Below, one piece after another: positions 1-64,000 of a DNA stretch of 64,000 bases; the stretch's first letter is position 1, and each line of letters opens with the position of its first letter. The position numbers were made by a program, and so were the translations under genes. Origin of the DNA: Sulfitobacter guttiformis (GTDB lineage: Bacteria > Pseudomonadota > Alphaproteobacteria > Rhodobacterales > Rhodobacteraceae); contig NZ_RAQK01000001.1 in NCBI RefSeq assembly GCF_003610455.1, positions 2,170,001 through 2,234,000 on the forward strand, read 5' to 3'. The notes beneath the pieces are model-generated. The model saw nothing but the letters and a program-made list of their open reading frames with translations. It had not been told where the DNA came from and ran no database searches.

Positions 1-2452
1 ACGCATCGCCAAGCGACAGATCCGGTGTCAGGCCGGCCGTCAACTCGACCGACCTGTTTTGGCCTTCGCGGTCCAGTTCTGGCGCAACTGCGCGTTCTTC
101 CAGTGTCACAAAACTCGACATTGGTACCATTTGACCGTTTGCCGATTGCACAAATATATTCTCGAGATCGCCTGGGTCATTGACCGGATTTGAGGTCGAG
201 AGCATCTGTACATTAAAACTTTTGTCCTTGATGAAAACCGAAGCAACGGTGCGCCCGTCGAGTAACGCCTGAAGGGCTTGACCTAGACCGGTAATGTCGA
301 TCTGCAAATCAGCCGCAAGGGCGCGATCGATCTGGACAAAAAGCTGCGGCTGCGTGCGCTCGTATTCAAGCCGGACCTGACCCATGCCGAGAGTTTCGTT
401 GAGGCGGTCCACCATAGTCTCGGCCACATCGGCCAACTGTTCATAGCTGTCTCCGGTGATCCCGAAGGCCAAACCGCGACCCGCGCCACGAATGCCCAGC
501 GAATTTGGCTGGATCGCAAAGGCACGCACACCGATTACGCTGCGCAGTTTGCCGTTGATTTCGGTCACAATCTCTTGCTGGCTGCGGTTGCGGTCCTTCC
601 ACTTGGCGAGCGTGAATACCATGAAGCCACGATTGTCCGCTCCGAACCCGCTTATCGAGAAGATGTTGGTCACCTCTCCGGCATCCTGAAGCGGGGTCAC
701 GAGGTCCTCGATCTGGCGCATTTTAGTCTGGGTATATTCCAGCGATACACCCTGCGGCGCGGTAACGCTCAAGAGGGCGACGGCGCGGTCTTCGGGCGGT
801 GTCAGTTCCTGCCGGATCGTTGTCGCCATTAGTATCGCTGTGACCATTACAAACGCAGAGGCGAGGATGATAACAAACGGGATTGCCAGCGCACCCCGCA
901 ATGTCACCTCATAGAAGTTCTGTATTTTTGTCCCCAGCCAGATCATCGGTCCTCGGGGATTTTCCTCGACGGGAGCGGTCAACAGACGGCTCGCCAGAAC
1001 AGGGCAAAGGCTGAGGGCAACGACCGAGGATAGCAGCACGGCCATTGCAAGGGTAAAGCCGAACTCGCGAAAGAGCCCGCCCGCCTGTCCTGGCAGAAAC
1101 GACAAAGGCACAAAAACAGCGGCTAGCGTCGCAGTCGTAGTGACAACGGCAAAAAATACCTGTGATGTGCCGTTCACAGCGGCGGCACGAGGGCCCATTC
1201 CTGCTGCACGCAGGCGAACGATGTTTTCAAGCACGACAATCGCATCATCGACCACCATACCTGTTGCCAGCACCAGTGCCAGAAGGGTCAGGATGTTGAT
1301 CGAAAAACCGGCCAGATAAATCGCAGCAAGGGTGCCGATCAGGGCAACAGGTAAAGTGAGAGTTGGGATCAATGTCGCGCGGATATTGCGCAGAAACACA
1401 AAAATTACTGCGACAACAATGGCGATAGCAAAGCCCAATGATTTGATGACCTCCTCGATGGAACCCGAGATGAAGGTCGCATCGTCCGAGGTCACGAAGA
1501 TATTGATGTCTTCGGGCAAGGTTTCGTTCAGTTGTGCGACGACTGCGCGAACATTCTTCGAAATTTCGAGCGTATTTGACGTGGCCTGACGGATGATGCC
1601 CATTCCCAAACCTTGCCGGCCGTTTGCCCTCAAAGCTGTCTCGCCACTAGCAGGGCCAAGGGTGACACGCGCCACATCACCGATCGTGACATCGGGTTTT
1701 ATCTCCAGCGCTTCAAACGCCTCCGGCGTTGCAACATTGGCGGTGGTGCGCACATTGATAGACTGCCTGCTGCCCGCCAGATCGCCAGCAGGAGCGTCAA
1801 ATGCCACACTCGACAGGGCGCGCTGCATATCGCCCAACGAAAGGCCGCGGCTGGCCAACTCGAGCTGGTTTATATCCACGCGAAAGATTGGTTCGCGGTC
1901 GCCATAGATCTGGAGATCGGCAACACCTTCGACAGAAATCAGGCGATCCTCGACGCGGTCCTGAACGATTTGTGTCAATTCCTGCGGCGATCTGCTGTCG
2001 GAGGTGACCGCGATCCGCATTACCGGTTGGGCATTGGCATCGGCTTTTACGATTTCGGGTTGGTCGGCGTCTTCAGGCAGCTGGTTCACGATACGTCCGA
2101 CAGCGTCCCGGATATCGGTGGCGGCCACGTCGATATCCACATTATCGTTGAACTCGACAGTGACCCGACTGCGCCCGAAGCGCGAATTCGATGAGATGCT
2201 GCGCACTCCTGAAACACGGCCAACAGCGCCCTCAATCCTGCCGGTCAACTCCTGATCGACCGATTCAGGTGATGCGCCGGAAAAAGGTGTTGTGATTGTT
2301 ACGACGGGCCTGTCTACATTAGGAAGTTCGCGGATTTCAGCCCCAAAAAGTGCTGCAAGACCCGCCAGTACGATCAGCGCATTCAACACAAACGCAAGGA
2401 TTGGACGGCGGACAAAAACCGCTGTCCCCGGTGCTGACGGTGCCGCACTCAT
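1..2452 (-). CDS. RND efflux transporter permease (HAE1/AcrB-like), 3' end cut by window edge
   Basis: This is the inner-membrane proton-driven pump subunit of a tripartite efflux system. Translation from the ATG at 2452 gives about 817 residues of an expected 1,030 or so before the left edge. The N-terminus has the family RRPILA-type start followed by TM1. The TM4 proton-relay pair is present as GMVVDDAIVV, with Asp at about residues 402-403, and the post-TM1 porter sequence with an SGASPE segment is typical. The start overlaps the stop of the upstream membrane-fusion gene by 4 nt (ATGA), so the two are translationally coupled. Substrate cannot be told. It is distinct in sequence from the second RND pump at 27125-30232. 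The missing C-terminus holds the TM10 lysine, so integrity there is unknown. Confidence 0.93.
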   Translation of the reverse strand, partial: MSAAPSAPGTAVFVRRPILAFVLNALIVLAGLAALFGAEIRELPNVDRPVVTITTPFSGASPESVDQELTGRIEGAVGRVSGVRSISSNSRFGRSRVTVEFNDNVDIDVAATDIRDAVGRIVNQLPEDADQPEIVKADANAQPVMRIAVTSDSRSPQELTQIVQDRVEDRLISVEGVADLQIYGDREPIFRVDINQLELASRGLSLGDMQRALSSVAFDAPAGDLAGSRQSINVRTTANVATPEAFEALEIKPDVTIGDVARVTLGPASGETALRANGRQGLGMGIIRQATSNTLEISKNVRAVVAQLNETLPEDINIFVTSDDATFISGSIEEVIKSLGFAIAIVVAVIFVFLRNIRATLIPTLTLPVALIGTLAAIYLAGFSINILTLLALVLATGMVVDDAIVVLENIVRLRAAGMGPRAAAVNGTSQVFFAVVTTTATLAAVFVPLSFLPGQAGGLFREFGFTLAMAVLLSSVVALSLCPVLASRLLTAPVEENPRGPMIWLGTKIQNFYEVTLRGALAIPFVIILASAFVMVTAILMATTIRQELTPPEDRAVALLSVTAPQGVSLEYTQTKMRQIEDLVTPLQDAGEVTNIFSISGFGADNRGFMVFTLAKWKDRNRSQQEIVTEINGKLRSVIGVRAFAIQPNSLGIRGAGRGLAFGITGDSYEQLADVAETMVDRLNETLGMGQVRLEYERTQPQLFVQIDRALAADLQIDITGLGQALQALLDGRTVASVFIKDKSFNVQMLSTSNPVNDPGDLENIFVQSANGQMVPMSSFVTLEERAVAPELDREGQNRSVELTAGLTPDLSLGDA

Positions 2453-3612
2453 GGCCGCTCTCCTGCGATCGCCGCCGAGGCCGAGGTATCGGGCGCAAGC
2501 ACGTTCACCTCGGCACCATTGCGCAGGGTCTGGACCCCTTCGGTCACAACCTGATCCCCCTGCGCAAGATTATCCGCCGCTACCAGAACTTCCGCGCTGT
2601 TGCGTTGCACGATTTCGACGGTGACTTGGGCTGCTTTTCCTTCCCGCACGACCCATACGAACGGACCCTCGCTTGACCACTGTACCGCCAATGGCGTGAT
2701 CGACAGAAGGCTTGCGCCAGGAAAGGACAGATTGACAGAAAATGCCATGCCAGCGCGCAAGAGATCAGTGTCATTTGCGACGCGTCCCTGCACCAACAAG
2801 GTCCGGCTGGCGCGATCAACAACAGTATCGATAGCGCTGATTTCGCCCGTTAGCGTTTTGTCAGGCAGCGCCAGCGGTGATACATCAAATGTCTGCCCGA
2901 CCTTTATATTGCTCACGGCACGTTCTGGAACGCGAAAATCGATTAGGATCTCTGAGCGATCCGTGATCGTCACAAGGACATCCTGCGCATTCACGCGGTC
3001 TCCTTGCTCAAGGTCGATAATTCCGACCCACCCTGAAATCGGGGCAGCGATCTGGCGCTGGGACAGCGCAAATTCGGCCTGTCGCACGGCAAGTTCGGCA
3101 CTGCGCAGGGCCAGTTCGGTCTCGCGCAGGCGGACTTCGGTGGTTGTCCCCAAAGCTTGCAGTTGTTTTATGCGAGCCTCCTCTGTGCGGGCATTGTCGA
3201 GCTGGATTCGCGCCTGCTCTAATGCGATCGTTTCTTCCTCATTCTGAAGTTTGACGATCACCGTGCCACTTTCCACGAATCCGCCTGAAGCCAGCGACAG
3301 GTCCGTGACAATCCCCACAGCACTCGAACGGACAGTGACAGACCTGCGCGCACGTCCGTCACCGATGGCGGTGATGCGATCCTCGCGGACCATCTCGCCG
3401 ACGGTTTCGGTAATCACGGTCGCTGCACCACTCCCGCCGGGGCGTCCACCACCCTGTTCGCCCTGCACGGGTTCGGCCCCCTCGACACCCAGCAGATCAA
3501 GGATCCCCAACCGCGCTAGAAGCGGCTGCGCAGCAGGCACATAAGTGATCCAGATGTAAAGTCCTGCGGCAACAACCACAAAAGACAGGACTATTTGACG
3601 AATGGCTTTCAT
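2449..3612 (-). CDS. Efflux RND periplasmic adaptor (membrane fusion protein)
   Basis: The 387-residue protein has an N-terminal membrane anchor or signal (about residues 7-25). It then shows the classic adaptor order: barrel-sandwich lipoyl half (GFVESGTVIVKL), a Gln/Leu/Arg-rich alpha hairpin (about 130-190), second lipoyl half (ISGWVGIIDLEQGDRV), beta-barrel and membrane-proximal domain. It links the RND permease downstream to an outer-membrane channel; no TolC-like gene is visible here. The gene is upstream of and overlaps the permease by 4 nt, so they form one leftward operon. Family assignment is firm, substrate unknown. Confidence 0.93.
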   Translation of the reverse strand: MKAIRQIVLSFVVVAAGLYIWITYVPAAQPLLARLGILDLLGVEGAEPVQGEQGGGRPGGSGAATVITETVGEMVREDRITAIGDGRARRSVTVRSSAVGIVTDLSLASGGFVESGTVIVKLQNEEETIALEQARIQLDNARTEEARIKQLQALGTTTEVRLRETELALRSAELAVRQAEFALSQRQIAAPISGWVGIIDLEQGDRVNAQDVLVTITDRSEILIDFRVPERAVSNIKVGQTFDVSPLALPDKTLTGEISAIDTVVDRASRTLLVQGRVANDTDLLRAGMAFSVNLSFPGASLLSITPLAVQWSSEGPFVWVVREGKAAQVTVEIVQRNSAEVLVAADNLAQGDQVVTEGVQTLRNGAEVNVLAPDTSASAAIAGERP

Positions 3613-3962
3613 GGGGCAAACTTTACGCTGGGTCAGACATTTAGAGTATCTAGTGCGTTGACCGAAATAACACGCAGAAAGTGATATTATCGGGCATCTC
3701 GGCTAGGCAAATACAGTGCCAAAACAGCTATTGATGTAAATTGTGGCGGCCAATGCACAACAATGTGAACAGTGCTTTACACGCAGATCATTGCTGATGG
3801 CTGCTGTGCGCAAAACCGGTGCAAGCCTCGGGGGCGTTTTGCAAAGATCCGTTTTACGAATAAGAGGCTCAAGCCACTTTTATCCGATGACCCCGCCTTA
3901 TGTCCTTTCACAAGGTGTCAGGACACACTAAGCATCGCTTTTTGGAAGTTCTAGGACGGGTT
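3613..3962. other. Divergent intergenic region without a gene
   Basis: These 350 bases separate the leftward efflux operon from the rightward yaeQ-like gene and must hold both promoters. No convincing ORF, repeat or RNA is visible. The open frame of the yaeQ-like gene extends upstream to 3900, but the extra residues do not belong to the family. Confidence 0.5.
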
Positions 3963-4511
3963 ATGGCGCAAAAAGCTACTATCTACAAAGTCGAGCTGTC
4001 CGTGTCTGACATGGACCGGAACTATTACGAGACACACAAACTCACCGTGGCCAAACACCCGTCCGAGACAGATGAGCGTCTCATGGTGCGCCTGGTAGCG
4101 TTTGCCTTGAATGCGACGGAACAACTCGAGTTGACAAAGGGTCTCTCGACAGACGACGAGCCCGATATTTGGCAAAAGAGTCTTAGTGACGAGCTTGAGC
4201 TGTGGGTCGCGCTTGGATTGCCGAGTGAAAAAGTCGTGCGCCAATCCTGCGGTAAATCGGACAGGGTCATCGTATATTGCTATGGTGGTAGACCTGCGGA
4301 GGTATGGTGGGACAAGATTAAAAACAGCACCACGCGTTTCGATAATCTGTCGGTGATCAATTTCTCTGAAAAAGAGACGATTGATTTGGCAAAGCTGGCG
4401 GGTCGCTCGATGCGGTTGCAGGTGAATATTCAGGATGAGGAAGTGATGGTCAGCGCGGATGACAGCATTGTTTATATGACGCCGCTCAAATGGAAAACTA
4501 TCGCTTCTTGA
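3963..4511 (+). CDS. YaeQ family protein
   Basis: The start at 3963 gives 182 residues, matching the roughly 180-residue YaeQ family. It begins MAQKATIYKVELSVSDMDR and keeps the family blocks ETDERLMVRLVAFAL, DEPDIWQK and LWVALGLPSEKVVRQSCGKSD. An SD-like GGACGGG lies just upstream. YaeQ proteins have a PD-(D/E)XK-like fold and are described as weak suppressors linked to transcription elongation in enterobacteria; the biochemical role is not settled. It stands alone between leftward genes. The imperfect GC-rich inverted repeat near 4531-4563 has no T-run, so no terminator is called. Confidence 0.9.
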   Translation: MAQKATIYKVELSVSDMDRNYYETHKLTVAKHPSETDERLMVRLVAFALNATEQLELTKGLSTDDEPDIWQKSLSDELELWVALGLPSEKVVRQSCGKSDRVIVYCYGGRPAEVWWDKIKNSTTRFDNLSVINFSEKETIDLAKLAGRSMRLQVNIQDEEVMVSADDSIVYMTPLKWKTIAS

Positions 4512-4593
4512 TTGGGCACTCTCTTGGGGGCTAACTCGGGCGCAGCATAGCGCCGCTCCCGAGCAACTTTGGTATTCCCCCTCCGATTGTGCG

Positions 4594-6378
4594 CTAAAGC
4601 GGGAAAAACACCGATATCGCCAGCACGGCCGTCACGCCGACGATGATGTTCATCGGCACTCCGATTTTGAGGAAGTCCGAAAAACGGTAGTTACCTGCAC
4701 CGTAAACCAGTGTGTTGGTTTGGTAGCCGATGGGGGTCGCAAAACTCGCGCTGGCCGCGAACATCACTGCCACAACAAATGGTCGGGGATCTACGCCTAG
4801 CTTTATCGCGAGCGAGACGACAATCGGTGTGAACACAACTGCCACTGCATTATTTGTGACGATCTCGGTCAGAATAGACCCCAAGGCATAGATGGCGACC
4901 AAGGTCAGGAAAGGCGGCATGCCCGTCAACCACGGCGCCAGTGCGCTTACAATCAGCTCCACTGCGCCGGTGGATTCAAGGCCTGCACCGATGATAAGCA
5001 TGGCGAAAATAAGGATCAGGATCGAGGCATCGATAGATCCCCATGCCTCGTCGGCATCAATGCAGCGCAACACTAATATGGCTGCGACGCCGACCAGTGC
5101 CAAAATCCCGATAGGCATAATATTCAATGCCGCAAGCCCAACAATTGAAATGAGCACAAGCACTGCGATAGGGGCCTGCCGCCGCCGGTAAGCCCGTCCC
5201 CCCGGCACCGAGACGGATACCACATCACCACTGTCGGTCAGGGCGTCAAAACCTTCTGGTGTCCCTTCCAGCAGAAGTTTGTCGGCAGCCCGCAACCGGA
5301 CGCTTGACAGATCGGCACCTGCAATGTGGCGAGGCCGGAAGGCGCCCAAAACACGTACGCCTGCGCGACGGCCAAGCGCGAGGTCCGCAATGCGGTGTCC
5401 GATGTTGGATTGCGACGGTGTCAGGATTGTCTCGACCACGCGCACCTCTGCGTCGGGTTCAAGCTCGACCGATCTGCGTAAACCTACCCGCAACCCTCCC
5501 TGCTCGGAAAACGTCAAAAGCTCGGATGTGCTCGCGATCACAATCAACGCATCGCCTTTCTGGACGGTCCATTGGGTCAGATCCTGCCGCTCGATCCGTC
5601 CACCGCGCCGCACGCCTGTCACTTTTACGCCGGGACGGGTAAATTCGGGAATCCGACCCAGCTGCATATCGGCCTGGGGGTAGTCTCCCAGAATGGTGAT
5701 TTCGGACAGATACTCGGTTTCGCTACTGTCATTTGCGCGGCCAGCAGACGTGCGGTCCGGCAAAAGATACTTGCCTAGAAACAGCATCGAAAGACCACCC
5801 ACAAGTGCGACCACGATGCCCACTGGCGCAATTTCGAAAATCGTAAACGGCTCAAGCCCGCTGTCGCGTGCGATCCCGTCCACCAGAATATTCGTCGAGG
5901 TGCCGATCAGCGTGCAAGTGCCGCCCAGAATGGCGGCATATGACAGCGGGATAAGCAACCGTGTCGGTGCAAGGTTGAGGCTGGCAGCAAGGCGCACCAC
6001 GATAGGTATCAAAACCAGAACCACAGGCGTATTATTCATAAATGCGGATGCCGCAATCGTCGCAAGGATGAAGATAAGGGTCGCAAAAACGGGTCGGTCT
6101 TTTGCCCGCCCGATCACAAGGTTCGCCATCGCATCTAGGACACCGGTGCGCACCAGCGCCCCTGACACTACAAACATGGCAGCGATGGTGATCGGGGCGG
6201 AGTTTGAGAAAACATCCATCACTTCGCCGGAGGGCACGAGCCCAAGCACGATAAAGAGGGCAGCAGCGCCGGATGCCGTTACCTCTGGCGGATATTTCTC
6301 CAGCATAAAAGCGATGAAGAGCATCGCGAGAATACCAAGCGCGATATAGGGCGCATTTAGAGTCACGAATTCGGTCAT
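4594..6378 (-). CDS. SLC13/DASS-type permease with two TrkA-C domains
   Basis: The 594-residue membrane protein has TM bundles at both ends (about residues 8-205 and 405-594) around a soluble stretch carrying RCK_C/TrkA-C-like repeats (about 220-380, for example GDALIVIASTSELLTF and DKLLLEGTPEGFDAL). Segments such as NNTPVVLVLIPIVVRLA and TNNAVAVVFTPIVVSLA are the paired Asn-rich motifs of the divalent anion:sodium symporter superfamily. The likely role is uptake of sulfate, a dicarboxylate or a similar anion, with the TrkA-C domains as regulators. It appears monocistronic; AGGAACC precedes the ATG. The substrate is not deducible from sequence. Confidence 0.88.
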   Translation of the reverse strand: MTEFVTLNAPYIALGILAMLFIAFMLEKYPPEVTASGAAALFIVLGLVPSGEVMDVFSNSAPITIAAMFVVSGALVRTGVLDAMANLVIGRAKDRPVFATLIFILATIAASAFMNNTPVVLVLIPIVVRLAASLNLAPTRLLIPLSYAAILGGTCTLIGTSTNILVDGIARDSGLEPFTIFEIAPVGIVVALVGGLSMLFLGKYLLPDRTSAGRANDSSETEYLSEITILGDYPQADMQLGRIPEFTRPGVKVTGVRRGGRIERQDLTQWTVQKGDALIVIASTSELLTFSEQGGLRVGLRRSVELEPDAEVRVVETILTPSQSNIGHRIADLALGRRAGVRVLGAFRPRHIAGADLSSVRLRAADKLLLEGTPEGFDALTDSGDVVSVSVPGGRAYRRRQAPIAVLVLISIVGLAALNIMPIGILALVGVAAILVLRCIDADEAWGSIDASILILIFAMLIIGAGLESTGAVELIVSALAPWLTGMPPFLTLVAIYALGSILTEIVTNNAVAVVFTPIVVSLAIKLGVDPRPFVVAVMFAASASFATPIGYQTNTLVYGAGNYRFSDFLKIGVPMNIIVGVTAVLAISVFFPL

Positions 6379-6717
6379 TTAGGGGTTCCTTGGAGCATCA
6401 TGCAATAAGTGAAGGCACTCTGGTGACCTCATTTAGGGGATGACTAAGTTCCGCACCACTATACTCCCCCGTTTGCGGGATTGTTCCAAAAATCTGCATG
6501 CTGTCGGTGCATTATGTATCGTCGCCGGCCGATTTCTTGTTTTTGCGTATTTTTTGCGAAAAATCAGGATCAGATATTCGATCTTGAGGCTGAAAAAAGC
6601 GGCTCAAGAAACGTGCCGGTCGACATCAGGTCAGCCTCGGCGCGAGAATCAAGCCATTACTATAATTGCGGGAACAAGTTATTCATTAGCTCCCCGTCGG
6701 GCGCAGGTGGCAGTGCC
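6379..6717. other. Intergenic region without a recognised feature
   Basis: These 339 bases lie between the SLC13 permease start and the 3' end of the FkbM methyltransferase gene, both leftward. They should contain the SLC13 promoter. Short open frames here have no family resemblance. No clear terminator was seen for the lipid operon. Confidence 0.4.
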
Positions 6718-7473
6718 TCAGGGTATGCCATTGTCCATGACGAGACGGGCGTAGATATCGCCTGAGTTAGCGCTCTCGGGAAGAGCTGCGATCTGTGCGC
6801 TGATCGCACCAGCATTGGTCCAGTTGGAATACACGAGGGTATGATCCTCTCCGAAGCTGAGGTTGAACTTATAATCACCCAGTCCGCTGAGCCGCGCGAT
6901 ACATTTATGTGCTACATCGCGCTGGATGGTCGTAAATTCGAAAGACAAAAGTGGCAGCGGCGCACTTAGGCCTGCCAGCACTTCGGCTTCATGCCCTTCC
7001 ACGTCGATTTTCACAAACCCAGGACTGCCATAGGTGGTGACCAATTGGTCAAGCGTTACAACGGGTGCAATATGCCGTGCATCCCACGTTTGCCCCTTCC
7101 ATCCCTGTGCGTTTTGCGCTGCTGCAATGAGATCTGGCGAAAGGGTCGAAATGGTGGGGTTTTCGCTATTGAGAAACATCTCCAACTCTCCCGCTACTGC
7201 GCCTACCGCCTGCGCGCGCAGCGTCGCCTGCGGGTTGCGCCCATGGATCAAACGCAATGCACGAAACACCCGGGGCTGTGGCTCCAGCGACACCACCGTT
7301 GCTCCGAGCCGGAGAAAGCTCGCTGTGCGGTCGCCCACATGCGCGCCGATGTCAAAAACCAGATCGCCTGAGCTCACAAAATGACTGTTCAGGCGGTCCA
7401 TCCGCTCTGTGCGCGCTAAGTCGCGGTAATAGACATCAAGGGAGCGGCCGATGCCACTTTTGCTATGGCGCAT
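6718..7473 (-). CDS. FkbM family methyltransferase
   Basis: The 251-residue protein has the SAM-binding motif I as VFDIGAHVGDRTASFLRLG (about residues 38-56), the acidic post-motif VVSLEPQP and the family signature FVKIDVEGHEAEVLAGL. FkbM enzymes O-methylate sugars, polyketides and other exported metabolites. It is the last gene of a leftward four-gene operon and overlaps the flippase-like gene by 11 nt, implying coupled translation and a shared product, perhaps methylation of a lipid- or glycan-linked group. Start ATG at 7473. The acceptor is unknown. Confidence 0.9.
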   Translation of the reverse strand: MRHSKSGIGRSLDVYYRDLARTERMDRLNSHFVSSGDLVFDIGAHVGDRTASFLRLGATVVSLEPQPRVFRALRLIHGRNPQATLRAQAVGAVAGELEMFLNSENPTISTLSPDLIAAAQNAQGWKGQTWDARHIAPVVTLDQLVTTYGSPGFVKIDVEGHEAEVLAGLSAPLPLLSFEFTTIQRDVAHKCIARLSGLGDYKFNLSFGEDHTLVYSNWTNAGAISAQIAALPESANSGDIYARLVMDNGIP

Positions 7474-8386
7474 TGTTTTCTCCTTTTGAGTGCGCTGTGG
7501 ATGTGAGCAGCAGTGGCACCAGCAGGCCGGGCAGGGTGGTCAGCAAAAAAACCGACCCGAAGGCGATGCTGGTGGCCAATCCCGAGGCTGCGGTGGCCCC
7601 CATTACCGGAAATAGCAGTGCAGCAGCCCCTTCGCGTAGACCCCAGCCTGCGACAGACAAGGGCAGCACCATTGCGAACAGGATGAGCGGCACAAGAACT
7701 GCGACAGCAACAGCGGGCATCGCTACGCCAAGGGCAAAGGCGCAACAGGCAAAAGCCGCAACATTGCAAAGGGCGGCGGTCACGCTGAGGACGATTTGCT
7801 GCAGGCGTACGCGTGGTGCCCAGACTGCATCGGCAAACTGCCGCGCAGCCCGCCGTACAATGGGCGCTAGTGCACCTGATGCTGCAAAAAATGCGGCTGC
7901 TATTCCCCCCACGAAAACCGCCTGTCCAACCCAATCCGGCCAGTTCAGACCGGTGGGCATCAGCAGTCCCGCACAGGCTCCGCAGGTCAGCACCGCCAAG
8001 AGACCAAGTTGCCCTGCGACCCTTTCGAATACCACTGCCTGCGCTGCCACGGCCAACCCCGCCTGACCTCGCGAGCGTAGCGCACGGCCCGCGTCGCCCA
8101 ATACCCCGCCCGGTAGTGACTGGTTCACGATCTGCGCCAGATAATATTCCTTTAGCGCCGAAAACACCGGTATGGCCAACCCCAGCTGTGCGGCGGTTAA
8201 CCGCCAGCGCTGGGCGGACAGAATTGTTTGGACGCTCAGCAAAATCGCTGCCGCAACCAGCCAGCGCGGATCGACGTGGCGCATCTGCTCGAGCGCGGTG
8301 CGCCCGTCTGCCGCGTGCCACAATAGCAAAGCCAACCCGACAAGCACTCCAATTTGCCCGCCTCGCCACAGTATTGCGCGTGTCAT
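7463..8386 (-). CDS. Lysylphosphatidylglycerol synthase TM-region / UPF0104-like flippase
   Basis: The 307-residue integral membrane protein has about eight hydrophobic helices. It shows the family landmarks ALKEYYLAQIVNQSLPGGVLGDAGRA (the N-S-x-x-P-G-G-x-x-G-D loop) and, near the C-terminus, PLSVAGWGLREGAA. These match the transmembrane half of MprF-like proteins and the AglD/UPF0104 family. They are thought to flip or handle lipids and lipid-linked sugars. No aminoacyl-transfer domain is attached. It overlaps the upstream alkaline-phosphatase-fold gene by 4 nt (ATGA). Role inferred: moving the lipid product of this operon across the membrane. Confidence 0.85.
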   Translation of the reverse strand: MTRAILWRGGQIGVLVGLALLLWHAADGRTALEQMRHVDPRWLVAAAILLSVQTILSAQRWRLTAAQLGLAIPVFSALKEYYLAQIVNQSLPGGVLGDAGRALRSRGQAGLAVAAQAVVFERVAGQLGLLAVLTCGACAGLLMPTGLNWPDWVGQAVFVGGIAAAFFAASGALAPIVRRAARQFADAVWAPRVRLQQIVLSVTAALCNVAAFACCAFALGVAMPAVAVAVLVPLILFAMVLPLSVAGWGLREGAAALLFPVMGATAASGLATSIAFGSVFLLTTLPGLLVPLLLTSTAHSKGENNAP

Positions 8387-10005
8387 TGCGTAGCTCCGCC
8401 GGACAGGCGCGACGAATATGCCGTTAGAATAGCATCACGTAGCGCATCCATCGGCGTCACCTTGCTATCCGCCGCTGGCAACAGCCCTGCATCGGGCGCA
8501 ACGACCGACAGGGCCGCCACCAGATGCGCAGGCCCTATTACATGCAGCGGGACGTGAGCACGACTGTCCAGTGCCACAAATTCCGCCGCCTGATGATCGC
8601 CGATCACAATCATCAAGGGCGGATCAGCTGCATGCAGAAGGGCATATTCAAACACTGCGCTCAGCGCGTAATCAATTGCCAAACTGTATTGCGCACGAAC
8701 GCGGTCACGGTCGCGCCAGACGACCTCGGGGCTATCGCCGGAGGTGGCAATCTCGTTGAAAACAGTCCCGTCGCCAAGTGCGTCCCAGTCAAGGATTTCC
8801 GGGATAGGTACCCATGGTGCATGCGATGTGGCAAGGGCAGTCTGGACAAAGCTGTGCCGGTTTTGCACAGGGTCGCGCACCAGCCTGTCGATGGCTGCGA
8901 GGGTAAACTGGTCAGGCATAGTGACCCAGTTAAAGGGCAAGCCGCGGTAGCCCAGATCAGCGGCGGGCAGGACGTCATCAAATCCCATGCGCGTGGCTTC
9001 GGGCCATTCCAGCGTTATCTGGGGCATTACCGCAGCGGTGCGAAAACCGTTGTTGGCTGCGTGGTGAAATAATGTCTGGCGCCCGCTGGCCAGTGCCGCG
9101 CCATACCGGACCTGATTGTCGATCCACATGCCATTGGCCAGTGTCGCATGCGACAGCCAGCTTTGACCGCCGCGGGTGGGTGCGCGCACAAACCCCGATT
9201 TCATCGCGACTCCTTGGGCGCTCAGCAAGCTCTCGTAGCGGGCCAGTGTGGCACGGTGGGTTTCGGCATAAAGCGGTGTATCGTGGCTGGTGCGCCCGTA
9301 ACTTTCCACGAACACGACGATCACATCGCGATCTATACGGTCGAGCAGATCGCGCGCGTCGCGAAAAGTATCCTCACGGACCTGCACCCGAAAGGCAGCG
9401 GTCTCGTCGATTGTGCGCCGGATGAGCGAGACACGCTCAACACCCACGCGTGCGGTAAACGCGGCACCTGGCGGATCGAACGGAAGAGGCCAGCCGCCCA
9501 TGCTCTTGCCGACCTGTGCGGCCATCAGTGTCCCGGCGATTACCGCAGGAAGCGCAAAGAGCCGCGCGCCCGGAACTGACAGTTGAGCCCAAGCGCCCAT
9601 GGCCCACCACAACACCGCGGTCACAATGATCATCCCTGTCACTGCCGCCAGCACCGCGAGCACAGCCATAACTACACCCATAGATCCTGCCAACAGTCGG
9701 ATGAACGCATCCACCAGCATCATATCAGCCACCGGATTGAACCCCCGCGACAGGGCATTAAAGCTTACCAGATCAGCGGTCTTGAGGATCACGATTAACG
9801 TAAGCCCCGCGACAAGGGTAGCGCGCAAAATCCGCCCGGCCTTGCTATCACCGACAGCTATAAGTGTGAAAATTAATGCGGGAAGTTCCAGCGGGAAAAG
9901 CCGCAGTGCGTCCCAAGTCATTGCTCCGGGATGGTTGGGCTGGATCATGACCAGAAACAAAACCACAGTAGCAAGGGCGAGCCGTGCTAGTAATCTGGGC
10001 TTCAT
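8383..10005 (-). CDS. Membrane-bound alkaline phosphatase / sulfatase-fold hydrolase or phosphotransferase
   Basis: From the ATG at 10005 the protein is 540 residues: about four to five N-terminal helices (residues 7-180), then a periplasmic domain. That domain opens VIVVFVESYG (metal ligand Glu) and carries PTRGGQSWLSHATLANG, ATSHAPW and MIVIGDHQ, the pattern of the LtaS/MdoB-type phosphoglycerol transferases in the alkaline phosphatase superfamily. It may move or cleave a phospho-head group on a lipid or glycan. The start was chosen because it overlaps the stop of the phosphatidyltransferase gene by 4 nt; an upstream in-frame start would add 18 residues unlike a signal. Exact chemistry is unknown. 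Confidence 0.85.
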   Translation of the reverse strand: MKPRLLARLALATVVLFLVMIQPNHPGAMTWDALRLFPLELPALIFTLIAVGDSKAGRILRATLVAGLTLIVILKTADLVSFNALSRGFNPVADMMLVDAFIRLLAGSMGVVMAVLAVLAAVTGMIIVTAVLWWAMGAWAQLSVPGARLFALPAVIAGTLMAAQVGKSMGGWPLPFDPPGAAFTARVGVERVSLIRRTIDETAAFRVQVREDTFRDARDLLDRIDRDVIVVFVESYGRTSHDTPLYAETHRATLARYESLLSAQGVAMKSGFVRAPTRGGQSWLSHATLANGMWIDNQVRYGAALASGRQTLFHHAANNGFRTAAVMPQITLEWPEATRMGFDDVLPAADLGYRGLPFNWVTMPDQFTLAAIDRLVRDPVQNRHSFVQTALATSHAPWVPIPEILDWDALGDGTVFNEIATSGDSPEVVWRDRDRVRAQYSLAIDYALSAVFEYALLHAADPPLMIVIGDHQAAEFVALDSRAHVPLHVIGPAHLVAALSVVAPDAGLLPAADSKVTPMDALRDAILTAYSSRLSGGATQ

Positions 10006-10739
10006 GATGCGCAACTGCGCGCAATCCAAAGGGCACGGATGTCGAGGGTAAAAGACCACACCAATGCCAGTATGGTAGGCAGCGCGAGCATATCCGTAAG
10101 TGGCTGCGCGGTCACGGGCAGTGCGATCACGATGAGCACCGCAATTTGTATCACGCAGACCAATTTACGGCTGAATCGTGGGGGCAGATCGCCTCTGAGC
10201 CATGGCCATGCAATTTGGGCTGCACGAAAGGCATACATCGGCAGGCCCAGCAAAACGACGATCACTCCTGCCTGACCGCTGGTATAGGCCAGCAGGGCAA
10301 GCGTCATCGCCAGTACCCCATCTACTTCCATGTCGAAAGATGCACCAAAAGCCGAAGAATGTCCGCTAAGCCGCGCGAGCCAGCCGTCGACACCGTCCAA
10401 TACCAGCGCTGTGGCGGCAATGATAAACACAGGCCAATCCGCCGCATCAGGCGCCATCAGTGCCGCAATCACGACCGTTACCAACATGAAGCGGAATAAT
10501 GTCACGAGGTTGCATAATCCGATGCCCGCATGCGGATAGGTCCGCAGTCCCCTTAGCGCCAGACCAACCCCCGCCACAAACACAACCGTTGCCAGAAACA
10601 TGCCCGCCATCGCGCCGATGCTATACGCCATTACCAGCAGTCCGGGCAGGCAAAGCATCGCCATGGCCGAAAACTGTTTGACAGGAGGGTATCTCCCCGA
10701 GAGGCGGGTTGCATTCTGCAAGGCGGGAGTTCTATTCAT
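10002..10739 (-). CDS. CDP-alcohol phosphatidyltransferase family membrane enzyme
   Basis: The 245-residue protein is mostly membrane-embedded (about six helices). It carries the full catalytic signature D-x2-D-G-x2-A-R-x8-G-x3-D-x3-D as DGVDGWLARLSG followed by GASFDMEVD (about residues 115-140). Such enzymes transfer a phosphatidyl group from CDP-diacylglycerol to an alcohol such as inositol, glycerol phosphate or serine; the acceptor here is not identifiable. It is the first gene of the leftward operon, so lipid synthesis probably starts the pathway completed by the phosphatase-fold, flippase and methyltransferase genes. ATG at 10739. Confidence 0.9.
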   Translation of the reverse strand: MNRTPALQNATRLSGRYPPVKQFSAMAMLCLPGLLVMAYSIGAMAGMFLATVVFVAGVGLALRGLRTYPHAGIGLCNLVTLFRFMLVTVVIAALMAPDAADWPVFIIAATALVLDGVDGWLARLSGHSSAFGASFDMEVDGVLAMTLALLAYTSGQAGVIVVLLGLPMYAFRAAQIAWPWLRGDLPPRFSRKLVCVIQIAVLIVIALPVTAQPLTDMLALPTILALVWSFTLDIRALWIARSCAS

Positions 10740-10818
10740 AAAGGTGATACGCGGTGCTCGGACTGTGCCATTGAAAACTGGTAGCGTGTTTAAGCAAGAT
10801 ATAGAGAGACAGATCGAA

Positions 10819-11358
10819 ATGACAAATCCCTCCTTGTCCTACACATTCGCCGCACGTCTGATGCACTGGTCGATGGCGGCCCTTGTGTTGGTTATGGTAC
10901 CTGTGGGTTTCTTGATGGTGCAGCAGGGGCTGCCCCGTCCTTTGCAGAACACTCTGTTTATCTTTCACAAGAACATTGGCGTGCTTTTGCTGGTGATGAT
11001 CGTGCTGCGGATTCTCTATCGGTGGCGCCGTCCGCCGCCGCCCTCTGATCTGCCCCTCTGGCAAGCAAGCATCGCCAAATTGACCCATGCCGCGCTATAT
11101 GCTTTGCTATTTGTTATGCCGCTGGCGGGTTACATTCGGGTGCGGGCGGGCGGCTTTCCGATTGAGGCGCTGGACGCTGCAGGCATTCCTGCGATCATTC
11201 CTAAATCCGAAGCGCTGGCAGGATTTGCCAAGGCTGTGCATTTTTACGGTGCCTGGGCGATTGCAATTCTGATCGGCCTGCACATTGCGGCGGCGTTTCA
11301 TCATGCGCTGATCAAACGCGACGGAGTCATGGCGCGGATGTGGCCACCCCGAGAGTGA
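10819..11358 (+). CDS. Cytochrome b561 family protein
   Basis: The 179-residue four-helix membrane cytochrome has haem-ligand histidines in the expected places: LMHWSMAAL in TM1, FHKNIG in TM2, and the GLHIAAAFHH stretch in TM4, with AVHFYG before it. It probably passes electrons from quinol to a periplasmic acceptor or superoxide. The ATG at 10819 was chosen over an earlier in-frame start because it yields the canonical N-terminus. It is divergent from the phosphatidyltransferase operon and its 3' end overlaps the convergent EEP gene by 32 bp. Confidence 0.92.
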   Translation: MTNPSLSYTFAARLMHWSMAALVLVMVPVGFLMVQQGLPRPLQNTLFIFHKNIGVLLLVMIVLRILYRWRRPPPPSDLPLWQASIAKLTHAALYALLFVMPLAGYIRVRAGGFPIEALDAAGIPAIIPKSEALAGFAKAVHFYGAWAIAILIGLHIAAAFHHALIKRDGVMARMWPPRE

Positions 11359-12076
11359 CGCTCGCGCGTAGCGGACGGTGATCTGAGGCTGCGCGGATGC
11401 CTGTACCGTCGAGAACTTGTGCATCGCTGACATGACCCTCGGGTGTGCTCAGAACCCTATCAAGTGGTAGCAGCGGCATCCGTACCGGAAAGCTGCGCAA
11501 TGCAGGCCCCGACAAATCGAGGCCCGTGACCGCACGACCAAAGGCGAACCCGCCCCAAAACCGCCATTCATTCAAATCGCCGCAAACCACTGTTTGGCGC
11601 GGATCGAAGCGCTGCAGAAACTGTCCCAATGTACGCATCTGCATCACCCGCAACCATTGCGCCAGCGACAGATGCGTAGCCACCAGCCGCACAGGAATGC
11701 CTGCCTTTTTCACATCGGCCACCACCGCACCGCGCGCACAATGTCCCGGCAGATCGACCAATTGAACCCTCTCGATCACAATGTCGGGGTGAAGATAGAC
11801 GACAACTCCTAAGAACCCATGGCTTGTGTCCGTCGAGCGGAGCGCGCGTGCTGTTTGTAAATGACGTAACCCCGTGACCCTTTCGATCTTTTCTGGATCT
11901 ACAACACCGGCCTGATTGTCTGTCTCTGCATCGGCCTCTTGGAGGATCAGTGCGTCGGTCCCGATGTGCCAGACCTCGCGGCTCAGTACGTCCAGAATCC
12001 GCTCTGGATCTACGAGCCGGTCGCTACCGCGCCCGCGGTGTATATTCCAGGTAATACAGGACAGGCTATGCGTCAT
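11327..12076 (-). CDS. Endonuclease/exonuclease/phosphatase (EEP) family protein
   Basis: The 249-residue protein keeps every catalytic block of the EEP fold: TWNIHRGRG (Asn), LILQEAD (Glu), LVATHLS (His), CGDLNEW (Asp/Asn) and ASDHRPL (Asp-His). Members hydrolyse phosphodiesters of DNA, RNA, inositol phosphates or sphingomyelin. There is no signal peptide, so it is probably cytoplasmic. Its position between the lipid operon and the pteridine-like operon may hint at a phosphoester substrate, which is only inference. ATG at 12076. Confidence 0.88.
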   Translation of the reverse strand: MTHSLSCITWNIHRGRGSDRLVDPERILDVLSREVWHIGTDALILQEADAETDNQAGVVDPEKIERVTGLRHLQTARALRSTDTSHGFLGVVVYLHPDIVIERVQLVDLPGHCARGAVVADVKKAGIPVRLVATHLSLAQWLRVMQMRTLGQFLQRFDPRQTVVCGDLNEWRFWGGFAFGRAVTGLDLSGPALRSFPVRMPLLPLDRVLSTPEGHVSDAQVLDGTGIRAASDHRPLRASVTLGVATSAP

Positions 12077-12270
12077 AGTCAGGCGGTGCAGCGTTCTGTG
12101 GAGCCATTATTTTACCTCGCCCGATCTCTTGCTGCTCCAAATACTCTGGCGCGCGACCGGGTCAAGGCAAGATATCGCCGGAACGTGTAGAGGATTTGGG
12201 GCAAAGTTCCTTGACGCCGTGCAATCCAGTCTCATCTTACAATGCAATAAAAACCAACTGGAAAAGTATT

Positions 12271-12666
12271 ATGTACGCTGTCGAAGTCCGTGATCACGTT
12301 ATGATCGCCCACTCCCTACCATCCCCGGTTTTCGGGCCTGCGCAAGGTATGCACGGTGCCACCTTTGTCGTTGATGCGGCCTTCTACACCGAGGATCTGG
12401 ACGAGAACGGGCTGGTTGTCGATATGGGCCTCGCTACTGAGGCCCTTGCCGCGGCCCTTGCGCCCCTCAAATATTGCAACCTCGATGAAGTGCCCGAGTT
12501 CAAGGGCAAGATCACCACAACCGAATTTCTGTGTGGGCACATCTGGAAGCAGTTGCGCGAAGTGGCCAAGACAACGGGTCTGGGCGATGGTGGTCGGGTG
12601 CGTAGCATCCGCGTGATGATGCACGAGAGCCATGTCGCACGCGGCTGGTATCAGGCTGACATCTGA
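12271..12666 (+). CDS. QueD/6-pyruvoyl-tetrahydropterin synthase-like protein with altered zinc site
   Basis: The 131-residue protein has the tunnelling-fold layout of PTPS/QueD: an N-terminal beta strand with His14, a GMHGATF loop with His28, the acidic ENGLVVDMG strand, the NLDEVPEF helix end, TTEFLCGHIW and a C-terminal IRVMMHESH with the conserved Glu. In canonical members the loop is H-x-H, supplying two zinc ligands; here the second His is Ala30. The usual catalytic Cys before this loop is also absent. So it probably binds a pterin-like substrate but may catalyse something else or serve as a binding protein. It is the first gene of a seven-gene rightward operon. Confidence 0.8.
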   Translation: MYAVEVRDHVMIAHSLPSPVFGPAQGMHGATFVVDAAFYTEDLDENGLVVDMGLATEALAAALAPLKYCNLDEVPEFKGKITTTEFLCGHIWKQLREVAKTTGLGDGGRVRSIRVMMHESHVARGWYQADI

Positions 12667-12667
12667 T

Positions 12668-13444
12668 ATGGGGTTTTCTGCCGCATGGCTAGGTTTGCGC
12701 GAACCTGCTGATCTGGCTGCGCGTGATCCATCCCTCCTTGAGGCGGCTGGCGCTTGTGTACCTGAGGGTGGGCTGGTGCTGGACCTCGGTTGTGGCACAG
12801 GATCAACAGCCCGGGCTTTTGCTTCAATAGGTTTCAGCGACCTACGCTGGCGTTTCTTTGATAATGACCCCGCACTGCTGGCAGAGGCTGCGCGAAATAT
12901 ACCACAGGCAGAAATGGCGCTTGGCAATCTGGTGGATATAGACGTGCTACCTCTTGAGGGGGTGAGCCTTGTTACCGCCTCTGCGCTGCTTGATCTGATG
13001 CCACAATGCTGGGTAGAGGCACTTGCTGACAAGCTATGGCAGGCGGGTATCCCGTTTTATGCGGCACTCAATTATGACGGCCGGATGGGTTGGACGCCGG
13101 AGCTTCCGTTGGACGGTGCGGTGACAAAGTATTTCAACCGGCACCAACGCACTGACAAGGGGATCGGAATTGCCCTTGGCCCGAAGGCCGGTGCCGAGGC
13201 GGCACTGGCATTGCGATCACGCGGTTTTAATGTGACCTTTGCGGACAGTCCATGGAGGCTTGGCGCTGCTCAGGCGACACTTCACGCCGAGCTTCTGGGC
13301 GGAATTGGTAGCGCTGCGGCCGAAGCAGGGTTGAACGACGCGGCAGAATGGGCGCTGGCGCGATGCGCCGCTGTCGAAAAAAGCGAAGGAATGATTGGTC
13401 ATACAGACCTTCTTGCTATTGTTCCTGCGCGGGCTTCCGCCTGA
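12668..13444 (+). CDS. Class I SAM-dependent methyltransferase
   Basis: The 258-residue protein has SAM motif I as LVLDLGCGTGSTARAFA (about residues 35-51), an acidic residue in WRFFDNDP, and motif-IV-like SLVTASALLDLMP. The start ATG at 12668 lies one base after the stop of the PTPS-like gene, and the frame upstream is open only through non-homologous residues. The acceptor is unknown. In this operon it may methylate the heterocycle; a comparable enzyme set (RibD-type, GTP cyclohydrolase II, methyltransferase) makes toxoflavin in other bacteria, which is an analogy only. Confidence 0.87.
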   Translation: MGFSAAWLGLREPADLAARDPSLLEAAGACVPEGGLVLDLGCGTGSTARAFASIGFSDLRWRFFDNDPALLAEAARNIPQAEMALGNLVDIDVLPLEGVSLVTASALLDLMPQCWVEALADKLWQAGIPFYAALNYDGRMGWTPELPLDGAVTKYFNRHQRTDKGIGIALGPKAGAEAALALRSRGFNVTFADSPWRLGAAQATLHAELLGGIGSAAAEAGLNDAAEWALARCAAVEKSEGMIGHTDLLAIVPARASA

Positions 13445-13449
13445 TACCT

Positions 13450-13554
13450 GTGAGATACTTTCTATCTCTGGCGCCAGAGGCGCGTTTAGATGACATGCGC
13501 GAGGCCGAGGCGGCCTTGCCCCAACCTTACGATAAGGTCCGGAGACAGCGATGA
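13450..13554 (+). CDS. Possible 34-residue leader or coupling ORF
   Basis: A GTG at 13450 opens a 34-codon frame that starts five bases after the methyltransferase stop. It ends in a TGA sharing bases with the next gene's ATG (ATGA at 13551-13554). The peptide is charged and has no recognised family; its opening RYFLSLAPEA vaguely recalls other N-termini. It may be a translational coupling ORF, a decayed gene, or chance. It fills the otherwise unexplained gap of about 100 bases in this operon. Confidence 0.25.
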   Translation: MRYFLSLAPEARLDDMREAEAALPQPYDKVRRQR

Positions 13555-14372
13555 ACCTTGTGGATGTGACACCGAAAGTCTGGGACAGGATCCTGTCTGC
13601 GCGCCGCGATCAGGCCTGCTTGTGCTGTGGCGACTGGACCGTGGGCGAGCGCCAGTCGCTTGCCTTGTATGGGGCGATGGCCCAACCGCCACGCGCGCGC
13701 AGTGTGGTTGCGCAGATCGGTCAATCGCTGGATGGTCGGATCGCAACTGAATCCGGTGACGCGCAGGATGTGTCGGGGCCGGACGGCCTTGCACATCTGC
13801 ACCGGATGCGTGCGCTGTCGGACGCAGTAGTGGTTGGCGTGAAGACGGCGTTGCATGATGATCCGAGCCTGACCGTCCGCCTTGTGGAAGGAACAAGCCC
13901 GGCCCGTGTGGTAATCGACCCCGATGGACGGCTGCCCGACGGGATGAAACTTTTGGCCGACGATGGCGTGCGCCGCGTGGTTATCCAAGCCGTGGACAGG
14001 CCCCGCGAAAAGGGTGTTGAGGTTATACAGTTGAAGCGCTGCGCTGGTGGCTGGATTTTGCCACGCGATATAGTCACTGGGCTAAATGCCATAGGTCTTG
14101 AGCGACTACTGGTCGAGGGAGGTGGTATTACTATCGCCAGATTTCTGGAGGCAGATCTGTTAACTCGGCTTCATGTGGCAATCGCCCCTTTGATCATTGG
14201 CGCGGGGCCACAGGGGTTGACGACCTCGGCAATCGCGTCACTGGCGCAGGCGCGCAGACCGGCAACGTCCAGCTTCGCGTTGGGGTCTGATGTGGTGTTT
14301 GACTGTGCTCTAACGCAGGATCGGATGAACCCGCAGGCGTGGCATAGCAGGCAGACCTCCAATGCCCGGTAA
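13551..14372 (+). CDS. RibD C-terminal-type reductase, no deaminase domain
   Basis: The 273-residue protein matches the DHFR-fold reductase half of RibD from about residue 49: VVAQIGQSLDGRIA, RMRALSDAVVVGVKTALHDDP, PARVVIDPDGRLP and LLVEGGGITIARFLEADL. In riboflavin synthesis this domain reduces a ribosylamino-pyrimidine with NADPH. The zinc deaminase half of RibD is absent. Instead there is a 45-residue N-terminus with a CLCCG cluster of unknown role. GGAGA precedes the ATG. Its place beside GTP cyclohydrolase II suggests reduction of a related pyrimidine or pteridine rather than ordinary riboflavin synthesis, but a paralogue role cannot be excluded. Confidence 0.88.
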   Translation: MNLVDVTPKVWDRILSARRDQACLCCGDWTVGERQSLALYGAMAQPPRARSVVAQIGQSLDGRIATESGDAQDVSGPDGLAHLHRMRALSDAVVVGVKTALHDDPSLTVRLVEGTSPARVVIDPDGRLPDGMKLLADDGVRRVVIQAVDRPREKGVEVIQLKRCAGGWILPRDIVTGLNAIGLERLLVEGGGITIARFLEADLLTRLHVAIAPLIIGAGPQGLTTSAIASLAQARRPATSSFALGSDVVFDCALTQDRMNPQAWHSRQTSNAR

Positions 14373-15528
14373 TGCATTGCGCCCGTCAGTGCCGACGCCA
14401 GCGTTGACACTTCACGCCGCATTTGATGCGCTGTCTCCGACAGTTGCAGAGCAGATCGCAAGGGCCGTATCTGACCTGCGGTCAGGGCGGCCCTGTATGG
14501 GGCTATCTGGAAGAAGACAGGTAATAATTATGGCGGTAGAGACTTTGTCTGATGACCGCCTCACCGCGCTGCGCGCTTTGTTGGGTGCGCCGTTGCTTGT
14601 CATCACTGATGTCCGCGCACGCGCTGTTCTTACCGAAGTGGCCTCGGAGAAGTCCGCAGCCGAGCCGGTGCGCATACGCCCGCCCGAGGGCGCACCCCTT
14701 GCATGGTTCCGGTCGCGGGCAAATGCACGGTTTGACTCTATCCCACTACCCACCAGCGCGCACTGTGTAGTTGTAGGCGGTGATCTGCTATTGTACCGCT
14801 TGGCTCTTGGGTTGATGAAATCTGCCGAGTTGTTGCCCGCTGCTGTGGTGTTCGAGGTGAGCGAAGGTTCCGCCCTTCCCGAAGGGCTGGATCTTTGCCG
14901 CATCGACGCTGGCGCAAGTCTGGAACAGCTGGCAGCAAAGCCTGTATTCGCGCCAGTGTCCGCCGCGACCTTTCCCCTCCATGCTGCGGATTCTGGTCAG
15001 CTGACGGTATTTCGCGACAGCGCCGGTGCGCGTGAGCATTATGCTCTGAAAATTGGCACGCCTGATCTGGCGCAGCCCGTGTTGGCGCGGCTCCATTCTG
15101 CCTGCTTCACCGGTGATGTACTGGGGAGCCTTAAATGCGATTGCGGGCCACAGCTTCACGCAGCCCTTGCGCGCATGGGTGCCGAGGGCGCGGGTATTCT
15201 GCTTTATCTCAATCAGGAGGGGCGCGGGATCGGCCTTGCCAACAAGATGCGGGTGTATGACTTGCAAAATCAGGGGCTCGACACCGTTGAGGCAAACCAC
15301 CGTTTGGGATTTGAAGATGACGAGCGTGATTTTCGCGTGGCTGCTGTGATGTTGCAAAGTATGGGCGTGCGCGCTGCACGGTTGCTTACAAACAATCCGG
15401 CCAAGGTGCGGATTTTTGAAGCTAATGGTATCGAAATTACCGAACAGGTGCCACTGCGTGTGGGGCGCAACCCGCACAACAGCGGCTATCTCGCAACAAA
15501 AGCACTCAAGTCGGGACACACCCTGTGA
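14362..15528 (+). CDS. ribA: GTP cyclohydrolase II
   Basis: The 388-residue protein has a complete GCH II domain from about residue 195. The zinc cysteines are present in HSACFTGDVLGS and LKCDCGPQLH, the catalytic block is YLNQEGRGIGLANK, and the C-terminal signature is DTVEANHRLGF then LLTNNPAKV. It opens GTP to 2,5-diamino-6-ribosylamino-pyrimidinone phosphate, formate and pyrophosphate. The N-terminal region of about 190 residues (ARAVSDLRSGRP) resembles the extension seen in alphaproteobacterial RibA and lacks the DHBP synthase active site. It overlaps the reductase by 11 nt. Whether this is the cell's housekeeping RibA or a pathway-specific copy cannot be decided from this window. Confidence 0.92.
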   Translation: MPGNALRPSVPTPALTLHAAFDALSPTVAEQIARAVSDLRSGRPCMGLSGRRQVIIMAVETLSDDRLTALRALLGAPLLVITDVRARAVLTEVASEKSAAEPVRIRPPEGAPLAWFRSRANARFDSIPLPTSAHCVVVGGDLLLYRLALGLMKSAELLPAAVVFEVSEGSALPEGLDLCRIDAGASLEQLAAKPVFAPVSAATFPLHAADSGQLTVFRDSAGAREHYALKIGTPDLAQPVLARLHSACFTGDVLGSLKCDCGPQLHAALARMGAEGAGILLYLNQEGRGIGLANKMRVYDLQNQGLDTVEANHRLGFEDDERDFRVAAVMLQSMGVRAARLLTNNPAKVRIFEANGIEITEQVPLRVGRNPHNSGYLATKALKSGHTL

Positions 15529-16490
15529 GCGGTGTGGCGCATGCGCTTTGGATCACCGCAGCCCAGCAGGCAGCTCTGTGCAAGACCAACTACGAGACGG
15601 GGAAGGGCGATTTGCAAATCACCACACTTTTTACCGCAATCAGCCGTGGAACAGAGCGGCTTGTTTTTGAGGGTCGCGTACCGGAGGGCGAGCATGAAAC
15701 AATGCGCGCGCCCTTCCAGCAGGGTACATTCAGCTTTCCGGTCAAATACGGCTATTCGGCCGTCGGCCGCGTGATGAATACAGCGCGTGCAGGCGAGATT
15801 GTTTTTACGCTTTTCCCGCATCAGAGTGAATTCACTATACCACCCGCTGCCGCTCTGACGGTCCCGGATACGGTCGCACCCGCCCGTGCCGTGCTGGCGG
15901 CGAATATGGAAACCGCGCTCAATATTATCTGGGATTCAGGTATCACGGCGGGCGACCGCGTTGCGGTTATCGGCGCTGGTGTGGTGGGTTCATTGGTGGG
16001 GTATCTAGCGGCCCGCATTCCGGGCACAGAGGTGTATCTGGTTGATATTGATCCTGCCCGTGATACGCTTGCGCGGGCGCTGGGCTGCCAGTTTGCGATG
16101 CCGGACAATGCGCCTGGTGACGCTGATGTTGTGATCCACGCTTCAGCATCCGAGGCGGGATTGGCCACAGCAATCGCGATAGCAGGTCTCGAAGCTACAG
16201 TGATTGAGGCCAGTTGGTATGGGAACGGCGTGACCCGTGCTCCGCTGGGGGGGCGGTTTCACCAACGGCGGCTGCGGCTTGTGGCCTCTCAGGTTGGGCG
16301 GATCCCGAGCGATCACGCTGCTCGCTGGACCTATGCGCGCAGATTGGCAAAAGCGCTGGATTTACTGGCTGATCCCGCGCTCGACCTGCTGATTTCGGGC
16401 GAAACGGCATTTGAGGATCTGGCGGAAAGCTACGGCAGTATCCTCACAGATCCGTCGACCCTGTGTCACCGTGTACGCTTTGCTCTTTGA
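15525..16490 (+). CDS. MDR-superfamily dehydrogenase lacking the catalytic zinc ligands (BchC-like)
   Basis: The 321-residue protein has the medium-chain dehydrogenase arrangement with Rossmann motif VAVIGAGVVGSLVGYLA and a following acidic LVDIDPARD for NAD binding. The normal CGSD/GHE zinc ligands are replaced by AISRGTERLVF and VKYGYSAVGRV, a pattern shared with BchC-type and related dehydrogenases. It may oxidise a hydroxyalkyl side chain on the pathway product. The start is a GTG overlapping the ribA stop by 4 nt (GTGA). No photosynthesis genes are nearby, so BchC function is unlikely. Confidence 0.82.
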   Translation: MSGVAHALWITAAQQAALCKTNYETGKGDLQITTLFTAISRGTERLVFEGRVPEGEHETMRAPFQQGTFSFPVKYGYSAVGRVMNTARAGEIVFTLFPHQSEFTIPPAAALTVPDTVAPARAVLAANMETALNIIWDSGITAGDRVAVIGAGVVGSLVGYLAARIPGTEVYLVDIDPARDTLARALGCQFAMPDNAPGDADVVIHASASEAGLATAIAIAGLEATVIEASWYGNGVTRAPLGGRFHQRRLRLVASQVGRIPSDHAARWTYARRLAKALDLLADPALDLLISGETAFEDLAESYGSILTDPSTLCHRVRFAL

Positions 16491-16491
16491 C

Positions 16492-17313
16492 ATGAGAGGG
16501 CAGGTCTCAGAGTTGCTACCGGATACGGCATCGCAAACGCTGCAATTGATGGCAGATGTGGCGCTGCGGGCGGGGGATGTGCTGCTCGACTACAGAACGC
16601 GCCGTCAGACACTTCGGACAGAGCAAAAGACCGCAGGGGATTTTGTGACTGACGCTGATCGCGCTGCGGAGGCACTTATTTCGGCCGCGCTTGGGGCCGC
16701 TTATCCGACCTACGGCTGGCTGGGCGAGGAGGGTGGTGCGCGGGGGGCGCAGGACGGCTTGCGTTGGGTTGTTGATCCGTTGGACGGCACCACGAATTAT
16801 CTGAAGGGCTTGCCGCATTGGGCAATCTCCATTGCCCTTTACAAGGGCGAAGAGGCGCTGTGTGCCTTGGTTTATGATCCTGCCAAGGCCGAAATGTTCG
16901 TGGCAGAGCGCGGGCATGGTGCTTATCTCAACGGTGTAGCCATGCAGGTAAGTAACAGTGTGCCGCTTGACGAAGCACTGTTTGCAACCGGCGTGCCAGC
17001 GGGCGGGCGCATCACGCATTTGCCAGATTGTCTCGATGATCTGGAGCGGTTGATGCCGCAAACCGCCGGTATTCGGCGCTGGGGTGCCGCGGCTCTTGAT
17101 CTGGCCTATGTCGCGGCGGGGCGGCTTGAGGGGTATTGGGAGCGTAATCTCGGGGCGTGGGATGTGGCGGCAGGCACACTTTTGGTGCAAGAGGCGGGGG
17201 GCGTAGTCACACCCCTGTGGTCCGGACGCAGCGTCCTTTCCTCTGGATCGTTTATTGCTACGAATGCGGAGCTTGCACCTGCGTTGTCAGGTTTTATCGG
17301 GACAAGAGAATGA
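16492..17313 (+). CDS. Inositol monophosphatase family phosphatase
   Basis: The 273-residue protein has all the metal-binding motifs: FVTDADRAAE, GWLGEEGG (Glu-Glu), WVVDPLDGTTNYLKG and, near the C-terminus, GAWDVAAGTLLVQEAGG. Family members dephosphorylate inositol phosphates, sugar phosphates or PAP using magnesium. The ATG at 16492 follows the dehydrogenase stop by one base; an in-frame GTG at 16471 is possible but overlaps more. In this operon it probably removes a phosphate from the intermediate derived from GTP or a sugar. Confidence 0.9.
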   Translation: MRGQVSELLPDTASQTLQLMADVALRAGDVLLDYRTRRQTLRTEQKTAGDFVTDADRAAEALISAALGAAYPTYGWLGEEGGARGAQDGLRWVVDPLDGTTNYLKGLPHWAISIALYKGEEALCALVYDPAKAEMFVAERGHGAYLNGVAMQVSNSVPLDEALFATGVPAGGRITHLPDCLDDLERLMPQTAGIRRWGAAALDLAYVAAGRLEGYWERNLGAWDVAAGTLLVQEAGGVVTPLWSGRSVLSSGSFIATNAELAPALSGFIGTRE

Positions 17314-18350
17314 CATATACAATCGCCTTCGCCGTACCTGGTGATATTAATACGCTGACGGGTGGATACCTTTATGATCTTAACTTGATGCAAGCGTTGG
17401 GGCGCGATGGTACAATCATAAATCACCTCGCGTGGGGTGACAGTTTTCCTGCTCCGGATGCAAAAGACGCGCAGCAGGCGATCGCACAGCTGCAGTCCTT
17501 GGGCGCGGAGGTGCCTGTGGTGGTGGATGGGCTGGCCTACGGTGCACTTGATACGGATGCCCTGCGGCAGGTCGCAGCCCCGCTTTATGCGCTGGTGCAT
17601 CACCCGCTGGCATTGGAGCCCGGGCTTGAATCAGCACGTGCTGCCGAAATGGCGCAGCGCGAGCAGGCCAATCTCGCTCTTGCGCGCCATATTTTTGTGA
17701 CCAGCCCCCATACTGCCGGCATTTTGCGCAGCGAATACGGTACAAAAGCGGACCGGATCACAGTTGTGCTGCCGGGGTTCGAGCGCCCTGTGCCACAGCA
17801 GGCGCAAAAACCGGATAGGCCTATTATCCTGAGTGTTGGTATTCTCGCACAGCGCAAGGGACATGACATACTGCTGCGCGCATTGGCGCAAATAACAGAT
17901 CTGGATTGGCAGGCCGATATTGTGGGGCGCGATCACGAGAAGGGTATGACTGCATATTTGCAAGCGATGATCGCAGATTTGGGACTGGGCAGGCGGGTTT
18001 GTCTGTCAGGCGAAGTGAGCCGTGATGCGATGAATGAGCGATACCGCAGCGCGAGCATTTTTGCGCTCGCGACGCGGTATGAAGGCTATGGTATCGTCTT
18101 CGGAGAGGCGATGGGCCATGGCTTGCCGATTGTCTCTACCCTTGCAGGTGCTGTGCCCGATACTGTGGGGGAAAAGGCGGGGATCCTTGTGCCTGCTGAT
18201 GATGCGGACGCCTTTGCTGCCGCACTACGAAGGATGCTGACGATGCCAACCGTTCGTGAGGAACATGCCCGCGCAAGCCTTGAGGCAGGTGGCTTTCTAG
18301 GGACTTGGGATGATGCGGCAGCGCGTATGCGTGAACGGATTTTCCCCTGA
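17310..18350 (+). CDS. Glycosyltransferase family 4 protein
   Basis: The 346-residue protein is a GT-B glycosyltransferase. A glycine-rich acceptor-side loop (DINTLTGGYLYDLNL) is followed by the C-terminal donor domain with ILSVGILAQRKGHDILLRAL and the E-x7-E motif region RYEGYGIVFGEAMGHGLPIV. The ATG at 17310 overlaps the phosphatase stop by 4 nt. As the last gene of the operon it probably glycosylates the product, in the way that some pterins are exported as glycosides. The donor sugar and acceptor are unknown. No clear terminator follows. Confidence 0.9.
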   Translation: MTYTIAFAVPGDINTLTGGYLYDLNLMQALGRDGTIINHLAWGDSFPAPDAKDAQQAIAQLQSLGAEVPVVVDGLAYGALDTDALRQVAAPLYALVHHPLALEPGLESARAAEMAQREQANLALARHIFVTSPHTAGILRSEYGTKADRITVVLPGFERPVPQQAQKPDRPIILSVGILAQRKGHDILLRALAQITDLDWQADIVGRDHEKGMTAYLQAMIADLGLGRRVCLSGEVSRDAMNERYRSASIFALATRYEGYGIVFGEAMGHGLPIVSTLAGAVPDTVGEKAGILVPADDADAFAAALRRMLTMPTVREEHARASLEAGGFLGTWDDAAARMRERIFP

Positions 18351-18590
18351 AACGAGGCCTGTCGCCGTCCTGCAGGTGATCCAATGCGATAATTAGTGCG
18401 GTAAAGAATTTCGAAGGCGCCTTTATGTTTTGAGTTAACCGTAACGCTAGCGTTCGAAATCGTAGTTTTGATCGCGAACAGTCCCTCTTTGTGTGTTGGT
18501 GGGGGGTGCGATCGTTCGAAGTGCAGGAGGGCTATCTCCAAATGGATTTCCGTTCTAGACTATCTTGAAGTTCTATCTTGGATTGGTTCG

Positions 18591-19757
18591 ATGTCCCCAA
18601 AAATCCCCCAAGCCTTTCAAAGTGCAAAATCAATCCTCTGCGATCTTGTTCGCTTTGAAACGGTATCAGGCACCAGCACAGACGAAATCAACGCTTATAT
18701 TGCCAGTCATTGCGAAGCGGCCGCCACGGACAGAATTATCGCGCCAGGTCCTGTGCCAGGTCAGCAAAATATCGCGTTTCGCTTTGGACCGGACGTATCG
18801 GGCGGGTTGATTCTGAGCGGGCACACCGATGTTGTACCTGTGCAGGACCAGAAATGGTCGCATCCTCCCTTCGTCGCGACGGAGCGTGACGGCAGGATTT
18901 ATGGTCGCGGGACGTGCGATATGAAAGGGTTCCTTGCTTCGATGATCGCGGCAGTGCCGAAGCTGGTGGATGCGAAACTGAAGCGTCCGATCTGGCTTGC
19001 GTTTACCTACGATGAAGAGACGGGATGTTTAGGGGCCCCATATCTGGCAGAGGAAATTGCGAAACAAGCTACCGACATCGAGGCCGTCATCGTGGGCGAG
19101 CCTACAGAAATGTCTGTTGTCGATCAGCACAAAGGTGCGTTCGTCGAATATGTGACATTCAATGGTGTATCTGCCCATTCCAGCCTTCCGTGGTTGGGGT
19201 TGAGCGCGAATGAATACGCCATCCGTTTTTCCGCACAGTTGATAACGCTGAACGAGGAGTTCTCGCAAGAGGTTCCGGTTGGCGAAGGCGACCGGATGAC
19301 AACGCTCAATCTTGCGCAAATAAATGGCGGTACGGCGCATAATATCATTTCGGATAAATGTCGCGTGATGTGGTCATTGCGGTGCGCGCCGGGGCAGGAT
19401 GCCGATGCAATCGTGCAGCGGATCAGGGCAATGGCGCGGGCGCTGGAAGCAGAAATGCAGCGCCATGCCACAGAAGCATCCGTCGAGTTCGAGACGGTTT
19501 TCGATGTGCCACCTTTGGCTGCGAATACGGCTTCGACCGCGCTGCGGCTTGGCCTTGGCATGACAGGTCAGAATGCAGGTCAATCCGTCAACTATGGCAC
19601 GGAAGCGGGGGTCTATCAGAAGGTCGGACTTCCCACGATAATCTGTGGACCAGGATCGATTGAACAGGCCCACAAACCTGATGAGTGGATTGCCGTTCAA
19701 CAGCTTGATGCATGCGACAGCTTTATCGAAAGGCTGATCGCTCATCAGAGCGTATGA
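18591..19757 (+). CDS. M20 peptidase, acetylornithine deacetylase-like
   Basis: The 388-residue enzyme has the M20 metal-site blocks LSGHTDVVPV, YGRGTCDMKGF, FTYDEETGCLGA and VGEPTEM, plus a dimerisation domain containing GVSAHSSLPWLG. This places it with ArgE-type deacetylases that remove N-acetyl groups from amino acids. The ATG at 18591 fits the family N-terminus; the frame is open 41 codons further up without homology. It faces the PLP dehydratase gene convergently with only 45 bases between. A linked amino-acid degradation role is plausible, but arginine synthesis is also possible. Confidence 0.87.
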   Translation: MSPKIPQAFQSAKSILCDLVRFETVSGTSTDEINAYIASHCEAAATDRIIAPGPVPGQQNIAFRFGPDVSGGLILSGHTDVVPVQDQKWSHPPFVATERDGRIYGRGTCDMKGFLASMIAAVPKLVDAKLKRPIWLAFTYDEETGCLGAPYLAEEIAKQATDIEAVIVGEPTEMSVVDQHKGAFVEYVTFNGVSAHSSLPWLGLSANEYAIRFSAQLITLNEEFSQEVPVGEGDRMTTLNLAQINGGTAHNIISDKCRVMWSLRCAPGQDADAIVQRIRAMARALEAEMQRHATEASVEFETVFDVPPLAANTASTALRLGLGMTGQNAGQSVNYGTEAGVYQKVGLPTIICGPGSIEQAHKPDEWIAVQQLDACDSFIERLIAHQSV

Positions 19758-19802
19758 TCGTCAGACCGGGTTACCCGCGAACGCGAAAGCATCCAACAGA
19801 CA

Positions 19803-20777
19803 TCATGTCTGGGCCAGAAGCGATCCGTAGCGTGCCATTCCGATATTCGACCCGCAGGCGATGATACCCACGTGTCGACCTTTTGCCCTGTCCTTGAGCG
19901 GGCCAACAAGTGCAGCGAGAGATGCCGCACAGGCTGGCTCGGCTGTAATTTTGAGAATGTCCTGATACATCCTCATGGCATGACGTAATGCCTCGTCTTC
20001 GACGCGAACAATCTCATCGGTATAGCGATGGGTGACACCAAAAGAGTAGGGCATCGCCAAAGGCGAGGCGAGGCTGTCTGCAATAGTCGATATTTTATCC
20101 AGACGCACAGGCTCTCCGGCAGCAAAACTGCGGAACATGCTATCTGCGCCAAATGGCTCTACCCCGATTACCGTGGCATCGGGTCTGGCAAGCTTGATCG
20201 CTGCGGACATGCCGCTGATCATGCCGCCGCCTCCAACCGGAATTATGAACAGATCTATTTCGGGATGCGCGGCTACAAACTCGGCACCGCAAGTCGCACT
20301 GCCAAGCGTCATATGCTCTCCCTCGAAAGGATGCATCATCACGCGCCCTTCCTTTGCAGCGCTTTCCTCCATGACCGCGAAGGCCTCGACGATATCGTCG
20401 CACAGGATCACCTCGGCTCCGGTTGCGCGGCACCCGTCGATCCGGACTTGATCAGCGGCACGCGGTATCGCGATCTTGGCCGAAACACCAAGTTTTTGGG
20501 CGGCCCATGCTACTGCCATTGCATGATTACCGCCGCTCGCCGCGACAACGCCCTTTGCACGGTTTTCAGCGGACAAACCGCTGATACCCAGATAGGCCCC
20601 CCGCGCTTTGAACGAGCCCGCCTGCTGGAAAAGCTCCAGTTTGACTGTGCCGCTGGCAATATCAGGGAGTACAGCTCGCCATCTGTCCGACGTCAGCGCA
20701 AGTGTTGGTGTCTCTATCAAAGTGCCCTTTATGGCAGCTTGTGCACCCGAAATTTTCTCGGCTAGAACTTCGGTCAT
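19803..20777 (-). CDS. PLP-dependent threonine/serine dehydratase-like enzyme
   Basis: The 324-residue fold-type II enzyme carries the PLP lysine in QQAGSFKARGAY, the phosphate loop as SGGNHAMAVAWAA and the glycine cluster VGGGGMISGMSAA. It probably dehydrates a hydroxy-amino acid or acts as a racemase; there is no C-terminal ACT regulatory domain. The ATG at 20777 is preceded by AGGGA at good spacing and is preferred over the ATG four codons upstream. It is convergent with the M20 deacetylase gene. EutB-type ectoine-degradation enzymes belong to the same family, but the other eut genes are not present here. Confidence 0.87.
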   Translation of the reverse strand: MTEVLAEKISGAQAAIKGTLIETPTLALTSDRWRAVLPDIASGTVKLELFQQAGSFKARGAYLGISGLSAENRAKGVVAASGGNHAMAVAWAAQKLGVSAKIAIPRAADQVRIDGCRATGAEVILCDDIVEAFAVMEESAAKEGRVMMHPFEGEHMTLGSATCGAEFVAAHPEIDLFIIPVGGGGMISGMSAAIKLARPDATVIGVEPFGADSMFRSFAAGEPVRLDKISTIADSLASPLAMPYSFGVTHRYTDEIVRVEDEALRHAMRMYQDILKITAEPACAASLAALVGPLKDRAKGRHVGIIACGSNIGMARYGSLLAQT

Positions 20778-21369
20778 GTGTTCCCTCATATGTCAATATT
20801 CATGACTTATATAAGGGTTAGCCTTTGTATCAACGAAAAATTACTGCGTAGATTTCTGGCCACGGGCGTCACACAAAACCGCACTGAATCGGCAGGATTG
20901 TCTTGTGACCGAACTTCCGAACATATTTTGGGCCGCAACCACGGTCTTGGATATACGTCGATCAGCACCGAGCGCCGTAATGCTCTGGCCAATTTCCAAA
21001 GCAAAGGCTTCCTGCAATCTTCTAAGGGCAGCTACTCGCAAAGGATCTTCCACTTCTGACAAATGTTAGTGATCAACAAGCATAGGAATTGCATCGGTAG
21101 GCGTTCATCATGATGTCGTTCATATTGTCCCGAATAAATGCACCCTCTTCTTTTGGGCATTTGCCGCCAGAGCGACGATAGGAACATTTGCGCAAGGACC
21201 AGCAGCTGACCGGATCGTACGGGCTGCTATTCTGCCGTCCATGACTGCCATGCCGATGGCAAGTAGGACGCGACGGATATTTCAGCAGAGGTGGCTGCTC
21301 TCATATTGAGTGTTGAACTCCCGCGCTCATGGTTGCAACTGTGTGCGAATTGAGCTGGGAGGATCGTTC
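20778..21369. other. 592-base region without a recognisable gene
   Basis: Both strands have short open frames only. A 73-codon leftward frame at 20841-21062 (opening SEVEDPLRVAALRRLQ) and the overlapping rightward frame ending IFHF near 21059 were considered as gene remnants, but neither matches a family I recognise. The right part must hold the promoter of the acyl-CoA ligase gene. The whole stretch looks like decayed coding sequence. Confidence 0.4.
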
Positions 21370-22980
21370 ATGCAAAATTGGGCCGCGACGGTAACAGATT
21401 TAATATCTGTGGAGACACATTTTGGCAGGACGGGCATCAAGTGCTTTTCGAACCGGCCTTCAGACCTCAATGCGATGGTCCAGAAGACCGTTGCCCAAAA
21501 TCCGGATGGAGAGGCCCTCGTGTGTGATGATCTCCGCCTGACCTATAGGCAGCTTGACGATCAGGTCGGCGCAGTGGCCGCAGGTCTTGCCGGTCTTGGC
21601 GTTGCCAAGGGGGATCGTGTGGCATTGCTGCTGGCGAACGGACCCGAGTTTTTGATCGTATTACTCGCCAGCCTTCGCGCAGGTGCCATTGCAGTTCCGA
21701 TAAATGTGCGCGAACAGACCCCTGAATTGAAGCAAATCCTAAATGACTGCGGTGCGACGGTTCTGGTCCATGATGCCGATATCGCCGAAAAATTGCCCGC
21801 AGCAGGGGACTTGGCGGCTGTGCAGCACAGGTTGAGCGTTGGCGGTTCGGCGGTAGGTTCGCAGCCATACGAGACGCTTTTGGCGGCGGATGGTTCGGGC
21901 GCTTCTGTCGCCGTTAATGAGGACGAGACGGCGGTTATCCTCTATACATCGGGAACAACAGGGCAGCCGAAGGGCGCGATGTTGACCCATCTCAATATTA
22001 TACACTCTGCGATGCATTTCGAGCTTTGCATGGAGTTGGGGGCGGGTGAGCGCTCGTTGCTGGCGGTACCCGCCTCTCATGTGACCGGGCTGGTCGCTAC
22101 GCTGTTTACGATGCTGCGCACGGGGGGGTGCAGCGTGATTATGCGCGCTTTCAAAGCCGAAGAGTTTCTGGCCCTCGCAGCGCGTGAAAAGGTCACGCAG
22201 ACGCTTATGGTTCCGGCGATGTACAACTTGTTCCTGTTGCGCTGTGTCGTTGCTGACCACGACCTTTCCCACTGGCGTGTCGGCGGTTACGGCGGCGCCC
22301 CCATGGCAGAATCCACCATCCGAGAGCTTACAGAAAAGCTGCCAAATCTGGTACTTGTTAACGCCTACGGCTCGACAGAGCTAACCTCGCCCGCGACCAT
22401 CCTGCCGCTTGGTTTCGGGGCACAAAGGTCCGATAGCGTTGGCATCGCGGTGCCATGCGCCGAGATCCGGATCATCAATGCACAGGGGCAGGATGCAGAA
22501 CCGGACGCGCATGGCGAGATCTGGATCAAAGGCCCGATGGTCGTGCCCGGTTACTGGAATAATACCGAAAAGACAGCGCAGGAGTTCGAAGACGGCTTTT
22601 GGAAAAGTGGCGATATAGGATCACGCGATGCCGAGGGCTTTGTGCGTCTTCATGACCGTAGCAAGGACATGATCATTCGCGGCGGGTACAATATTTACAG
22701 CGCCGAAATTGAAAACGCACTGACGGCCCATGCCTCCGTAATCGAATGTGCAGCCATCGGGCAGCCTGACCCCGTGCTCGGAGAAAAACTGCATGTATTC
22801 GTCCACAGCAATGATCAGGCACTGGATACCGCCATGGTAAAAGCGCATTGCTCGGCGCATCTGGCAGACTACAAAACGCCTGATTTTGTGACGTTTAGTG
22901 CTGATCCGCTCCCGCGCAACGCGAACGGCAAAATCATCAAGAAAACATTGCGCGATATGATCAAGCCAACAGACCGGTAA
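21370..22980 (+). CDS. AMP-dependent acyl-CoA synthetase/ligase
   Basis: The 536-residue ANL-superfamily enzyme has the P-loop YTSGTTGQPKGAMLTH, the A4/A5 blocks GGYGGAPMAE and VNAYGSTELTSPA, the hinge KSGDIGSRDAEGFVRLHDR, RGGYNIYSAEIEN, and the catalytic lysine block NANGKIIKK. It activates a carboxylic acid to an acyl-CoA through an acyl-adenylate. GGGAGGA sits at ideal distance before the ATG at 21370, which decides that start over 21310. Its end overlaps the convergent TetR gene by 20 bp. With the TRAP system after it, it may activate an imported organic acid; the acid is unknown. Confidence 0.92.
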   Translation: MQNWAATVTDLISVETHFGRTGIKCFSNRPSDLNAMVQKTVAQNPDGEALVCDDLRLTYRQLDDQVGAVAAGLAGLGVAKGDRVALLLANGPEFLIVLLASLRAGAIAVPINVREQTPELKQILNDCGATVLVHDADIAEKLPAAGDLAAVQHRLSVGGSAVGSQPYETLLAADGSGASVAVNEDETAVILYTSGTTGQPKGAMLTHLNIIHSAMHFELCMELGAGERSLLAVPASHVTGLVATLFTMLRTGGCSVIMRAFKAEEFLALAAREKVTQTLMVPAMYNLFLLRCVVADHDLSHWRVGGYGGAPMAESTIRELTEKLPNLVLVNAYGSTELTSPATILPLGFGAQRSDSVGIAVPCAEIRIINAQGQDAEPDAHGEIWIKGPMVVPGYWNNTEKTAQEFEDGFWKSGDIGSRDAEGFVRLHDRSKDMIIRGGYNIYSAEIENALTAHASVIECAAIGQPDPVLGEKLHVFVHSNDQALDTAMVKAHCSAHLADYKTPDFVTFSADPLPRNANGKIIKKTLRDMIKPTDR

Positions 22981-23590
22981 TCGCCGTTTCGGCGAGTGTA
23001 TCGGCGATCTGAAGCTGGTCTGCGTGATTTTGCTCGGGGCGAACGCGGTACCAGTCAACCAAAGAATTGAGTGCGCCCATGATGGCGCGCCCTGCGATGG
23101 CGACATCCGGCATCGACAGGGTGCCGTCCTCGATGCCCTGTTGAAGCACTGCGCGGTACAGGTCCTCGTATTCGTTGCGTCGGGCGATAAGTGCATTTAA
23201 CACGTCACGGTCCGCGCCTTGGGCGCCGTGCAGATAGCTGTTTACACCCTGACGAATGCTGCGCTGGAACGGGAGTGTTTCCATCATAACCCGTCCATGC
23301 GCCTTGGCCATTGCCAGCAGTTTCTGGTCCGCAGGCATGGGCTGGCTCACGATTGGCAGGACCGCGTCAAAACAAAACTGCATGGCTTGGCGATAGACGG
23401 CAAAGAATATCTCGTCCTTGGATGCAAAGTGGTGGTAAACGCGTCCCTTGGTCGATCCCAGTTCTCGTGCCATGTGGTCGATCGTGGCTTTTTCCAAGCC
23501 ATATTTCATGAAGCAAACTGCAGCGGCCTCGATAATTTCTTGCTGACTCTCCAGCTTCCGCTTGGTCAATTTCAGTTCTTTTTCAATCAT
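22961..23590 (-). CDS. TetR/AcrR family transcriptional regulator
   Basis: The 209-residue protein has an N-terminal helix-turn-helix with the typical ATIDHMARELGSTKGRVYHHFASKDEIFFAV run (about residues 36-66) and a divergent ligand-binding C-terminal domain. It begins with a charged KELKLTKRKLESQ helix. It lies between the acyl-CoA ligase (convergent) and the TRAP system (divergent), so it probably controls one or both, perhaps responding to an acyl-CoA. A candidate operator lies upstream at 23746-23767. Confidence 0.92.
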   Translation of the reverse strand: MIEKELKLTKRKLESQQEIIEAAAVCFMKYGLEKATIDHMARELGSTKGRVYHHFASKDEIFFAVYRQAMQFCFDAVLPIVSQPMPADQKLLAMAKAHGRVMMETLPFQRSIRQGVNSYLHGAQGADRDVLNALIARRNEYEDLYRAVLQQGIEDGTLSMPDVAIAGRAIMGALNSLVDWYRVRPEQNHADQLQIADTLAETAITGLLA

Positions 23591-23899
23591 CCGGCATTCC
23601 GTTTTATGGTCGAAATCTATGCGATTTTTCAGACTGGTGTCGATGTTACGGCAATTTTGTTTGCCACTGTGCAGACTTTAATAAACGAATGGCAAGAGGA
23701 TCTTGGTTGATGCGCCTTGACACTCCCAGCAACACGTCCATGAATAAACATACCAGAGGGAATGTTTTTGCCGAAGTGATTTTGGGAGAGGCCTGGCCAG
23801 CGGAGCAGAGGTAAATACCCTGTGACCCGTTGATCCGGTAAGTGTACCAGCGCGACGACATCACCATTCGCCCTTCGTAAACGCCCGGGAGGAGCACAT
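23591..23899. other. Divergent TetR / TRAP control region
   Basis: These 309 bases must contain the promoters of the tetR-like gene and the TRAP operon. Apart from the inverted repeat described separately, and related half-sites AAACGAATGG near 23685 and its like on the opposite strand near 23595, no gene is visible. GGGAGGAG precedes the dctP-like ATG at 23900. Confidence 0.45.
23746..23767. promoter_or_regulatory. Inverted repeat, candidate TetR-family operator
   Basis: AAACAT (23746-23751) and ATGTTT (23762-23767) are a perfect inverted repeat around 10 bases, with two further matching C/G pairs inside (AAACATnCC...GGnATGTTT). Length and symmetry suit a TetR dimer. Placement between the regulator and the TRAP operon supports a regulatory role; binding is inferred only. 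Confidence 0.4.
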
Positions 23900-25057
23900 A
23901 TGATTTATACAAAACCAACTCACGCAATCGCTGCGGTCGCAATGGGCATGATGTCCAGCATCGCTGCACCTGCGATGGCAGAAAGCCTGAACTTTGCCTA
24001 TGGCTACCCTGAAAATTCCGCAATCGGCATTGGTGTCGCGGACTACAAAAAAGCAGTTGAAGAGCGTTCGGCAGGATCGCTTTCGGTTACAGGGTTCCCG
24101 ATGTCTTTGTTGAGCCTGTCCGAAACCAGCCCAGGCGTACGCGACGGTCTGGCCGATGTCGGTTTTGTTCTGACGCCGTATCTGCCTGCGGAATACAGCA
24201 CCAACCTGTTCTTGCACGAACTGAACTTGTTGATCACTTTGGCTGAAAACCCGACGGGCAAAGAGCCTTTGGCCTATACCGGCGCAATGCTGGAATACAC
24301 ATTTAACAATTGCCCTGAATGCATGACCGAATACAAAGCCCAGAATCAGGTTTACACAGGCGGCGGCGTTACACCGCTTTACAACCTGCTGTGCAAGGAT
24401 GTTCAGATCACATCAGTAGCGGATCTGGCCGGTAAGCGTTTGCGTGCGGGTGGTGCTGGATTTGTACGCTTCGCCGAGAAATTTGGCGCGCAGGGCGTGC
24501 GTCTTCCTGTGAACGAAGTGTATGAAGGCCTTGATCAAGGCATCCTTGATTGCGCGATGAACAGCGCACCCGAGCTGACCAACTATAACCTGCACGAAGT
24601 CGTAACAGACATCACGCTGGCCGTTCCAGGCGGCGCGTTTGCAGGGGTTTCCTCCGCCAACATCAACGCAGATCGCTGGAAATCGCTGACCAATGAACAG
24701 CGTGAGGCACTGCTTTGGGGCGGCGCACAGATGACAGCAAGCACCACATGGGGTTTCTACAGTGACGATTCCGTTGCGATCCAGAACGCTAAAGACAAGG
24801 GCATCAACATCCTGCAGCCCGATGCCGAGCTGGCAGCCGCGGTAAAGGATTTCGCCCGTGAAGATCTCGCGGTCGTTTCTGACCTTTTCCGCGATACCTA
24901 CGGCGTTGAGCGTGCAAACGAGATTACGGCTGAGTTTCAGCCGATCCTCGAAAAGTGGTATGGTCTGGTTACTGACATCGAGTCAAAAGAGCAGCTGACA
25001 CAGCTCTATTGGGACGAGGTTATCTCCAAAGTCGATCCAGCGACTTACGCTCAGTAA
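23900..25057 (+). CDS. TRAP transporter substrate-binding protein (DctP family), system 1
   Basis: The 385-residue secreted protein has a Sec signal peptide of about 27 residues ending APAMA-ES. DctP-type periplasmic domains follow, with the DVQITSVADLAGKRLRAGG and EGLDQGILDCAMNSAPELTNYNL blocks holding the substrate-ligating region. It delivers an organic acid to the membrane subunits encoded next. GGGAGGAG precedes the ATG. A strong hairpin terminator lies between it and the permease genes, the usual way to make more receptor than permease. The ligand is unknown; the linked acyl-CoA ligase suggests a carboxylate. Confidence 0.92.
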   Translation: MIYTKPTHAIAAVAMGMMSSIAAPAMAESLNFAYGYPENSAIGIGVADYKKAVEERSAGSLSVTGFPMSLLSLSETSPGVRDGLADVGFVLTPYLPAEYSTNLFLHELNLLITLAENPTGKEPLAYTGAMLEYTFNNCPECMTEYKAQNQVYTGGGVTPLYNLLCKDVQITSVADLAGKRLRAGGAGFVRFAEKFGAQGVRLPVNEVYEGLDQGILDCAMNSAPELTNYNLHEVVTDITLAVPGGAFAGVSSANINADRWKSLTNEQREALLWGGAQMTASTTWGFYSDDSVAIQNAKDKGINILQPDAELAAAVKDFAREDLAVVSDLFRDTYGVERANEITAEFQPILEKWYGLVTDIESKEQLTQLYWDEVISKVDPATYAQ

Positions 25058-25071
25058 AAAAATCCATCGGC

Positions 25072-25103
25072 AGGGGCACCTTTCTTTGGGGTGCCCCTTT
25101 TCA
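25072..25103 (+). terminator. Intrinsic terminator/attenuator between TRAP receptor and permease genes
   Basis: AGGGGCACC (25072-25080) pairs perfectly with GGTGCCCCT (25090-25098) around a 9-base loop, followed by a T-run to 25101. It lies within the operon, 15 bases after the receptor stop codon and 35 bases before the small permease start, so partial read-through is expected. Confidence 0.75.
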
Positions 25104-25132
25104 ATTTTACTCACAGTAATGAGGGATTTCTT

Positions 25133-25684
25133 ATGAAACCCATTGGCAAGGTGATCTCAGGGATCAATGCCGGTGCGTCTGGTATCGCGGGTATATTGGT
25201 GTTGCTGATGGTGGCGCATGTATCGGCTGACGTAACGATGCGCTTTGTGTTTGAGCAGCCACTTGATGCGACCATCCTTTATGTCTCGGCATTCTATATG
25301 GTGGCGATTGCATTTTTGCCCCTCGGATTGGTTGAGCAAAAAGACAGCAATATCGCCGTAGAACTTTTGGTTGAACGCTTTCCCGCGCGCGTTCAGACGG
25401 TGCTTTTGTTTATTGCAACATTGATCACTGCTGTTGTTGCGGCGGCTGTTGCCATCCGCACGGGCCAAGAAGCGTTGTCGAAATATGCGACTGGTGCCTA
25501 TTCGATCGAGGCTGGCGGGAAAATCCTGACATGGCCTACATACTTCTATCTGCCGCTCGGTTTCGGGATGATGGCGATTGTGTCGTCTTGGAAGTTGATC
25601 GCGATGGCAACCGGCAAGGATAGCGGCCTGAGCCTTATGACCGTCGAAGACCCTTATCTGTCGAAAGAAGAGCCTAATGTCTGA
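25133..25684 (+). CDS. TRAP transporter small permease (DctQ family), system 1
   Basis: The 183-residue protein has four membrane helices. It shows the DctQ signature region DVTMRFVFEQPLDATILYVSAFYMVAIAFLPLG, followed by QKDSNIAVELLVERFP in the middle loop. It forms the membrane part of the transporter with the large subunit. The ATG at 25133 was chosen because GAGGGA precedes it at proper distance; an upstream in-frame start would fall in the terminator hairpin. It overlaps the large permease gene by 8 nt. Confidence 0.9.
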   Translation: MKPIGKVISGINAGASGIAGILVLLMVAHVSADVTMRFVFEQPLDATILYVSAFYMVAIAFLPLGLVEQKDSNIAVELLVERFPARVQTVLLFIATLITAVVAAAVAIRTGQEALSKYATGAYSIEAGGKILTWPTYFYLPLGFGMMAIVSSWKLIAMATGKDSGLSLMTVEDPYLSKEEPNV

Positions 25685-26987
25685 TATTCAAGTTGCCGGC
25701 CTTTTTATCGGCGCGCTATTCTTTCTGATCCTGATGCGCGTCCCGATTGGCGTATCGCTCATTGCGGTATCCTTCGGGGGCCTTTGGTCCATGTTTAATT
25801 GGAACATCGCATGGGGATCTCTGGGCATTGTTCCTTATAACTTTGCCAACAGTTGGGTGCTCAGCTCGATCCCTGCATTTCTGATGATGGGGTTTATTTG
25901 CTACCACACGCGACTTACGCAGGGCTTGTTCAGCGCTGCACAGGTATGGCTTTCGGGTTTGCCCGGCGGTTTGGCGATTGCATCGGTTTTTGGCTGCGCG
26001 GGTTTCGCAGCGGTGACCGGGTCGTCCGTGGCATGTTCTGCCGCTATGGGTAAAATTGCCGTTCCTGAAATGATGCGCAACCGCTACAGCGCTGAATTGG
26101 CCACCGGAACGGTTGCTGCTGCTGGTACAATCGGTGCGCTTATACCGCCGTCTATCCTGATGATCCTTTACGGTATCATCTCGAGGCAGTCTGTCAGTCA
26201 GTTGTTTTTGGGCGGCCTTGTTGTAGGTGTTATTACGCTGGCCGCTTATGTCCTTTTAATTATTGTGCGCGTGAAGCTGAACCCCAACCTTGCGCCACCG
26301 GTCGAAGGTAACAGAGCCACCCGCGCAGAAAAGTTCAGGGCATTGGGGCAGACCTGGCCTGTATTGCTGATCGTTATCGGGGTGTTTGCAGGTCTTTTTG
26401 GTGGCGCATTCACACCCACTGAAGCAGGCGCAATCGGGGCGCTGCTGTCGATGATGGTCGCAGCTTTGTACCGGACATTGACGTTCAAGGCAGTAAGAAT
26501 GGCACTGGTAGAGACAATCACAACCACAGCAGCACTGCTGATCATCGCCGTCGGTGCAAGCCTGCTCACCCGATTTCTGGCGCTGTCGGGTATTGGTGAT
26601 GCGCTGTCCTCATCGATATTGGCTTTTGGTGTTTCGCCTATGTTGATTATGCTGGGTGTGGTCCTTGTCTATCTGGTGCTTGGCATGATGTTGGAGCCGG
26701 TGGGCGCCATGCTTCTTACACTGCCGATCGTTATGCCGCTGGTGGAAGAGACGGGATATAGCTTGCTGTGGTTCGGTGTCGTGCTGGTAAAGTTGCTCGA
26801 GATCGGGATGATTACGCCACCGATGGGTATGAACGTGTTCGTCATCAAGGGCGTGGTGGGTAATACCGCGTCGCTCACGACGATCTTTCGTGGTGTGTTC
26901 TGGTTCGTCGTTGTCGATCTGTTGATTGTCGCGCTGCTGATCGCTTTCCCAGCGATCGTCCTGTTCTTGCCAAACTGGGTGGGTTAG
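25677..26987 (+). CDS. TRAP transporter large permease (DctM family), system 1
   Basis: The 436-residue protein has about 12 membrane helices. It shows typical DctM segments such as FLMMGFICYHTRL, ATGTVAAAGTIGALIPPSILMILYG, AFTPTEAGAIGALLSM and ITPPMGMNVFVIKGV. It is the sodium-coupled elevator subunit. It starts inside the end of the small permease gene, so the three TRAP genes form one operon with the internal attenuator. A strong terminator follows. Confidence 0.93.
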   Translation: MSDIQVAGLFIGALFFLILMRVPIGVSLIAVSFGGLWSMFNWNIAWGSLGIVPYNFANSWVLSSIPAFLMMGFICYHTRLTQGLFSAAQVWLSGLPGGLAIASVFGCAGFAAVTGSSVACSAAMGKIAVPEMMRNRYSAELATGTVAAAGTIGALIPPSILMILYGIISRQSVSQLFLGGLVVGVITLAAYVLLIIVRVKLNPNLAPPVEGNRATRAEKFRALGQTWPVLLIVIGVFAGLFGGAFTPTEAGAIGALLSMMVAALYRTLTFKAVRMALVETITTTAALLIIAVGASLLTRFLALSGIGDALSSSILAFGVSPMLIMLGVVLVYLVLGMMLEPVGAMLLTLPIVMPLVEETGYSLLWFGVVLVKLLEIGMITPPMGMNVFVIKGVVGNTASLTTIFRGVFWFVVVDLLIVALLIAFPAIVLFLPNWVG

Positions 26988-27042
26988 GGCGCGGAACGTA
27001 CAGTCCCGATTTTAAAATCGGTACTGTAGACCCTGCAACCAA

Positions 27043-27085
27043 ACAAAAAAGGCACCGCGACAGAGTCGCGGTGCCTTTTTTGTTT
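27043..27085. terminator. Bidirectional intrinsic terminator
   Basis: GGCACCGCGA (27051-27060) pairs with TCGCGGTGCC (27066-27075) around CAGAG. An A-run lies on the left and a T-run on the right, so the hairpin works on both strands. It sits between the convergent TRAP operon 1 and the leftward RND operon and probably ends both. Confidence 0.85.
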
Positions 27086-27124
27086 AGGCCTCAAGAATCA
27101 TCTGCTCGGAAGCTGGGCGAGATC

Positions 27125-30100
27125 TCAGGCACCCTTGTCGCTTTTACTTCTGGTCAAGCGTGCAATCATTACAAAAAAGAACGGCACGAACAGGACGCCC
27201 AACAAGGTTGCGGCGATAGTACCTGAAAGGACACCACTGCCAATTGTGGTGCGACCACCCGATCCCGCACCACTGCTGAGGACCAGCGGCAGAACACCCA
27301 AGGAGAACGCCATCGAGGTCATAATGATCGGGCGGAAGCGCTGCCTTGCGGCATCAAGCGCTGCGTTGACAATGCTTTCACCCTCCGTGCGGCGATCACG
27401 GGCAAATTCCACGATGAGAATTGCATTTTTACCCGTGAGACCAATCACCGTTAACAGGCCAACCTGAAAGAACACACCATTCTCGAAGCCGCCCAGATAG
27501 GCTCCGGTAAGGGCTCCAAGTATCCCGATTGGCATAGCCAGCATGACGGCAAACGGAATTGACCAACTTTCATAGAGCGCGGCCAGAGACAGGAAAATGG
27601 CAGCGAGCGATAGCGCATAAAGCAATGGGGCCTGATTGCCCGACTGCTCTTCTTCCAGCGACAGGCCGGTGGGGGCGATTGCAAACCCGGGCGGTAGCGC
27701 CTCGGCAAGTCGTTTTAGCTCCGCCAATCCCTCGCCGGTGCTGGTGCCGGCTGCGGGGGAGCCTTGCATTTGCATGGCAGGCACACCGTTATAGCGGTTC
27801 ACGCCTTGCGGTCCAAAGGTCCATTCTGCCGTAGTGAAATTCGAGAAAGGTACCAGCCCGCCGCTTGCATTACGCACGCGCCATTTTTGCAGGTCGGAGG
27901 GCAGGGCGCGCGCCTCGGCTTCGCCTTGCACGTACACCCGCTTGATCCGGCCTTCGTCGATAAAGTCGTTCACATAACGGCCCGCCCAGGCAATGGTAAG
28001 CAGGTTACCGACATCGGTTGCGGTCACCCCCATCGCGCCCGCACGCCGCCAGTCGATATCCAGATTGAACTGCGCCGCGTCTTCCAGCCCACTGGGACGA
28101 AGCGAGGCGATAAGCGGGCTTTGCGCCGCAGCCCCCAAAAGCTGGTTGCGCGCATCCAGCAGCTGCTCGTGTGTCTGGCCGCCTCGCGCCTGAAGGTAGA
28201 AATCAAAGCCCGAAACGTTGCCAAGCTCGATCACGGAAGGGGGGACGACGGGGAAAACCTGTGCATCCTTGATCTGGCTGAAGGCACCAAAGGCCCGACC
28301 GGCAAGCGCCTGCGCGCTCAGATCCGGCGTGGTGCGTTCCTTCCAGTCTTTGAGGCGCACGAACACGATGCCGAGGTTTTGACCCTGTCCGGCGAAACTG
28401 AACCCACCTACACCGAACACCGATTGCACAACATCGCCTTCCTGTTCGAGGTAGTAATCCTCGACCTGCTTGATGACATCCAAGGTGCGTTCGGCGGTGG
28501 CGCCAGTCGGTGCTTGTACCAAGGTAAAAAGGATGCCCTGATCTTCGTCAGGTAGGAACCCTTGGGGAGTGCGCAGGAACAGCGCGCCCATCGCTGCGAT
28601 GATCGCCAGATAAAAAAATCCGCTTACGAAAGGATGACGTACAATCCCACCGACGAGGCCGGTATACCCGTTGGTCAGTTTGGAAAATCCGCTGTTGAAC
28701 CATTTGAACGGCCCGCGCTTTGGCGCATGATCGCGGGACTTCAGCAGCGTCGCACAAAGTGCGGGCGTAAGGGTAAGGGCCACGACAACCGATAATGTCA
28801 TGGCTGAAATAATCGTTACCGCGAATTGTTTGTAAATCACACCCGTCGAGCCGGGAAAGAAGGCGACCGGCACAAAAACAGCTGACAGAACAACCGCGAT
28901 ACCCACAAGCGCGCCGGTAATCTGGTCCATAGATTTGCGCGTTGCCTCGACCGGCCCAAGGCCTTCCTGTTCCATGATCCGTTCGACATTTTCAACGACA
29001 ACAATGGCATCATCCACCAGCAATCCGATTGCCAGCACCATCGCAAGCATCGTCAGCGTATTGATCGAAAACCCCAACAGGGCCATCACGCCGAAGGTCC
29101 CCAGCAGTACCACCGGCACCGCCAATGTCGGGATCAGGGTCGCACGGAAGTTTTGCAGGAAAACATACATAACGATGAAAACGAGAATGATCGCTTCGAC
29201 AAGCGTTTTGATTACTTCCTCGATTGAGATGGTCACGAAGGGTGTTGTATCGAAAGGGACAACAAAGGTGACCCCCTCCGGGAAAAACTGCGAAAGTTCC
29301 TTCATCCGCGCTTCGACTGCATTTGCGGTGTCCAGCGCGTTGGCGCCCGGTGCGAGGCTGAGCGCCATACCTGCAGAAGGATTGCGGTTGTAGCGCGATT
29401 GGGTGGCATAGCTTTCGGCGCCGATTTCAACGCGCGCAACGTCATTGACGAGAACCAGACCACCGTCGGTTTCAGCGCGCAGTACGATCTGCCGGAAATC
29501 TTCGGGCGTACGCAACAAGGACTGTGCCGTGATTGTCGCCGACAGTTGTTGGTCGTCAACCGAAGGCCGCGAGCCGAATGCGCCTGCCGAAATTTGTGCG
29601 TTCTCTGCCGAGACAGCGGCGACCACGTCCGAAGGCGTCAATTCAAACGCGGCGAGCTTTGCAGGATCGAGCCAAATGCGCATGGCATATTGCGCGCCGA
29701 AAACTTGTACGTTGCCCACTCCTTCGACGCGGCTAAGCTCATTTACAAGGTTCGTGGCCATGTAGTCGCCCAAATCTGTCTCGTCGAGCCTGCCATCTTC
29801 CGAGATAAGTGCGATCACCATCAAAAAGCCCGACGACGACTTTCTAACTGTAACCCCTTGGCGTTGGACAGTCTCGGGCAGCAGGGCAGTCGCTTGTGCC
29901 AGCTTGTTTTGCACCTGTACCTGCGCAATGTCGGGGTCTGTGCCTGTCTCGAATGTCAGCGTGACACTTGCACTGCCTGACGAGGTGGAGCTGGAAGAAA
30001 TATAGCGCAGACCGTCTAGCCCGGTCATCTGCTGCTCGATCACCTGCGTAACAGTGTTGGCGACGGTGTCGGCGGAAGCACCCGGATAGACGGCATTTAC

Positions 30101-30232
30101 CGAAACCGTCGGCGGTGCGATCTGCGGATACTGCGCCACGGGAAGTGACAGAATGGACAGCACGCCGATCCCCATGATGAAGATCGAAATGACCCACGCA
30201 AAGATGGGTCGGTCAATAAAAAAGCGGGCCAT
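27125..30232 (-). CDS. RND multidrug efflux permease (AcrB/HAE1-like)
   Basis: The 1,035-residue pump is full length. The N-terminus MARFFIDRPIFAWVISIFIM is classic AcrB-like. The proton-relay Asp407-Asp408 occurs in GLLVDDAIVVVENV and the partner Lys at about 935 in GLTGKNAILIVEFA. Porter-domain sequence such as TVSVNAVYPGASA is present. It is the last gene of a marR-MFS-adaptor-permease run. The neighbouring MarR gene suggests inducible drug or aromatic-compound resistance. No outer-membrane channel is encoded nearby. Confidence 0.96.
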   Translation of the reverse strand: MARFFIDRPIFAWVISIFIMGIGVLSILSLPVAQYPQIAPPTVSVNAVYPGASADTVANTVTQVIEQQMTGLDGLRYISSSSTSSGSASVTLTFETGTDPDIAQVQVQNKLAQATALLPETVQRQGVTVRKSSSGFLMVIALISEDGRLDETDLGDYMATNLVNELSRVEGVGNVQVFGAQYAMRIWLDPAKLAAFELTPSDVVAAVSAENAQISAGAFGSRPSVDDQQLSATITAQSLLRTPEDFRQIVLRAETDGGLVLVNDVARVEIGAESYATQSRYNRNPSAGMALSLAPGANALDTANAVEARMKELSQFFPEGVTFVVPFDTTPFVTISIEEVIKTLVEAIILVFIVMYVFLQNFRATLIPTLAVPVVLLGTFGVMALLGFSINTLTMLAMVLAIGLLVDDAIVVVENVERIMEQEGLGPVEATRKSMDQITGALVGIAVVLSAVFVPVAFFPGSTGVIYKQFAVTIISAMTLSVVVALTLTPALCATLLKSRDHAPKRGPFKWFNSGFSKLTNGYTGLVGGIVRHPFVSGFFYLAIIAAMGALFLRTPQGFLPDEDQGILFTLVQAPTGATAERTLDVIKQVEDYYLEQEGDVVQSVFGVGGFSFAGQGQNLGIVFVRLKDWKERTTPDLSAQALAGRAFGAFSQIKDAQVFPVVPPSVIELGNVSGFDFYLQARGGQTHEQLLDARNQLLGAAAQSPLIASLRPSGLEDAAQFNLDIDWRRAGAMGVTATDVGNLLTIAWAGRYVNDFIDEGRIKRVYVQGEAEARALPSDLQKWRVRNASGGLVPFSNFTTAEWTFGPQGVNRYNGVPAMQMQGSPAAGTSTGEGLAELKRLAEALPPGFAIAPTGLSLEEEQSGNQAPLLYALSLAAIFLSLAALYESWSIPFAVMLAMPIGILGALTGAYLGGFENGVFFQVGLLTVIGLTGKNAILIVEFARDRRTEGESIVNAALDAARQRFRPIIMTSMAFSLGVLPLVLSSGAGSGGRTTIGSGVLSGTIAATLLGVLFVPFFFVMIARLTRSKSDKGA

Positions 30233-30250
30233 TGGTGTTCCGGTTCTGGA

Positions 30251-31459
30251 TTATTCGGTTTTTGTTTCAGACGGCTGTGCGGAGGTCTCCGCAGGCGCAG
30301 TCTGGTCGTCCGTGGATGCAGGTGCCTCCGCTTCGGGGGCCGCTTCGTCTTGTGGTGTGACGGTCGCGCCAGGGCTGGCTTTTTGCAGCCCGACTGTCAC
30401 GATACGATCACCCGCAACCAAACCCTCGCTCACTGCCCAGTCACTACCCATGTCCTGCAGGACAGTCAGTTCGCGGGATTCGACAACATCATTGGCACCT
30501 ACGACCATTGCAATAGGTTGGCCGCGGCGGTTCCGGCTCACGGCCTCTTGAGGGATTAGAAATACATTTTCGACTGTTCGCGTTGGCATCTCGACCTGAA
30601 CATACATGCCGGGCAACAGCAGCTTGTCTGGATTATCGAATGACATTCGCAGCACGACAACGCCGGTCTGCTCGTCCACATCCGGTTCCGCCGCGGTAAG
30701 TTGGCCCGTCTGATTGTAGAGGCTACCGTCGGCGAGTGTCAGTGTAACCTGCTGTGTGCTATCGCCCATTCGCTCACCCAGATTGCCGCGCCGCCAAGCG
30801 ATAATCTCTGCGGCTGATTGCGTAACATCGACATAGACGGTTTCGATATTCCGGATTACTGCCATCGGTGTTGCCTGACTGGCGGTGACCAATGCGCCCT
30901 TACTGGTAAGCGACCGACCGATTTCACCTGAAAGGCGCGCTGTGATCTTGGTGCGGTCCAGCTCGATCTGGGTTGCGTTGCGCTGTGCTTGCGCGGCCTG
31001 AAGTCCAGCCAATGCCGTGTCACGCGCAGCAATCGCAAGATCAAGCGCCGCCGTACTTGCGACGTTGCGCGAAGCAAGCTCCTGCTGACGGGTCTCGTCT
31101 TTTTGCGCGGCATTCAGTTGCGCCTGCGCTTGTGCGACTGATGCATCTGCTTGCGCCAGTGCCGCTTCATAACTTGCGGGATCAATCTGGTACAGCACGT
31201 CGCCTGCTGCCACGGTCCCACCTTCCTGAAACAGACGTTCAGTGACGATGCCTGCAACCTGAGGACGTACCTCAGCGGTAGCAGAGGCAACAACGCGACC
31301 GGGCAGAGTTGTTGTAAGTGTAACGTCCTGCGGCTGAAGCGTCATTACAGTGACGGCAGGCGGCGGGCGCCCTTGTTGTTGCGCGGCGGCAGGAAACGCA
31401 CTGCAAGTCAGAGCTAAGCAAACCAAAGCCGAATGCCGAAGAAGGGTGGTAATGTGCAT
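30251..31459 (-). CDS. RND periplasmic adaptor subunit (AcrA-like)
   Basis: The 402-residue membrane fusion protein has a cleavable N-terminal signal ending AFPAAA and an AcrA-like lipoyl half (EGGTVAAGDVLYQIDPASYEA). It also has an alpha hairpin rich in Ala/Gln (about residues 110-165), RSLTSKGALVTASQATPMAVI and VVVLRMSFDNPDKLLLPGMYVQVEM. The C-terminal tail of about 40 residues is Ala/Pro/Glu-rich. It sits 18 bases upstream of the pump gene and is co-transcribed with it. Confidence 0.94.
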   Translation of the reverse strand: MHITTLLRHSALVCLALTCSAFPAAAQQQGRPPPAVTVMTLQPQDVTLTTTLPGRVVASATAEVRPQVAGIVTERLFQEGGTVAAGDVLYQIDPASYEAALAQADASVAQAQAQLNAAQKDETRQQELASRNVASTAALDLAIAARDTALAGLQAAQAQRNATQIELDRTKITARLSGEIGRSLTSKGALVTASQATPMAVIRNIETVYVDVTQSAAEIIAWRRGNLGERMGDSTQQVTLTLADGSLYNQTGQLTAAEPDVDEQTGVVVLRMSFDNPDKLLLPGMYVQVEMPTRTVENVFLIPQEAVSRNRRGQPIAMVVGANDVVESRELTVLQDMGSDWAVSEGLVAGDRIVTVGLQKASPGATVTPQDEAAPEAEAPASTDDQTAPAETSAQPSETKTE

Positions 31460-31537
31460 GGTATACTGGTTCCATTAAGCAATGTGGATCACGCAAAGAC
31501 GCGTAAGACAGCGTGTTTCTGCCGGAAGAGAATTAAT

Positions 31538-32806
31538 TCAAAGGTCAGGCCCGGTCGTTGGCGGATTTTGCGGCAGTTTCTGGCACGCATCTGTCTGGAG
31601 GGCCGCTGCCGTTATTGCCACGGCTATAGCAGTCCGGCGATAGAGTATGAAGGAAATACATGCCCCTGCCCCCATGAGCGGGATCAGCAATGCCATCGCC
31701 AGTACTGCGTCCCCCATCAGTGCCCCCAGTGTTCCCACCAAAAGGCCTGATCCCATCTGAATGAAGCCCAGCATCGCTGCCGCTGCTCCCGCCTCGCGCC
31801 CGAAAGGGGCAAGTGCCGCTGTCGACATTGCCGGCATTACAAACGCGATACCGCACGAATATATGGCCACTGGAAGCATCACACTGAAAAATGTGGGCTG
31901 CGAAACCAGCAGAGTCAGAATGCCCAGACTGCCCAACAGAATAAGGGCAAGGCCGGCAGGTACAAGGCGCAGCGCATTGAACCGGTTCATCAGGCTACGC
32001 ACGACCAGCGATGCAGCAAGAAAGCTGCCCGACTGTGCCAGCATGGCAACGCCGAATTGCTGCGGACTGAGGCCGACGGTATCAATCAGAATGAAAGGCA
32101 GGAATGTCGCCTGCGCATAGATTGCACCCAAGGCACCACCAATGACGCCTGCGGCAGTCAAAAACTGGCGGTTTCCCAGAAGCATCCGGTAGCTGCGGCC
32201 CAAAGCACGAAGGTTGAGACGCGACACGTCGCGGACCACCGTTTCCTTGAGATAAAAATAGATGACTGCGATTGAACCCATGCCGATGAGGGCCATCAGA
32301 ATAAACAGCGATCGCCACCCAAAGAAAAGCAGCAGCAAACTGCCAAGTGTTGGCGCAAGTGCAGGTCCCAACGCAAGGATAATCCCGATCAGGTTCATGA
32401 TCCTTGAAGACCGTTCGTCTGTGAAAAGATCCCGCACGAGGGCGCGTGAAATCGCAACCCCCACAGAGGCGCCGATCCCCTGCACAAATCGCGCCAGTAT
32501 CAAGACCTCAACCGTTTGCGCGAAAATCGCCAGTATACTTGCGGCGCAATAAAGCGCCAGAAACGCGATGGTGACCGGCCTGCGGCCAAGCGCGTCGGAA
32601 AGCGGCCCTGCGATCAACTGCGCGAACGCAAAGCCGCCAAAATAAAGCGTCAGCGTGAGTTTGATCACTGATTCTGTTGAGCCGAATGCGCGTACCAGCT
32701 CTGTCATAGCGGGCGTGTACAATGCCATGGAAACGGGCCCAATCGCCACCAACATCGCGCCGATCATACTGACGCGCCGTTCGGTCATGAGGGGCGGCAT
32801 GGTCAT
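31538..32806 (-). CDS. MFS drug-resistance transporter, Bcr/CflA-like
   Basis: The 422-residue protein has 12 predicted membrane helices. Motif A is in the first cytoplasmic loop (AGPLSDALGRRPVTIAFLAL), and motif C-like ALGPALAPTLGSLLLLFFGWRSLF in TM5 marks a proton-coupled exporter of the Bcr/CflA group. The start overlaps the stop of the marR-like gene by 4 nt (ATGA), so it is the direct regulatory partner. Together with the RND genes downstream it forms an efflux operon with two pump types. Confidence 0.92.
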   Translation of the reverse strand: MTMPPLMTERRVSMIGAMLVAIGPVSMALYTPAMTELVRAFGSTESVIKLTLTLYFGGFAFAQLIAGPLSDALGRRPVTIAFLALYCAASILAIFAQTVEVLILARFVQGIGASVGVAISRALVRDLFTDERSSRIMNLIGIILALGPALAPTLGSLLLLFFGWRSLFILMALIGMGSIAVIYFYLKETVVRDVSRLNLRALGRSYRMLLGNRQFLTAAGVIGGALGAIYAQATFLPFILIDTVGLSPQQFGVAMLAQSGSFLAASLVVRSLMNRFNALRLVPAGLALILLGSLGILTLLVSQPTFFSVMLPVAIYSCGIAFVMPAMSTAALAPFGREAGAAAAMLGFIQMGSGLLVGTLGALMGDAVLAMALLIPLMGAGACISFILYRRTAIAVAITAAALQTDACQKLPQNPPTTGPDL

Positions 32807-33267
32807 TTGGCATCCCCTTGGTCACAGCTTTGGGTGTTTAGGTTGTCACACAGTTTGTGGCAAACCGATTTGAACACTTCGAAGGCTTCTGAATCGACCC
32901 CTTCAAATGCCACGCCCTTTGCTCGTTTACCGGCAAGCTGAATTTGCTCGATAACAGGTCCAGCGGCTTCGGTGAGCGTTACAATCTTGGCACGCCTGTC
33001 ATCCGGATCGGGGTTGCGCTCAATCAATCCGGAATTCTCCAGTTTGTCGAGAAACACTGTCACGCTCATCGCTGTTACGCCCAATCGTTCTGCCAGATGA
33101 TGCTGTCGTAATGCACCGCAAACCGACATATGCGCCAACACACGCGCCTCACCGGCCGTTACACCAATCATCGACAGCTCGATTTCGCGCTCGAAGGCCG
33201 CGCGCATTAACCGTGCTGTTGTGCTTATGAGAAAGCCGGGACTGTCGGTGTCGATCTTGGGGTCCAT
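32803..33267 (-). CDS. MarR family transcriptional regulator
   Basis: The 154-residue protein has a winged helix: LAERLGVTAMSVTVFLDKLENSGLIERNPDPDDRRAKIVTLT (about residues 58-99) with the DDRRAK wing motif. It probably represses the downstream MFS and RND genes and itself, releasing DNA on binding an aromatic or antibiotic ligand. The ATG at 33267 preceded by AAGG was chosen over a TTG four codons upstream. A palindromic candidate operator lies 15-30 bases upstream. Confidence 0.92.
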   Translation of the reverse strand: MDPKIDTDSPGFLISTTARLMRAAFEREIELSMIGVTAGEARVLAHMSVCGALRQHHLAERLGVTAMSVTVFLDKLENSGLIERNPDPDDRRAKIVTLTEAAGPVIEQIQLAGKRAKGVAFEGVDSEAFEVFKSVCHKLCDNLNTQSCDQGDAK

Positions 33268-33278
33268 GATTGCCTTCA

Positions 33279-33300
33279 ATATACTAAGTTTAGCTTATTA
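33279..33300. promoter_or_regulatory. Palindrome upstream of the marR-like gene, candidate operator
   Basis: CTAA-GT-TTAG (33284-33293) is a perfect palindrome. An overlapping TAAG-TTTAG-CTTA (33285-33297) is a second one. AT-rich nested palindromes a few bases before a marR gene are the usual autoregulatory operator layout. It lies directly before the translation start, so binding would block the operon. Inference from position and symmetry only. Confidence 0.45.
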
Positions 33301-33627
33301 TGTGTGGGATATATTGTCGGTTTGGCGAAAGTCAATGCAGCGATGCTTGAGAGGCCTTCGATTGATATCCGGTACCGATGCATGCAAGTTCCGCGTCTAA
33401 CATTTGACGGGTTCAGTGCCATATTTCTCAAGGCGTTGGCATGCATTCTACTGCATGCAGTAACGGCTTGTATTCAGACCACTGGATCGAAAGAAATCGT
33501 GCGGATAGTACCTGCAAGAGCTTGTCACCAATGGCGAAGCTGGCATCTTAGTGGTTAGGGATGACGGGCACATTCGCTTTGGCCACCCAACGCAAACAAT
33601 CATCCGAAGTTTCGCAAGGAGATAACA
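33301..33627. other. Divergent intergenic region with repeated TGCATGCA-like palindromes
   Basis: The region separates marR (leftward) from the 2-hydroxyacid dehydrogenase (rightward). It holds TGCATGCA at 33379-33386 and an inverted repeat GCATGCA-TTCTAC-TGCATGC at 33439-33458. No gene is seen. AAGGAGA precedes the dehydrogenase ATG. Confidence 0.4.
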
Positions 33628-34590
33628 ATGTCCAAACCCAAACTACTGATCGCACGCCGACTGAGACCCATCGTCGAGCAAAGGGCCGCACGTGACTATG
33701 ACGTTGTTCTCAATCCTGAAGACAGGGTGTTTTCCAGCGCCGAACTGATTGCTGCATGTAGTGAGGTTGATGCGGTTTTGCCCTGCCATTCAGAGCATTT
33801 CAGTGCCGACGTTCTGAATGCGATTGGTCCCCGCCTCAAGATCATCGCCAACCACTCGGTCGGGACAGATCATGTCGACCTTGTTGCTGCCAAGGCGGCA
33901 GGCGTGGTGGTGACCAATACGCCCGATGTCCTGTCCGATGCCACGGCTGAGATTGCAATTCTTTGCATGCTGGGCGCTGCGCGGCGCGGGGCCGAAGGCG
34001 ATGCGATGGTTCGGTCCGGCCAATGGACGTTCTGGTCCCCGGATTTCATGGTCGGGCGGCAGGTCACCGCCAAGCGGTTCGGCGTTCTGGGCATGGGACG
34101 GGTAGGGCAGGTTACGGCGCAGCGTGCGCGCGGTTTCGGCATGGAAATCCATTACCACAACCGCAGCCGCCTTCCTGCGAATCTTGAGAATGGAGCGATC
34201 TTCCACGACTCGCTTGAGAGCCTGCTTGCGTCATCGGACGTACTGAGCCTGCATTGTCCTGTCACGGCAGATAACAAAGGTATCATCAATGCACGCACGC
34301 TCGCGCTGTTGCCTGATCGGGCGATTGTCGTGAACACAGCACGTGGTGCGCTGATTGACGAGGATGCATTGGTTGAGGCGCTCACCTCAGGCAAGCTTTT
34401 TGCTGCTGGTCTTGATGTGTTCCAGACCGAACCAGTCGGTAATCCGGCGCTCGCGGCATTGCCGAACGTTTTTTTGCTGCCGCACATCGGCTCCGCAACA
34501 GAGGAGACGCGTGATGCGATGGGGATGCGCGCGCTGGACAATCTGGACGCATTCTTTGCTGGCAAAGCCCCGGTTGACCGAGTTGCGTGA
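33628..34590 (+). CDS. D-2-hydroxyacid dehydrogenase (glyoxylate/hydroxypyruvate reductase-like)
   Basis: The 320-residue enzyme has the NAD(P)-binding motif GVLGMGRVGQVTAQRARGFG and the catalytic triad of the family: Arg in VNTARGALIDEDALVEAL, Glu in DVFQTEP and His in LLPHIGSATEETRDAM. It interconverts 2-oxoacids and D-2-hydroxyacids. AAGGAGA lies just before the ATG. It precedes TRAP system 2 by about 170 bases and may act on the acid imported by that system, which is inference. Confidence 0.93.
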   Translation: MSKPKLLIARRLRPIVEQRAARDYDVVLNPEDRVFSSAELIAACSEVDAVLPCHSEHFSADVLNAIGPRLKIIANHSVGTDHVDLVAAKAAGVVVTNTPDVLSDATAEIAILCMLGAARRGAEGDAMVRSGQWTFWSPDFMVGRQVTAKRFGVLGMGRVGQVTAQRARGFGMEIHYHNRSRLPANLENGAIFHDSLESLLASSDVLSLHCPVTADNKGIINARTLALLPDRAIVVNTARGALIDEDALVEALTSGKLFAAGLDVFQTEPVGNPALAALPNVFLLPHIGSATEETRDAMGMRALDNLDAFFAGKAPVDRVA

Positions 34591-34763
34591 GACAGGCGCA
34601 CGTGTCTGATTTCGGCCTTTGGTAAGTTTTTCTAACCAAGCCTTGCTTTTTAGCTACCGCCATCTAAAATCGTTATTGGCTGGCGGCGAAGAAATGTTCA
34701 CAAAGAGCGTTAACAATAAAGCCTGCGTCACAGTCAGCGACTTCACCGTCTGGGAGGACACCA

Positions 34764-35903
34764 ATGACCGATACACCTAAAACAGCGTCGCTTTCGCGTC
34801 GCAAGTTCCTGCGCACGGGCGCGATCGGCGGAACCGCCGTTGCCGCGACCGCACTTTCCGCCCCTGCTGTTCTGGCTCAGGCGCCGATCGTGATGAAAAT
34901 GCAGACTTCCTGGCCCGCATCCGACATCTGGATGGATATGGCACGCGAATACACAGCCCGCGTCGAAGCGATGGCAGGTGGTCGCCTGACGATTGACCTT
35001 CTTCCTGCTGGTGCGGTTGTTGGCGCGTTTCAGGTGATGGATGCCGTACATGACGGCGTTATTGATGCGGCGCATACCGTGCCTGTGTACTGGTACGGCA
35101 AGTCGAAAGCGGCGTCTTTCTTTGGCACCGGGCCGGTTTTTGGCGGCTCTGCCTCGACCATGCTGGCGTGGTTCTATCAGGGCGGTGGCGCAGAGCTGTA
35201 CCGTGAATTGACGCAAGATGTGCTCGGGCTCAACGTTATTGGTCTGATGGGTATGCCGATGCCGGCGCAGCCGTTCGGCTGGTTCAAGTCGGAAGTCAAC
35301 ACCGTGGCCGATCTTCAGGGCTTCAAGTACCGCACAGTGGGTCTTGCGGCTGATCTGTTGCAGAGCATGGGTATGTCCGTGGCCCAGCTGCCCGGCGGCG
35401 AGATTGTTCCGGCGATGGAGCGCGGCGTGATTGACGCGTTCGAGTTCAACAACCCATCGTCCGACCGCCGCTTTGGTGCGCAGGATGTTGCCAAGAACTA
35501 CTATCTGTCGTCCTATCATCAGGCGTCTGAGTCTTTCGAGTTCCTGTTCAACCGAGACTTCATGGAAGACCTGCCAGAAGACCTTCAGGCCATTCTGCGT
35601 CACGGCGTCGAAGCGTCGGCCACTTCCAACCTTGCACTTGCAATGAAGGAATACTCCAAGGACCTGTCAGAGCTTCAGTCAGATGCCGGCGTGACTGTTC
35701 ACCGGACGTCCAAAGAGATCCTTGCCGGACAGCTGGAAGCATGGGACACACTGATTGCAGATCTGGAAACCGATCCGTTCAACAAGAAAGTAATGGATAG
35801 CCAGCGTGCATGGAGCGAGCAGGTTGCCTACTACGAACTGATGAACGCACCCGATCTCGGTCTGGCGTTCGAGCACTATTTCCCGGGCAAGCTTAAGCTC
35901 TAA
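34764..35903 (+). CDS. TRAP transporter substrate-binding protein (DctP family), system 2, Tat signal
   Basis: The 379-residue receptor starts with a twin-arginine signal (SRRKFLRTGAIGG, about residues 11-23) and a cleavage-like APAVLA-QAP, so it is exported folded. The mature part has the TRAP receptor pattern, with WPASDIWMDMAREY and GEIVPAMERGVIDAFEFNNPSSD. Such Tat-dependent receptors commonly bind 2-oxoacids or lactate with a metal ion; the ligand here is not proven. GGGAGGA precedes the ATG. A hairpin terminator follows the stop, before the permease genes. Confidence 0.92.
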   Translation: MTDTPKTASLSRRKFLRTGAIGGTAVAATALSAPAVLAQAPIVMKMQTSWPASDIWMDMAREYTARVEAMAGGRLTIDLLPAGAVVGAFQVMDAVHDGVIDAAHTVPVYWYGKSKAASFFGTGPVFGGSASTMLAWFYQGGGAELYRELTQDVLGLNVIGLMGMPMPAQPFGWFKSEVNTVADLQGFKYRTVGLAADLLQSMGMSVAQLPGGEIVPAMERGVIDAFEFNNPSSDRRFGAQDVAKNYYLSSYHQASESFEFLFNRDFMEDLPEDLQAILRHGVEASATSNLALAMKEYSKDLSELQSDAGVTVHRTSKEILAGQLEAWDTLIADLETDPFNKKVMDSQRAWSEQVAYYELMNAPDLGLAFEHYFPGKLKL

Positions 35904-35911
35904 AAAGCCGG

Positions 35912-35937
35912 AAGGCGCGGATCCTCCGCGCCTTTTT
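35912..35937 (+). terminator. Intrinsic terminator/attenuator after TRAP receptor 2
   Basis: GGCGCGGA (35914-35921) pairs with TCCGCGCC (35925-35932) around TCC, followed by five T. It stands 10 bases after the receptor stop and inside the operon, mirroring the attenuator of TRAP system 1. Confidence 0.78.
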
Positions 35938-35977
35938 CGCCTTCCCCGCCCGAGGCATCCCGCACGGAGTTTTCTGA

Positions 35978-36562
35978 ATGCAAAATTATATCCGGTTCGC
36001 CGATAGTCTTTCGGCCATGTTTGGCAAGGCTTTTGGCTGGCTGATCATCCTCATGACTTTCGGGATGAGTTATGAAGTCTTGGTCCGCTACATGTTCAAC
36101 AGCCCTACGCCATGGGCGTTGGACGTAAGTTTTATCATGTACGGTACAATGTTCATGATGGGCGGGGCCTACACGCTGTCGCGCGGCGGCCATGTTCGCG
36201 GCGATTTCCTGTATCGACTGTGGTCGGACCGGACGCAGGCAAAGGTCGATCTGACGCTCTACTTCCTTTTCTTTTTCCCAGGCATCCTCGCGCTCATCTT
36301 CGCTGGCTGGAAGTATGCGAGCCGGTCATGGGGCTATGCCGAAGTCTCGGTGAACAGCCCTGCAGGTATTCCGATTTACCAATTCAAAACAGTGATTGTC
36401 GCGGCGGGTATCTTGCTGCTTATCCAAGGTATCGCGCAGGTCTTTCGCTGCATTATCTGCATCCGGCAAGGTTATTGGCCCCCGATGGCATCGGATGTCG
36501 AGGAAACAGAGACGCTGCTGATGAAGCAAGCTGCCGAAGGGCAGTCCAAGGACCTGATCTGA
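35978..36562 (+). CDS. TRAP transporter small permease (DctQ family), system 2
   Basis: The 194-residue protein has four membrane helices with the DctQ layout: MTFGMSYEVLVRYMFNSPTPWALDVSFIMYG in TM2, then the middle loop RGGHVRGDFLYR, and TM3-TM4. It pairs with the large subunit encoded 46 bases downstream. An ACGGAG sequence lies before the ATG. Confidence 0.9.
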   Translation: MQNYIRFADSLSAMFGKAFGWLIILMTFGMSYEVLVRYMFNSPTPWALDVSFIMYGTMFMMGGAYTLSRGGHVRGDFLYRLWSDRTQAKVDLTLYFLFFFPGILALIFAGWKYASRSWGYAEVSVNSPAGIPIYQFKTVIVAAGILLLIQGIAQVFRCIICIRQGYWPPMASDVEETETLLMKQAAEGQSKDLI

Positions 36563-36608
36563 CCTCTAGGTTCAATTTTAACGCCCTTCTAAATGCGGAG
36601 TTCACAAC

Positions 36609-38033
36609 GTGACAGACCCCCAGATTGCCTTGACCATGCTCGGCATCTTCATCTTTTGTGTGTTTTTGGGGTTCCCCATCGCATTCACCTTGATGGCCAT
36701 CGGTATTGCTTTTGGCTATTACGCCTATTTCGACGCTTCACGCATGTGGCGCGGTTATAACCGTCTGGATGAAAATGCGGGGTGGTTGGAATCCACCAAT
36801 CTGTGGTTGGAGGGTTTCTATAATAACAGGATCTTCGATCTATTCGTGAACCAGACCTATACGGTCATCTCGAACGAAGTTCTAACCGCGATCCCGCTGT
36901 TCCTCTTTATGGGATATATCGTGGAGCGGGCGAACATCGTCGACAAACTCTTTAGTACGTTGGCTGTGGCCACGCGGAGCATTCCGGGTTCGCTTGGTGT
37001 GGCAGCGCTGATCACTTGCGCACTTTTTGCTACGGCAACGGGGATCGTGGGTGCGGTTGTGACACTAATGGGCCTTCTTGCGCTGCCTCAGATGCTCAAG
37101 ATGCGCTATGATCACAGCTTTGCGGCAGGCATCATCTGCGCTGGCGGCACGCTCGGTATCCTTATTCCGCCCTCCATCATGCTTATCGTCTATGCGGCCT
37201 CCTCGGGGGTCTCGATTGTGCGGCTTTACGCAGCCGCCCTTTTGCCAGGGCTGGTCCTTGTCGGACTATATCTGACCTACATCGTTGTCCGGTCTATCCT
37301 TCAGCCTTCACTAGCGCCGAAACCGACCAAAGAAGAACTTCCCGAAGTGCCGATGGGCAAGATGCTCTGGATGCTCGCCACCAGCTTCCTGCCACTTGCG
37401 GTGCTGATCCTCTCCGTTCTGGGCTCTATTCTGTTCGGTTTGGCCACACCGACCGAAGCGGCCTCGATCGGCGCATTGGGTGGCCTGTTGCTGGCTGTTG
37501 CCTATCGCGCAATGACTTTTGATAGATTGCGCGAAAGTGTCTACCTCACGGTGCGTACTACGGCGATGGTGTGCTGGCTTTTTGTTGGCTCCTATACCTT
37601 CTCTGCGGTATTCAGCTATCTCGGAGGCGAACATGTCATCGCCGAATTCGTCAAAAGCCTCGATCTGACTCCAATTCAGTTCCTGATCATTGCACAGCTT
37701 ATTATCTTCTTCCTTGGCTGGCCCCTCGAATGGTCCGAGATCATCATCATCTTCGTGCCGATCTTCCTGCCGCTTCTGCCGCTGTTCGGAATTGACCCGC
37801 TGTTTTTCGGAGTACTCGTGGCGCTTAACCTGCAGACAAGCTTCCTAACACCGCCCATGGCTATGAGTGCATATTATTTAAAAGGGATCGCTCCGCCGAA
37901 TATCAAACTGACCGAAATCTTCGCGGGCGTTCTGCCCTACTGTGGAATGGTGCTGATCGCGATGATCCTTATGTACAACTTCCCGCAGATCGTCTTTGCC
38001 TTGCCGGATGCGTTCTATGGCCCGTCAAGATAA
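36609..38033 (+). CDS. TRAP transporter large permease (DctM family), system 2
   Basis: The 474-residue protein has 12 or more membrane helices. Besides the DctM signature (ITCALFATATGIVGAVVTLMG, AGGTLGILIPPSIMLIVYA, ATPTEAASIGALGG, LTPPMAMSAYYLKG) it has an inserted segment of about 50 residues after TM1 (YFDASRMWRGYNRLDENAGW), as in the subgroup that pairs with 2-oxoacid receptors. The start is GTG at 36609 with GGAG upstream. It overlaps the amidase gene by 17 nt. Confidence 0.92.
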   Translation: MTDPQIALTMLGIFIFCVFLGFPIAFTLMAIGIAFGYYAYFDASRMWRGYNRLDENAGWLESTNLWLEGFYNNRIFDLFVNQTYTVISNEVLTAIPLFLFMGYIVERANIVDKLFSTLAVATRSIPGSLGVAALITCALFATATGIVGAVVTLMGLLALPQMLKMRYDHSFAAGIICAGGTLGILIPPSIMLIVYAASSGVSIVRLYAAALLPGLVLVGLYLTYIVVRSILQPSLAPKPTKEELPEVPMGKMLWMLATSFLPLAVLILSVLGSILFGLATPTEAASIGALGGLLLAVAYRAMTFDRLRESVYLTVRTTAMVCWLFVGSYTFSAVFSYLGGEHVIAEFVKSLDLTPIQFLIIAQLIIFFLGWPLEWSEIIIIFVPIFLPLLPLFGIDPLFFGVLVALNLQTSFLTPPMAMSAYYLKGIAPPNIKLTEIFAGVLPYCGMVLIAMILMYNFPQIVFALPDAFYGPSR

Positions 38034-39375
38034 GGCACAGGCCATTCTCGGGCTGGGGGCGGTCGCGATGCGCGACCGCCTCGCCTCTGGGGCGCTTCGG
38101 GCCGTGGACCTTGTAGAGGCCTGTCTGGCCCGTATTGCGGAGCTTGAACCGCAGGTTGGCGCATGGGCATGGCTCGACGGCGATCATGCGTTGGAACAGG
38201 CGCGTCGTCTTGACCACCTACGTCAGTCCGGTAAGCCCGTCGGTCCGTTGCACGGCCTGCCTGTCGGACTGAAGGATATAATAGACACCAAAGGTATCCC
38301 TACCGAGAACGGTACGCCAATTGATGCCGGCCGTGTACCGTCCGAGGATGCGTGGATTGTCGCACGTCTTCGTGCTGCAGGGGCGATCATTCTTGGCAAA
38401 ACCGTCACGACCGAATGTGCGTTTATGCACCCGGGCAAGACGCGCAACCCTCACAATTCTGCCCATACGCCAGGCGGCTCGTCACAAGGTTCGGCCGCCG
38501 CCGTTGCCGCCGGAATGGTGCCGTTTTCCGTGGGTACGCAAACGGGTGGGTCGGTAATCAGACCCGCTTCTTTCTGCGGTATTGTGGGCCTGAAATCAAC
38601 GTTCGGGTTGATCCCGCGCACAGGTATTCTGCCGCAATCACCGTTCCTTGATACCGTCGGTGTTTTTGCACGCAGCGTCGAGGATTGCGCACTTCTGGCC
38701 GAGGTCCTTGCAGGCCACGATCCAGCAGATACAGCCAGTGCGCCTATGCCGATGCCGCGTTTGCTAAGTGTCGCGCAGTCAAACGCGCCCGTACTCCCGG
38801 TTTTTGCCTTTGCAAAACTCCCCGGTTGGGATCAGGCTGACCCGCAAATGATTGCCGCAACCGAAGATCTGGTGGACCTGCTGGGTGAGCAGTGCTTCGA
38901 GGTCGCACTTCCCGACCTTGAGGATGTTGCCGCCATTCGCGAACGGATCAATTTTGCCGAGATGGCCAAATGCTATTATGGGCTTGAGCGCCGCGGGCGT
39001 GATCTGATGTCAGGCAAGCTGAAGTCGGCGATTGATCAGGGCAAATCGGTTCTTGCGCGTGATTACATTGCCGCGCTGGACTGGCGGGAGCTGGTTAACG
39101 CAGGCATGGATGCGGTATTTGCGCGCTGCGATGTGCTATTGTGCCCCGCGGCTTTGGGTCCCGCGCCAGAGGGGTTGGACGATACCGGAAGTGCACTGTT
39201 CAATGGAATTTGGACTTTGAGTGGTATGCCTGCCGTAACGCTTCCTGTGTTTACTGCTCAGAACGGTATGCCCATGGGTATACAGCTTATTGCAAAGCGC
39301 GGTGATGACGCGCGGTTGCTGCGCACCGCACGTTGGCTAGCGGCTTATCTTGAAAACCTTGATGAAGAGAATTGA
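38017..39375 (+). CDS. Amidase (amidase signature family)
   Basis: The 452-residue enzyme has the Ser-cisSer-Lys catalytic triad of the AS family: Lys in GLKDIIDTKG, the glycine/serine loop PGGSSQGSAAAVAAGM, and Ser in TQTGGSVIRPASFCGIVG. It hydrolyses a carboxamide; the substrate is unknown but is probably linked to the TRAP substrate, since the start lies inside the DctM gene (17-nt overlap). A start at 37996 is possible but less likely. Confidence 0.92.
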   Translation: MARQDKAQAILGLGAVAMRDRLASGALRAVDLVEACLARIAELEPQVGAWAWLDGDHALEQARRLDHLRQSGKPVGPLHGLPVGLKDIIDTKGIPTENGTPIDAGRVPSEDAWIVARLRAAGAIILGKTVTTECAFMHPGKTRNPHNSAHTPGGSSQGSAAAVAAGMVPFSVGTQTGGSVIRPASFCGIVGLKSTFGLIPRTGILPQSPFLDTVGVFARSVEDCALLAEVLAGHDPADTASAPMPMPRLLSVAQSNAPVLPVFAFAKLPGWDQADPQMIAATEDLVDLLGEQCFEVALPDLEDVAAIRERINFAEMAKCYYGLERRGRDLMSGKLKSAIDQGKSVLARDYIAALDWRELVNAGMDAVFARCDVLLCPAALGPAPEGLDDTGSALFNGIWTLSGMPAVTLPVFTAQNGMPMGIQLIAKRGDDARLLRTARWLAAYLENLDEEN

Positions 39376-39378
39376 AAA

Positions 39379-39540
39379 ATGACTAAAGTATTGGCCGTAT
39401 TCGCCTTCCTCGTATTGGTTGGATTTCTTGTAATCCTTATGATCCACGTACCGCGTCTTGATCTTGGCGCTGTCATCGCGATCACTGTGCTCCTTGCAGC
39501 TTGGGACCTCTTTACAACGCACAGATCCCACAAGCCTTGA
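39379..39540 (+). CDS. Small membrane protein, 53 residues
   Basis: An ATG three bases after the amidase stop opens a 53-codon frame. It encodes two hydrophobic helices (about residues 3-22 and 29-45) joined by HVPRLDLGA and ends with a short basic tail. No family is recognised. Tight spacing to the amidase suggests it belongs to the TRAP/amidase operon, perhaps as an accessory membrane subunit. Coding status rests on membrane-protein composition and position. Confidence 0.6.
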   Translation: MTKVLAVFAFLVLVGFLVILMIHVPRLDLGAVIAITVLLAAWDLFTTHRSHKP

Positions 39541-39806
39541 AGCGAAGTTATGCCTTATGGCATCAGGTCTTAGGTGCGGATAGTGGCTTAAATAATGGCG
39601 AGTTCCGGCCTGATCGGGCCGGTGTTAGTCTGCGACTGGCAGCTTTGAACTGGACTGTCACCTATCTCTAACGAATGGGATCACGCGCAAGCTAATCCAT
39701 ACCGGTTGCCAAAACGCATCAATCAGCAAATATGACAAACTTAGCTACAGAGGCGCAAACGGACCGCAGGCCTTCTTCTTTTTCAGGATCGCTGCTATCG
39801 ATCAGC

Positions 39807-40658
39807 ATGGTAACATCATACACACCATCAGCCGACGGTACCCGCATTGCATTTACCTCCGCTGGTGAAGCAACACGTCCCTCTATTTTGCTTATCCATG
39901 GCTGGGCCCAGCAATTCATCTGCTGGCAGCCTATTGTGGAAAAGCTGCAAGACCGCTTCCATATAGTCGCTATGGATCTGCGGGGTCATGGAGCTTCGGA
40001 CAAGCCCGAGAACGAAGCGGCCTACACAAATACGGAGCTCTGGGCCGAAGATGTTAAGGCAGTGATAGATGCGGCAGATCTTAAGACGCCTTTGCTTGTC
40101 GGTTGGTCATATGGAGCACGGGTTGTTGCCGCCTATCTGTCCCTGATGGGAGATGCAGATATCGCTGGGATTGCTCTGGCAGGTGGGGTCCTCGCTATTG
40201 GAGCCGAGCGCGAGAGTTGGATGGCGGGCGCCGCAAGTCCGGGTCTGGATCGCGATCTTTACACAGATGATGTTCCACGACGTCTTGAGGCTACGGCACG
40301 TTTTCTCAAGGCATGCACAACGCAACCGTTGGAGCGCGAGATTTTTGCCAAGATGGTCGGCGCAAATATGCTTTGCCCCGCACATGTGCGTCGTGCCCTA
40401 TTCAGAGCTGATGTCGATCTGCGACCTGTCTTTGAGAAGTCAGGCTGCCCGGCTCTAGTTATTCATGGGACGCAGGACGAAGTTGTTACCTGCATAACCG
40501 GGCAAGCTGCAGCCAAGTGCTTTAAAAATGGACAATACATTGCATACGAGGGGATCGGCCATGCGCCGTTTCTAGAAACACCTGATCGCTTTGCCGAAGA
40601 TCTTTCGAGATTTACGATGGCATGCCAGCGCGAGGGCGACCAAAGGATCAGAACATGA
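39807..40658 (+). CDS. Alpha/beta hydrolase
   Basis: The 283-residue protein has the oxyanion strand LLIHGWAQQF, DLRGHGASDKP, the nucleophile elbow VGWSYGARVVA, an acid in VIHGTQDEVV and the catalytic His in GIGHAPFLE. This is a typical esterase/hydrolase of the haloperoxidase-like branch. The start at 39807 fits the family; a frame upstream to 39732 adds 25 residues without homology. It is translationally coupled to the oxidoreductase gene (4-nt overlap). Substrate unknown. Confidence 0.88.
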   Translation: MVTSYTPSADGTRIAFTSAGEATRPSILLIHGWAQQFICWQPIVEKLQDRFHIVAMDLRGHGASDKPENEAAYTNTELWAEDVKAVIDAADLKTPLLVGWSYGARVVAAYLSLMGDADIAGIALAGGVLAIGAERESWMAGAASPGLDRDLYTDDVPRRLEATARFLKACTTQPLEREIFAKMVGANMLCPAHVRRALFRADVDLRPVFEKSGCPALVIHGTQDEVVTCITGQAAAKCFKNGQYIAYEGIGHAPFLETPDRFAEDLSRFTMACQREGDQRIRT

Positions 40659-41617
40659 GTGTGAAAACCGCTATTATCGGATTAGGAATTATGGGCCGCC
40701 GGATGACTGAGCATATGGCCTTGCATCCTGGCTTCACTCCGGTCGCCTTGTGGGATCCCGATCCAGCCGCTTGCCGTGCCGCGCAGCCATTCGCACCGGA
40801 GGCGCGGATAGTGGCCACACCGGAAGAGGCGATTGCGGCTGCAGAACTGGTTTATCTGGCCTGTCCGCCAGTGCCACGCAAAGCTTATGCTTTAGCGGCT
40901 GCAGATGCTGGTAAGGCCCTGTTTTTGGAAAAGCCGCTTGGTATTGATATCGCCGAAAGCAAGGCGCTTGTCGCCCACTTGGAACAATGCGACGTGCCGG
41001 CGGCGATCAATTTTACACAGGCGGCTGGTGCAGCCTTGACTGATGTGAACGAAGCTGCGCGAGCAGGCACCATGGGGGACATTCTGGGCGCCGATATAGT
41101 GGTGACATACGCCGCTTGGCCGCGTGAGTGGCAAAAAGCAGCTGATTGGTTGAAGTTTCGATCAGAAGGCGGGCCAACGCGGGAAGTAATCTCGCATTTT
41201 CTGTTCTTCGCGGAACGCATTCTTGGCCCCCTTTCGGTGGTCTTGGCGCACCCGTCTTATCCGCCAAACCCGGCTTTGTGTGAAACACAAATGCTGGCAC
41301 GTCTGGAAACACACGATGGGCGGCCGGTGAGCGTCATGGTCAGTGTGGGCGGCGCTCAGCCTGATCGGCAGGAACTCACCATAAAGGGATCACGGGCCAG
41401 CCGGCGTATTTCAGAATTCTACATTGATGAGGTATCCGATGGTGGGCCGTTTACCGCCGCTGCGGAGCGTCCCAAAGACCCTCGTGCCACCAGTTTGAAA
41501 GCCCAGTTAGACGATTTGCTCCTTTGCCTCGAACGAAAGCCGAACAGACTTGCTACACCGCAGGAAGCCTTGAGGGTACAGATTTTGATTGAGCAGATGC
41601 TAGCGGAGAGAACCTGA
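40655..41617 (+). CDS. Gfo/Idh/MocA family NAD(P)-dependent oxidoreductase
   Basis: The 320-residue protein has an N-terminal Rossmann fold with AIIGLGIMGRRM and the characteristic EKPLG motif (LFLEKPLGIDIAESK). A substrate-binding alpha/beta domain follows. Members oxidise or reduce sugars, inositols or related polyols. The ATG at 40655 overlaps the hydrolase stop (ATGA), so the two probably act in one pathway, such as hydrolysis of an ester or glycoside followed by oxidation. Exact substrate unknown. Confidence 0.87.
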   Translation: MSVKTAIIGLGIMGRRMTEHMALHPGFTPVALWDPDPAACRAAQPFAPEARIVATPEEAIAAAELVYLACPPVPRKAYALAAADAGKALFLEKPLGIDIAESKALVAHLEQCDVPAAINFTQAAGAALTDVNEAARAGTMGDILGADIVVTYAAWPREWQKAADWLKFRSEGGPTREVISHFLFFAERILGPLSVVLAHPSYPPNPALCETQMLARLETHDGRPVSVMVSVGGAQPDRQELTIKGSRASRRISEFYIDEVSDGGPFTAAAERPKDPRATSLKAQLDDLLLCLERKPNRLATPQEALRVQILIEQMLAERT

Positions 41618-41995
41618 AGGAAAGGTTTTCCATCTTAAGAGTCCTGCAATTTTAGGAAAATGTGCTGTAAAGTTGGGCTCCGGTGTAACGGTTTCATTAG
41701 CTGACCAGCGTTTGCGGCGCGAGGCGCCTAGCGCAGTGTTCTGAACTGGTCAGGACGACCTGAGGCCACTCACATTGCAATGGCCGGAGTCGAGCGAACT
41801 GCGAAAGGGGCGTGCTATTCTCGCAGTGCTAGAGAACCGCGTTTGATCCGTTGCATGCCGCAGGTTGCGGACGGTCGGGTCGTCGCCACAATCCGGAGAC
41901 TGCTCTAACCTCAATTTTACTATTTGCCAGTGAAGGCCTACATTTGCCTTACCGTCTGCCGCGTGGCGTCCATCAACTTTCATAAAGGCGTCCCC
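41618..41995. other. Intergenic region without a recognisable gene
   Basis: These 378 bases precede the rlmF gene. Open frames on either strand (for example 41750-42034 leftward) look like chance or decayed sequence. The rlmF promoter should be in the right half. The rlmF frame is open back to 41924, but those residues lack homology. Confidence 0.4.
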
Positions 41996-42934
41996 ATGGC
42001 CCCCAACCCCAAGCTGCACCCGCGCAATCAACACATTGAAGGGTATGACTTTACGCGCTTAGTAGCGCAGACACCTGAGCTTGAAAAATTCACAATCCGG
42101 AACCCACGCGGTCAGCGGACTGTTAACTTTCAGGACGCGAAAGCTGTCCGAATGCTTAATCGTGCTCTCCTAAAGACGCATTACAATATAGATTTCTGGG
42201 ATATCCCTGAGGGCTATCTCTGCCCGCCAATTCCCGGTCGTGTCGACTATATCCATTATCTCGCGGACTTGCTTGCCGACAGCAATAGTCAAATCATCCC
42301 GCGTGGTGGTCACATCAAAGCATTGGACATCGGCACCGGTGCAAGCCTGGTCTATCCCCTCACCGGGCAAAGCGAATACGGTTGGAGCTTCACGGGCGTT
42401 GATATTGATACAGCGGCACTCGAATCCGCAAGGCAGATTTCTGACGAAAATAATTTGAACGTCACTCTTCGGCGACAGATTGATCCCGAGAATATCTTTA
42501 TTGGTGCTATCGAAGCCGATGATTTTTTCCATCTGTCGATGTGCAACCCGCCGTTTCATTCGTCTCTCGAAAAAGCGGGCAAGGGCACTCAACGTAAGTG
42601 GGCGAGCCTCGGAAAAGGCCGCTCGAACAAGCTTAACTTTGGCGGTCAACATGCAGAGCTTTGGTGTCCGGGTGGCGAGATAGGGTTTATCGCCCGAATG
42701 GTTGAGCAGAGCAAAAGTTACAAACATCAGTGTCTTTGGTTCACCTCACTGGTGTCCAAGAAAGATAACCTCCAGCCCCTCAACCGGATTTTGGGACGAG
42801 CTAAGGTTGACGAGTTCAAGATCGTCGAGATGGCACAGGGGCAAAAAACAAGTCGTTTTATTGCTTGGACTTACATCAGACAGGCTCAACGGTCCTCGTT
42901 CGCCGCAAGCGTTGGGACGCCGGATGTACATTGA
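41996..42934 (+). CDS. rlmF: 23S rRNA (adenine-1618 N6)-methyltransferase
   Basis: The 312-residue protein matches RlmF along its length: LHPRNQHIEGYDF at the N-terminus, RALLKTHYNIDFWDIPEGYLCPPIPGRVDYIHYLADLL, the SAM motif ALDIGTGASLVYPL and the amino-methyltransferase motif CNPPFHSS. It methylates A1618 in 23S rRNA. The ATG at 41996 aligns with the family start; 24 upstream codons do not. Genome-wide this enzyme is typical of gammaproteobacteria but occurs in some marine alphaproteobacteria, so lateral gain is possible. Confidence 0.92.
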   Translation: MAPNPKLHPRNQHIEGYDFTRLVAQTPELEKFTIRNPRGQRTVNFQDAKAVRMLNRALLKTHYNIDFWDIPEGYLCPPIPGRVDYIHYLADLLADSNSQIIPRGGHIKALDIGTGASLVYPLTGQSEYGWSFTGVDIDTAALESARQISDENNLNVTLRRQIDPENIFIGAIEADDFFHLSMCNPPFHSSLEKAGKGTQRKWASLGKGRSNKLNFGGQHAELWCPGGEIGFIARMVEQSKSYKHQCLWFTSLVSKKDNLQPLNRILGRAKVDEFKIVEMAQGQKTSRFIAWTYIRQAQRSSFAASVGTPDVH

Positions 42935-43047
42935 CAGGACGCTATCAAAGCACATGTCTGCTTTGGAAACGCTGCATTACAGTACCCCGTGATTCTGATG
43001 GGACTAAATCAGGACTATTCTGGCGGCGTTTTCGCCCTCAAGGTTGA

Positions 43048-43917
43048 TCAGCGGCTTTCAAAATAATTGAGGGGCAATTTCAGATAGGATCGGCCGTTGC
43101 TTTCATCTTCGGGGATCTCTCCTCCGCGAATGTTGACTTGCAGCGCTGCGAGCATCAACTTGGGCAGCGGCAATGTCGCGTCGCGCGCATCGCGCAGAGC
43201 GCAGTAGTCGGCTTTCGTCGGAGAATTTTTCCAGTGAATGTTGGAATTGCGTTGCTCCGCTACTGTTGCCTCGCATGCGGCATCGCGCTCGGGCGCGTAA
43301 TCGTGCCCGACAAACACACGCGTTTTCTCGGGCAACGCCAGAATTGCTGAAATACTATCGTATAGCGCTGCAGAGCTACCGCCTGGAAAATCAGCGCGGG
43401 AGGTGCCGCTGTCGGGCATCATCAGCGTGTCATGCACAAACGCAGCATCGCCCGCGACATAGGTAATAGAGGCAAGTGTATGTCCTGGTGAAAACATCAC
43501 ACCTACAGAGACGTTGCCAAGCATGAAGCTGTCGCCTTCGGCAAACAAGCGGTCCCACTGGCTGCCATCGGTTGGGAAATCTTTGGGCAGGTTGTAGATG
43601 TTCTGCCAAAGGGTCTGCACGCCAGTGACCTTCTCTCCTATGCCAGTGGATGCGCCCGTCTGGGCCTTGATCCACGATGCGGCAGAGAAATGGTCCGCAT
43701 GAGGGTGCGTATCTAGTATCCAGAGCAGTTCAATCCCCTTCTCGCGGACATAAGCCAATAACCGTTCGGCATTATTGGTCGATGTTGCCCCTGCCAGTGG
43801 ATCGAAATCCAGCACGGGATCAATGATCGCCCCTTTCATTGTGTCGGGGTCATGAAACACATATTGCCAGCTTCCGGTTGGTTGGTCCCAAAAACCTTTT
43901 ACGACGGGATTGCTCAT
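43048..43917 (-). CDS. MBL-fold metallo-hydrolase (persulfide dioxygenase-like)
   Basis: The 289-residue protein has the metallo-beta-lactamase motif THPHADHFSAA, GHTLASITYVAGDAAFVHDTLMMPDSGTSRADFPGG and the final His in FVGHDYAPERD. The DSGTSRADFPGG element is shared with persulfide dioxygenases (ETHE1/Blh type), which oxidise glutathione persulfide using iron, so sulfide detoxification is the best guess. It appears monocistronic. Confidence 0.87.
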   Translation of the reverse strand: MSNPVVKGFWDQPTGSWQYVFHDPDTMKGAIIDPVLDFDPLAGATSTNNAERLLAYVREKGIELLWILDTHPHADHFSAASWIKAQTGASTGIGEKVTGVQTLWQNIYNLPKDFPTDGSQWDRLFAEGDSFMLGNVSVGVMFSPGHTLASITYVAGDAAFVHDTLMMPDSGTSRADFPGGSSAALYDSISAILALPEKTRVFVGHDYAPERDAACEATVAEQRNSNIHWKNSPTKADYCALRDARDATLPLPKLMLAALQVNIRGGEIPEDESNGRSYLKLPLNYFESR

Positions 43918-44428
43918 TGTGTTTCTCCTGCAAAGGTGGGGCCAATTCGAAGGCTAAGTCTTGAGTAGGTAAAACAGCTTTAACGGTCGCCTCTTGCACC
44001 ATCTAGAGCGCTTAGCACGAGCACCTCACTTTGCTTCAAAATTGACGGATTGAAGAGCACCTACTTTTGCCGGATTGGGAACTGACGTTTGAAACGGAAT
44101 AATGTGAAAATGATAATCTTTCGGATGGTTGTTGTCGTTCTCGCTTTCTTTTTGATCGATTTGAATTTTTTGCTCAACGTCTGAATCTAAAGTGATCGTT
44201 GAGGTCAAAACCGCAGTAATCACATTCGCAACTGCACTTGGCCCTGCATAATGTATGACCGTGGCAACCTTGCGCAGGCTCCAACATCAGGTTGATATGG
44301 CTTTGCTCTGCTGTTCGTCAAACATCCCTTGGTAAGAGATGTTGCAATCAATAATTGAGATCCGCCAGAGAGTCTGGCGGATCCTAATTTTTTGCATAAG
44401 ATAAAAGTGCCTTTACGTACTTGAGCGC
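43918..44428. other. 511-base region, mostly gene-free
   Basis: This lies between the MBL gene start and the 3' end of the ABM gene, both leftward. It has one doubtful GTG-initiated leftward frame of 65 codons (44026-44223, opening MITAVLTSTITLDSD), rich in Asn/Asp/His and of no known family. The terminator-like hairpin at 44359-44393 is listed separately. Hairpins around 44242-44279 and 44309-44332 were also seen. Confidence 0.35.
44359..44393. terminator. Strong hairpin with T-run on the + side
   Basis: GATCCGCCAGA (44359-44369) pairs perfectly with TCTGGCGGATC (44373-44383) around GAG. On the + strand CTAATTTTTT follows. It lies about 36 bases after the stop of the leftward ABM gene, whose operon it could end. 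The better T-run points rightward, which would instead suit an unannotated + strand transcript. Confidence 0.6.
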
Positions 44429-44743
44429 TTAAACTGACGACAAGATATGAATTTTGCGGTCGGCCATCATATCTTTGGTCTTTGCAGCGTATTCTTTCAT
44501 GTGAGGGGCAGCAGCATGGGCGCCGAGCGCTTTCATACTTTCCCATTTTTCAACCACGACGAAAGTGTCTGCACCAAACGCGGCTTGCATAGGCCCGGCG
44601 TTTTCAGTGTCAATCGTGGCCTCATAGGCGATGCAGCCATCTTCCGCCAATACAGCGGGAACATTGGCGTTAAACATATCCAGGACTGCTTCGCGCTGGC
44701 CCGGTTTTGTGGTGATTACTGCAATGACGTGAACAGTCGACAT
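44429..44743 (-). CDS. Antibiotic biosynthesis monooxygenase (ABM/YgiN-like) domain protein
   Basis: The 104-residue protein has the dimeric ferredoxin-like ABM fold pattern: VHVIAVITTKPGQREAVLDMF, GCIAYEATIDTEN and FVVVEKWESMKALGAHAAAPHMKEY. Members include quinol monooxygenases and stress proteins that act on aromatic or quinone-like compounds. It lies 36 bases after the TAXI-TRAP permease gene and is probably co-transcribed with it, so it may handle the imported compound. Confidence 0.85.
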   Translation of the reverse strand: MSTVHVIAVITTKPGQREAVLDMFNANVPAVLAEDGCIAYEATIDTENAGPMQAAFGADTFVVVEKWESMKALGAHAAAPHMKEYAAKTKDMMADRKIHILSSV

Positions 44744-44779
44744 GAATTAGTCCTTGTTTGTGGCTTGGGTTATTTGTTT

Positions 44780-46720
44780 CTAGTGCGTGGTTGCCGGATC
44801 GGTTTTGGAAGTGTCGCGCCAGATCAACGCGACGATTATCGCAGACGCCGCACCTCCGATCAAAGTTGTAAGCAACCCCGGAAAGCTGAAGGCAAAGCCC
44901 GCAGCGCCAAGTGGCAGGCGCATCCATGGTCGTACCATGCCAACGCCCAGAAGATACCCCTCAAGCCCACCGGACAGCAGGATAATTCCGATGATGATGG
45001 ACGGTAGGACGTAGATAAGGGGCGTCAGATCACCTTGAAGCACAAGCGCTGGTTGGAAGAGGAAGAAAAGTGGTACGAAATATATAACCACCCCAAGCCG
45101 CATCGCAGTGAACGAGGTCAGCATAGGCTTGGCCCCTGCAATAGTGGCAGCAAGGAAAGCTGCAGCACCGACAGGGGGCGTAATGACTGACAACATGGCA
45201 TAGTACACAATAAAGAAATGTACGGCGACTGTGTTCAGGCCGCCGATTTCGATGATCGCCGGGGCGAGAGTGACAGCTAGGAAGATATAGGCCACGATCG
45301 CCAATCCGGCCATGCCCATGATAAAGCAGGCTAAAACGCCCAGTGCGATGATCATGTAAACGTTGTCTCCACCCAAAGCTACCAATCCCGAAGTCATGGA
45401 GCCTGTCACGCCTGTGATCGTCAACGCGCTGACGACAAAGGCAATCGGCAAAATGATCGCAGCAGTTTGAGTGACAAGAATGCCAACCTGACGCAGGGTC
45501 GCGAAGAGGCGCTTGGGGGTCATCATGGTTTCACGCTGTAGAAAGCTTAGGGCGATCATCAGCGCACTGGCGTACCACGGCGCATAATACTCCCACCGCA
45601 TGTACAGCAGGCCCCAGACCAGAAAGATCATGACCGACAGGAACGGCCACCCGCGTTTGAGGACTTCGCGGGACGAGGGCAATTTTTCCGGTGCCATCCC
45701 GACCAGACCTTTGCGCGCAGCATAGGCATCAACCTGCAAGATCAGGCCAAAGTAAAATAGAAACGATGGCAAGATCGCCGCGACCATGATGGTTGCGTAG
45801 TCCACGCCAATAGTGATCGCCATCACAAAGGCGATAGCACCCATAACAGGCGGCATAACGACACCACCGGTGGATGCGCATGCCTCGATTGCGGCGGCGT
45901 AATGGGGTGGGTAGCCCACTTTCTTCATTGTCGGAATGGTAATAGAGCCGGTCCCGGCGATATTTGAAAAGATCGAACCGGAAAGCGATCCGAAAAACGC
46001 GCTGGCAACGATGGAAACTTTGGCAGGACCGCCACGGTATTTCCCGAATCCTGCATTCGCCAGATCGATAAAGAACTGCCCCGCGCCGGTGGCAATCAGA
46101 ACACCTGCAAAAACGAGGAAGCCAAGAACTATTTCGGCAACGATTTTCGTCGTGATGCCCATAAGCCCCTCGGTCCGGAATACATGCGCTTCAATCATCC
46201 GCTCGAATGTATAGGGGATGCCCATCAGAAGGCCGGGGAAATAGTCGGCAACTATGGGATAAAGACCCAATAAAAAAACCACCAGCAGAAAGGGGATGCC
46301 GCCTGATCTGCGCGCGACTTCCAGCATCAGTAGCCATAGAACAACGCCAGCGGGAAAGTTCGTCCAGCCCGCCTGCACGATGTCCCACGCATGTGTCGAA
46401 AACCACATCGAGATGCCGAGGGCGATGGCCGCAGCAGCGAGATCATAGATCGGCACTTTGCGTTGTGCTTTATGTCCCGGCAAGGCGATGAAGGCCGCAG
46501 CCAGAAAGATCCCGATAAAAAACCAGTAATACTGCCCTTCAATTAGACGTTTGCCTCCAATCGGCACGCCGAATGTATAGGCCAGCCCCATGCCAAGACC
46601 GCTTGTGCAAAGCAGCACAAATGTGATGCTGGTCCAGGAAAATAGCGGCCCAAGGCGCGTGAGTTCTGAATCGTGCTCTGCATCGGCATTAGAAGCTGTC
46701 TGGTTGGTTGTGTCTGACAT
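44780..46720 (-). CDS. TRAP transporter fused permease (TAXI-type, 4TM/12TM)
   Basis: The 646-residue protein joins the small (DctQ-like) and large (DctM-like) permease subunits in one chain with about 16-18 helices. The large-subunit region shows GSLSGSIFSNIAGTGSITIPTMKKVGYPPHYAAAIEACASTGGVVMPPVMGAIAFVMA, the hallmark of TAXI-type TRAP permeases. It works with the TAXI receptor encoded upstream. The C-terminal extension of about 100 residues with extra helices is common in this group. Confidence 0.93.
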   Translation of the reverse strand: MSDTTNQTASNADAEHDSELTRLGPLFSWTSITFVLLCTSGLGMGLAYTFGVPIGGKRLIEGQYYWFFIGIFLAAAFIALPGHKAQRKVPIYDLAAAAIALGISMWFSTHAWDIVQAGWTNFPAGVVLWLLMLEVARRSGGIPFLLVVFLLGLYPIVADYFPGLLMGIPYTFERMIEAHVFRTEGLMGITTKIVAEIVLGFLVFAGVLIATGAGQFFIDLANAGFGKYRGGPAKVSIVASAFFGSLSGSIFSNIAGTGSITIPTMKKVGYPPHYAAAIEACASTGGVVMPPVMGAIAFVMAITIGVDYATIMVAAILPSFLFYFGLILQVDAYAARKGLVGMAPEKLPSSREVLKRGWPFLSVMIFLVWGLLYMRWEYYAPWYASALMIALSFLQRETMMTPKRLFATLRQVGILVTQTAAIILPIAFVVSALTITGVTGSMTSGLVALGGDNVYMIIALGVLACFIMGMAGLAIVAYIFLAVTLAPAIIEIGGLNTVAVHFFIVYYAMLSVITPPVGAAAFLAATIAGAKPMLTSFTAMRLGVVIYFVPLFFLFQPALVLQGDLTPLIYVLPSIIIGIILLSGGLEGYLLGVGMVRPWMRLPLGAAGFAFSFPGLLTTLIGGAASAIIVALIWRDTSKTDPATTH

Positions 46721-46766
46721 GCGGTTATCCCGGGCAAAAAAAAGTGAATGAAGAAGGGGAGGGCGT

Positions 46767-46790
46767 GACGGAGCGAGGTACCGCTCCGTC
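46767..46790. repeat. Perfect stem-loop between TAXI receptor and permease genes
   Basis: GACGGAGCG (46767-46775) and CGCTCCGTC (46782-46790) form a perfect 9-bp stem with a 6-base loop. It lies after the receptor gene and before the permease gene on the minus strand. Reading that strand it lacks a T-run, so it may stabilise the receptor mRNA end or partly terminate; the T-run is on the + side. Confidence 0.6.
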
Positions 46791-46812
46791 GGTTTTTAAG
46801 CTATTTGCACGC

Positions 46813-48003
46813 TCACAAACGCGAGCGGAAAACCTGTAAGCCTTCGGTGTGTTTGGCCATGATCTCGAGAAATGCTTCATTCTCGAAGTTGATCTCTACA
46901 CCTTGCTCCATTGCTTCTTTCATGCCGGACTGACGTGCTTCGATCCACGCATCCATCTGCGTAATCGCGGCATTGTTCCAAACGTCATCTTCGTCGGTCC
47001 ACTGGCCGATTTCACGCAAATACTTCACAGTGCCTTCGTGGATGGGGATAGGGTTGCTGTCCAGATAGCCTCGGAACAGATCAACGGACATACGTGCCGC
47101 CAACGCATGTGACCCTTTGTAGGTATCATGCGACTGGTCCATCCACTTGGCCATGTTATAGGCAAAATCCACATCTGCTGTTGCCGGTATCGCGTACACA
47201 AAGTTCGAGGTCATCGAAGCAACCCCTTGGGCAGTTTTGACACCCAAAGACACAGTCGTCGGAATGGTCATGGGGCGGTGGTTCAAATATGCGTTCCATC
47301 CATCCTTGTTTTCGGGGTCCATTGCCAGCCAACGGATACTGCCGGGGGCACCCTCCATTTCAGACAGAACTGACGAGATGGGTGAACAATATGCCACGTC
47401 CGATTTGCCCTCGACAACCGAACGGCAGTTTTCGCCGTAGCTGGAAGCGGGAACGTACGTGATTTTCTCTGCAGCTTCTTCGGGCGTCAGTCCAATGAAC
47501 CCCGGGAGGGCCTTTGTTACAGCCGTCACAATTGCCGGTGAAAACACACCAGAGGTGACGCGTACGCCGCCCTTGCCGATATCTTCGAGGGTTTGAAGAT
47601 CGGAATCGCCAGCTACAACAAAGCCCCAAGGCGTATCATTATGATGCCACACAATGCGTTGTGGTAAAGGTTTGGCTGAGGCATAGCCGCCAGTGCCTTC
47701 GGTTTGCGCAGCTATTTCGGACGCTGACACCGACGAAATTGCAATATCTTCGCGATCGGTCAGACGCTTGTAGCGCATTGGCTCACTGTCTTCGGGTACG
47801 ATCCGCACCGTCGTGCCAGTCTCTTTTTGCAGTGCTGGACCCCAACCGTTTGTCGACGCAAAGCTGCCCGTCGATGTTCCTGGCGTGCCGATTACCAACA
47901 AACGAGGCCAATCGTAATCCTGTGCCATTGCCGAAGTCGACAGACCGAATATGACAAGTGCAGAGCTGAGGCCCAACCTTGTTGATACTTTTGAAAAATT
48001 CAT
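46813..48003 (-). CDS. TAXI family TRAP transporter solute-binding protein
   Basis: The 396-residue secreted receptor has a 27-residue signal peptide ending STSAMA-QDY. The TAXI fold follows: LLVIGTPGTSTGSFASTNGWGPALQ at the start of the mature protein, DREDIAISSVSASEIAAQTEG, and GGVRVTSGVFSPAIVTAVTKALPG. It delivers an unknown solute, possibly glutamate-like or an aromatic acid, to the fused permease. It is the first gene of the leftward operon receptor-permease-ABM. Confidence 0.92.
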   Translation of the reverse strand: MNFSKVSTRLGLSSALVIFGLSTSAMAQDYDWPRLLVIGTPGTSTGSFASTNGWGPALQKETGTTVRIVPEDSEPMRYKRLTDREDIAISSVSASEIAAQTEGTGGYASAKPLPQRIVWHHNDTPWGFVVAGDSDLQTLEDIGKGGVRVTSGVFSPAIVTAVTKALPGFIGLTPEEAAEKITYVPASSYGENCRSVVEGKSDVAYCSPISSVLSEMEGAPGSIRWLAMDPENKDGWNAYLNHRPMTIPTTVSLGVKTAQGVASMTSNFVYAIPATADVDFAYNMAKWMDQSHDTYKGSHALAARMSVDLFRGYLDSNPIPIHEGTVKYLREIGQWTDEDDVWNNAAITQMDAWIEARQSGMKEAMEQGVEINFENEAFLEIMAKHTEGLQVFRSRL

Positions 48004-49150
48004 CTTTTCCTCCCGGTTATAGTAACTTGAATGTGCTCCCGGCCGGAGCGCCGTGATTTCAAACCCAAAATGCGGAAATGCAGATTAAATCTGGGAATGT
48101 ACCGGCCGAGGTCGAAGCTGTTGTGCTGGTAGGCTGGCATCCTCCCAATTCTTTTTAGGCCTGCTCTGATGAGGTCAAATGCCTCAGAAGTGGGCCATGA
48201 TTTGCGAAGCTGAACGTCCTCCTCCCGAAGACGTCAGCCCCTCTCTGAATCGGAGGTTAGGGATAAATTTTATATATCGCAATACCGCTGAGCGGAACTT
48301 CGTTCCACTCTATGAATTATCCGGTTCGGGGAAAGATGGTTGCGGCGCGTCAAGCCTTTCGGACATTGTACTGGCGCTGTAGCCAAGTCATGCATGCTTG
48401 CGCATCCGGATCGACGATCACGAAATGGCAATTATGTCAGGTCTGGAGTGCATTAGCTGCGACCAAGACGCATCCCCGTCACCTTTCAGCAAGTTTAGTA
48501 TTACGGCGTAAGAATTGTTAGTTCGCTGCACGGTTTTGGCAGTGCCCTGCATGTGGGATTTTACAGATGCCGCTTTTTCTGGGTGGGCGGATCAAAAGTT
48601 GATTGCGGTAACACATTTTCAAAAATGAGTGGCTTAATGTCATGCCTCGGAAACCAGATCTGTCCGGCAAGGCCTCGCTGTTTAGTAACAGCGCTATCAG
48701 ATCGAACATTCCTGCTCGACCGCCTGTAATCTGAAAAAGGCTTCGTCGTTTCACGATGAAAAACGCCATCAACGCCAGAGATAACCATGGGCATCTTTAA
48801 GACTGCTCCGGATTAAGCCCAAGGCCGAAATGCAGTCCAATAGCGTCTTTACCCGCGTCGGAGCGCTGGTTCTCCCCGCAAGTTTCGTGTTCGGCAAGTC
48901 GGCAGCAACGAGATGGCAAGCTCCTAAGTGGTGTCAACGCTGATGGCTGCTGCGAATTCTCGGGCCAGCTTTCTCTATGCTTTGAATAACGCAGGATCCC
49001 TGAACCATGATCTCACTCGGTCTGAAGTGACGGAAGTGCTGAGTGCGCTGGTTTCCGGTGTTTGGATGATGCCTAACGGCGCGGCTTCGCATAGCCTTGT
49101 CATTGAAATCTATGGGGACTGGGGCGAATTCCGCGTTTGGCGGACGCTTA
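48004..49150. other. 1.15-kb gene-poor region
   Basis: Between the TAXI receptor start and the tRNA terminator I see no gene I can defend. Frames such as 48179-48382 (+), 48518-48794 (-) and 48928-49173 (+) lack family motifs and consistent upstream signals. The sequence has the look of decayed coding DNA next to a tRNA gene. The receptor promoter should lie in the left 150 bases. Confidence 0.45.
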
Positions 49151-49182
49151 AACGACAAACCCCGCCGGGTTAAGGGCGGGGC
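49151..49182 (-). terminator. Intrinsic terminator of the tRNA gene
   Basis: CCCCGCC (49160-49166) pairs with GGCGGGG (49175-49181). Read on the minus strand it lies 12 bases after the tRNA CCA end and is followed by TTTGTCGTTT, suiting termination of the leftward tRNA transcript. Confidence 0.65.
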
Positions 49183-49193
49183 TTCTGTTGTTA

Positions 49194-49270
<77 letters not shown>

Positions 49271-49452
49271 CCAATGTGGGTTCACTAAGGCATGCCGAAC
49301 TGGACGGCAAGTAGATTTCCGAGAATTCTTTCCAAATTGTGCTTATTTTTTCAAGATCAACAAAAAGACCTGCTTTTGTTATGGTTCTTTTCTATCTCGC
49401 GCTTGCCTTTGTATGCGAAGCGGTTGGGTGGGGACAGGACGGGGCCGCATGA

Positions 49453-50856
49453 TTAAAGCGCGGCAAGCCGAGCGGTCATTGCCGCGGCTAGTTGCAGATC
49501 GGCCAACAAGAGGGCGCGCATGCTTTCAGATTCCCCGCTCCGCAAAAGAGCGGAGGGATGCAAAGTGATCAGCACGGGTATCCCTTCGCGCCCACGCTCC
49601 ACGCGGCCACGGCGCGTCATCAGGGCTGCGCCATCGCCCGTGAGGGTTTGCGCGGCGGTAGCGCCAAGCGCTATGATCAATGCAGGTTGTATCTGTGCAA
49701 TCTCGCGCTCGAGCCATACGCGACAGGCATCGACTTCTTTCCTGTGGGGACTCTGGTGAATGCGTCGCTTGCCTCTGGGCGTAAATTTGAAATGCTTGAC
49801 TGCATTGGTGACGTAAGCGGCGCTTCGGTCCAGCCCCGCCTCGGTGGCGATCGCGTCAAACAGCTGTCCCGCTGGGCCGACAAAGGGCAGACCTGCCAGA
49901 TCTTCTTGGTCACCGGGTTGCTCGCCGACAATCATCAGTGTTGCGTCGGTGGGGCCTGTTCCCGGTACTGCCTGCGTGGCCTGCGCACCGATCGGACAGC
50001 GTGTACAGGCATGAAGATCATCAGCTACCTCCCGTTGCGGCAGCCGCTCCAGTATGCGCTCTGCGCGCATCGGCGGAAGGGTGGGCGCATCCTCCTGCAT
50101 CTTGCGCATCCGTGCTTCGGCACCTGCAATAAGACCGGGGATGAGGTCAGCCTCCGGCAGGTTTTTCCAGTATTTCTTTGGCATCTCCGATTGCATCGCC
50201 TTAATTTTGAGGCGGGCGGGGTTAAAGATATTTGCGTAGTAGGTCTTCCAGAGTTCCTCAGTCTCGTCGCTAAGATCAAGACGCGCACTGGTCACGGCTT
50301 TGTGGTCCAAATCGCCAGCAGCGAACCGCGTGGTCACTTCGGGTGTCACGATGACCCAATCCATATCACCAAAACGACGGGTGAAAAACGGGGCGATCAG
50401 TTCCTCTATTCTATGATCCGGCTCGAACCAACTGATGAATTGGCGGCGGTTGGCGCCTTGCTTTGTTATCTCGCGAAACCGGACAAACGCTTTCATTTTG
50501 TGCATGTCGCGGCGGATATTCTTGGCCCATGCTTCGAGTTGCTGTACTTCGGCATCGGCACGATTGCCCAGAAGGCGCGTGTTTCCCCGACAGCGGAGCA
50601 ACACCCGGTAGAGCAAATCATGAGAGCCCTCCGTCCGGTGCGCGCAGATCAGTTTTGCCATCGGCACGAAACCGGCAGGCACCGTCATGTCACGCGAGGC
50701 GGGCAGGGGAGAACCACCGCCAAACAGGCTCTCTGCGTCACCCTCCATCGTCCACTCAACATCATCAGCGGCCACGTCATTGCTGGCCAGCGCCCGTGCT
50801 GCATCGCGCCACGCTTCATATGTTCCCAGTCGTGGCAGGCGGGGGGCAAAGATCAC
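49453..50856 (-). CDS. UdgX-family uracil-DNA-binding protein fused to a DUF4130 domain
   Basis: The 467-residue fusion has an N-terminal DUF4130-type domain (about residues 1-240) and a C-terminal family-4-like uracil-DNA glycosylase (about 275-467). The UDG part has GEQPGDQEDLAGLPFVGPAG (311-330), the UdgX-specific loop KRRIHQSP (363-370) and HPSA (433-436). In studied UdgX the His of KRRIH forms a covalent bond with the uracil site, trapping the protein on DNA; here that is His367. Cys284, Cys287 and Cys378 are iron-sulfur ligand candidates, while the place of the usual family-4 Cys is His355. The GTG start overlaps the radical SAM gene by 4 nt. Confidence 0.92.
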   Translation of the reverse strand: MIFAPRLPRLGTYEAWRDAARALASNDVAADDVEWTMEGDAESLFGGGSPLPASRDMTVPAGFVPMAKLICAHRTEGSHDLLYRVLLRCRGNTRLLGNRADAEVQQLEAWAKNIRRDMHKMKAFVRFREITKQGANRRQFISWFEPDHRIEELIAPFFTRRFGDMDWVIVTPEVTTRFAAGDLDHKAVTSARLDLSDETEELWKTYYANIFNPARLKIKAMQSEMPKKYWKNLPEADLIPGLIAGAEARMRKMQEDAPTLPPMRAERILERLPQREVADDLHACTRCPIGAQATQAVPGTGPTDATLMIVGEQPGDQEDLAGLPFVGPAGQLFDAIATEAGLDRSAAYVTNAVKHFKFTPRGKRRIHQSPHRKEVDACRVWLEREIAQIQPALIIALGATAAQTLTGDGAALMTRRGRVERGREGIPVLITLHPSALLRSGESESMRALLLADLQLAAAMTARLAAL

Positions 50857-52088
50857 AAAAGGCTCAACTGCTCGGGTGGGGGGGCAAAGCGTGCACGCAG
50901 ATTGGCCGCATCTGTCAACCCGCCCGGTGACCAGTCGCGGGCGGTGATGAACGGCTTTGCCTTGTTCATTAGCGCGCCGATCCGCTTGAGATCACCAAAC
51001 CCCAATGCTCCGCTCCGCCGCGCAGACAGAATACGCGCCACGGATTTCGTCCCGAAACCCGGTACCCGCAGAAGCATGTCGCGACCTCCACGGTTCACAT
51101 CCACAGGAAACATTTCACGGTTCGCCAGCGCCCAGGCCAGCTTTGGATCAATCTCAAGATCAAGCATGCCGTCAGTTGCCGCCGACGCAATTTCGTCGGC
51201 CTGATACCCATAGAACCGCAGTAGCCAATCCGCCTGATACAATCTGTGCTCGCGCACCAGCGGCGGTTTGATCAGGGGCAGCGCGGCGGTGCTGTCGGGT
51301 ATAGGTGAAAAGGCGGAGTAATAAACTCGCTTGAGCTTGTACGAACTATAAAGCCGAGTTGAGCTTTGCAAAATCGTGGCATCATTCGCTCCGTCAGCGC
51401 CTACAATCATTTGCGTGCTTTGCCCCGCAGGAGCAAATTTCGCCGCGCGCCGTCCGGTGTGGGTTCGGTCTTTTGCGGCTTCCTTGCGTAGCTGCACACG
51501 GCCCATAGCGCGGCGAATTTCATCGCCGTTTTTCTCGGGAGCATAGGCCTTGATTCCGGCGTCGGTTGGCAGCTCGATGTTCATAGACAGGCGGTCGGCA
51601 AGCAGGCCAGCCTCTTCTATCAACTCGGGCGAAGCGTCGGGAATCGTTTTGAGATGGATGTAGCCACGAAAGTGGTGGTCGTGCCGAAGGCTACGGGCAA
51701 TCCGAACCATATCGCCCATTGTATCGTCAGGGCTTTTTATGATGCCCGAGGATAGAAACAGTCCCTCGATATAGTTGCGCCTGTAGAACTCGGTGGTCAG
51801 GTGCACGACCTCCTCTACCGTAAACCGCGCGCGGGGCACCTGTGAAGAGACGCGGTTGATGCAATACGCACAGTCATAAATGCAGAAATTCGTCATAAGG
51901 ATTTTAAGCAGGCTGATACACCGTCCATCGGGCGCATAGGCATGACAAATCCCGGACCCTTCGGTACTGCCAAGGCCGTTACCGTCCGCGCTGCTCCGCT
52001 TTGTCGTGCCTGATGATGCACATGATGCATCATATTTCGCAGCATCGCTCAGCAACGCCAGTTTTTCCTGTAGGGTCAATTTTGTCAT
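50853..52088 (-). CDS. Putative DNA modification/repair radical SAM protein
   Basis: From the ATG at 52088 the protein has 411 residues. The radical SAM cysteines are C69, C73 and C76 in NFCIYDCAYCINR. A C-terminal helix-hairpin-helix (LLRVPGFGTKSVARILSARR) suggests DNA binding. This family is known for constant pairing with UdgX/DUF4130 proteins and is thought to act in DNA repair. It is the first gene of the pair and is preceded by a LexA box only 4 bases upstream. The start was chosen by the family N-terminus MTKLTLQEKLALLSDAAKYD. Confidence 0.9.
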   Translation of the reverse strand: MTKLTLQEKLALLSDAAKYDASCASSGTTKRSSADGNGLGSTEGSGICHAYAPDGRCISLLKILMTNFCIYDCAYCINRVSSQVPRARFTVEEVVHLTTEFYRRNYIEGLFLSSGIIKSPDDTMGDMVRIARSLRHDHHFRGYIHLKTIPDASPELIEEAGLLADRLSMNIELPTDAGIKAYAPEKNGDEIRRAMGRVQLRKEAAKDRTHTGRRAAKFAPAGQSTQMIVGADGANDATILQSSTRLYSSYKLKRVYYSAFSPIPDSTAALPLIKPPLVREHRLYQADWLLRFYGYQADEIASAATDGMLDLEIDPKLAWALANREMFPVDVNRGGRDMLLRVPGFGTKSVARILSARRSGALGFGDLKRIGALMNKAKPFITARDWSPGGLTDAANLRARFAPPPEQLSLL

Positions 52089-52091
52089 AAT

Positions 52092-52106
52092 GTTCTTATA
52101 ATGTTC
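52092..52106. promoter_or_regulatory. LexA (SOS) box of alphaproteobacterial type
   Basis: GTTC (52092-52095), seven bases, GTTC (52103-52106) exactly match the alphaproteobacterial LexA consensus GTTC-N7-GTTC. It lies 4 bases from the start codon of the radical SAM gene and 87 bases from creA on the other side. LexA binding there would block translation-start-proximal transcription, giving damage-inducible expression of the radical SAM-UdgX operon. Confidence 0.75.
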
Positions 52107-52192
52107 TCGCCGTATTGCTGACAAGGAAATTACGACGTGAAAATATATCGCCTGTGCGACGGAACAACGCACCCTTTCGGGCGTTTGGGCAT

Positions 52193-52642
52193 ATGATGAA
52201 ACGAATATGCACTTTGCTCGCTCTGTCCCTTCCTGCTGTTGGCCACGCCGAGCAGGTGGGTAATGTTGATGTTGACTGGCTCGGAAATGATCTGATCATC
52301 GAAGCATTGGCCGATCCAGAAGTTGAGGGGGTTACCTGTCACGTCACTTACTTCGAGCGTGGGATTATCGACCGCCTACAAAAGGGGAATTGGTTCGAAG
52401 ATCCGTCGAACTCTTCCATATCCTGCCGCCAGACCGGCCCTATTAAGATTGGCGATATTGATCGCGGCGACGAGGGCGAGGATGTCTTTACAAAAAGCCG
52501 ATCGATCATCTTCAAATCTATCAAGATCAAGCGGATTTTTGACGAGAAAAACCAGACGCTCATCTACATAAGCCATGCGCGCGACGTGCAAAACGGCTCT
52601 GCCAAAATGTCGATGTCAACGGTACCGCTTTATCAGCCATAA
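52193..52642 (+). CDS. creA: CreA family protein
   Basis: The 149-residue secreted protein has a signal peptide (residues 1-20, ending GHA-EQV). It shows the CreA pattern: VDWLGNDLIIEALADPEVEGVTCHVTYFERG, then DPSNSSISCRQTGPI. The function of CreA is unknown; in enterobacteria it sits in the cre locus. Two consecutive ATGs (52193, 52196) are both possible starts; the frame extends up to 52115 without homology. It is divergent from the SOS operon. Confidence 0.9.
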   Translation: MMKRICTLLALSLPAVGHAEQVGNVDVDWLGNDLIIEALADPEVEGVTCHVTYFERGIIDRLQKGNWFEDPSNSSISCRQTGPIKIGDIDRGDEGEDVFTKSRSIIFKSIKIKRIFDEKNQTLIYISHARDVQNGSAKMSMSTVPLYQP

Positions 52643-52766
52643 ATCGGCCAAGTATTGTCGGCCTTCATCGGCGAAGGCCCGCGTGTGCTGGTTTATCCTC
52701 TATTGCTCCGCCACCACATTCGGATAGCATGCAGAAAAAACAAATCACATCGACGGGGCAGTTATC

Positions 52767-53912
52767 ATGACACTTTCACGCAGACATTTTGGATTGGGCC
52801 TCGGGGTTCTTACCCTCGCCGCTTGTACTGGTGGCGTCAGTGGGGTGGTGCCCTCCGGAGGGGCGGGGGGACTGCCGTCCGACCTGTTGCCTGTTCCGAA
52901 TGCCAGCTATGATGCTTGGGTTAACAGTTTTCGCAGTCGGGCAGCAGCGAGCGGGATTTCTCAATCAACGCTCACAGCGGCGTTTCGCGGCACTGGCTAT
53001 CTTCCCGGCTGCGTGAAGCGTGATCGCAACCAGACCGAGTTCAAGCGCAGTCTCGAAGATTACCTTGCCATCGCCGCTTCTGATGAGCGGATCAGCAAGG
53101 GGCGCGCAGCATTTGCCCGTCATGGCGGCACCTTGCAAACTCTCGAGGGGCGATACGGCGTAGATGCCGAGATTATCTGTGCGATCTGGGGACTGGAAAG
53201 CTTTTTTGGCGAGCGGCGCGGCGATGTACCGGTGATTTCTGCTACATCAACGCTAGCGTTCGACGGGAGACGTGGTGCCTTTTTTGAAAGTCAGCTGATT
53301 GCAGCGCTCAAGATCGTCCAAAATGGTGATATTCCAGCTTCGCGCCTAACTGGGTCATGGGCAGGCGCAATGGGTCATACCCAGTTTATTCCTACGTCCT
53401 ATCAGGCCTTTGCAGTCGATTTTACCGGCGATGGCCGTCGCGACATCTGGTCTGACGACCCAACTGATTCGCTCGCCTCGACGGCCGCCTATTTGCAGAA
53501 AAACGGCTGGACACGTGGTGTGAAATGGGGAGGCGAGGTTGGCAATGGCGCGCCGCAAGGCAGCATAATACAGCCCCAGCAAGGTGGTCCTCGCTTTGCG
53601 GTGACAAGCAACTTCCGAGCGATCAAGCGGTACAATAACTCTGATGCTTATGCGATCGGTGTGGGGCATCTGGCGGACCGTATCGCTGGCGCAGGCCCCT
53701 TGCGCAGCAGCTTTCCACCCGATGTGAACGGTCTCACAAAGGATGACCGCATCGCTTTGCAGCAGCGTCTGACCGCAAAAGGCTTTGATACCGGCGGAAG
53801 TGATGGCGTTATCGGCCCTAACAGTGAAAAGGCAATCAGCGCATTTCAGGCCAGCCGTGGAATGCCTGTCACTGGTACTCCCTCTCAAGCACTGCTTGCC
53901 CAGCTCAGCTGA
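52767..53912 (+). CDS. Lytic murein transglycosylase (MltB/SLT-2 type) with peptidoglycan-binding domain
   Basis: The 381-residue lipoprotein has a signal ending in the lipobox LAAC (Cys19), with a twin arginine at RRHFG. The SLT-2 domain follows with the catalytic Glu in CAIWGLESFFG (about residue 152) and GSWAGAMGHTQFIPTSYQAFAVDFTGDGRRD. A PG_binding_1 repeat forms the C-terminus (about 320-381: LQQRLTAKGFDTGG and IGPNSEKAISAFQ). It cleaves glycan strands to anhydromuropeptides at the inner face of the outer membrane. Confidence 0.94.
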   Translation: MTLSRRHFGLGLGVLTLAACTGGVSGVVPSGGAGGLPSDLLPVPNASYDAWVNSFRSRAAASGISQSTLTAAFRGTGYLPGCVKRDRNQTEFKRSLEDYLAIAASDERISKGRAAFARHGGTLQTLEGRYGVDAEIICAIWGLESFFGERRGDVPVISATSTLAFDGRRGAFFESQLIAALKIVQNGDIPASRLTGSWAGAMGHTQFIPTSYQAFAVDFTGDGRRDIWSDDPTDSLASTAAYLQKNGWTRGVKWGGEVGNGAPQGSIIQPQQGGPRFAVTSNFRAIKRYNNSDAYAIGVGHLADRIAGAGPLRSSFPPDVNGLTKDDRIALQQRLTAKGFDTGGSDGVIGPNSEKAISAFQASRGMPVTGTPSQALLAQLS

Positions 53913-54114
53913 TTACTCTTTAAAAAACCACGTTGATCATCGGCACACTTGGCATTGTTGAGTTATCCTCAATAATGTCGAAAGGTAGCCGCACCGTAAT
54001 TATACCCGCCGGCGTTGTATTTTCCATGAAATCATAGAGGTAGGTGGTGCGGTCTCATTTGTGCCCTTTTTCGGGATTATGCCGTTTTTGAATACAATAA
54101 TCCGATAGGCTCCA

Positions 54115-54825
54115 ATGAACATTCGCTTGTGCACGTATATCCTGATACCTTTTCTGGCGCTCGCGGCGTGTAGTTCAGCACCGGCTTCCTATTCCAGCCG
54201 TATGGAAGGTGCGCCCCTCAATTTCGCGGCTCAACCTGCCGAAATTGACGCACAGGCCGCGGCGTTGATAGAGTTGTCCGAGCGAATGGTGGTTCAATCG
54301 ACTATCAAGGGCGCGGCCATGGGTGCGGTTGTGGGGTGTGGCCTCGCGGTGGCTTCTGCAGGCAATGTATCGAACTGCCTTGCAGCGGCAACTGTGGCGG
54401 GTGTTGGCGGTGCGCTTGCAGGCCATATGGCGGGCAAAAGGCAGGTCACGCACCGGATTGAAACTGTCTCTCCCAGCGTGATTGTGCGCACGTTGCGCAA
54501 GACAAACCAGCAGCTGGCACTGGTTCAAGGATCACTGCCCGCGCGCTTGGCGGCACAGGATAGGTCGCTCGCCACCCTTGATCTGAAACTTGCAACCGGA
54601 AGTATTGACCGCGAAACTTATCTTGAGAGAAAAGAAAGTATTGTGTCCGAGCGTCGTGCCATTGCGGATGCTTTGCTCGCAACGGAAGCGAACGCAGTTC
54701 AAACGACAGCAAATCTTCAATCCGCAGCGGCTCGGGGCCAGACAGGGCTGGCATGGCACATCTCGGCGATAAAGGCACTGGAACGTGAGGTAGGCTCAGC
54801 CCGTTCCAGCATTTCATTGCTATAA
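54115..54825 (+). CDS. Lipoprotein with glycine-zipper segment
   Basis: The 236-residue protein has a short signal with lipobox LAAC (Cys19). A Gly/Ala-rich hydrophobic segment follows (about residues 62-105, KGAAMGAVVGCGLAVASAG and GVGGALAGHMAGKRQ) of the glycine-zipper type, then a helical, probably coiled-coil C-terminal half. Glycine-zipper lipoproteins insert into or cross the outer membrane; the exact role is unknown. No operon partner is evident, though it follows the transglycosylase by 200 bases. Confidence 0.8.
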   Translation: MNIRLCTYILIPFLALAACSSAPASYSSRMEGAPLNFAAQPAEIDAQAAALIELSERMVVQSTIKGAAMGAVVGCGLAVASAGNVSNCLAAATVAGVGGALAGHMAGKRQVTHRIETVSPSVIVRTLRKTNQQLALVQGSLPARLAAQDRSLATLDLKLATGSIDRETYLERKESIVSERRAIADALLATEANAVQTTANLQSAAARGQTGLAWHISAIKALEREVGSARSSISLL

Positions 54826-55500
54826 TCCTCGCCTACTTCCTTGGACGAAGTGAAAATGCATCCCGCAACTGGCAGCACCTATAAGTTTATAACTTAGAAA
54901 GATGAAATAGAGGGCGAGTTTCGTAAACGCGCAGTCCGATCTTGGGAAGCATGGCGAGGATTGCACCCGTTGCTCTCGGCCTGTCGCACACCGGCAAGTC
55001 AGAGAGCCTTTGCATTAATCTGTTCATGTGATGACCAAAGGAAATTCTGTCAGCAGACCGATAATAATGATTTGGCTACATCAACGAAGGAAATGCGCAT
55101 TATAAACGTTGGCATTCAATCCTGGCGCTGGACAGCGTTTCTGGCAGTGGCAGAATTCAGCGTCCCTATACATACCGCGCAATTTGCCGGAAAATATGTG
55201 CAAATCTGTCAGAAGATATATGGTGCTGTTGGGGAGGATTGAACTCCCGCTATAGGTATACAAAACAGCAGGTTAAATGAGTATTTGTAGCGTTATTCTG
55301 GACGTGTCTTTGTAACACAATGTGATCACGTCTAGGATCGTCTGAAGGGCCTCTGATCAACTTTGCAAGCCCTGAAGTTAGATCGTGTGGCTGATTTTCA
55401 AACAATGCTATTCTCACCTATTAGAGATTTAACTTCCTATAGTGCATTGAAAAAACAGATTTGTTGTTGAGATTCATCTAATCACTATTTGGACAACAAA
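54826..55500. other. Island boundary region, mostly gene-free
   Basis: No supported gene is visible in these 675 bases. The notable element is the tRNA 3'-end copy at 55221-55248, listed separately. Sequence right of it becomes AT-richer (about 55250-55500). The 54961-55242 frame is rejected as a gene because it lacks any family match and runs through the tRNA copy. Confidence 0.5.
55221..55248 (-). other. Partial tRNA copy (3' end only), att-like site
   Basis: Read on the minus strand, GGGAG-TTCAATC-CTCCC forms a perfect T arm, followed by CAACAGC, a discriminator A and CCA (55221-55223). This is exactly the 3' 28 nt of a tRNA. The bases to the right cannot supply an anticodon or D arm, so it is a fragment. 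Tyrosine recombinases integrate at such 3' ends and leave a copy at the far end of the inserted element. The acceptor strand implies a GCTGTTG 5' end, possibly a tRNA-Thr, which is inference. Confidence 0.75.
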
Positions 55501-56184
55501 GTGAACAGTTTCAGTAATTTAGACGAGCGTATTATCCGGGAGCGAGTCAATCAGACCCAAGCCCGGGAGGCGTGGATAGATAGTGAAGACTAGCGTAAGC
55601 ATAGCTATCTCGGTAGTATGAACTGGGAGGCGCGCAGCGGCAAAAACTATCTCTATCGTCGGATCGGCAAATCAGGCAAGTCATTGGGGCCGCGATCATC
55701 TGAGACCGAAGCGACACTGAAGGCTTTTAGCGATAACAATCAACAGCTGGAGCGGCGGCAGGCGCGCCTTGCAGATCAACTTAACACACAGTCTGCGATC
55801 CTGCGGCTTGCGTCACACACGGATACCAGAGACTGCAGCTAGGGTTCTACGTGAGATGCGGATCCACGGCCGGAACTACGGTGCCCGCGTCGTCGGCACA
55901 AACGCCCTTTATGCCTACGAGGCATTGGCGGGTGTCCGATTTGAAGAGGCTATGGCCGCGACTGGCGACATTGACACTCTGCTGGATGACCGCAACCGTA
56001 TGCGATTGATTGCTGACACCAAGGAAGCGCTGGGGGTATCACCCGGTTCATTCAGCAAAAGGCGGATAAGACATTCCGGTCCCATGGCCCCAATGACTTC
56101 AGGCTCATTAATGATAGCGGATATATGGTCGAGTTCATCAGGCCGCTGCCAAGGCCATTAAATAGGCAAATGTCTGGCTCATGA
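55501..56184 (+). pseudogene. Degraded GSU2403-type nucleotidyltransferase-fold gene
   Basis: Three reading-frame pieces together match the GSU2403 nucleotidyltransferase family (NTP_transf_8). The parts are an N-terminal helical segment with a GKNYLYRRIGKSGKSLGPRS-like run, GARVVGTNALYAYEALAGVRF with ATGDIDTLLDDR, and GYMVEFIRPLPRPLNR. The gene is broken by an amber TAG at 55591-55593, a frameshift near 55815 and another near 56035 (a G run). It also ends about 80-100 residues short of the family length at 56184. In other genomes such genes occur in mobile or toxin-like contexts. Here it is non-functional debris beside the att-like scar. Confidence 0.65.
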
Positions 56185-56205
56185 CACAAGTATCATTCGC
56201 AAGTC

Positions 56206-58584
56206 TCACACATCGAACAGATCAACCAATAGGTTAGGATTACTGCCTTGCCCTTCTAGTTCCTCAAGCAACTGAACAAGTAGTGGATCATAGCGCTTAG
56301 CCGCGCGCACAAAGCGCTCGTTACGATTGCGTGTCCGTTTGAAGTCTTTACGTGTCTGCACGATTGCATCACGGAGGCTATCGGCAAGCGGATCTTGATC
56401 CACAACAAGTGCATTCTGAACCTTTAACCGCCACCTTAATAGTCCGCCAAGTAAAAACGGTGCGTAGTTAAAGCGAGTATAGTCTGATCCAATCTCGCCT
56501 TTGAATTCTATCAGCACACGATCGACAAGACGCTCGACATCCCGACGGTCAAGAAGAAGGGGGGCGGTATCTGAACGCGACAACAAGAAAGCGGCAGCGG
56601 CGGTTTCCTCTTTGTATTTCCACTGCTTCACATTTCTAAGAAAGATGCGTGACAAAGCCAACTTTTCTTCCTTTTCGGTTCGGCACGTTCGGCCAAAGCC
56701 TTGGTAGACAAGCACCCAATTCATCGGATGGGTGATGAACGGATGTTTGAAAAGTGGATTGCGCGCATCCCATGCTTTGAGCAAGATTTTAGGTAACTCA
56801 GCAGGAGAGCGCCTGAATTGCCAAGTCAAAAATTTAAGCGATTCATTGTCGGCAGTAAGTTCACTAGCGATGCGCTTTCGAATGTGCTGGAGCGCCTTGA
56901 GTGTAAGGTTCTCCAATTGCTCTTTGGCTTCTGGTGGCACGCCATTAGGCAAATCACCATCGCTCGAAATGCAATAATGCCTATTCGGCCTTGAAGCGAG
57001 CTTCCGTGCAAGCGCAGTCCAATCAACGTCCTCTGCGTTGATATTGTCCTGCAGAAGGCTGAGAAGCCCTGCTTCACGATTGTTATCCTCCCATGCATCC
57101 ATGCTACATGGCAGCACCAGTCTATCCGGAATTGTTGCTGGCGAAGTGCCAAGCTCATCTACCAATTCGTTCCACGGTGTATGGATTTCCTCCGCGGCAT
57201 CCCAGTCGACTATAAACTGTCTGGATAACATCGGCGCATCAACAATGAAACGCGCACGCCCCGCGGCAGGAACTTGCTCGACGCTCAATTGAACGGGCAC
57301 TGGTGCCGATGTCTTCGATGATAAATCTACACGCGCTCTTCTAGGCCATTCTTCCAAATCTTTTCTAAGATGAAGCAAAAACTCAGTTTGATTCGCTTGG
57401 ATTGCAAAAGAGGCGGGCGCCGGTGAGCGGTAGACCCGGCCGGCAGGAAGGGTTTCGGAACTGCTGATCAGATCATAGCTGGTCGCACCTGATTGGCCGA
57501 GCACAATTGTCGAGATTTGCGGAAGAAAATCAAAATATACAGGATCACCATCCGCAAATCGACGCGCTGCTTCCAAGGCACCTTTGGCTACGATGTCGTC
57601 ATTCAGTGTAGTAACCTTTAGCGCGCTCTTCTTTTGCAGCGCAGCAGATAGACGCTCCCTTACGTGACCTGTTGCGAGGGTTTCAAACAGAAGAATATCG
57701 CACCCTACCAAGTGCTCAAGCGTCTCTGCCGGGAATTCCGCGCCTTGCGATAGTGCAGTCTCCGGGGGAGAAATTATGACAAACCGGCCCCTGTCGTTTT
57801 GAATGAGCTCCGGTTCAGCTTCACCTTCCAGAGCTAATTTGTGCACCGCTATTATTTGATTAATCCAGTTTCCAGAAACATTAGGATTGCTCTCCTGAAA
57901 GAGCGTTTTGCTGCGCTCCAAGAGGCCGCTGTAACCCAGCGATGAGGCCAGATGTTTTGCAGCTTTGCTTCGCTCTGGAGCAAAAATAGGGTCTTTGCCC
58001 CCGGCCTCCAATCTCAACCTTAGGCGTTGAACAGTAAATCCGTCTGACACATGCCCTATGATTCCGATCATAAGATTGTCTTCTGGATCAAACGACATTT
58101 TATCGTCCACCAGACACCCGAGAACGGCTAAAACTGAACGCCAGACGAGAAGGCAGCGGCCCGTTTTTCCCTTGGTCATTGCTTCGATCAAGCGCTCTTG
58201 AAAGCGTTCAGAAGTTCTAGGGTCATCATCTATGGAAAGTGAACAAAACTTAGCCCCATGTGCCAGACCTGAAATTGATGCCGCCAATTGTTCCGCAGGA
58301 GCTGAATTATCCCCAAAGACTGATGTGACGGATTTTCGGCGCTCTGGGCTTCCTACAATTCCCCAACCGTTGCCCCGCCCATGAGGCGCAAGCGAGGCTT
58401 GGCTACCCCCGATCCAGCGTTGCGAGGTCTCATCTCCGATCCTCACAATGCATGGGGACAACACGCTACCGGTGGTGTGTATCCCGTCAACACGTTCATA
58501 GCCGTCTGCTTCAATGGTCCAATTTCGCGCGGCGCGGTCTTTCCAACCGTTTAGGTCGTAGCCGCAGAGTTTCTTTGATGTCAT
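56206..58584 (-). CDS. Hsp70/actin-like ATPase-fold protein of a defence-type operon
   Basis: The 792-residue protein opens with GYDLNG, a phosphate-1-like motif. It continues with LVWRSVLAVLGCLV and NLMIGIIGHVSDGFTVQRL (about residues 170-189, phosphate-2-like). It then has VTTLNDDIVAKGALEAARRFADG followed by FDFLPQISTIVLG (about 324-362), which resembles the adenosine-binding part of Hsp70. The C-terminal half (400-792) is helical and unrecognised. CoCoNuT-type McrBC relatives carry Hsp70 homologues, so this gene may sense or remodel RNA or protein. The ATG at 58584 overlaps the DUF2357 stop (ATGA) and has a GGGGGG SD; an ATG at 58596 is the alternative. Confidence 0.7.
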   Translation of the reverse strand: MTSKKLCGYDLNGWKDRAARNWTIEADGYERVDGIHTTGSVLSPCIVRIGDETSQRWIGGSQASLAPHGRGNGWGIVGSPERRKSVTSVFGDNSAPAEQLAASISGLAHGAKFCSLSIDDDPRTSERFQERLIEAMTKGKTGRCLLVWRSVLAVLGCLVDDKMSFDPEDNLMIGIIGHVSDGFTVQRLRLRLEAGGKDPIFAPERSKAAKHLASSLGYSGLLERSKTLFQESNPNVSGNWINQIIAVHKLALEGEAEPELIQNDRGRFVIISPPETALSQGAEFPAETLEHLVGCDILLFETLATGHVRERLSAALQKKSALKVTTLNDDIVAKGALEAARRFADGDPVYFDFLPQISTIVLGQSGATSYDLISSSETLPAGRVYRSPAPASFAIQANQTEFLLHLRKDLEEWPRRARVDLSSKTSAPVPVQLSVEQVPAAGRARFIVDAPMLSRQFIVDWDAAEEIHTPWNELVDELGTSPATIPDRLVLPCSMDAWEDNNREAGLLSLLQDNINAEDVDWTALARKLASRPNRHYCISSDGDLPNGVPPEAKEQLENLTLKALQHIRKRIASELTADNESLKFLTWQFRRSPAELPKILLKAWDARNPLFKHPFITHPMNWVLVYQGFGRTCRTEKEEKLALSRIFLRNVKQWKYKEETAAAAFLLSRSDTAPLLLDRRDVERLVDRVLIEFKGEIGSDYTRFNYAPFLLGGLLRWRLKVQNALVVDQDPLADSLRDAIVQTRKDFKRTRNRNERFVRAAKRYDPLLVQLLEELEGQGSNPNLLVDLFDV

Positions 58585-60080
58585 GTAGCCCCCCATATAT
58601 CGCGATGAAGGAAGCCGCGGATGGCTTCGCGTCCATGCGCCAGAGAACTTCCAACTGCGTCAAAGGCAATGGCTTCCGCGAATGCGCCATCTTTTTCAGC
58701 GCTTGCAGCATCCGGTTCGTGATGGCCTGGCATCAGGACAAGACCATGTCGAATGAGTTCAGTCTGCCCCGGAACGCGCCGCAACTCCGCGAGTCTCGAA
58801 ACCGCATTTGTTGCAGATTCCTGAGTGGGGAGCCTCGACAAGGCATGCGGCGTCCAGACCGCTACACGATGTGCAAAAGCGCTATCATCAAACGGACTTG
58901 ATATTCGTAAGGCTACGTGCGCCCGTGACAGAGTTAATAAGGTCCCTGGCTTTTCGGGGCGGGCCATCACTTCGACGACACGACCAATATTTTTGAGCCA
59001 GAATACTGCAATAGGACGTTCTTGATCAAACCAGACGCCATTTACAGCCTCCTCACGAAAGCTGATTGGTGCTTGTGCGATCAGCTCGGCGTCAGGAAGA
59101 TCGTGCAGGGCCAGAACGATTGCCAACACAGAAAAGTCTGTCCAAGTCTGCGCCTGCCAAGCCCAGAGTTCATCAAGTGCCTTTTCGCGTTTTAGAAGTG
59201 CTTCCCATGCTTCGCGGATCAGACGATAGGTTTGGTTCTCCATGAGAACATAATTTGGCGTTATGTCAGTGGTTGCCCGAGCAATACCCATGTCCGCCAG
59301 ATCCGTTGCAATAGTTTTGCAGAGTTTGACGAACGAGGCCACCGATTGGAATCGCTTGCTGCTTTGCGCACGAGGATGCTCGCGTAGCCATTCTCGCCCT
59401 ACATCTCCAGCTAAGTGCAAGTATGAGTGCGCCACACGGTTCTCGAGGGTATCGAAGTCTTCATGCCTCACGACAGCAAGGATACGTTGATTAGCCCCCG
59501 CGCGTTCAGCAATCGTGCGCCCTGGTTGACGTGAAAGCCAGCGCATAGATCCCTGGTCCATTTCTTGAACGCGGTCTAGTGACGTCAGTTCTCTATGGCG
59601 CCTCAAGACACGACGAATACGCTCTCTGAATGCCTTGAGAACGGGGATCAGTTCACCAGCTTGCCGGACGATCTCCGCCATTCTTGGATCTTCTTCCCTT
59701 TCAGCGCGGTCCCAAGCGTTGGCCAAGTTTGACCACAGGTTTGTTGGATCTATCAGCGCTTCGCCCAATTCCTGAATACGAGCTGTTACTTCGTTCATCC
59801 GCGTTAGCGCATCAAGAGCCTCTTCGTTGGCGTCTTCCTCCTTGCCTTTCCGCGGGCGTGGGGGGAATCCAACCCGATCGGGTGACTTTGCTGTGCCGCG
59901 CTTAGGATAGGGGTGTAGGAGAAGTTGCCTTGGCTCTCCTCGCACCTCGTTTTTCATCAGGACAACATGTTCTCCCACCTCATCACTAGGCCCTGCTTCG
60001 GACAAAAGACTGTGTTGTGGTCCGAATGGTTCGGACGGATCCAAGCCTTTATTGGACCATGGGCGTGGTAATCGAAGCAT
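58581..60080 (-). CDS. DUF2357 (McrC-like) protein without an evident nuclease motif
   Basis: The 499-residue protein carries the DUF2357 core: FDTLENRVAHSYLHLAGDVGREWL (about residues 225-248) and YVLMENQTYRLIREAWEALLK (about 298-318), the arrangement found in McrC N-terminal domains. The N-terminal 90 residues are disordered-looking (basic, Pro-rich). In the C-terminal part where McrC proteins hold a PD-(D/E)XK nuclease, only weak candidates (GVWFDQERPIAVFWL, VVEVMARP) are seen and no clear D...ExK. It starts on a TAATG shared with the AAA gene. The likely role is a partner and adaptor of the McrB-like ATPase. Confidence 0.75.
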   Translation of the reverse strand: MLRLPRPWSNKGLDPSEPFGPQHSLLSEAGPSDEVGEHVVLMKNEVRGEPRQLLLHPYPKRGTAKSPDRVGFPPRPRKGKEEDANEEALDALTRMNEVTARIQELGEALIDPTNLWSNLANAWDRAEREEDPRMAEIVRQAGELIPVLKAFRERIRRVLRRHRELTSLDRVQEMDQGSMRWLSRQPGRTIAERAGANQRILAVVRHEDFDTLENRVAHSYLHLAGDVGREWLREHPRAQSSKRFQSVASFVKLCKTIATDLADMGIARATTDITPNYVLMENQTYRLIREAWEALLKREKALDELWAWQAQTWTDFSVLAIVLALHDLPDAELIAQAPISFREEAVNGVWFDQERPIAVFWLKNIGRVVEVMARPEKPGTLLTLSRAHVALRISSPFDDSAFAHRVAVWTPHALSRLPTQESATNAVSRLAELRRVPGQTELIRHGLVLMPGHHEPDAASAEKDGAFAEAIAFDAVGSSLAHGREAIRGFLHRDIWGAT

Positions 60081-62095
60081 TATCGCATAACGCCCTTCCA
60101 GACGAATTGCCCGGTGGCCTCTGCGGCATCCACTGACTCCTTTATAGCATCGGCAAGTGGCTCGTCCCCATAATCAGAAGCGAGCTTGCGAAGCTGATCG
60201 AACTGCTGGCTCTTGTCCTCGACATCAACCCCCCGCAATTTCGGCAAAAGCCGCATTTCGATTTGATCTGCGAGCGCTGTGCTAATCCGCTCACCGCCGC
60301 CTTCAAGCTCGGGGTATGCAGCAACATAAGAGATGATCGATCGGCCCAACCGATGGCCAAAGGGTTTTCCAAAGCTCTGCATAAGTGCCAGCATCGCATC
60401 GACCTGAGCTTCTCCACGAGATCGGTCTGCAGTCTGAAGTGGGCGTTGGCACCATCTATCCCAAGTTGACCGGCTTAGCGCTTTCTCAGCTTGTGCTTTG
60501 CCTTGTGCAGTCACGCGCACCAGCTTCTTTGGTGCACCGAAGCGCATAACATTGGCGCGGTCGACAACCTTGTCAGACAAAGACTGAGTGCTTTCGTCTT
60601 CGTTCATGGTTCCCGCAAATAGAAGGTTGTAGCCCGGGAATACACGAACGGGGCTATTTGGTATCTCAAGCTCGATCTCAGCATCCTTGCGCAGATTCTT
60701 CTCGGCCTCCTTGCCACGGGCAGGGCGGCTTTCAAGGCGGCTTAGGAAGTCCGAAAAATAGTATTCAACCCGTGCGAGGTTCATCTCGTCGAGCAGAACC
60801 ATAAGCATTCTGTCTTGGACGGCATCATTGTTGTTCTGCTCATCTAGAGCGTAGAGCGCCCGGGCCATGTCTGTAGGACGGAAACGGCCCTCGATGTAGT
60901 TGTAAAAACCCATCAAATCCTGAGGGCTGTCCCATCTGGGCTGAACGGGCACCTGAAGAAAGCCGATGCCCATGCCGGCCGCATACTGGCGGGGCAGCTG
61001 ACTTTTCCCTGTGCCTGAGATGCCCGCAAGGACCGCCATCTGGGTCGTGTCGTTTACTTTCATCGCGGTATGGAAGGCGCGTAAAATTCTATCGGGGTAA
61101 TCGAGGCCAAAACTATTGAACCGCTTTTTTACAGTAAGTAGCGCTTCGGATTCGACAAATTGTTCGCTGACGTCCCAAGAAACCAGTCTTTCTATTACTT
61201 GCGGTGGCTTCTTCAGTTCGTGCAACGGATCTTCGTGTTTTTCCCCCGTTTGACCTGACGCAAGTCCGCGGGCCTTTTCGATTTCGCGGTCGAGGGTAGC
61301 TTTGCGCACTTCCAGACCCGTAATGCGGTCAGTAGCAATCGATTGCTCTTGCACCAAGTCGTCTTTTCGCTGTCGCGCGGCAGCCAGTTCCGCGGAAAGA
61401 CTATCAAATTCACTGCGCAAATCACCGTAAGTGCTCCGTGTTGCAGCCAGGCGGTCCTCGACTTCGGTCAATTCCGCGTTCTTTGCCACAAGCTGGCCCT
61501 CAATCCCTGAGAGTTCGGTTTCCATCTTTTGAGCGCGATCTGCCAACTGGCTCACGCGGCTCTCAGCATCTTCCAAATCACGGAGATTATCACGAAGGTC
61601 CCCAACCCGCCTCTCGAGGGTTTCTTGCTCCTTCGAAAGATCCTCGATCCGGTGAACAATTTTGTCGGCGTGGGCAAGCTTGTCGCGGACTTCCTCTAGG
61701 GTTGCTTTTGCGCTTGCAAGCTCTCCATCTAATTCAAGTTGTTCTGTCATCGCAGATTCTGTTTCCAGTCGTATTTCGGCTACTTCAGACTTTCTGGATT
61801 CCAGTTGGTTCCACTCTGTCAAAAGATCGTCGCGCTGTCGGGTCAAGGCGTCAACTTCAGCCCCGATATCGGCAACGATTGCCATCGCTTTGCGCCGTTT
61901 TTCGAGTTCTTCCTCGAGGTCAATAATGACCACCCGTTTTTCAGCAATGCGCGCGTCTATTGCTTTCTCTTCTTCAAGCGGCCCCGCCAGGGCAACCAAC
62001 TTGTCGTGCTGTGTCGCAAGAAACAACGTTATGAATGTCAAAACGACGAGTGCGATACAAAGCCCGCCAAAAACAAAAATGCTTGCACTGAACAT
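60080..62095 (-). CDS. Membrane-anchored coiled-coil McrB-like AAA+ ATPase
   Basis: The 671-residue protein has one N-terminal transmembrane helix (about residues 4-27), a long heptad-rich coiled coil (about 40-280), and an AAA+ domain. That domain has Walker A GISGTGKS (358-365), Walker B VLLDEMNLARVEYYFSDFL (433-451, catalytic Glu437) and GTMNEDES (495-502), the sensor-1 GTMN motif of the McrB/MoxR-like clade. McrB proteins form NTP-driven rings that move nucleic acid for a McrC nuclease. The coiled coil plus membrane anchor suggest a tethered assembly. The nucleotide preference (GTP or ATP) is not known. Confidence 0.88.
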   Translation of the reverse strand: MFSASIFVFGGLCIALVVLTFITLFLATQHDKLVALAGPLEEEKAIDARIAEKRVVIIDLEEELEKRRKAMAIVADIGAEVDALTRQRDDLLTEWNQLESRKSEVAEIRLETESAMTEQLELDGELASAKATLEEVRDKLAHADKIVHRIEDLSKEQETLERRVGDLRDNLRDLEDAESRVSQLADRAQKMETELSGIEGQLVAKNAELTEVEDRLAATRSTYGDLRSEFDSLSAELAAARQRKDDLVQEQSIATDRITGLEVRKATLDREIEKARGLASGQTGEKHEDPLHELKKPPQVIERLVSWDVSEQFVESEALLTVKKRFNSFGLDYPDRILRAFHTAMKVNDTTQMAVLAGISGTGKSQLPRQYAAGMGIGFLQVPVQPRWDSPQDLMGFYNYIEGRFRPTDMARALYALDEQNNNDAVQDRMLMVLLDEMNLARVEYYFSDFLSRLESRPARGKEAEKNLRKDAEIELEIPNSPVRVFPGYNLLFAGTMNEDESTQSLSDKVVDRANVMRFGAPKKLVRVTAQGKAQAEKALSRSTWDRWCQRPLQTADRSRGEAQVDAMLALMQSFGKPFGHRLGRSIISYVAAYPELEGGGERISTALADQIEMRLLPKLRGVDVEDKSQQFDQLRKLASDYGDEPLADAIKESVDAAEATGQFVWKGVMR

Positions 62096-62106
62096 ATCTA
62101 ATTTCC

Positions 62107-63681
62107 TTATTCGGGCGTAGTTGGTGCGTCGGGCACATCGGGTGGGCCATCAGGCGGCACAGTCAGGTCAGTCTGTGAATCGAGCTTTGCTTGCTGCTCC
62201 GCGAGAAGCGCTGTGACTTTGTTGAGTTCAGTTTCGGCGGCTCTCTGTTCATTGCGCGCTATGCTTACCGCACCGGCTGCCACGGATATGTTGGCTCGCA
62301 AGCCTGCAAGCTCCTCTCTGAGTGACAAAACCTCAGGGTCGAGAGCTCTCATTTGAGCCTCCAGAGTCAGAAATTCGTTTTGCAAGGTGGCCAGCTCGGA
62401 AGCGCTGCGTGTCCTTTGTTGTTCCAGGACAGCCGCCTCCGCCTGTGATGTTGTTACCTGACGCTGTGCATCTTCCGCGTCGGCCCGGAGTGACGACAGC
62501 TCATTGCGTGCCATCTGCACGTTCTGCGTGCGGGTGGTCACCTCTTCGTCCAAAGCTAATTTCTGTGCTTCAAGCTCAACGAGCCGCTGTTCGGCGTCTC
62601 CGATCGCCGCCAAGCGAGCGGTCTGGGCCGCGACCTCTGCTGCCAGCCGTTCTGCCTCAGCCGCCAGCGTATCGCGATTTGCTGTGGCTGCCGCCATTGC
62701 TTGCCGTTCCTCTGCTAGGGCCGAGGTCTGCGCGTTTAGCTGGCTATCCAGTCCAGCAAGACGCGCCTGCGCGCCGTCGGCCTGCGCATTCAAATCACTC
62801 AAACTGGCCTCGGTGGTCCCTAGCTCCGCATCTACGCGTGCGCGCTGCTGCCTGAAGTCTGCAAGGGCCTCAGTGATGCTTGTTTGTTGAGCCCGCAGGC
62901 TCTCTACCGAAGCATTTAGCTCTGACAGCTCGGACCGGCGCGCATTCACCTCAGTTTCAGCTGCCACGGCGCTTTGCTCGGTTGTCGAAATACGGCTCTC
63001 TATGTCCGCCAGATCAGCCGCCCTCACCTCCAGTCTGGCGAGCGTTGCGCTAACGCGCGCAAATTCTTCTGTCGCAGCCTTAAGCTCGGCGCGCTTGGCA
63101 TCAACGGCAGGATCAAGGCTTGATCGCTCTGTTCTGAGCGCTTGCACCTGATTTTCAAGTATGTCTCGGTCTGCGGAGAGGTCGGCGACGCCACGAGTGA
63201 GCGTATCGCGCTGGGTGGTGAGGTTGCTTATCTCGGTTGCGACGGTGCGCTTGGCATCGTTCAGCTGCCGCGTTTGCATCGCAACCTGCGCAGCTTCCTC
63301 CAGTGTCTCTTCAGCAGTCGCAAGCCTTTCATCGAGCCTGCCGATCTCCGCGTCCAGTGCATCGCGACGCGAAAGGGTTGCATCACGCTCCAAAGCAGCT
63401 GCATCGCGTTCCTCGCGGCTGCGTGCGATTTCGTCTTGCCGTTCGCTCAGCGCGCCTTGCAGGTTGGTCATTTCGGTGAGTAGATCATCGCGGCTTTTCC
63501 TCAAGCGGTCATTCTCGACAGTGAGATAGTCGATGTTACCCGCAATCTCACCAAATCGCTGGTTCAACCCGTTGACATGAAAACCCAAATAGGTGAGCCC
63601 GCCCACAGATATGACAGCAAGCACTGTAACGATTTTGGTATGAATGCGCGATTTACGCGAGGTCTCGTTCGACGATGTCAA
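62107..63681 (-). CDS. Membrane-anchored coiled-coil protein of the defence-type operon
   Basis: The 524-residue protein has an N-terminal membrane helix (about residues 17-34) and then an almost continuous coiled coil to about residue 500 (Glu/Ala/Arg/Leu heptads, for example RDDLLTEMTNLQGALSER). It ends in a Pro-rich tail (PPDGPPDVPDAP). The best start is a TTG at 63681: GGAGG lies 6 bases before it, whereas the earlier TTG at 63705 has no SD. It overlaps the upstream nuclease gene by 29 nt and precedes the ATPase gene by 11 bases. No enzymatic domain is seen. It probably pairs with the equally anchored coiled-coil ATPase. Confidence 0.85.
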   Translation of the reverse strand: MTSSNETSRKSRIHTKIVTVLAVISVGGLTYLGFHVNGLNQRFGEIAGNIDYLTVENDRLRKSRDDLLTEMTNLQGALSERQDEIARSREERDAAALERDATLSRRDALDAEIGRLDERLATAEETLEEAAQVAMQTRQLNDAKRTVATEISNLTTQRDTLTRGVADLSADRDILENQVQALRTERSSLDPAVDAKRAELKAATEEFARVSATLARLEVRAADLADIESRISTTEQSAVAAETEVNARRSELSELNASVESLRAQQTSITEALADFRQQRARVDAELGTTEASLSDLNAQADGAQARLAGLDSQLNAQTSALAEERQAMAAATANRDTLAAEAERLAAEVAAQTARLAAIGDAEQRLVELEAQKLALDEEVTTRTQNVQMARNELSSLRADAEDAQRQVTTSQAEAAVLEQQRTRSASELATLQNEFLTLEAQMRALDPEVLSLREELAGLRANISVAAGAVSIARNEQRAAETELNKVTALLAEQQAKLDSQTDLTVPPDGPPDVPDAPTTPE

Positions 63682-64000
63682 GGCATGCCTCCATATCCTT
63701 GGCAAGTTCGTCCACCCAGAAGCGGCGGACTTTCCAGCCTAGTGATTTCAGTTGATGGTCTCGCCAATGGTCTGATTGCTTTCTCTGACCATCAGTATTT
63801 TCATGGAAAAATCTTCCGTCTACCTCAAGGTCGAGCTTAACCCCGTTCGCACCGAAAAGTGCAAAGTCGAGTCGGCGACCTACGATTTCATATTGAGGTT
63901 GTGGAGTAAGTCCGCGTTTCTGGAGCGCATAGAAAACCCTGCGCTCCCAATCGCTATCAAACACGCCTTCACCGACACGTTTGCGAGGCTCGGTAGCTGC
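63653..64000 (-). CDS. C-terminus of a protein with VSR/DUF559-like PD-(D/E)XK nuclease domain, cut by window edge
   Basis: The frame is open to the right edge, so only the last 115 residues are seen. They match a VSR/DUF559/MTES_1575-type nuclease fold: FDSDWERRVFYALQKRG, RRLDFALFG (acidic active-site residue), KLDLEVDGRFFH (Glu), RDHQLKSLGWKVRRFWVDEL. Such domains often form the C-terminus of large SF1 helicases of the UPF1/DNA2 type, which would suit this operon, but no helicase motif is in view. A GTG-started 103-residue protein at 63964 is the alternative reading. It overlaps the coiled-coil gene. Confidence 0.8.
   Translation of the reverse strand, partial: AATEPRKRVGEGVFDSDWERRVFYALQKRGLTPQPQYEIVGRRLDFALFGANGVKLDLEVDGRFFHENTDGQRKQSDHWRDHQLKSLGWKVRRFWVDELAKDMEACLDIVERDLA

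Follow-up and report, generated by a model that had tools for sequence, protein, structure and literature searches.

The type III-B CoCoNuT is the closest described relative of the operon examined here (Bell et al., 2024, eLife, PMC11090510). In this subtype, the CnuH helicase is directly fused to a Vsr-like nuclease and carries an N-terminal wHTH (Sul7s-like), an OB fold and a helical insert after Walker A. It is accompanied by a separate coiled-coil protein CnuA, the NxD coiled-coil GTPase CnuB, the protein CnuC, which combines DUF2357 and an inactivated nuclease with an Ig-like beta-sandwich at the N-terminus, and a separate Hsp70-like protein CnuD with HEAT-like repeats. The TerY-P triad is absent, and the hosts are mainly Alphaproteobacteria. 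The published model is one of RNA targeting in which RNA-binding parts and Hsp70 homologues are stressed, and a membrane role is not given in the main text (PMC11090510). A literature search on the subtype name returned only the eLife paper and its preprint (main texts), and found no phage or localisation experiment for any type III-B CoCoNuT. The eLife main text has no word starting with 'membrane', and its six occurrences of 'transmembrane' refer to CoCoPALM, EssC (twice), a '4 TM' protein, ShdA and a reference title; in the preprint there is likewise no word starting with 'membrane', and 'transmembrane' stands at four places.

We analyzed a stretch of 64,000 nt from Sulfitobacter guttiformis (the window), at whose right-hand end lie five leftward genes on the minus strand in the order cnuH-cnuA-cnuB-cnuC-cnuD (Table 1). 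The minus-strand open reading frames cover 56206-58596, 58581-60080, 60080-62095 and 62107-63705, and an open frame at 63653-64000 exits the window. As originally predicted, every junction overlaps or falls within 11 nt: cnuH and cnuA overlap by 29 nt (TTG start of cnuA at 63681), a gap of 11 nt separates cnuA from cnuB, and the overlaps are 1 nt between cnuB and cnuC and 4 nt between cnuC and cnuD if CnuD begins at its conserved Met (58584). We regard it as almost certain that the operon is a type III-B CoCoNuT, that is, a kind already described, with which it shares, as far as the main text goes, the gene set, the fused Vsr-like nuclease, the dead CnuC nuclease, the absence of TerY-P and an alphaproteobacterial host (PMC11090510). 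With regard to TerY-P, no VWA, PP2C or kinase family was found by Pfam among the 15 island ORFs outside the operon, small ORFs being omitted. The claim in the original prediction that no described system has exactly this set is therefore wrong, and its recognition of a nuclease domain and of McrB, McrC and Hsp70 kinship stands, as does its guess that an SF1 helicase lay to the right; that right-hand gene, which might have belonged to housekeeping repair, is a member of the operon. What appears to be new here is a pair of conserved predicted membrane anchors in CnuA and CnuB, of which we saw no mention in the published main texts.

Table 1. Features of the CoCoNuT operon and the island end; coordinates are positions in the 64,000-nt window, and values above 64,000 are window-equivalent
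Feature	Position	Strand	Description
cnuH 3' end	63653..64000	-	whole gene, 1051 aa, start at window-equivalent 66808 (G000:C1:2236808)
cnuA	62107..63681	-	coiled-coil protein, 524 aa; N-terminal predicted TM at about residues 17-34, predicted N-in/C-out
cnuB	60080..62095	-	671 aa; predicted N-terminal TM at about residues 6-26 (N-out/C-in), long coiled coil, McrB-like AAA+ GTPase
cnuC	58581..60080	-	DUF2357/McrC-like, 499 aa
cnuD	56206..58584	-	Hsp70-like NBD+SBD, then helical C-terminal half; 792 aa
attL	55220..55249	.	30-bp direct repeat of the tRNA-Thr(GGT) 3' end; other copy at G000:C1:2259304-2259333

Related loci were surveyed with a CnuD profile and two peptide patterns in one genome per species (84,980 species), which yielded 48 loci; because two peptide patterns were used, remote copies can be missed. 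All five genes had the same order and strand at 33 of the 48 loci (among these, four have an interrupted cnuH, and in one the contig start truncates the gene), so that the operon is more than a chance arrangement. The remaining 15 loci were cut by contig ends, broken or, in one case (L045), without a CnuA ORF by the criterion used. A cnuA TTG codon at the -29 position, 29 nt inside cnuH, was present in 29 of 33 loci. Part of the CnuA N-terminus overlaps the cnuH reading frame, and the letters there are constrained. Forty-seven of the 48 loci were labelled alphaproteobacterial, their genera being ones that we take to belong to Alphaproteobacteria, and the remaining one was a 3-kb contig labelled as a Planctomycetales MAG.

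CnuH, once the gene was completed beyond the window, proved to be a UPF1-like SF1 helicase fused to a C-terminal MTES_1575/DUF559 nuclease, a domain that we take to be of the Vsr type. The AAA_11/AAA_12 helicase domains exceeded the Pfam cut-offs, as did both nuclease families (MTES_1575, 48.9 bits against a cut-off of 38.2, residues 955-1047; DUF559, 30.2 bits against 20.6, residues 979-1047). The best PDB matches were SEN1, NAM7 and UPF1 (E 1e-20 to 5e-19). Both the SF1 core residues (GPPGTGKS, the DE of motif II and NVAISRA) and the nuclease residues E955, D981, E995 and D997 were invariant in all 30 aligned copies, and a long stretch of poor conservation separates helicase motifs I and II. 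The PADLOC families PDC-S37, MkoA/MkoC and Hhe matched CnuH, which we attributed to shared helicase or nuclease parts and set aside.

For CnuC and CnuD, sequence searches of the PDB were uninformative (weak, unrelated matches only with the CnuC profile, none with the CnuD profile), and their kinship rests mainly on the folds of AF2 models. CnuC matched Pfam DUF2357 below the cut-off (E 8e-4), and the closest folds of its model (pLDDT 81.7) were those of McrC. The nuclease fold is kept in the model, and the lysine of the (D/E)xK motif is apparently replaced, Q, M or H standing two residues after the invariant E370 in 23 of 23 aligned rows, so that the nuclease is apparently inactivated. Residues 1-55 of the model contain four strands which the listed fold matches hardly cover; the Ig-like beta-sandwich published for type III-B is placed at the CnuC N-terminus. 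CnuD had no Pfam match, and its AF2 model has the Hsp70 fold (NBD+SBD) and, after it, a C-terminal half made of helices; HEAT-like repeats have been published for CnuD of type III-B.

CnuB carries the NxD motif GTMNEDES, and GTMNEDEST was present in all 120 CnuB sequences examined. Its Pfam AAA_5 match was below the cut-off (E 0.014), and the PADLOC candidate PDC-M26A matched CnuB with E 7e-41, a name for which our literature search found no paper. A PDB sequence search with the GTPase domain gave no match, and one with the CnuB profile gave coiled-coil proteins (among the best 60 of 87 matches), the coil resembling SMC, Rad50 and myosin. Matches of CnuA and CnuB to SMC, Rad50, JetC and LmuB in NCBIfam and PADLOC were set aside as coiled-coil cross-matches. 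An N-terminal hydrophobic segment was found in 151 of 159 CnuB sequences in total. These comprised 116 of 120 database homologues, in which the segment was strongly hydrophobic and the four exceptions start downstream of it, and 35 of 39 locus ORFs, the exceptions (L007, L028, L045 and L051) being cut, shortened or broken. The TM calls for CnuA and CnuB were made from hydropathy and charge only. Charges were counted on copies having the hydrophobic segment, and the counts are thus no measure of how often the segment occurs. In 125 of 126 distinct CnuB N-termini the C side had more K+R than the N side (one tie), from which, by the positive-inside rule, the N-out/C-in orientation is predicted. 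On this evidence CnuB is very probably anchored in the membrane.

CnuA is variable overall, and a straight coiled coil of several hundred residues such as its own would exceed the width of the periplasm. The hydrophobic N-terminal segment was present in 33 of 35 locus ORFs (hydropathy >1.5; 32 at >=1.6 and L012 at 1.54), and the two ORFs lacking it (L032, L042) begin at contig ends. The best conserved blocks were the one just after the TM (0.53), an internal block at residues 121-140 (0.49) and the TM itself (0.48). All 31 distinct N-termini had no charged residue within the 18-residue core and a higher net charge on the N side than on the C side; K+R was higher on the N side in 26 and tied in five. 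By the positive-inside rule these charges predict N-in/C-out, so that CnuA and CnuB are predicted to lie in opposite orientations across the membrane. We consider membrane anchoring of CnuA highly likely from its sequence, and a periplasmic location of its coiled coil somewhat favored. Thus, the word 'membrane-tethered' in the original prediction is backed by conserved predicted TM segments in both proteins. The main text on type III-B, in contrast, gives CnuA no recognizable domain beyond the coiled coil, and describes the N-terminus of type II and type III CnuB as coiled coils only (PMC11090510).

The distribution of the predicted anchor was compared among CoCoNuT subtypes, to which we assigned the reference operons ourselves from gene content and annotation. 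In a tree of the CnuB GTPase (45 rows, midpoint root, with long-branch warnings), type III-B was recovered as a single clade (100/100), nested in a type III group that also held III-A and III-C (100/98). The join of III-B with III-C was weak (90/74), and a single gain of the anchor is therefore only suggested. The type III-A and type II operons share with ours the helicase gene, an NxD coiled-coil CnuB and a DUF2357 or like-placed protein, whereas at least two TerY-P genes are annotated beside each and their CnuB is without an N-terminal TM. This segment was absent from the CnuB of all eight TerY-P-flanked operons (three III-A, L131-L133; five type II, L135 and L142-L145), in which the best 19-residue hydropathy in the first 150 residues, upstream frame extension included, was 0.97. 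All eight lie on plasmids. A mixed set of nine other McrB-like ORFs (L065-L073) reached hydropathies of at most 1.32. When a phylum was scanned with a III-A CnuB, only 6 of 398 genomes gave a match (E 1e-20).

The type III-C-like operon on pSYSX of Synechocystis PCC 6803 (L130), labelled from gene content, consists of an AAA ATPase, a DUF2357 protein, a short SF1 helicase, a PLD protein and an 800-aa protein without a Pfam match. It resembles our operon in its NxD GTPase, DUF2357 protein, SF1 helicase and hydrophobic CnuB N-terminus (hydropathy 2.39), and no TerY-P gene is annotated in the 19-kb stretch. It differs in having a PLD-family protein in place of the nuclease fusion, and its CnuB N-terminus is Gly/Ala-rich and looks like two hydrophobic segments, whereas ours has one. 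Among 120 listed III-C CnuB homologues, 98 had a hydrophobic N-terminus at a cut of 1.6; of the other 22, six scored 1.38-1.57 and 16 begin within the coil, the latter including three long proteins (P0307, P0314, P0322). Across the subtypes sampled here, those lacking TerY-P have the predicted anchor and those with TerY-P do not. CoCoPALM, described as an NxD GTPase with an FtsB-like TM and coiled-coil part and linked to signal-peptidase-like genes, can be likened to CnuB by description only (PMC11090510).

The operon is horizontally mobile. It lies, as had been supposed, on an island, which measures about 34.1 kb between att repeats derived from tRNA-Thr (L003:14305-14379). A tyrosine-integrase-like gene (L003:12594-14213) adjoins this tRNA; its Pfam score of 25.2 bits is just under the cut-off of 27.1. 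Besides the CoCoNuT, the cargo includes a divergent Type I RM cassette (HsdM-HsdS-GmrSD-HsdR), a resolvase, a DUF927 protein and an ion-channel protein. Two of nine congener stretches show the site without the island, running from the left-flank SLT gene via tRNA-Thr to the right flank within about 1.1 kb (L105) or 0.6 kb (L108); the right-flank gene is presumably murA. In another four (L106, L107, L109, L111) the flanks stand 3 to 7 kb apart with different DNA between them, and in the remaining three (L110, L112, L113), of 12 kb each, tRNA-Thr was not found. CnuD was found in none of the 35 other genomes of the genus and in 15 of 394 family genomes, our own included. It was also found on four plasmid records, three from Rhizobium/Sinorhizobium and one from Jannaschia, the last stretch holding only a CnuC piece and CnuD.

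The neighbors were surveyed in the 24 loci with full flanks (133 ORFs), of which 116 ORFs of 21 loci were scanned; the 17 left out comprise six of L031, six of L039 and five of L046, four of the latter being RM/GmrSD genes. Since no Pfam family had more than four members among the 116 ORFs, the neighbors are not fixed. No PADLOC or PHROGs family had more than three, and families with two or three members include PglX, DrmD and integrase (best 25 of 121 Pfam, 164 PADLOC and 82 PHROGs families). A fixed partnership with Type I RM is unsupported, matches occurring in only two of the 24 full-flank loci: in L046 the genes for HsdM, HsdS, GmrSD and HsdR are adjacent, and in L036 HsdR is matched at the edge. 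The fixed chromosomal locus that would have spoken against the original prediction was not what we found, CnuD being patchy and the neighbors varying in these 116 ORFs of 21 loci.

On the basis of these results, the best explanation, to which we give a probability of about 0.8, is a mobile, probably antiviral, membrane-anchored type III-B CoCoNuT that may work as follows. An N-terminal helix would fix CnuB in the inner membrane, leaving its coiled coil and its GTPase ring on the cytoplasmic side, and CnuA would be a second membrane protein whose coiled coil points the opposite way, into the periplasm. The pair could report an envelope disturbance such as phage genome entry or, alternatively, keep the machine at the place where foreign nucleic acid comes in. 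CnuC, a McrC homolog with an apparently dead nuclease, would drive the CnuB GTPase, the two forming a McrBC-like switch; CnuD may act as an Hsp70-like clamp aiding target recognition; and CnuH with its nuclease would be the effector that translocates along DNA or RNA and cuts it. An antiviral role is likely, and complex formation, trigger and target are what we infer. The predicted anchors hint that the system watches the cell envelope. We put forward tentatively that in III-B the periplasmic coil of CnuA and the cytoplasmic GTPase of CnuB make up a transmembrane relay. In this scheme a modified base or an RNA feature would not be the sole cue for a Type IV restriction machine, which phage entry at the membrane would arm or position. 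Membrane placement as a means of specificity has precedents in Zorya, Kiwa and SNIPE, in which a membrane part is coupled to an effector acting on nucleic acid (PMC12904381); the analogy is one of placement only, and sequence kinship is not claimed.

The near-invariant charge pattern of CnuA and CnuB, the place of the CnuA TM (0.48) and the next 20 residues (0.53) among its best conserved blocks, and the lack of the segment in the CnuB of all eight TerY-P-flanked operons argue against a cytosolic, RNA-targeting CoCoNuT as published, whose hydrophobic segments would do no more than place the complex at the membrane, or would pack in a coiled-coil bundle, without sensing. Such a system would agree with the published stress on RNA-binding parts and Hsp70 homologues (PMC11090510), and coiled-coil ends can be hydrophobic; nevertheless we consider it unlikely. 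It is conceivable, though not our preference, that both coils are cytoplasmic, CnuA being N-out despite its charges, and that the two form one parallel membrane-anchored bundle keeping the nuclease close to the membrane. A coil as long as that of CnuA suits the cytoplasm better, the partner proteins have no predicted anchor, and the coils of CnuA and CnuB could then pair directly. However, not one of the 31 distinct CnuA N-termini has more K+R on the C side, and all of them have the higher net charge on the N side.

An operon for envelope or stress regulation that sits on the island by chance and takes no part in defense seems very improbable. An Hsp70-like protein and membrane proteins with coiled coils could act in envelope stress, and the literature search found no phage assay, but such a regulator is at odds with the scattered occurrence (none of 35 congeners, 15 of 394 family genomes), the plasmid copies in Rhizobium and Sinorhizobium, the att repeat and integrase-like gene, the Type I RM and GmrSD genes beside the operon and the intact core motifs of the CnuH helicase-nuclease.

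We thus keep the membrane-anchored, probably antiviral type III-B CoCoNuT as the preferred reading. The presence of the predicted anchor in subtypes without TerY-P, and its absence from the TerY-P-flanked operons sampled, lead to a simple testable idea, namely envelope placement or sensing, which the III-C-like operon of the laboratory strain Synechocystis PCC 6803 makes easy to test. If this is true, McrBC relatives would join the membrane-coupled defenses.

Several genes accompany the predicted type III-B CoCoNuT operon (cnuH-cnuA-cnuB-cnuC-cnuD) of Sulfitobacter guttiformis on its tRNA-Thr island, as listed in the table below (L002 and L003 are stretches of this island; L046 is a related locus found with the CnuD profile). 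Both here and in Marivita, Type I restriction genes share one cassette with a Type IV gene. The 431-aa protein, which had no Pfam family above the cut-off, appeared by eye to contain a coiled coil and, in its second half, two hydrophobic segments. The NTP_transf_8 fragment, at the edge of the island, is probably what is left of a degraded gene.

Features accompanying the CoCoNuT operons
Feature	Location	Position	E-value
Type I RM cassette, GmrSD gene between HsdS and HsdR	L002:11047-19001 and L003:1-414	divergent from cnuH	
Type I RM cassette, GmrSD gene between HsdS and HsdR	L046:13319-21527 (Marivita)	downstream of cnuD	
431-aa protein	L003:9505-10800	same island as CoCoNuT	
NTP_transf_8 (nucleotidyltransferase family) fragment	window 55769-56161	between attL and cnuD	1.7e-13

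In a congener, three more 30-bp stretches with 93% similarity to the tRNA-Thr 3' end adjoin the tRNA at a spacing of 113 bp (L109:4378-4633); they may have been left by more than one integration event here.

CnuD-like genes were also found outside intact operons. The gene in Rhodobacter sp. KR11 (L039) was frame-broken, and no CnuB, CnuC or CnuH matches could be identified in this locus. A Jannaschia sp. W003 plasmid (L147) carried CnuD together with a piece of CnuC. Both cases may reflect either decay or solitary use.

Some related operons have interrupted cnuH genes. One was broken near residues 296-301 (L016), and the same leftover cnuH ORF of 732 aa, with equal score, was obtained for L034, L049 and L050. 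In the Rhizobium tropici CIAT 899 record (L134:1-4581), IS21 istA/istB were annotated immediately ahead of the cnuH remnant. Because the reading frames of CnuA-D remained open in the loci with interrupted cnuH, these four proteins may persist without a complete CnuH helicase.
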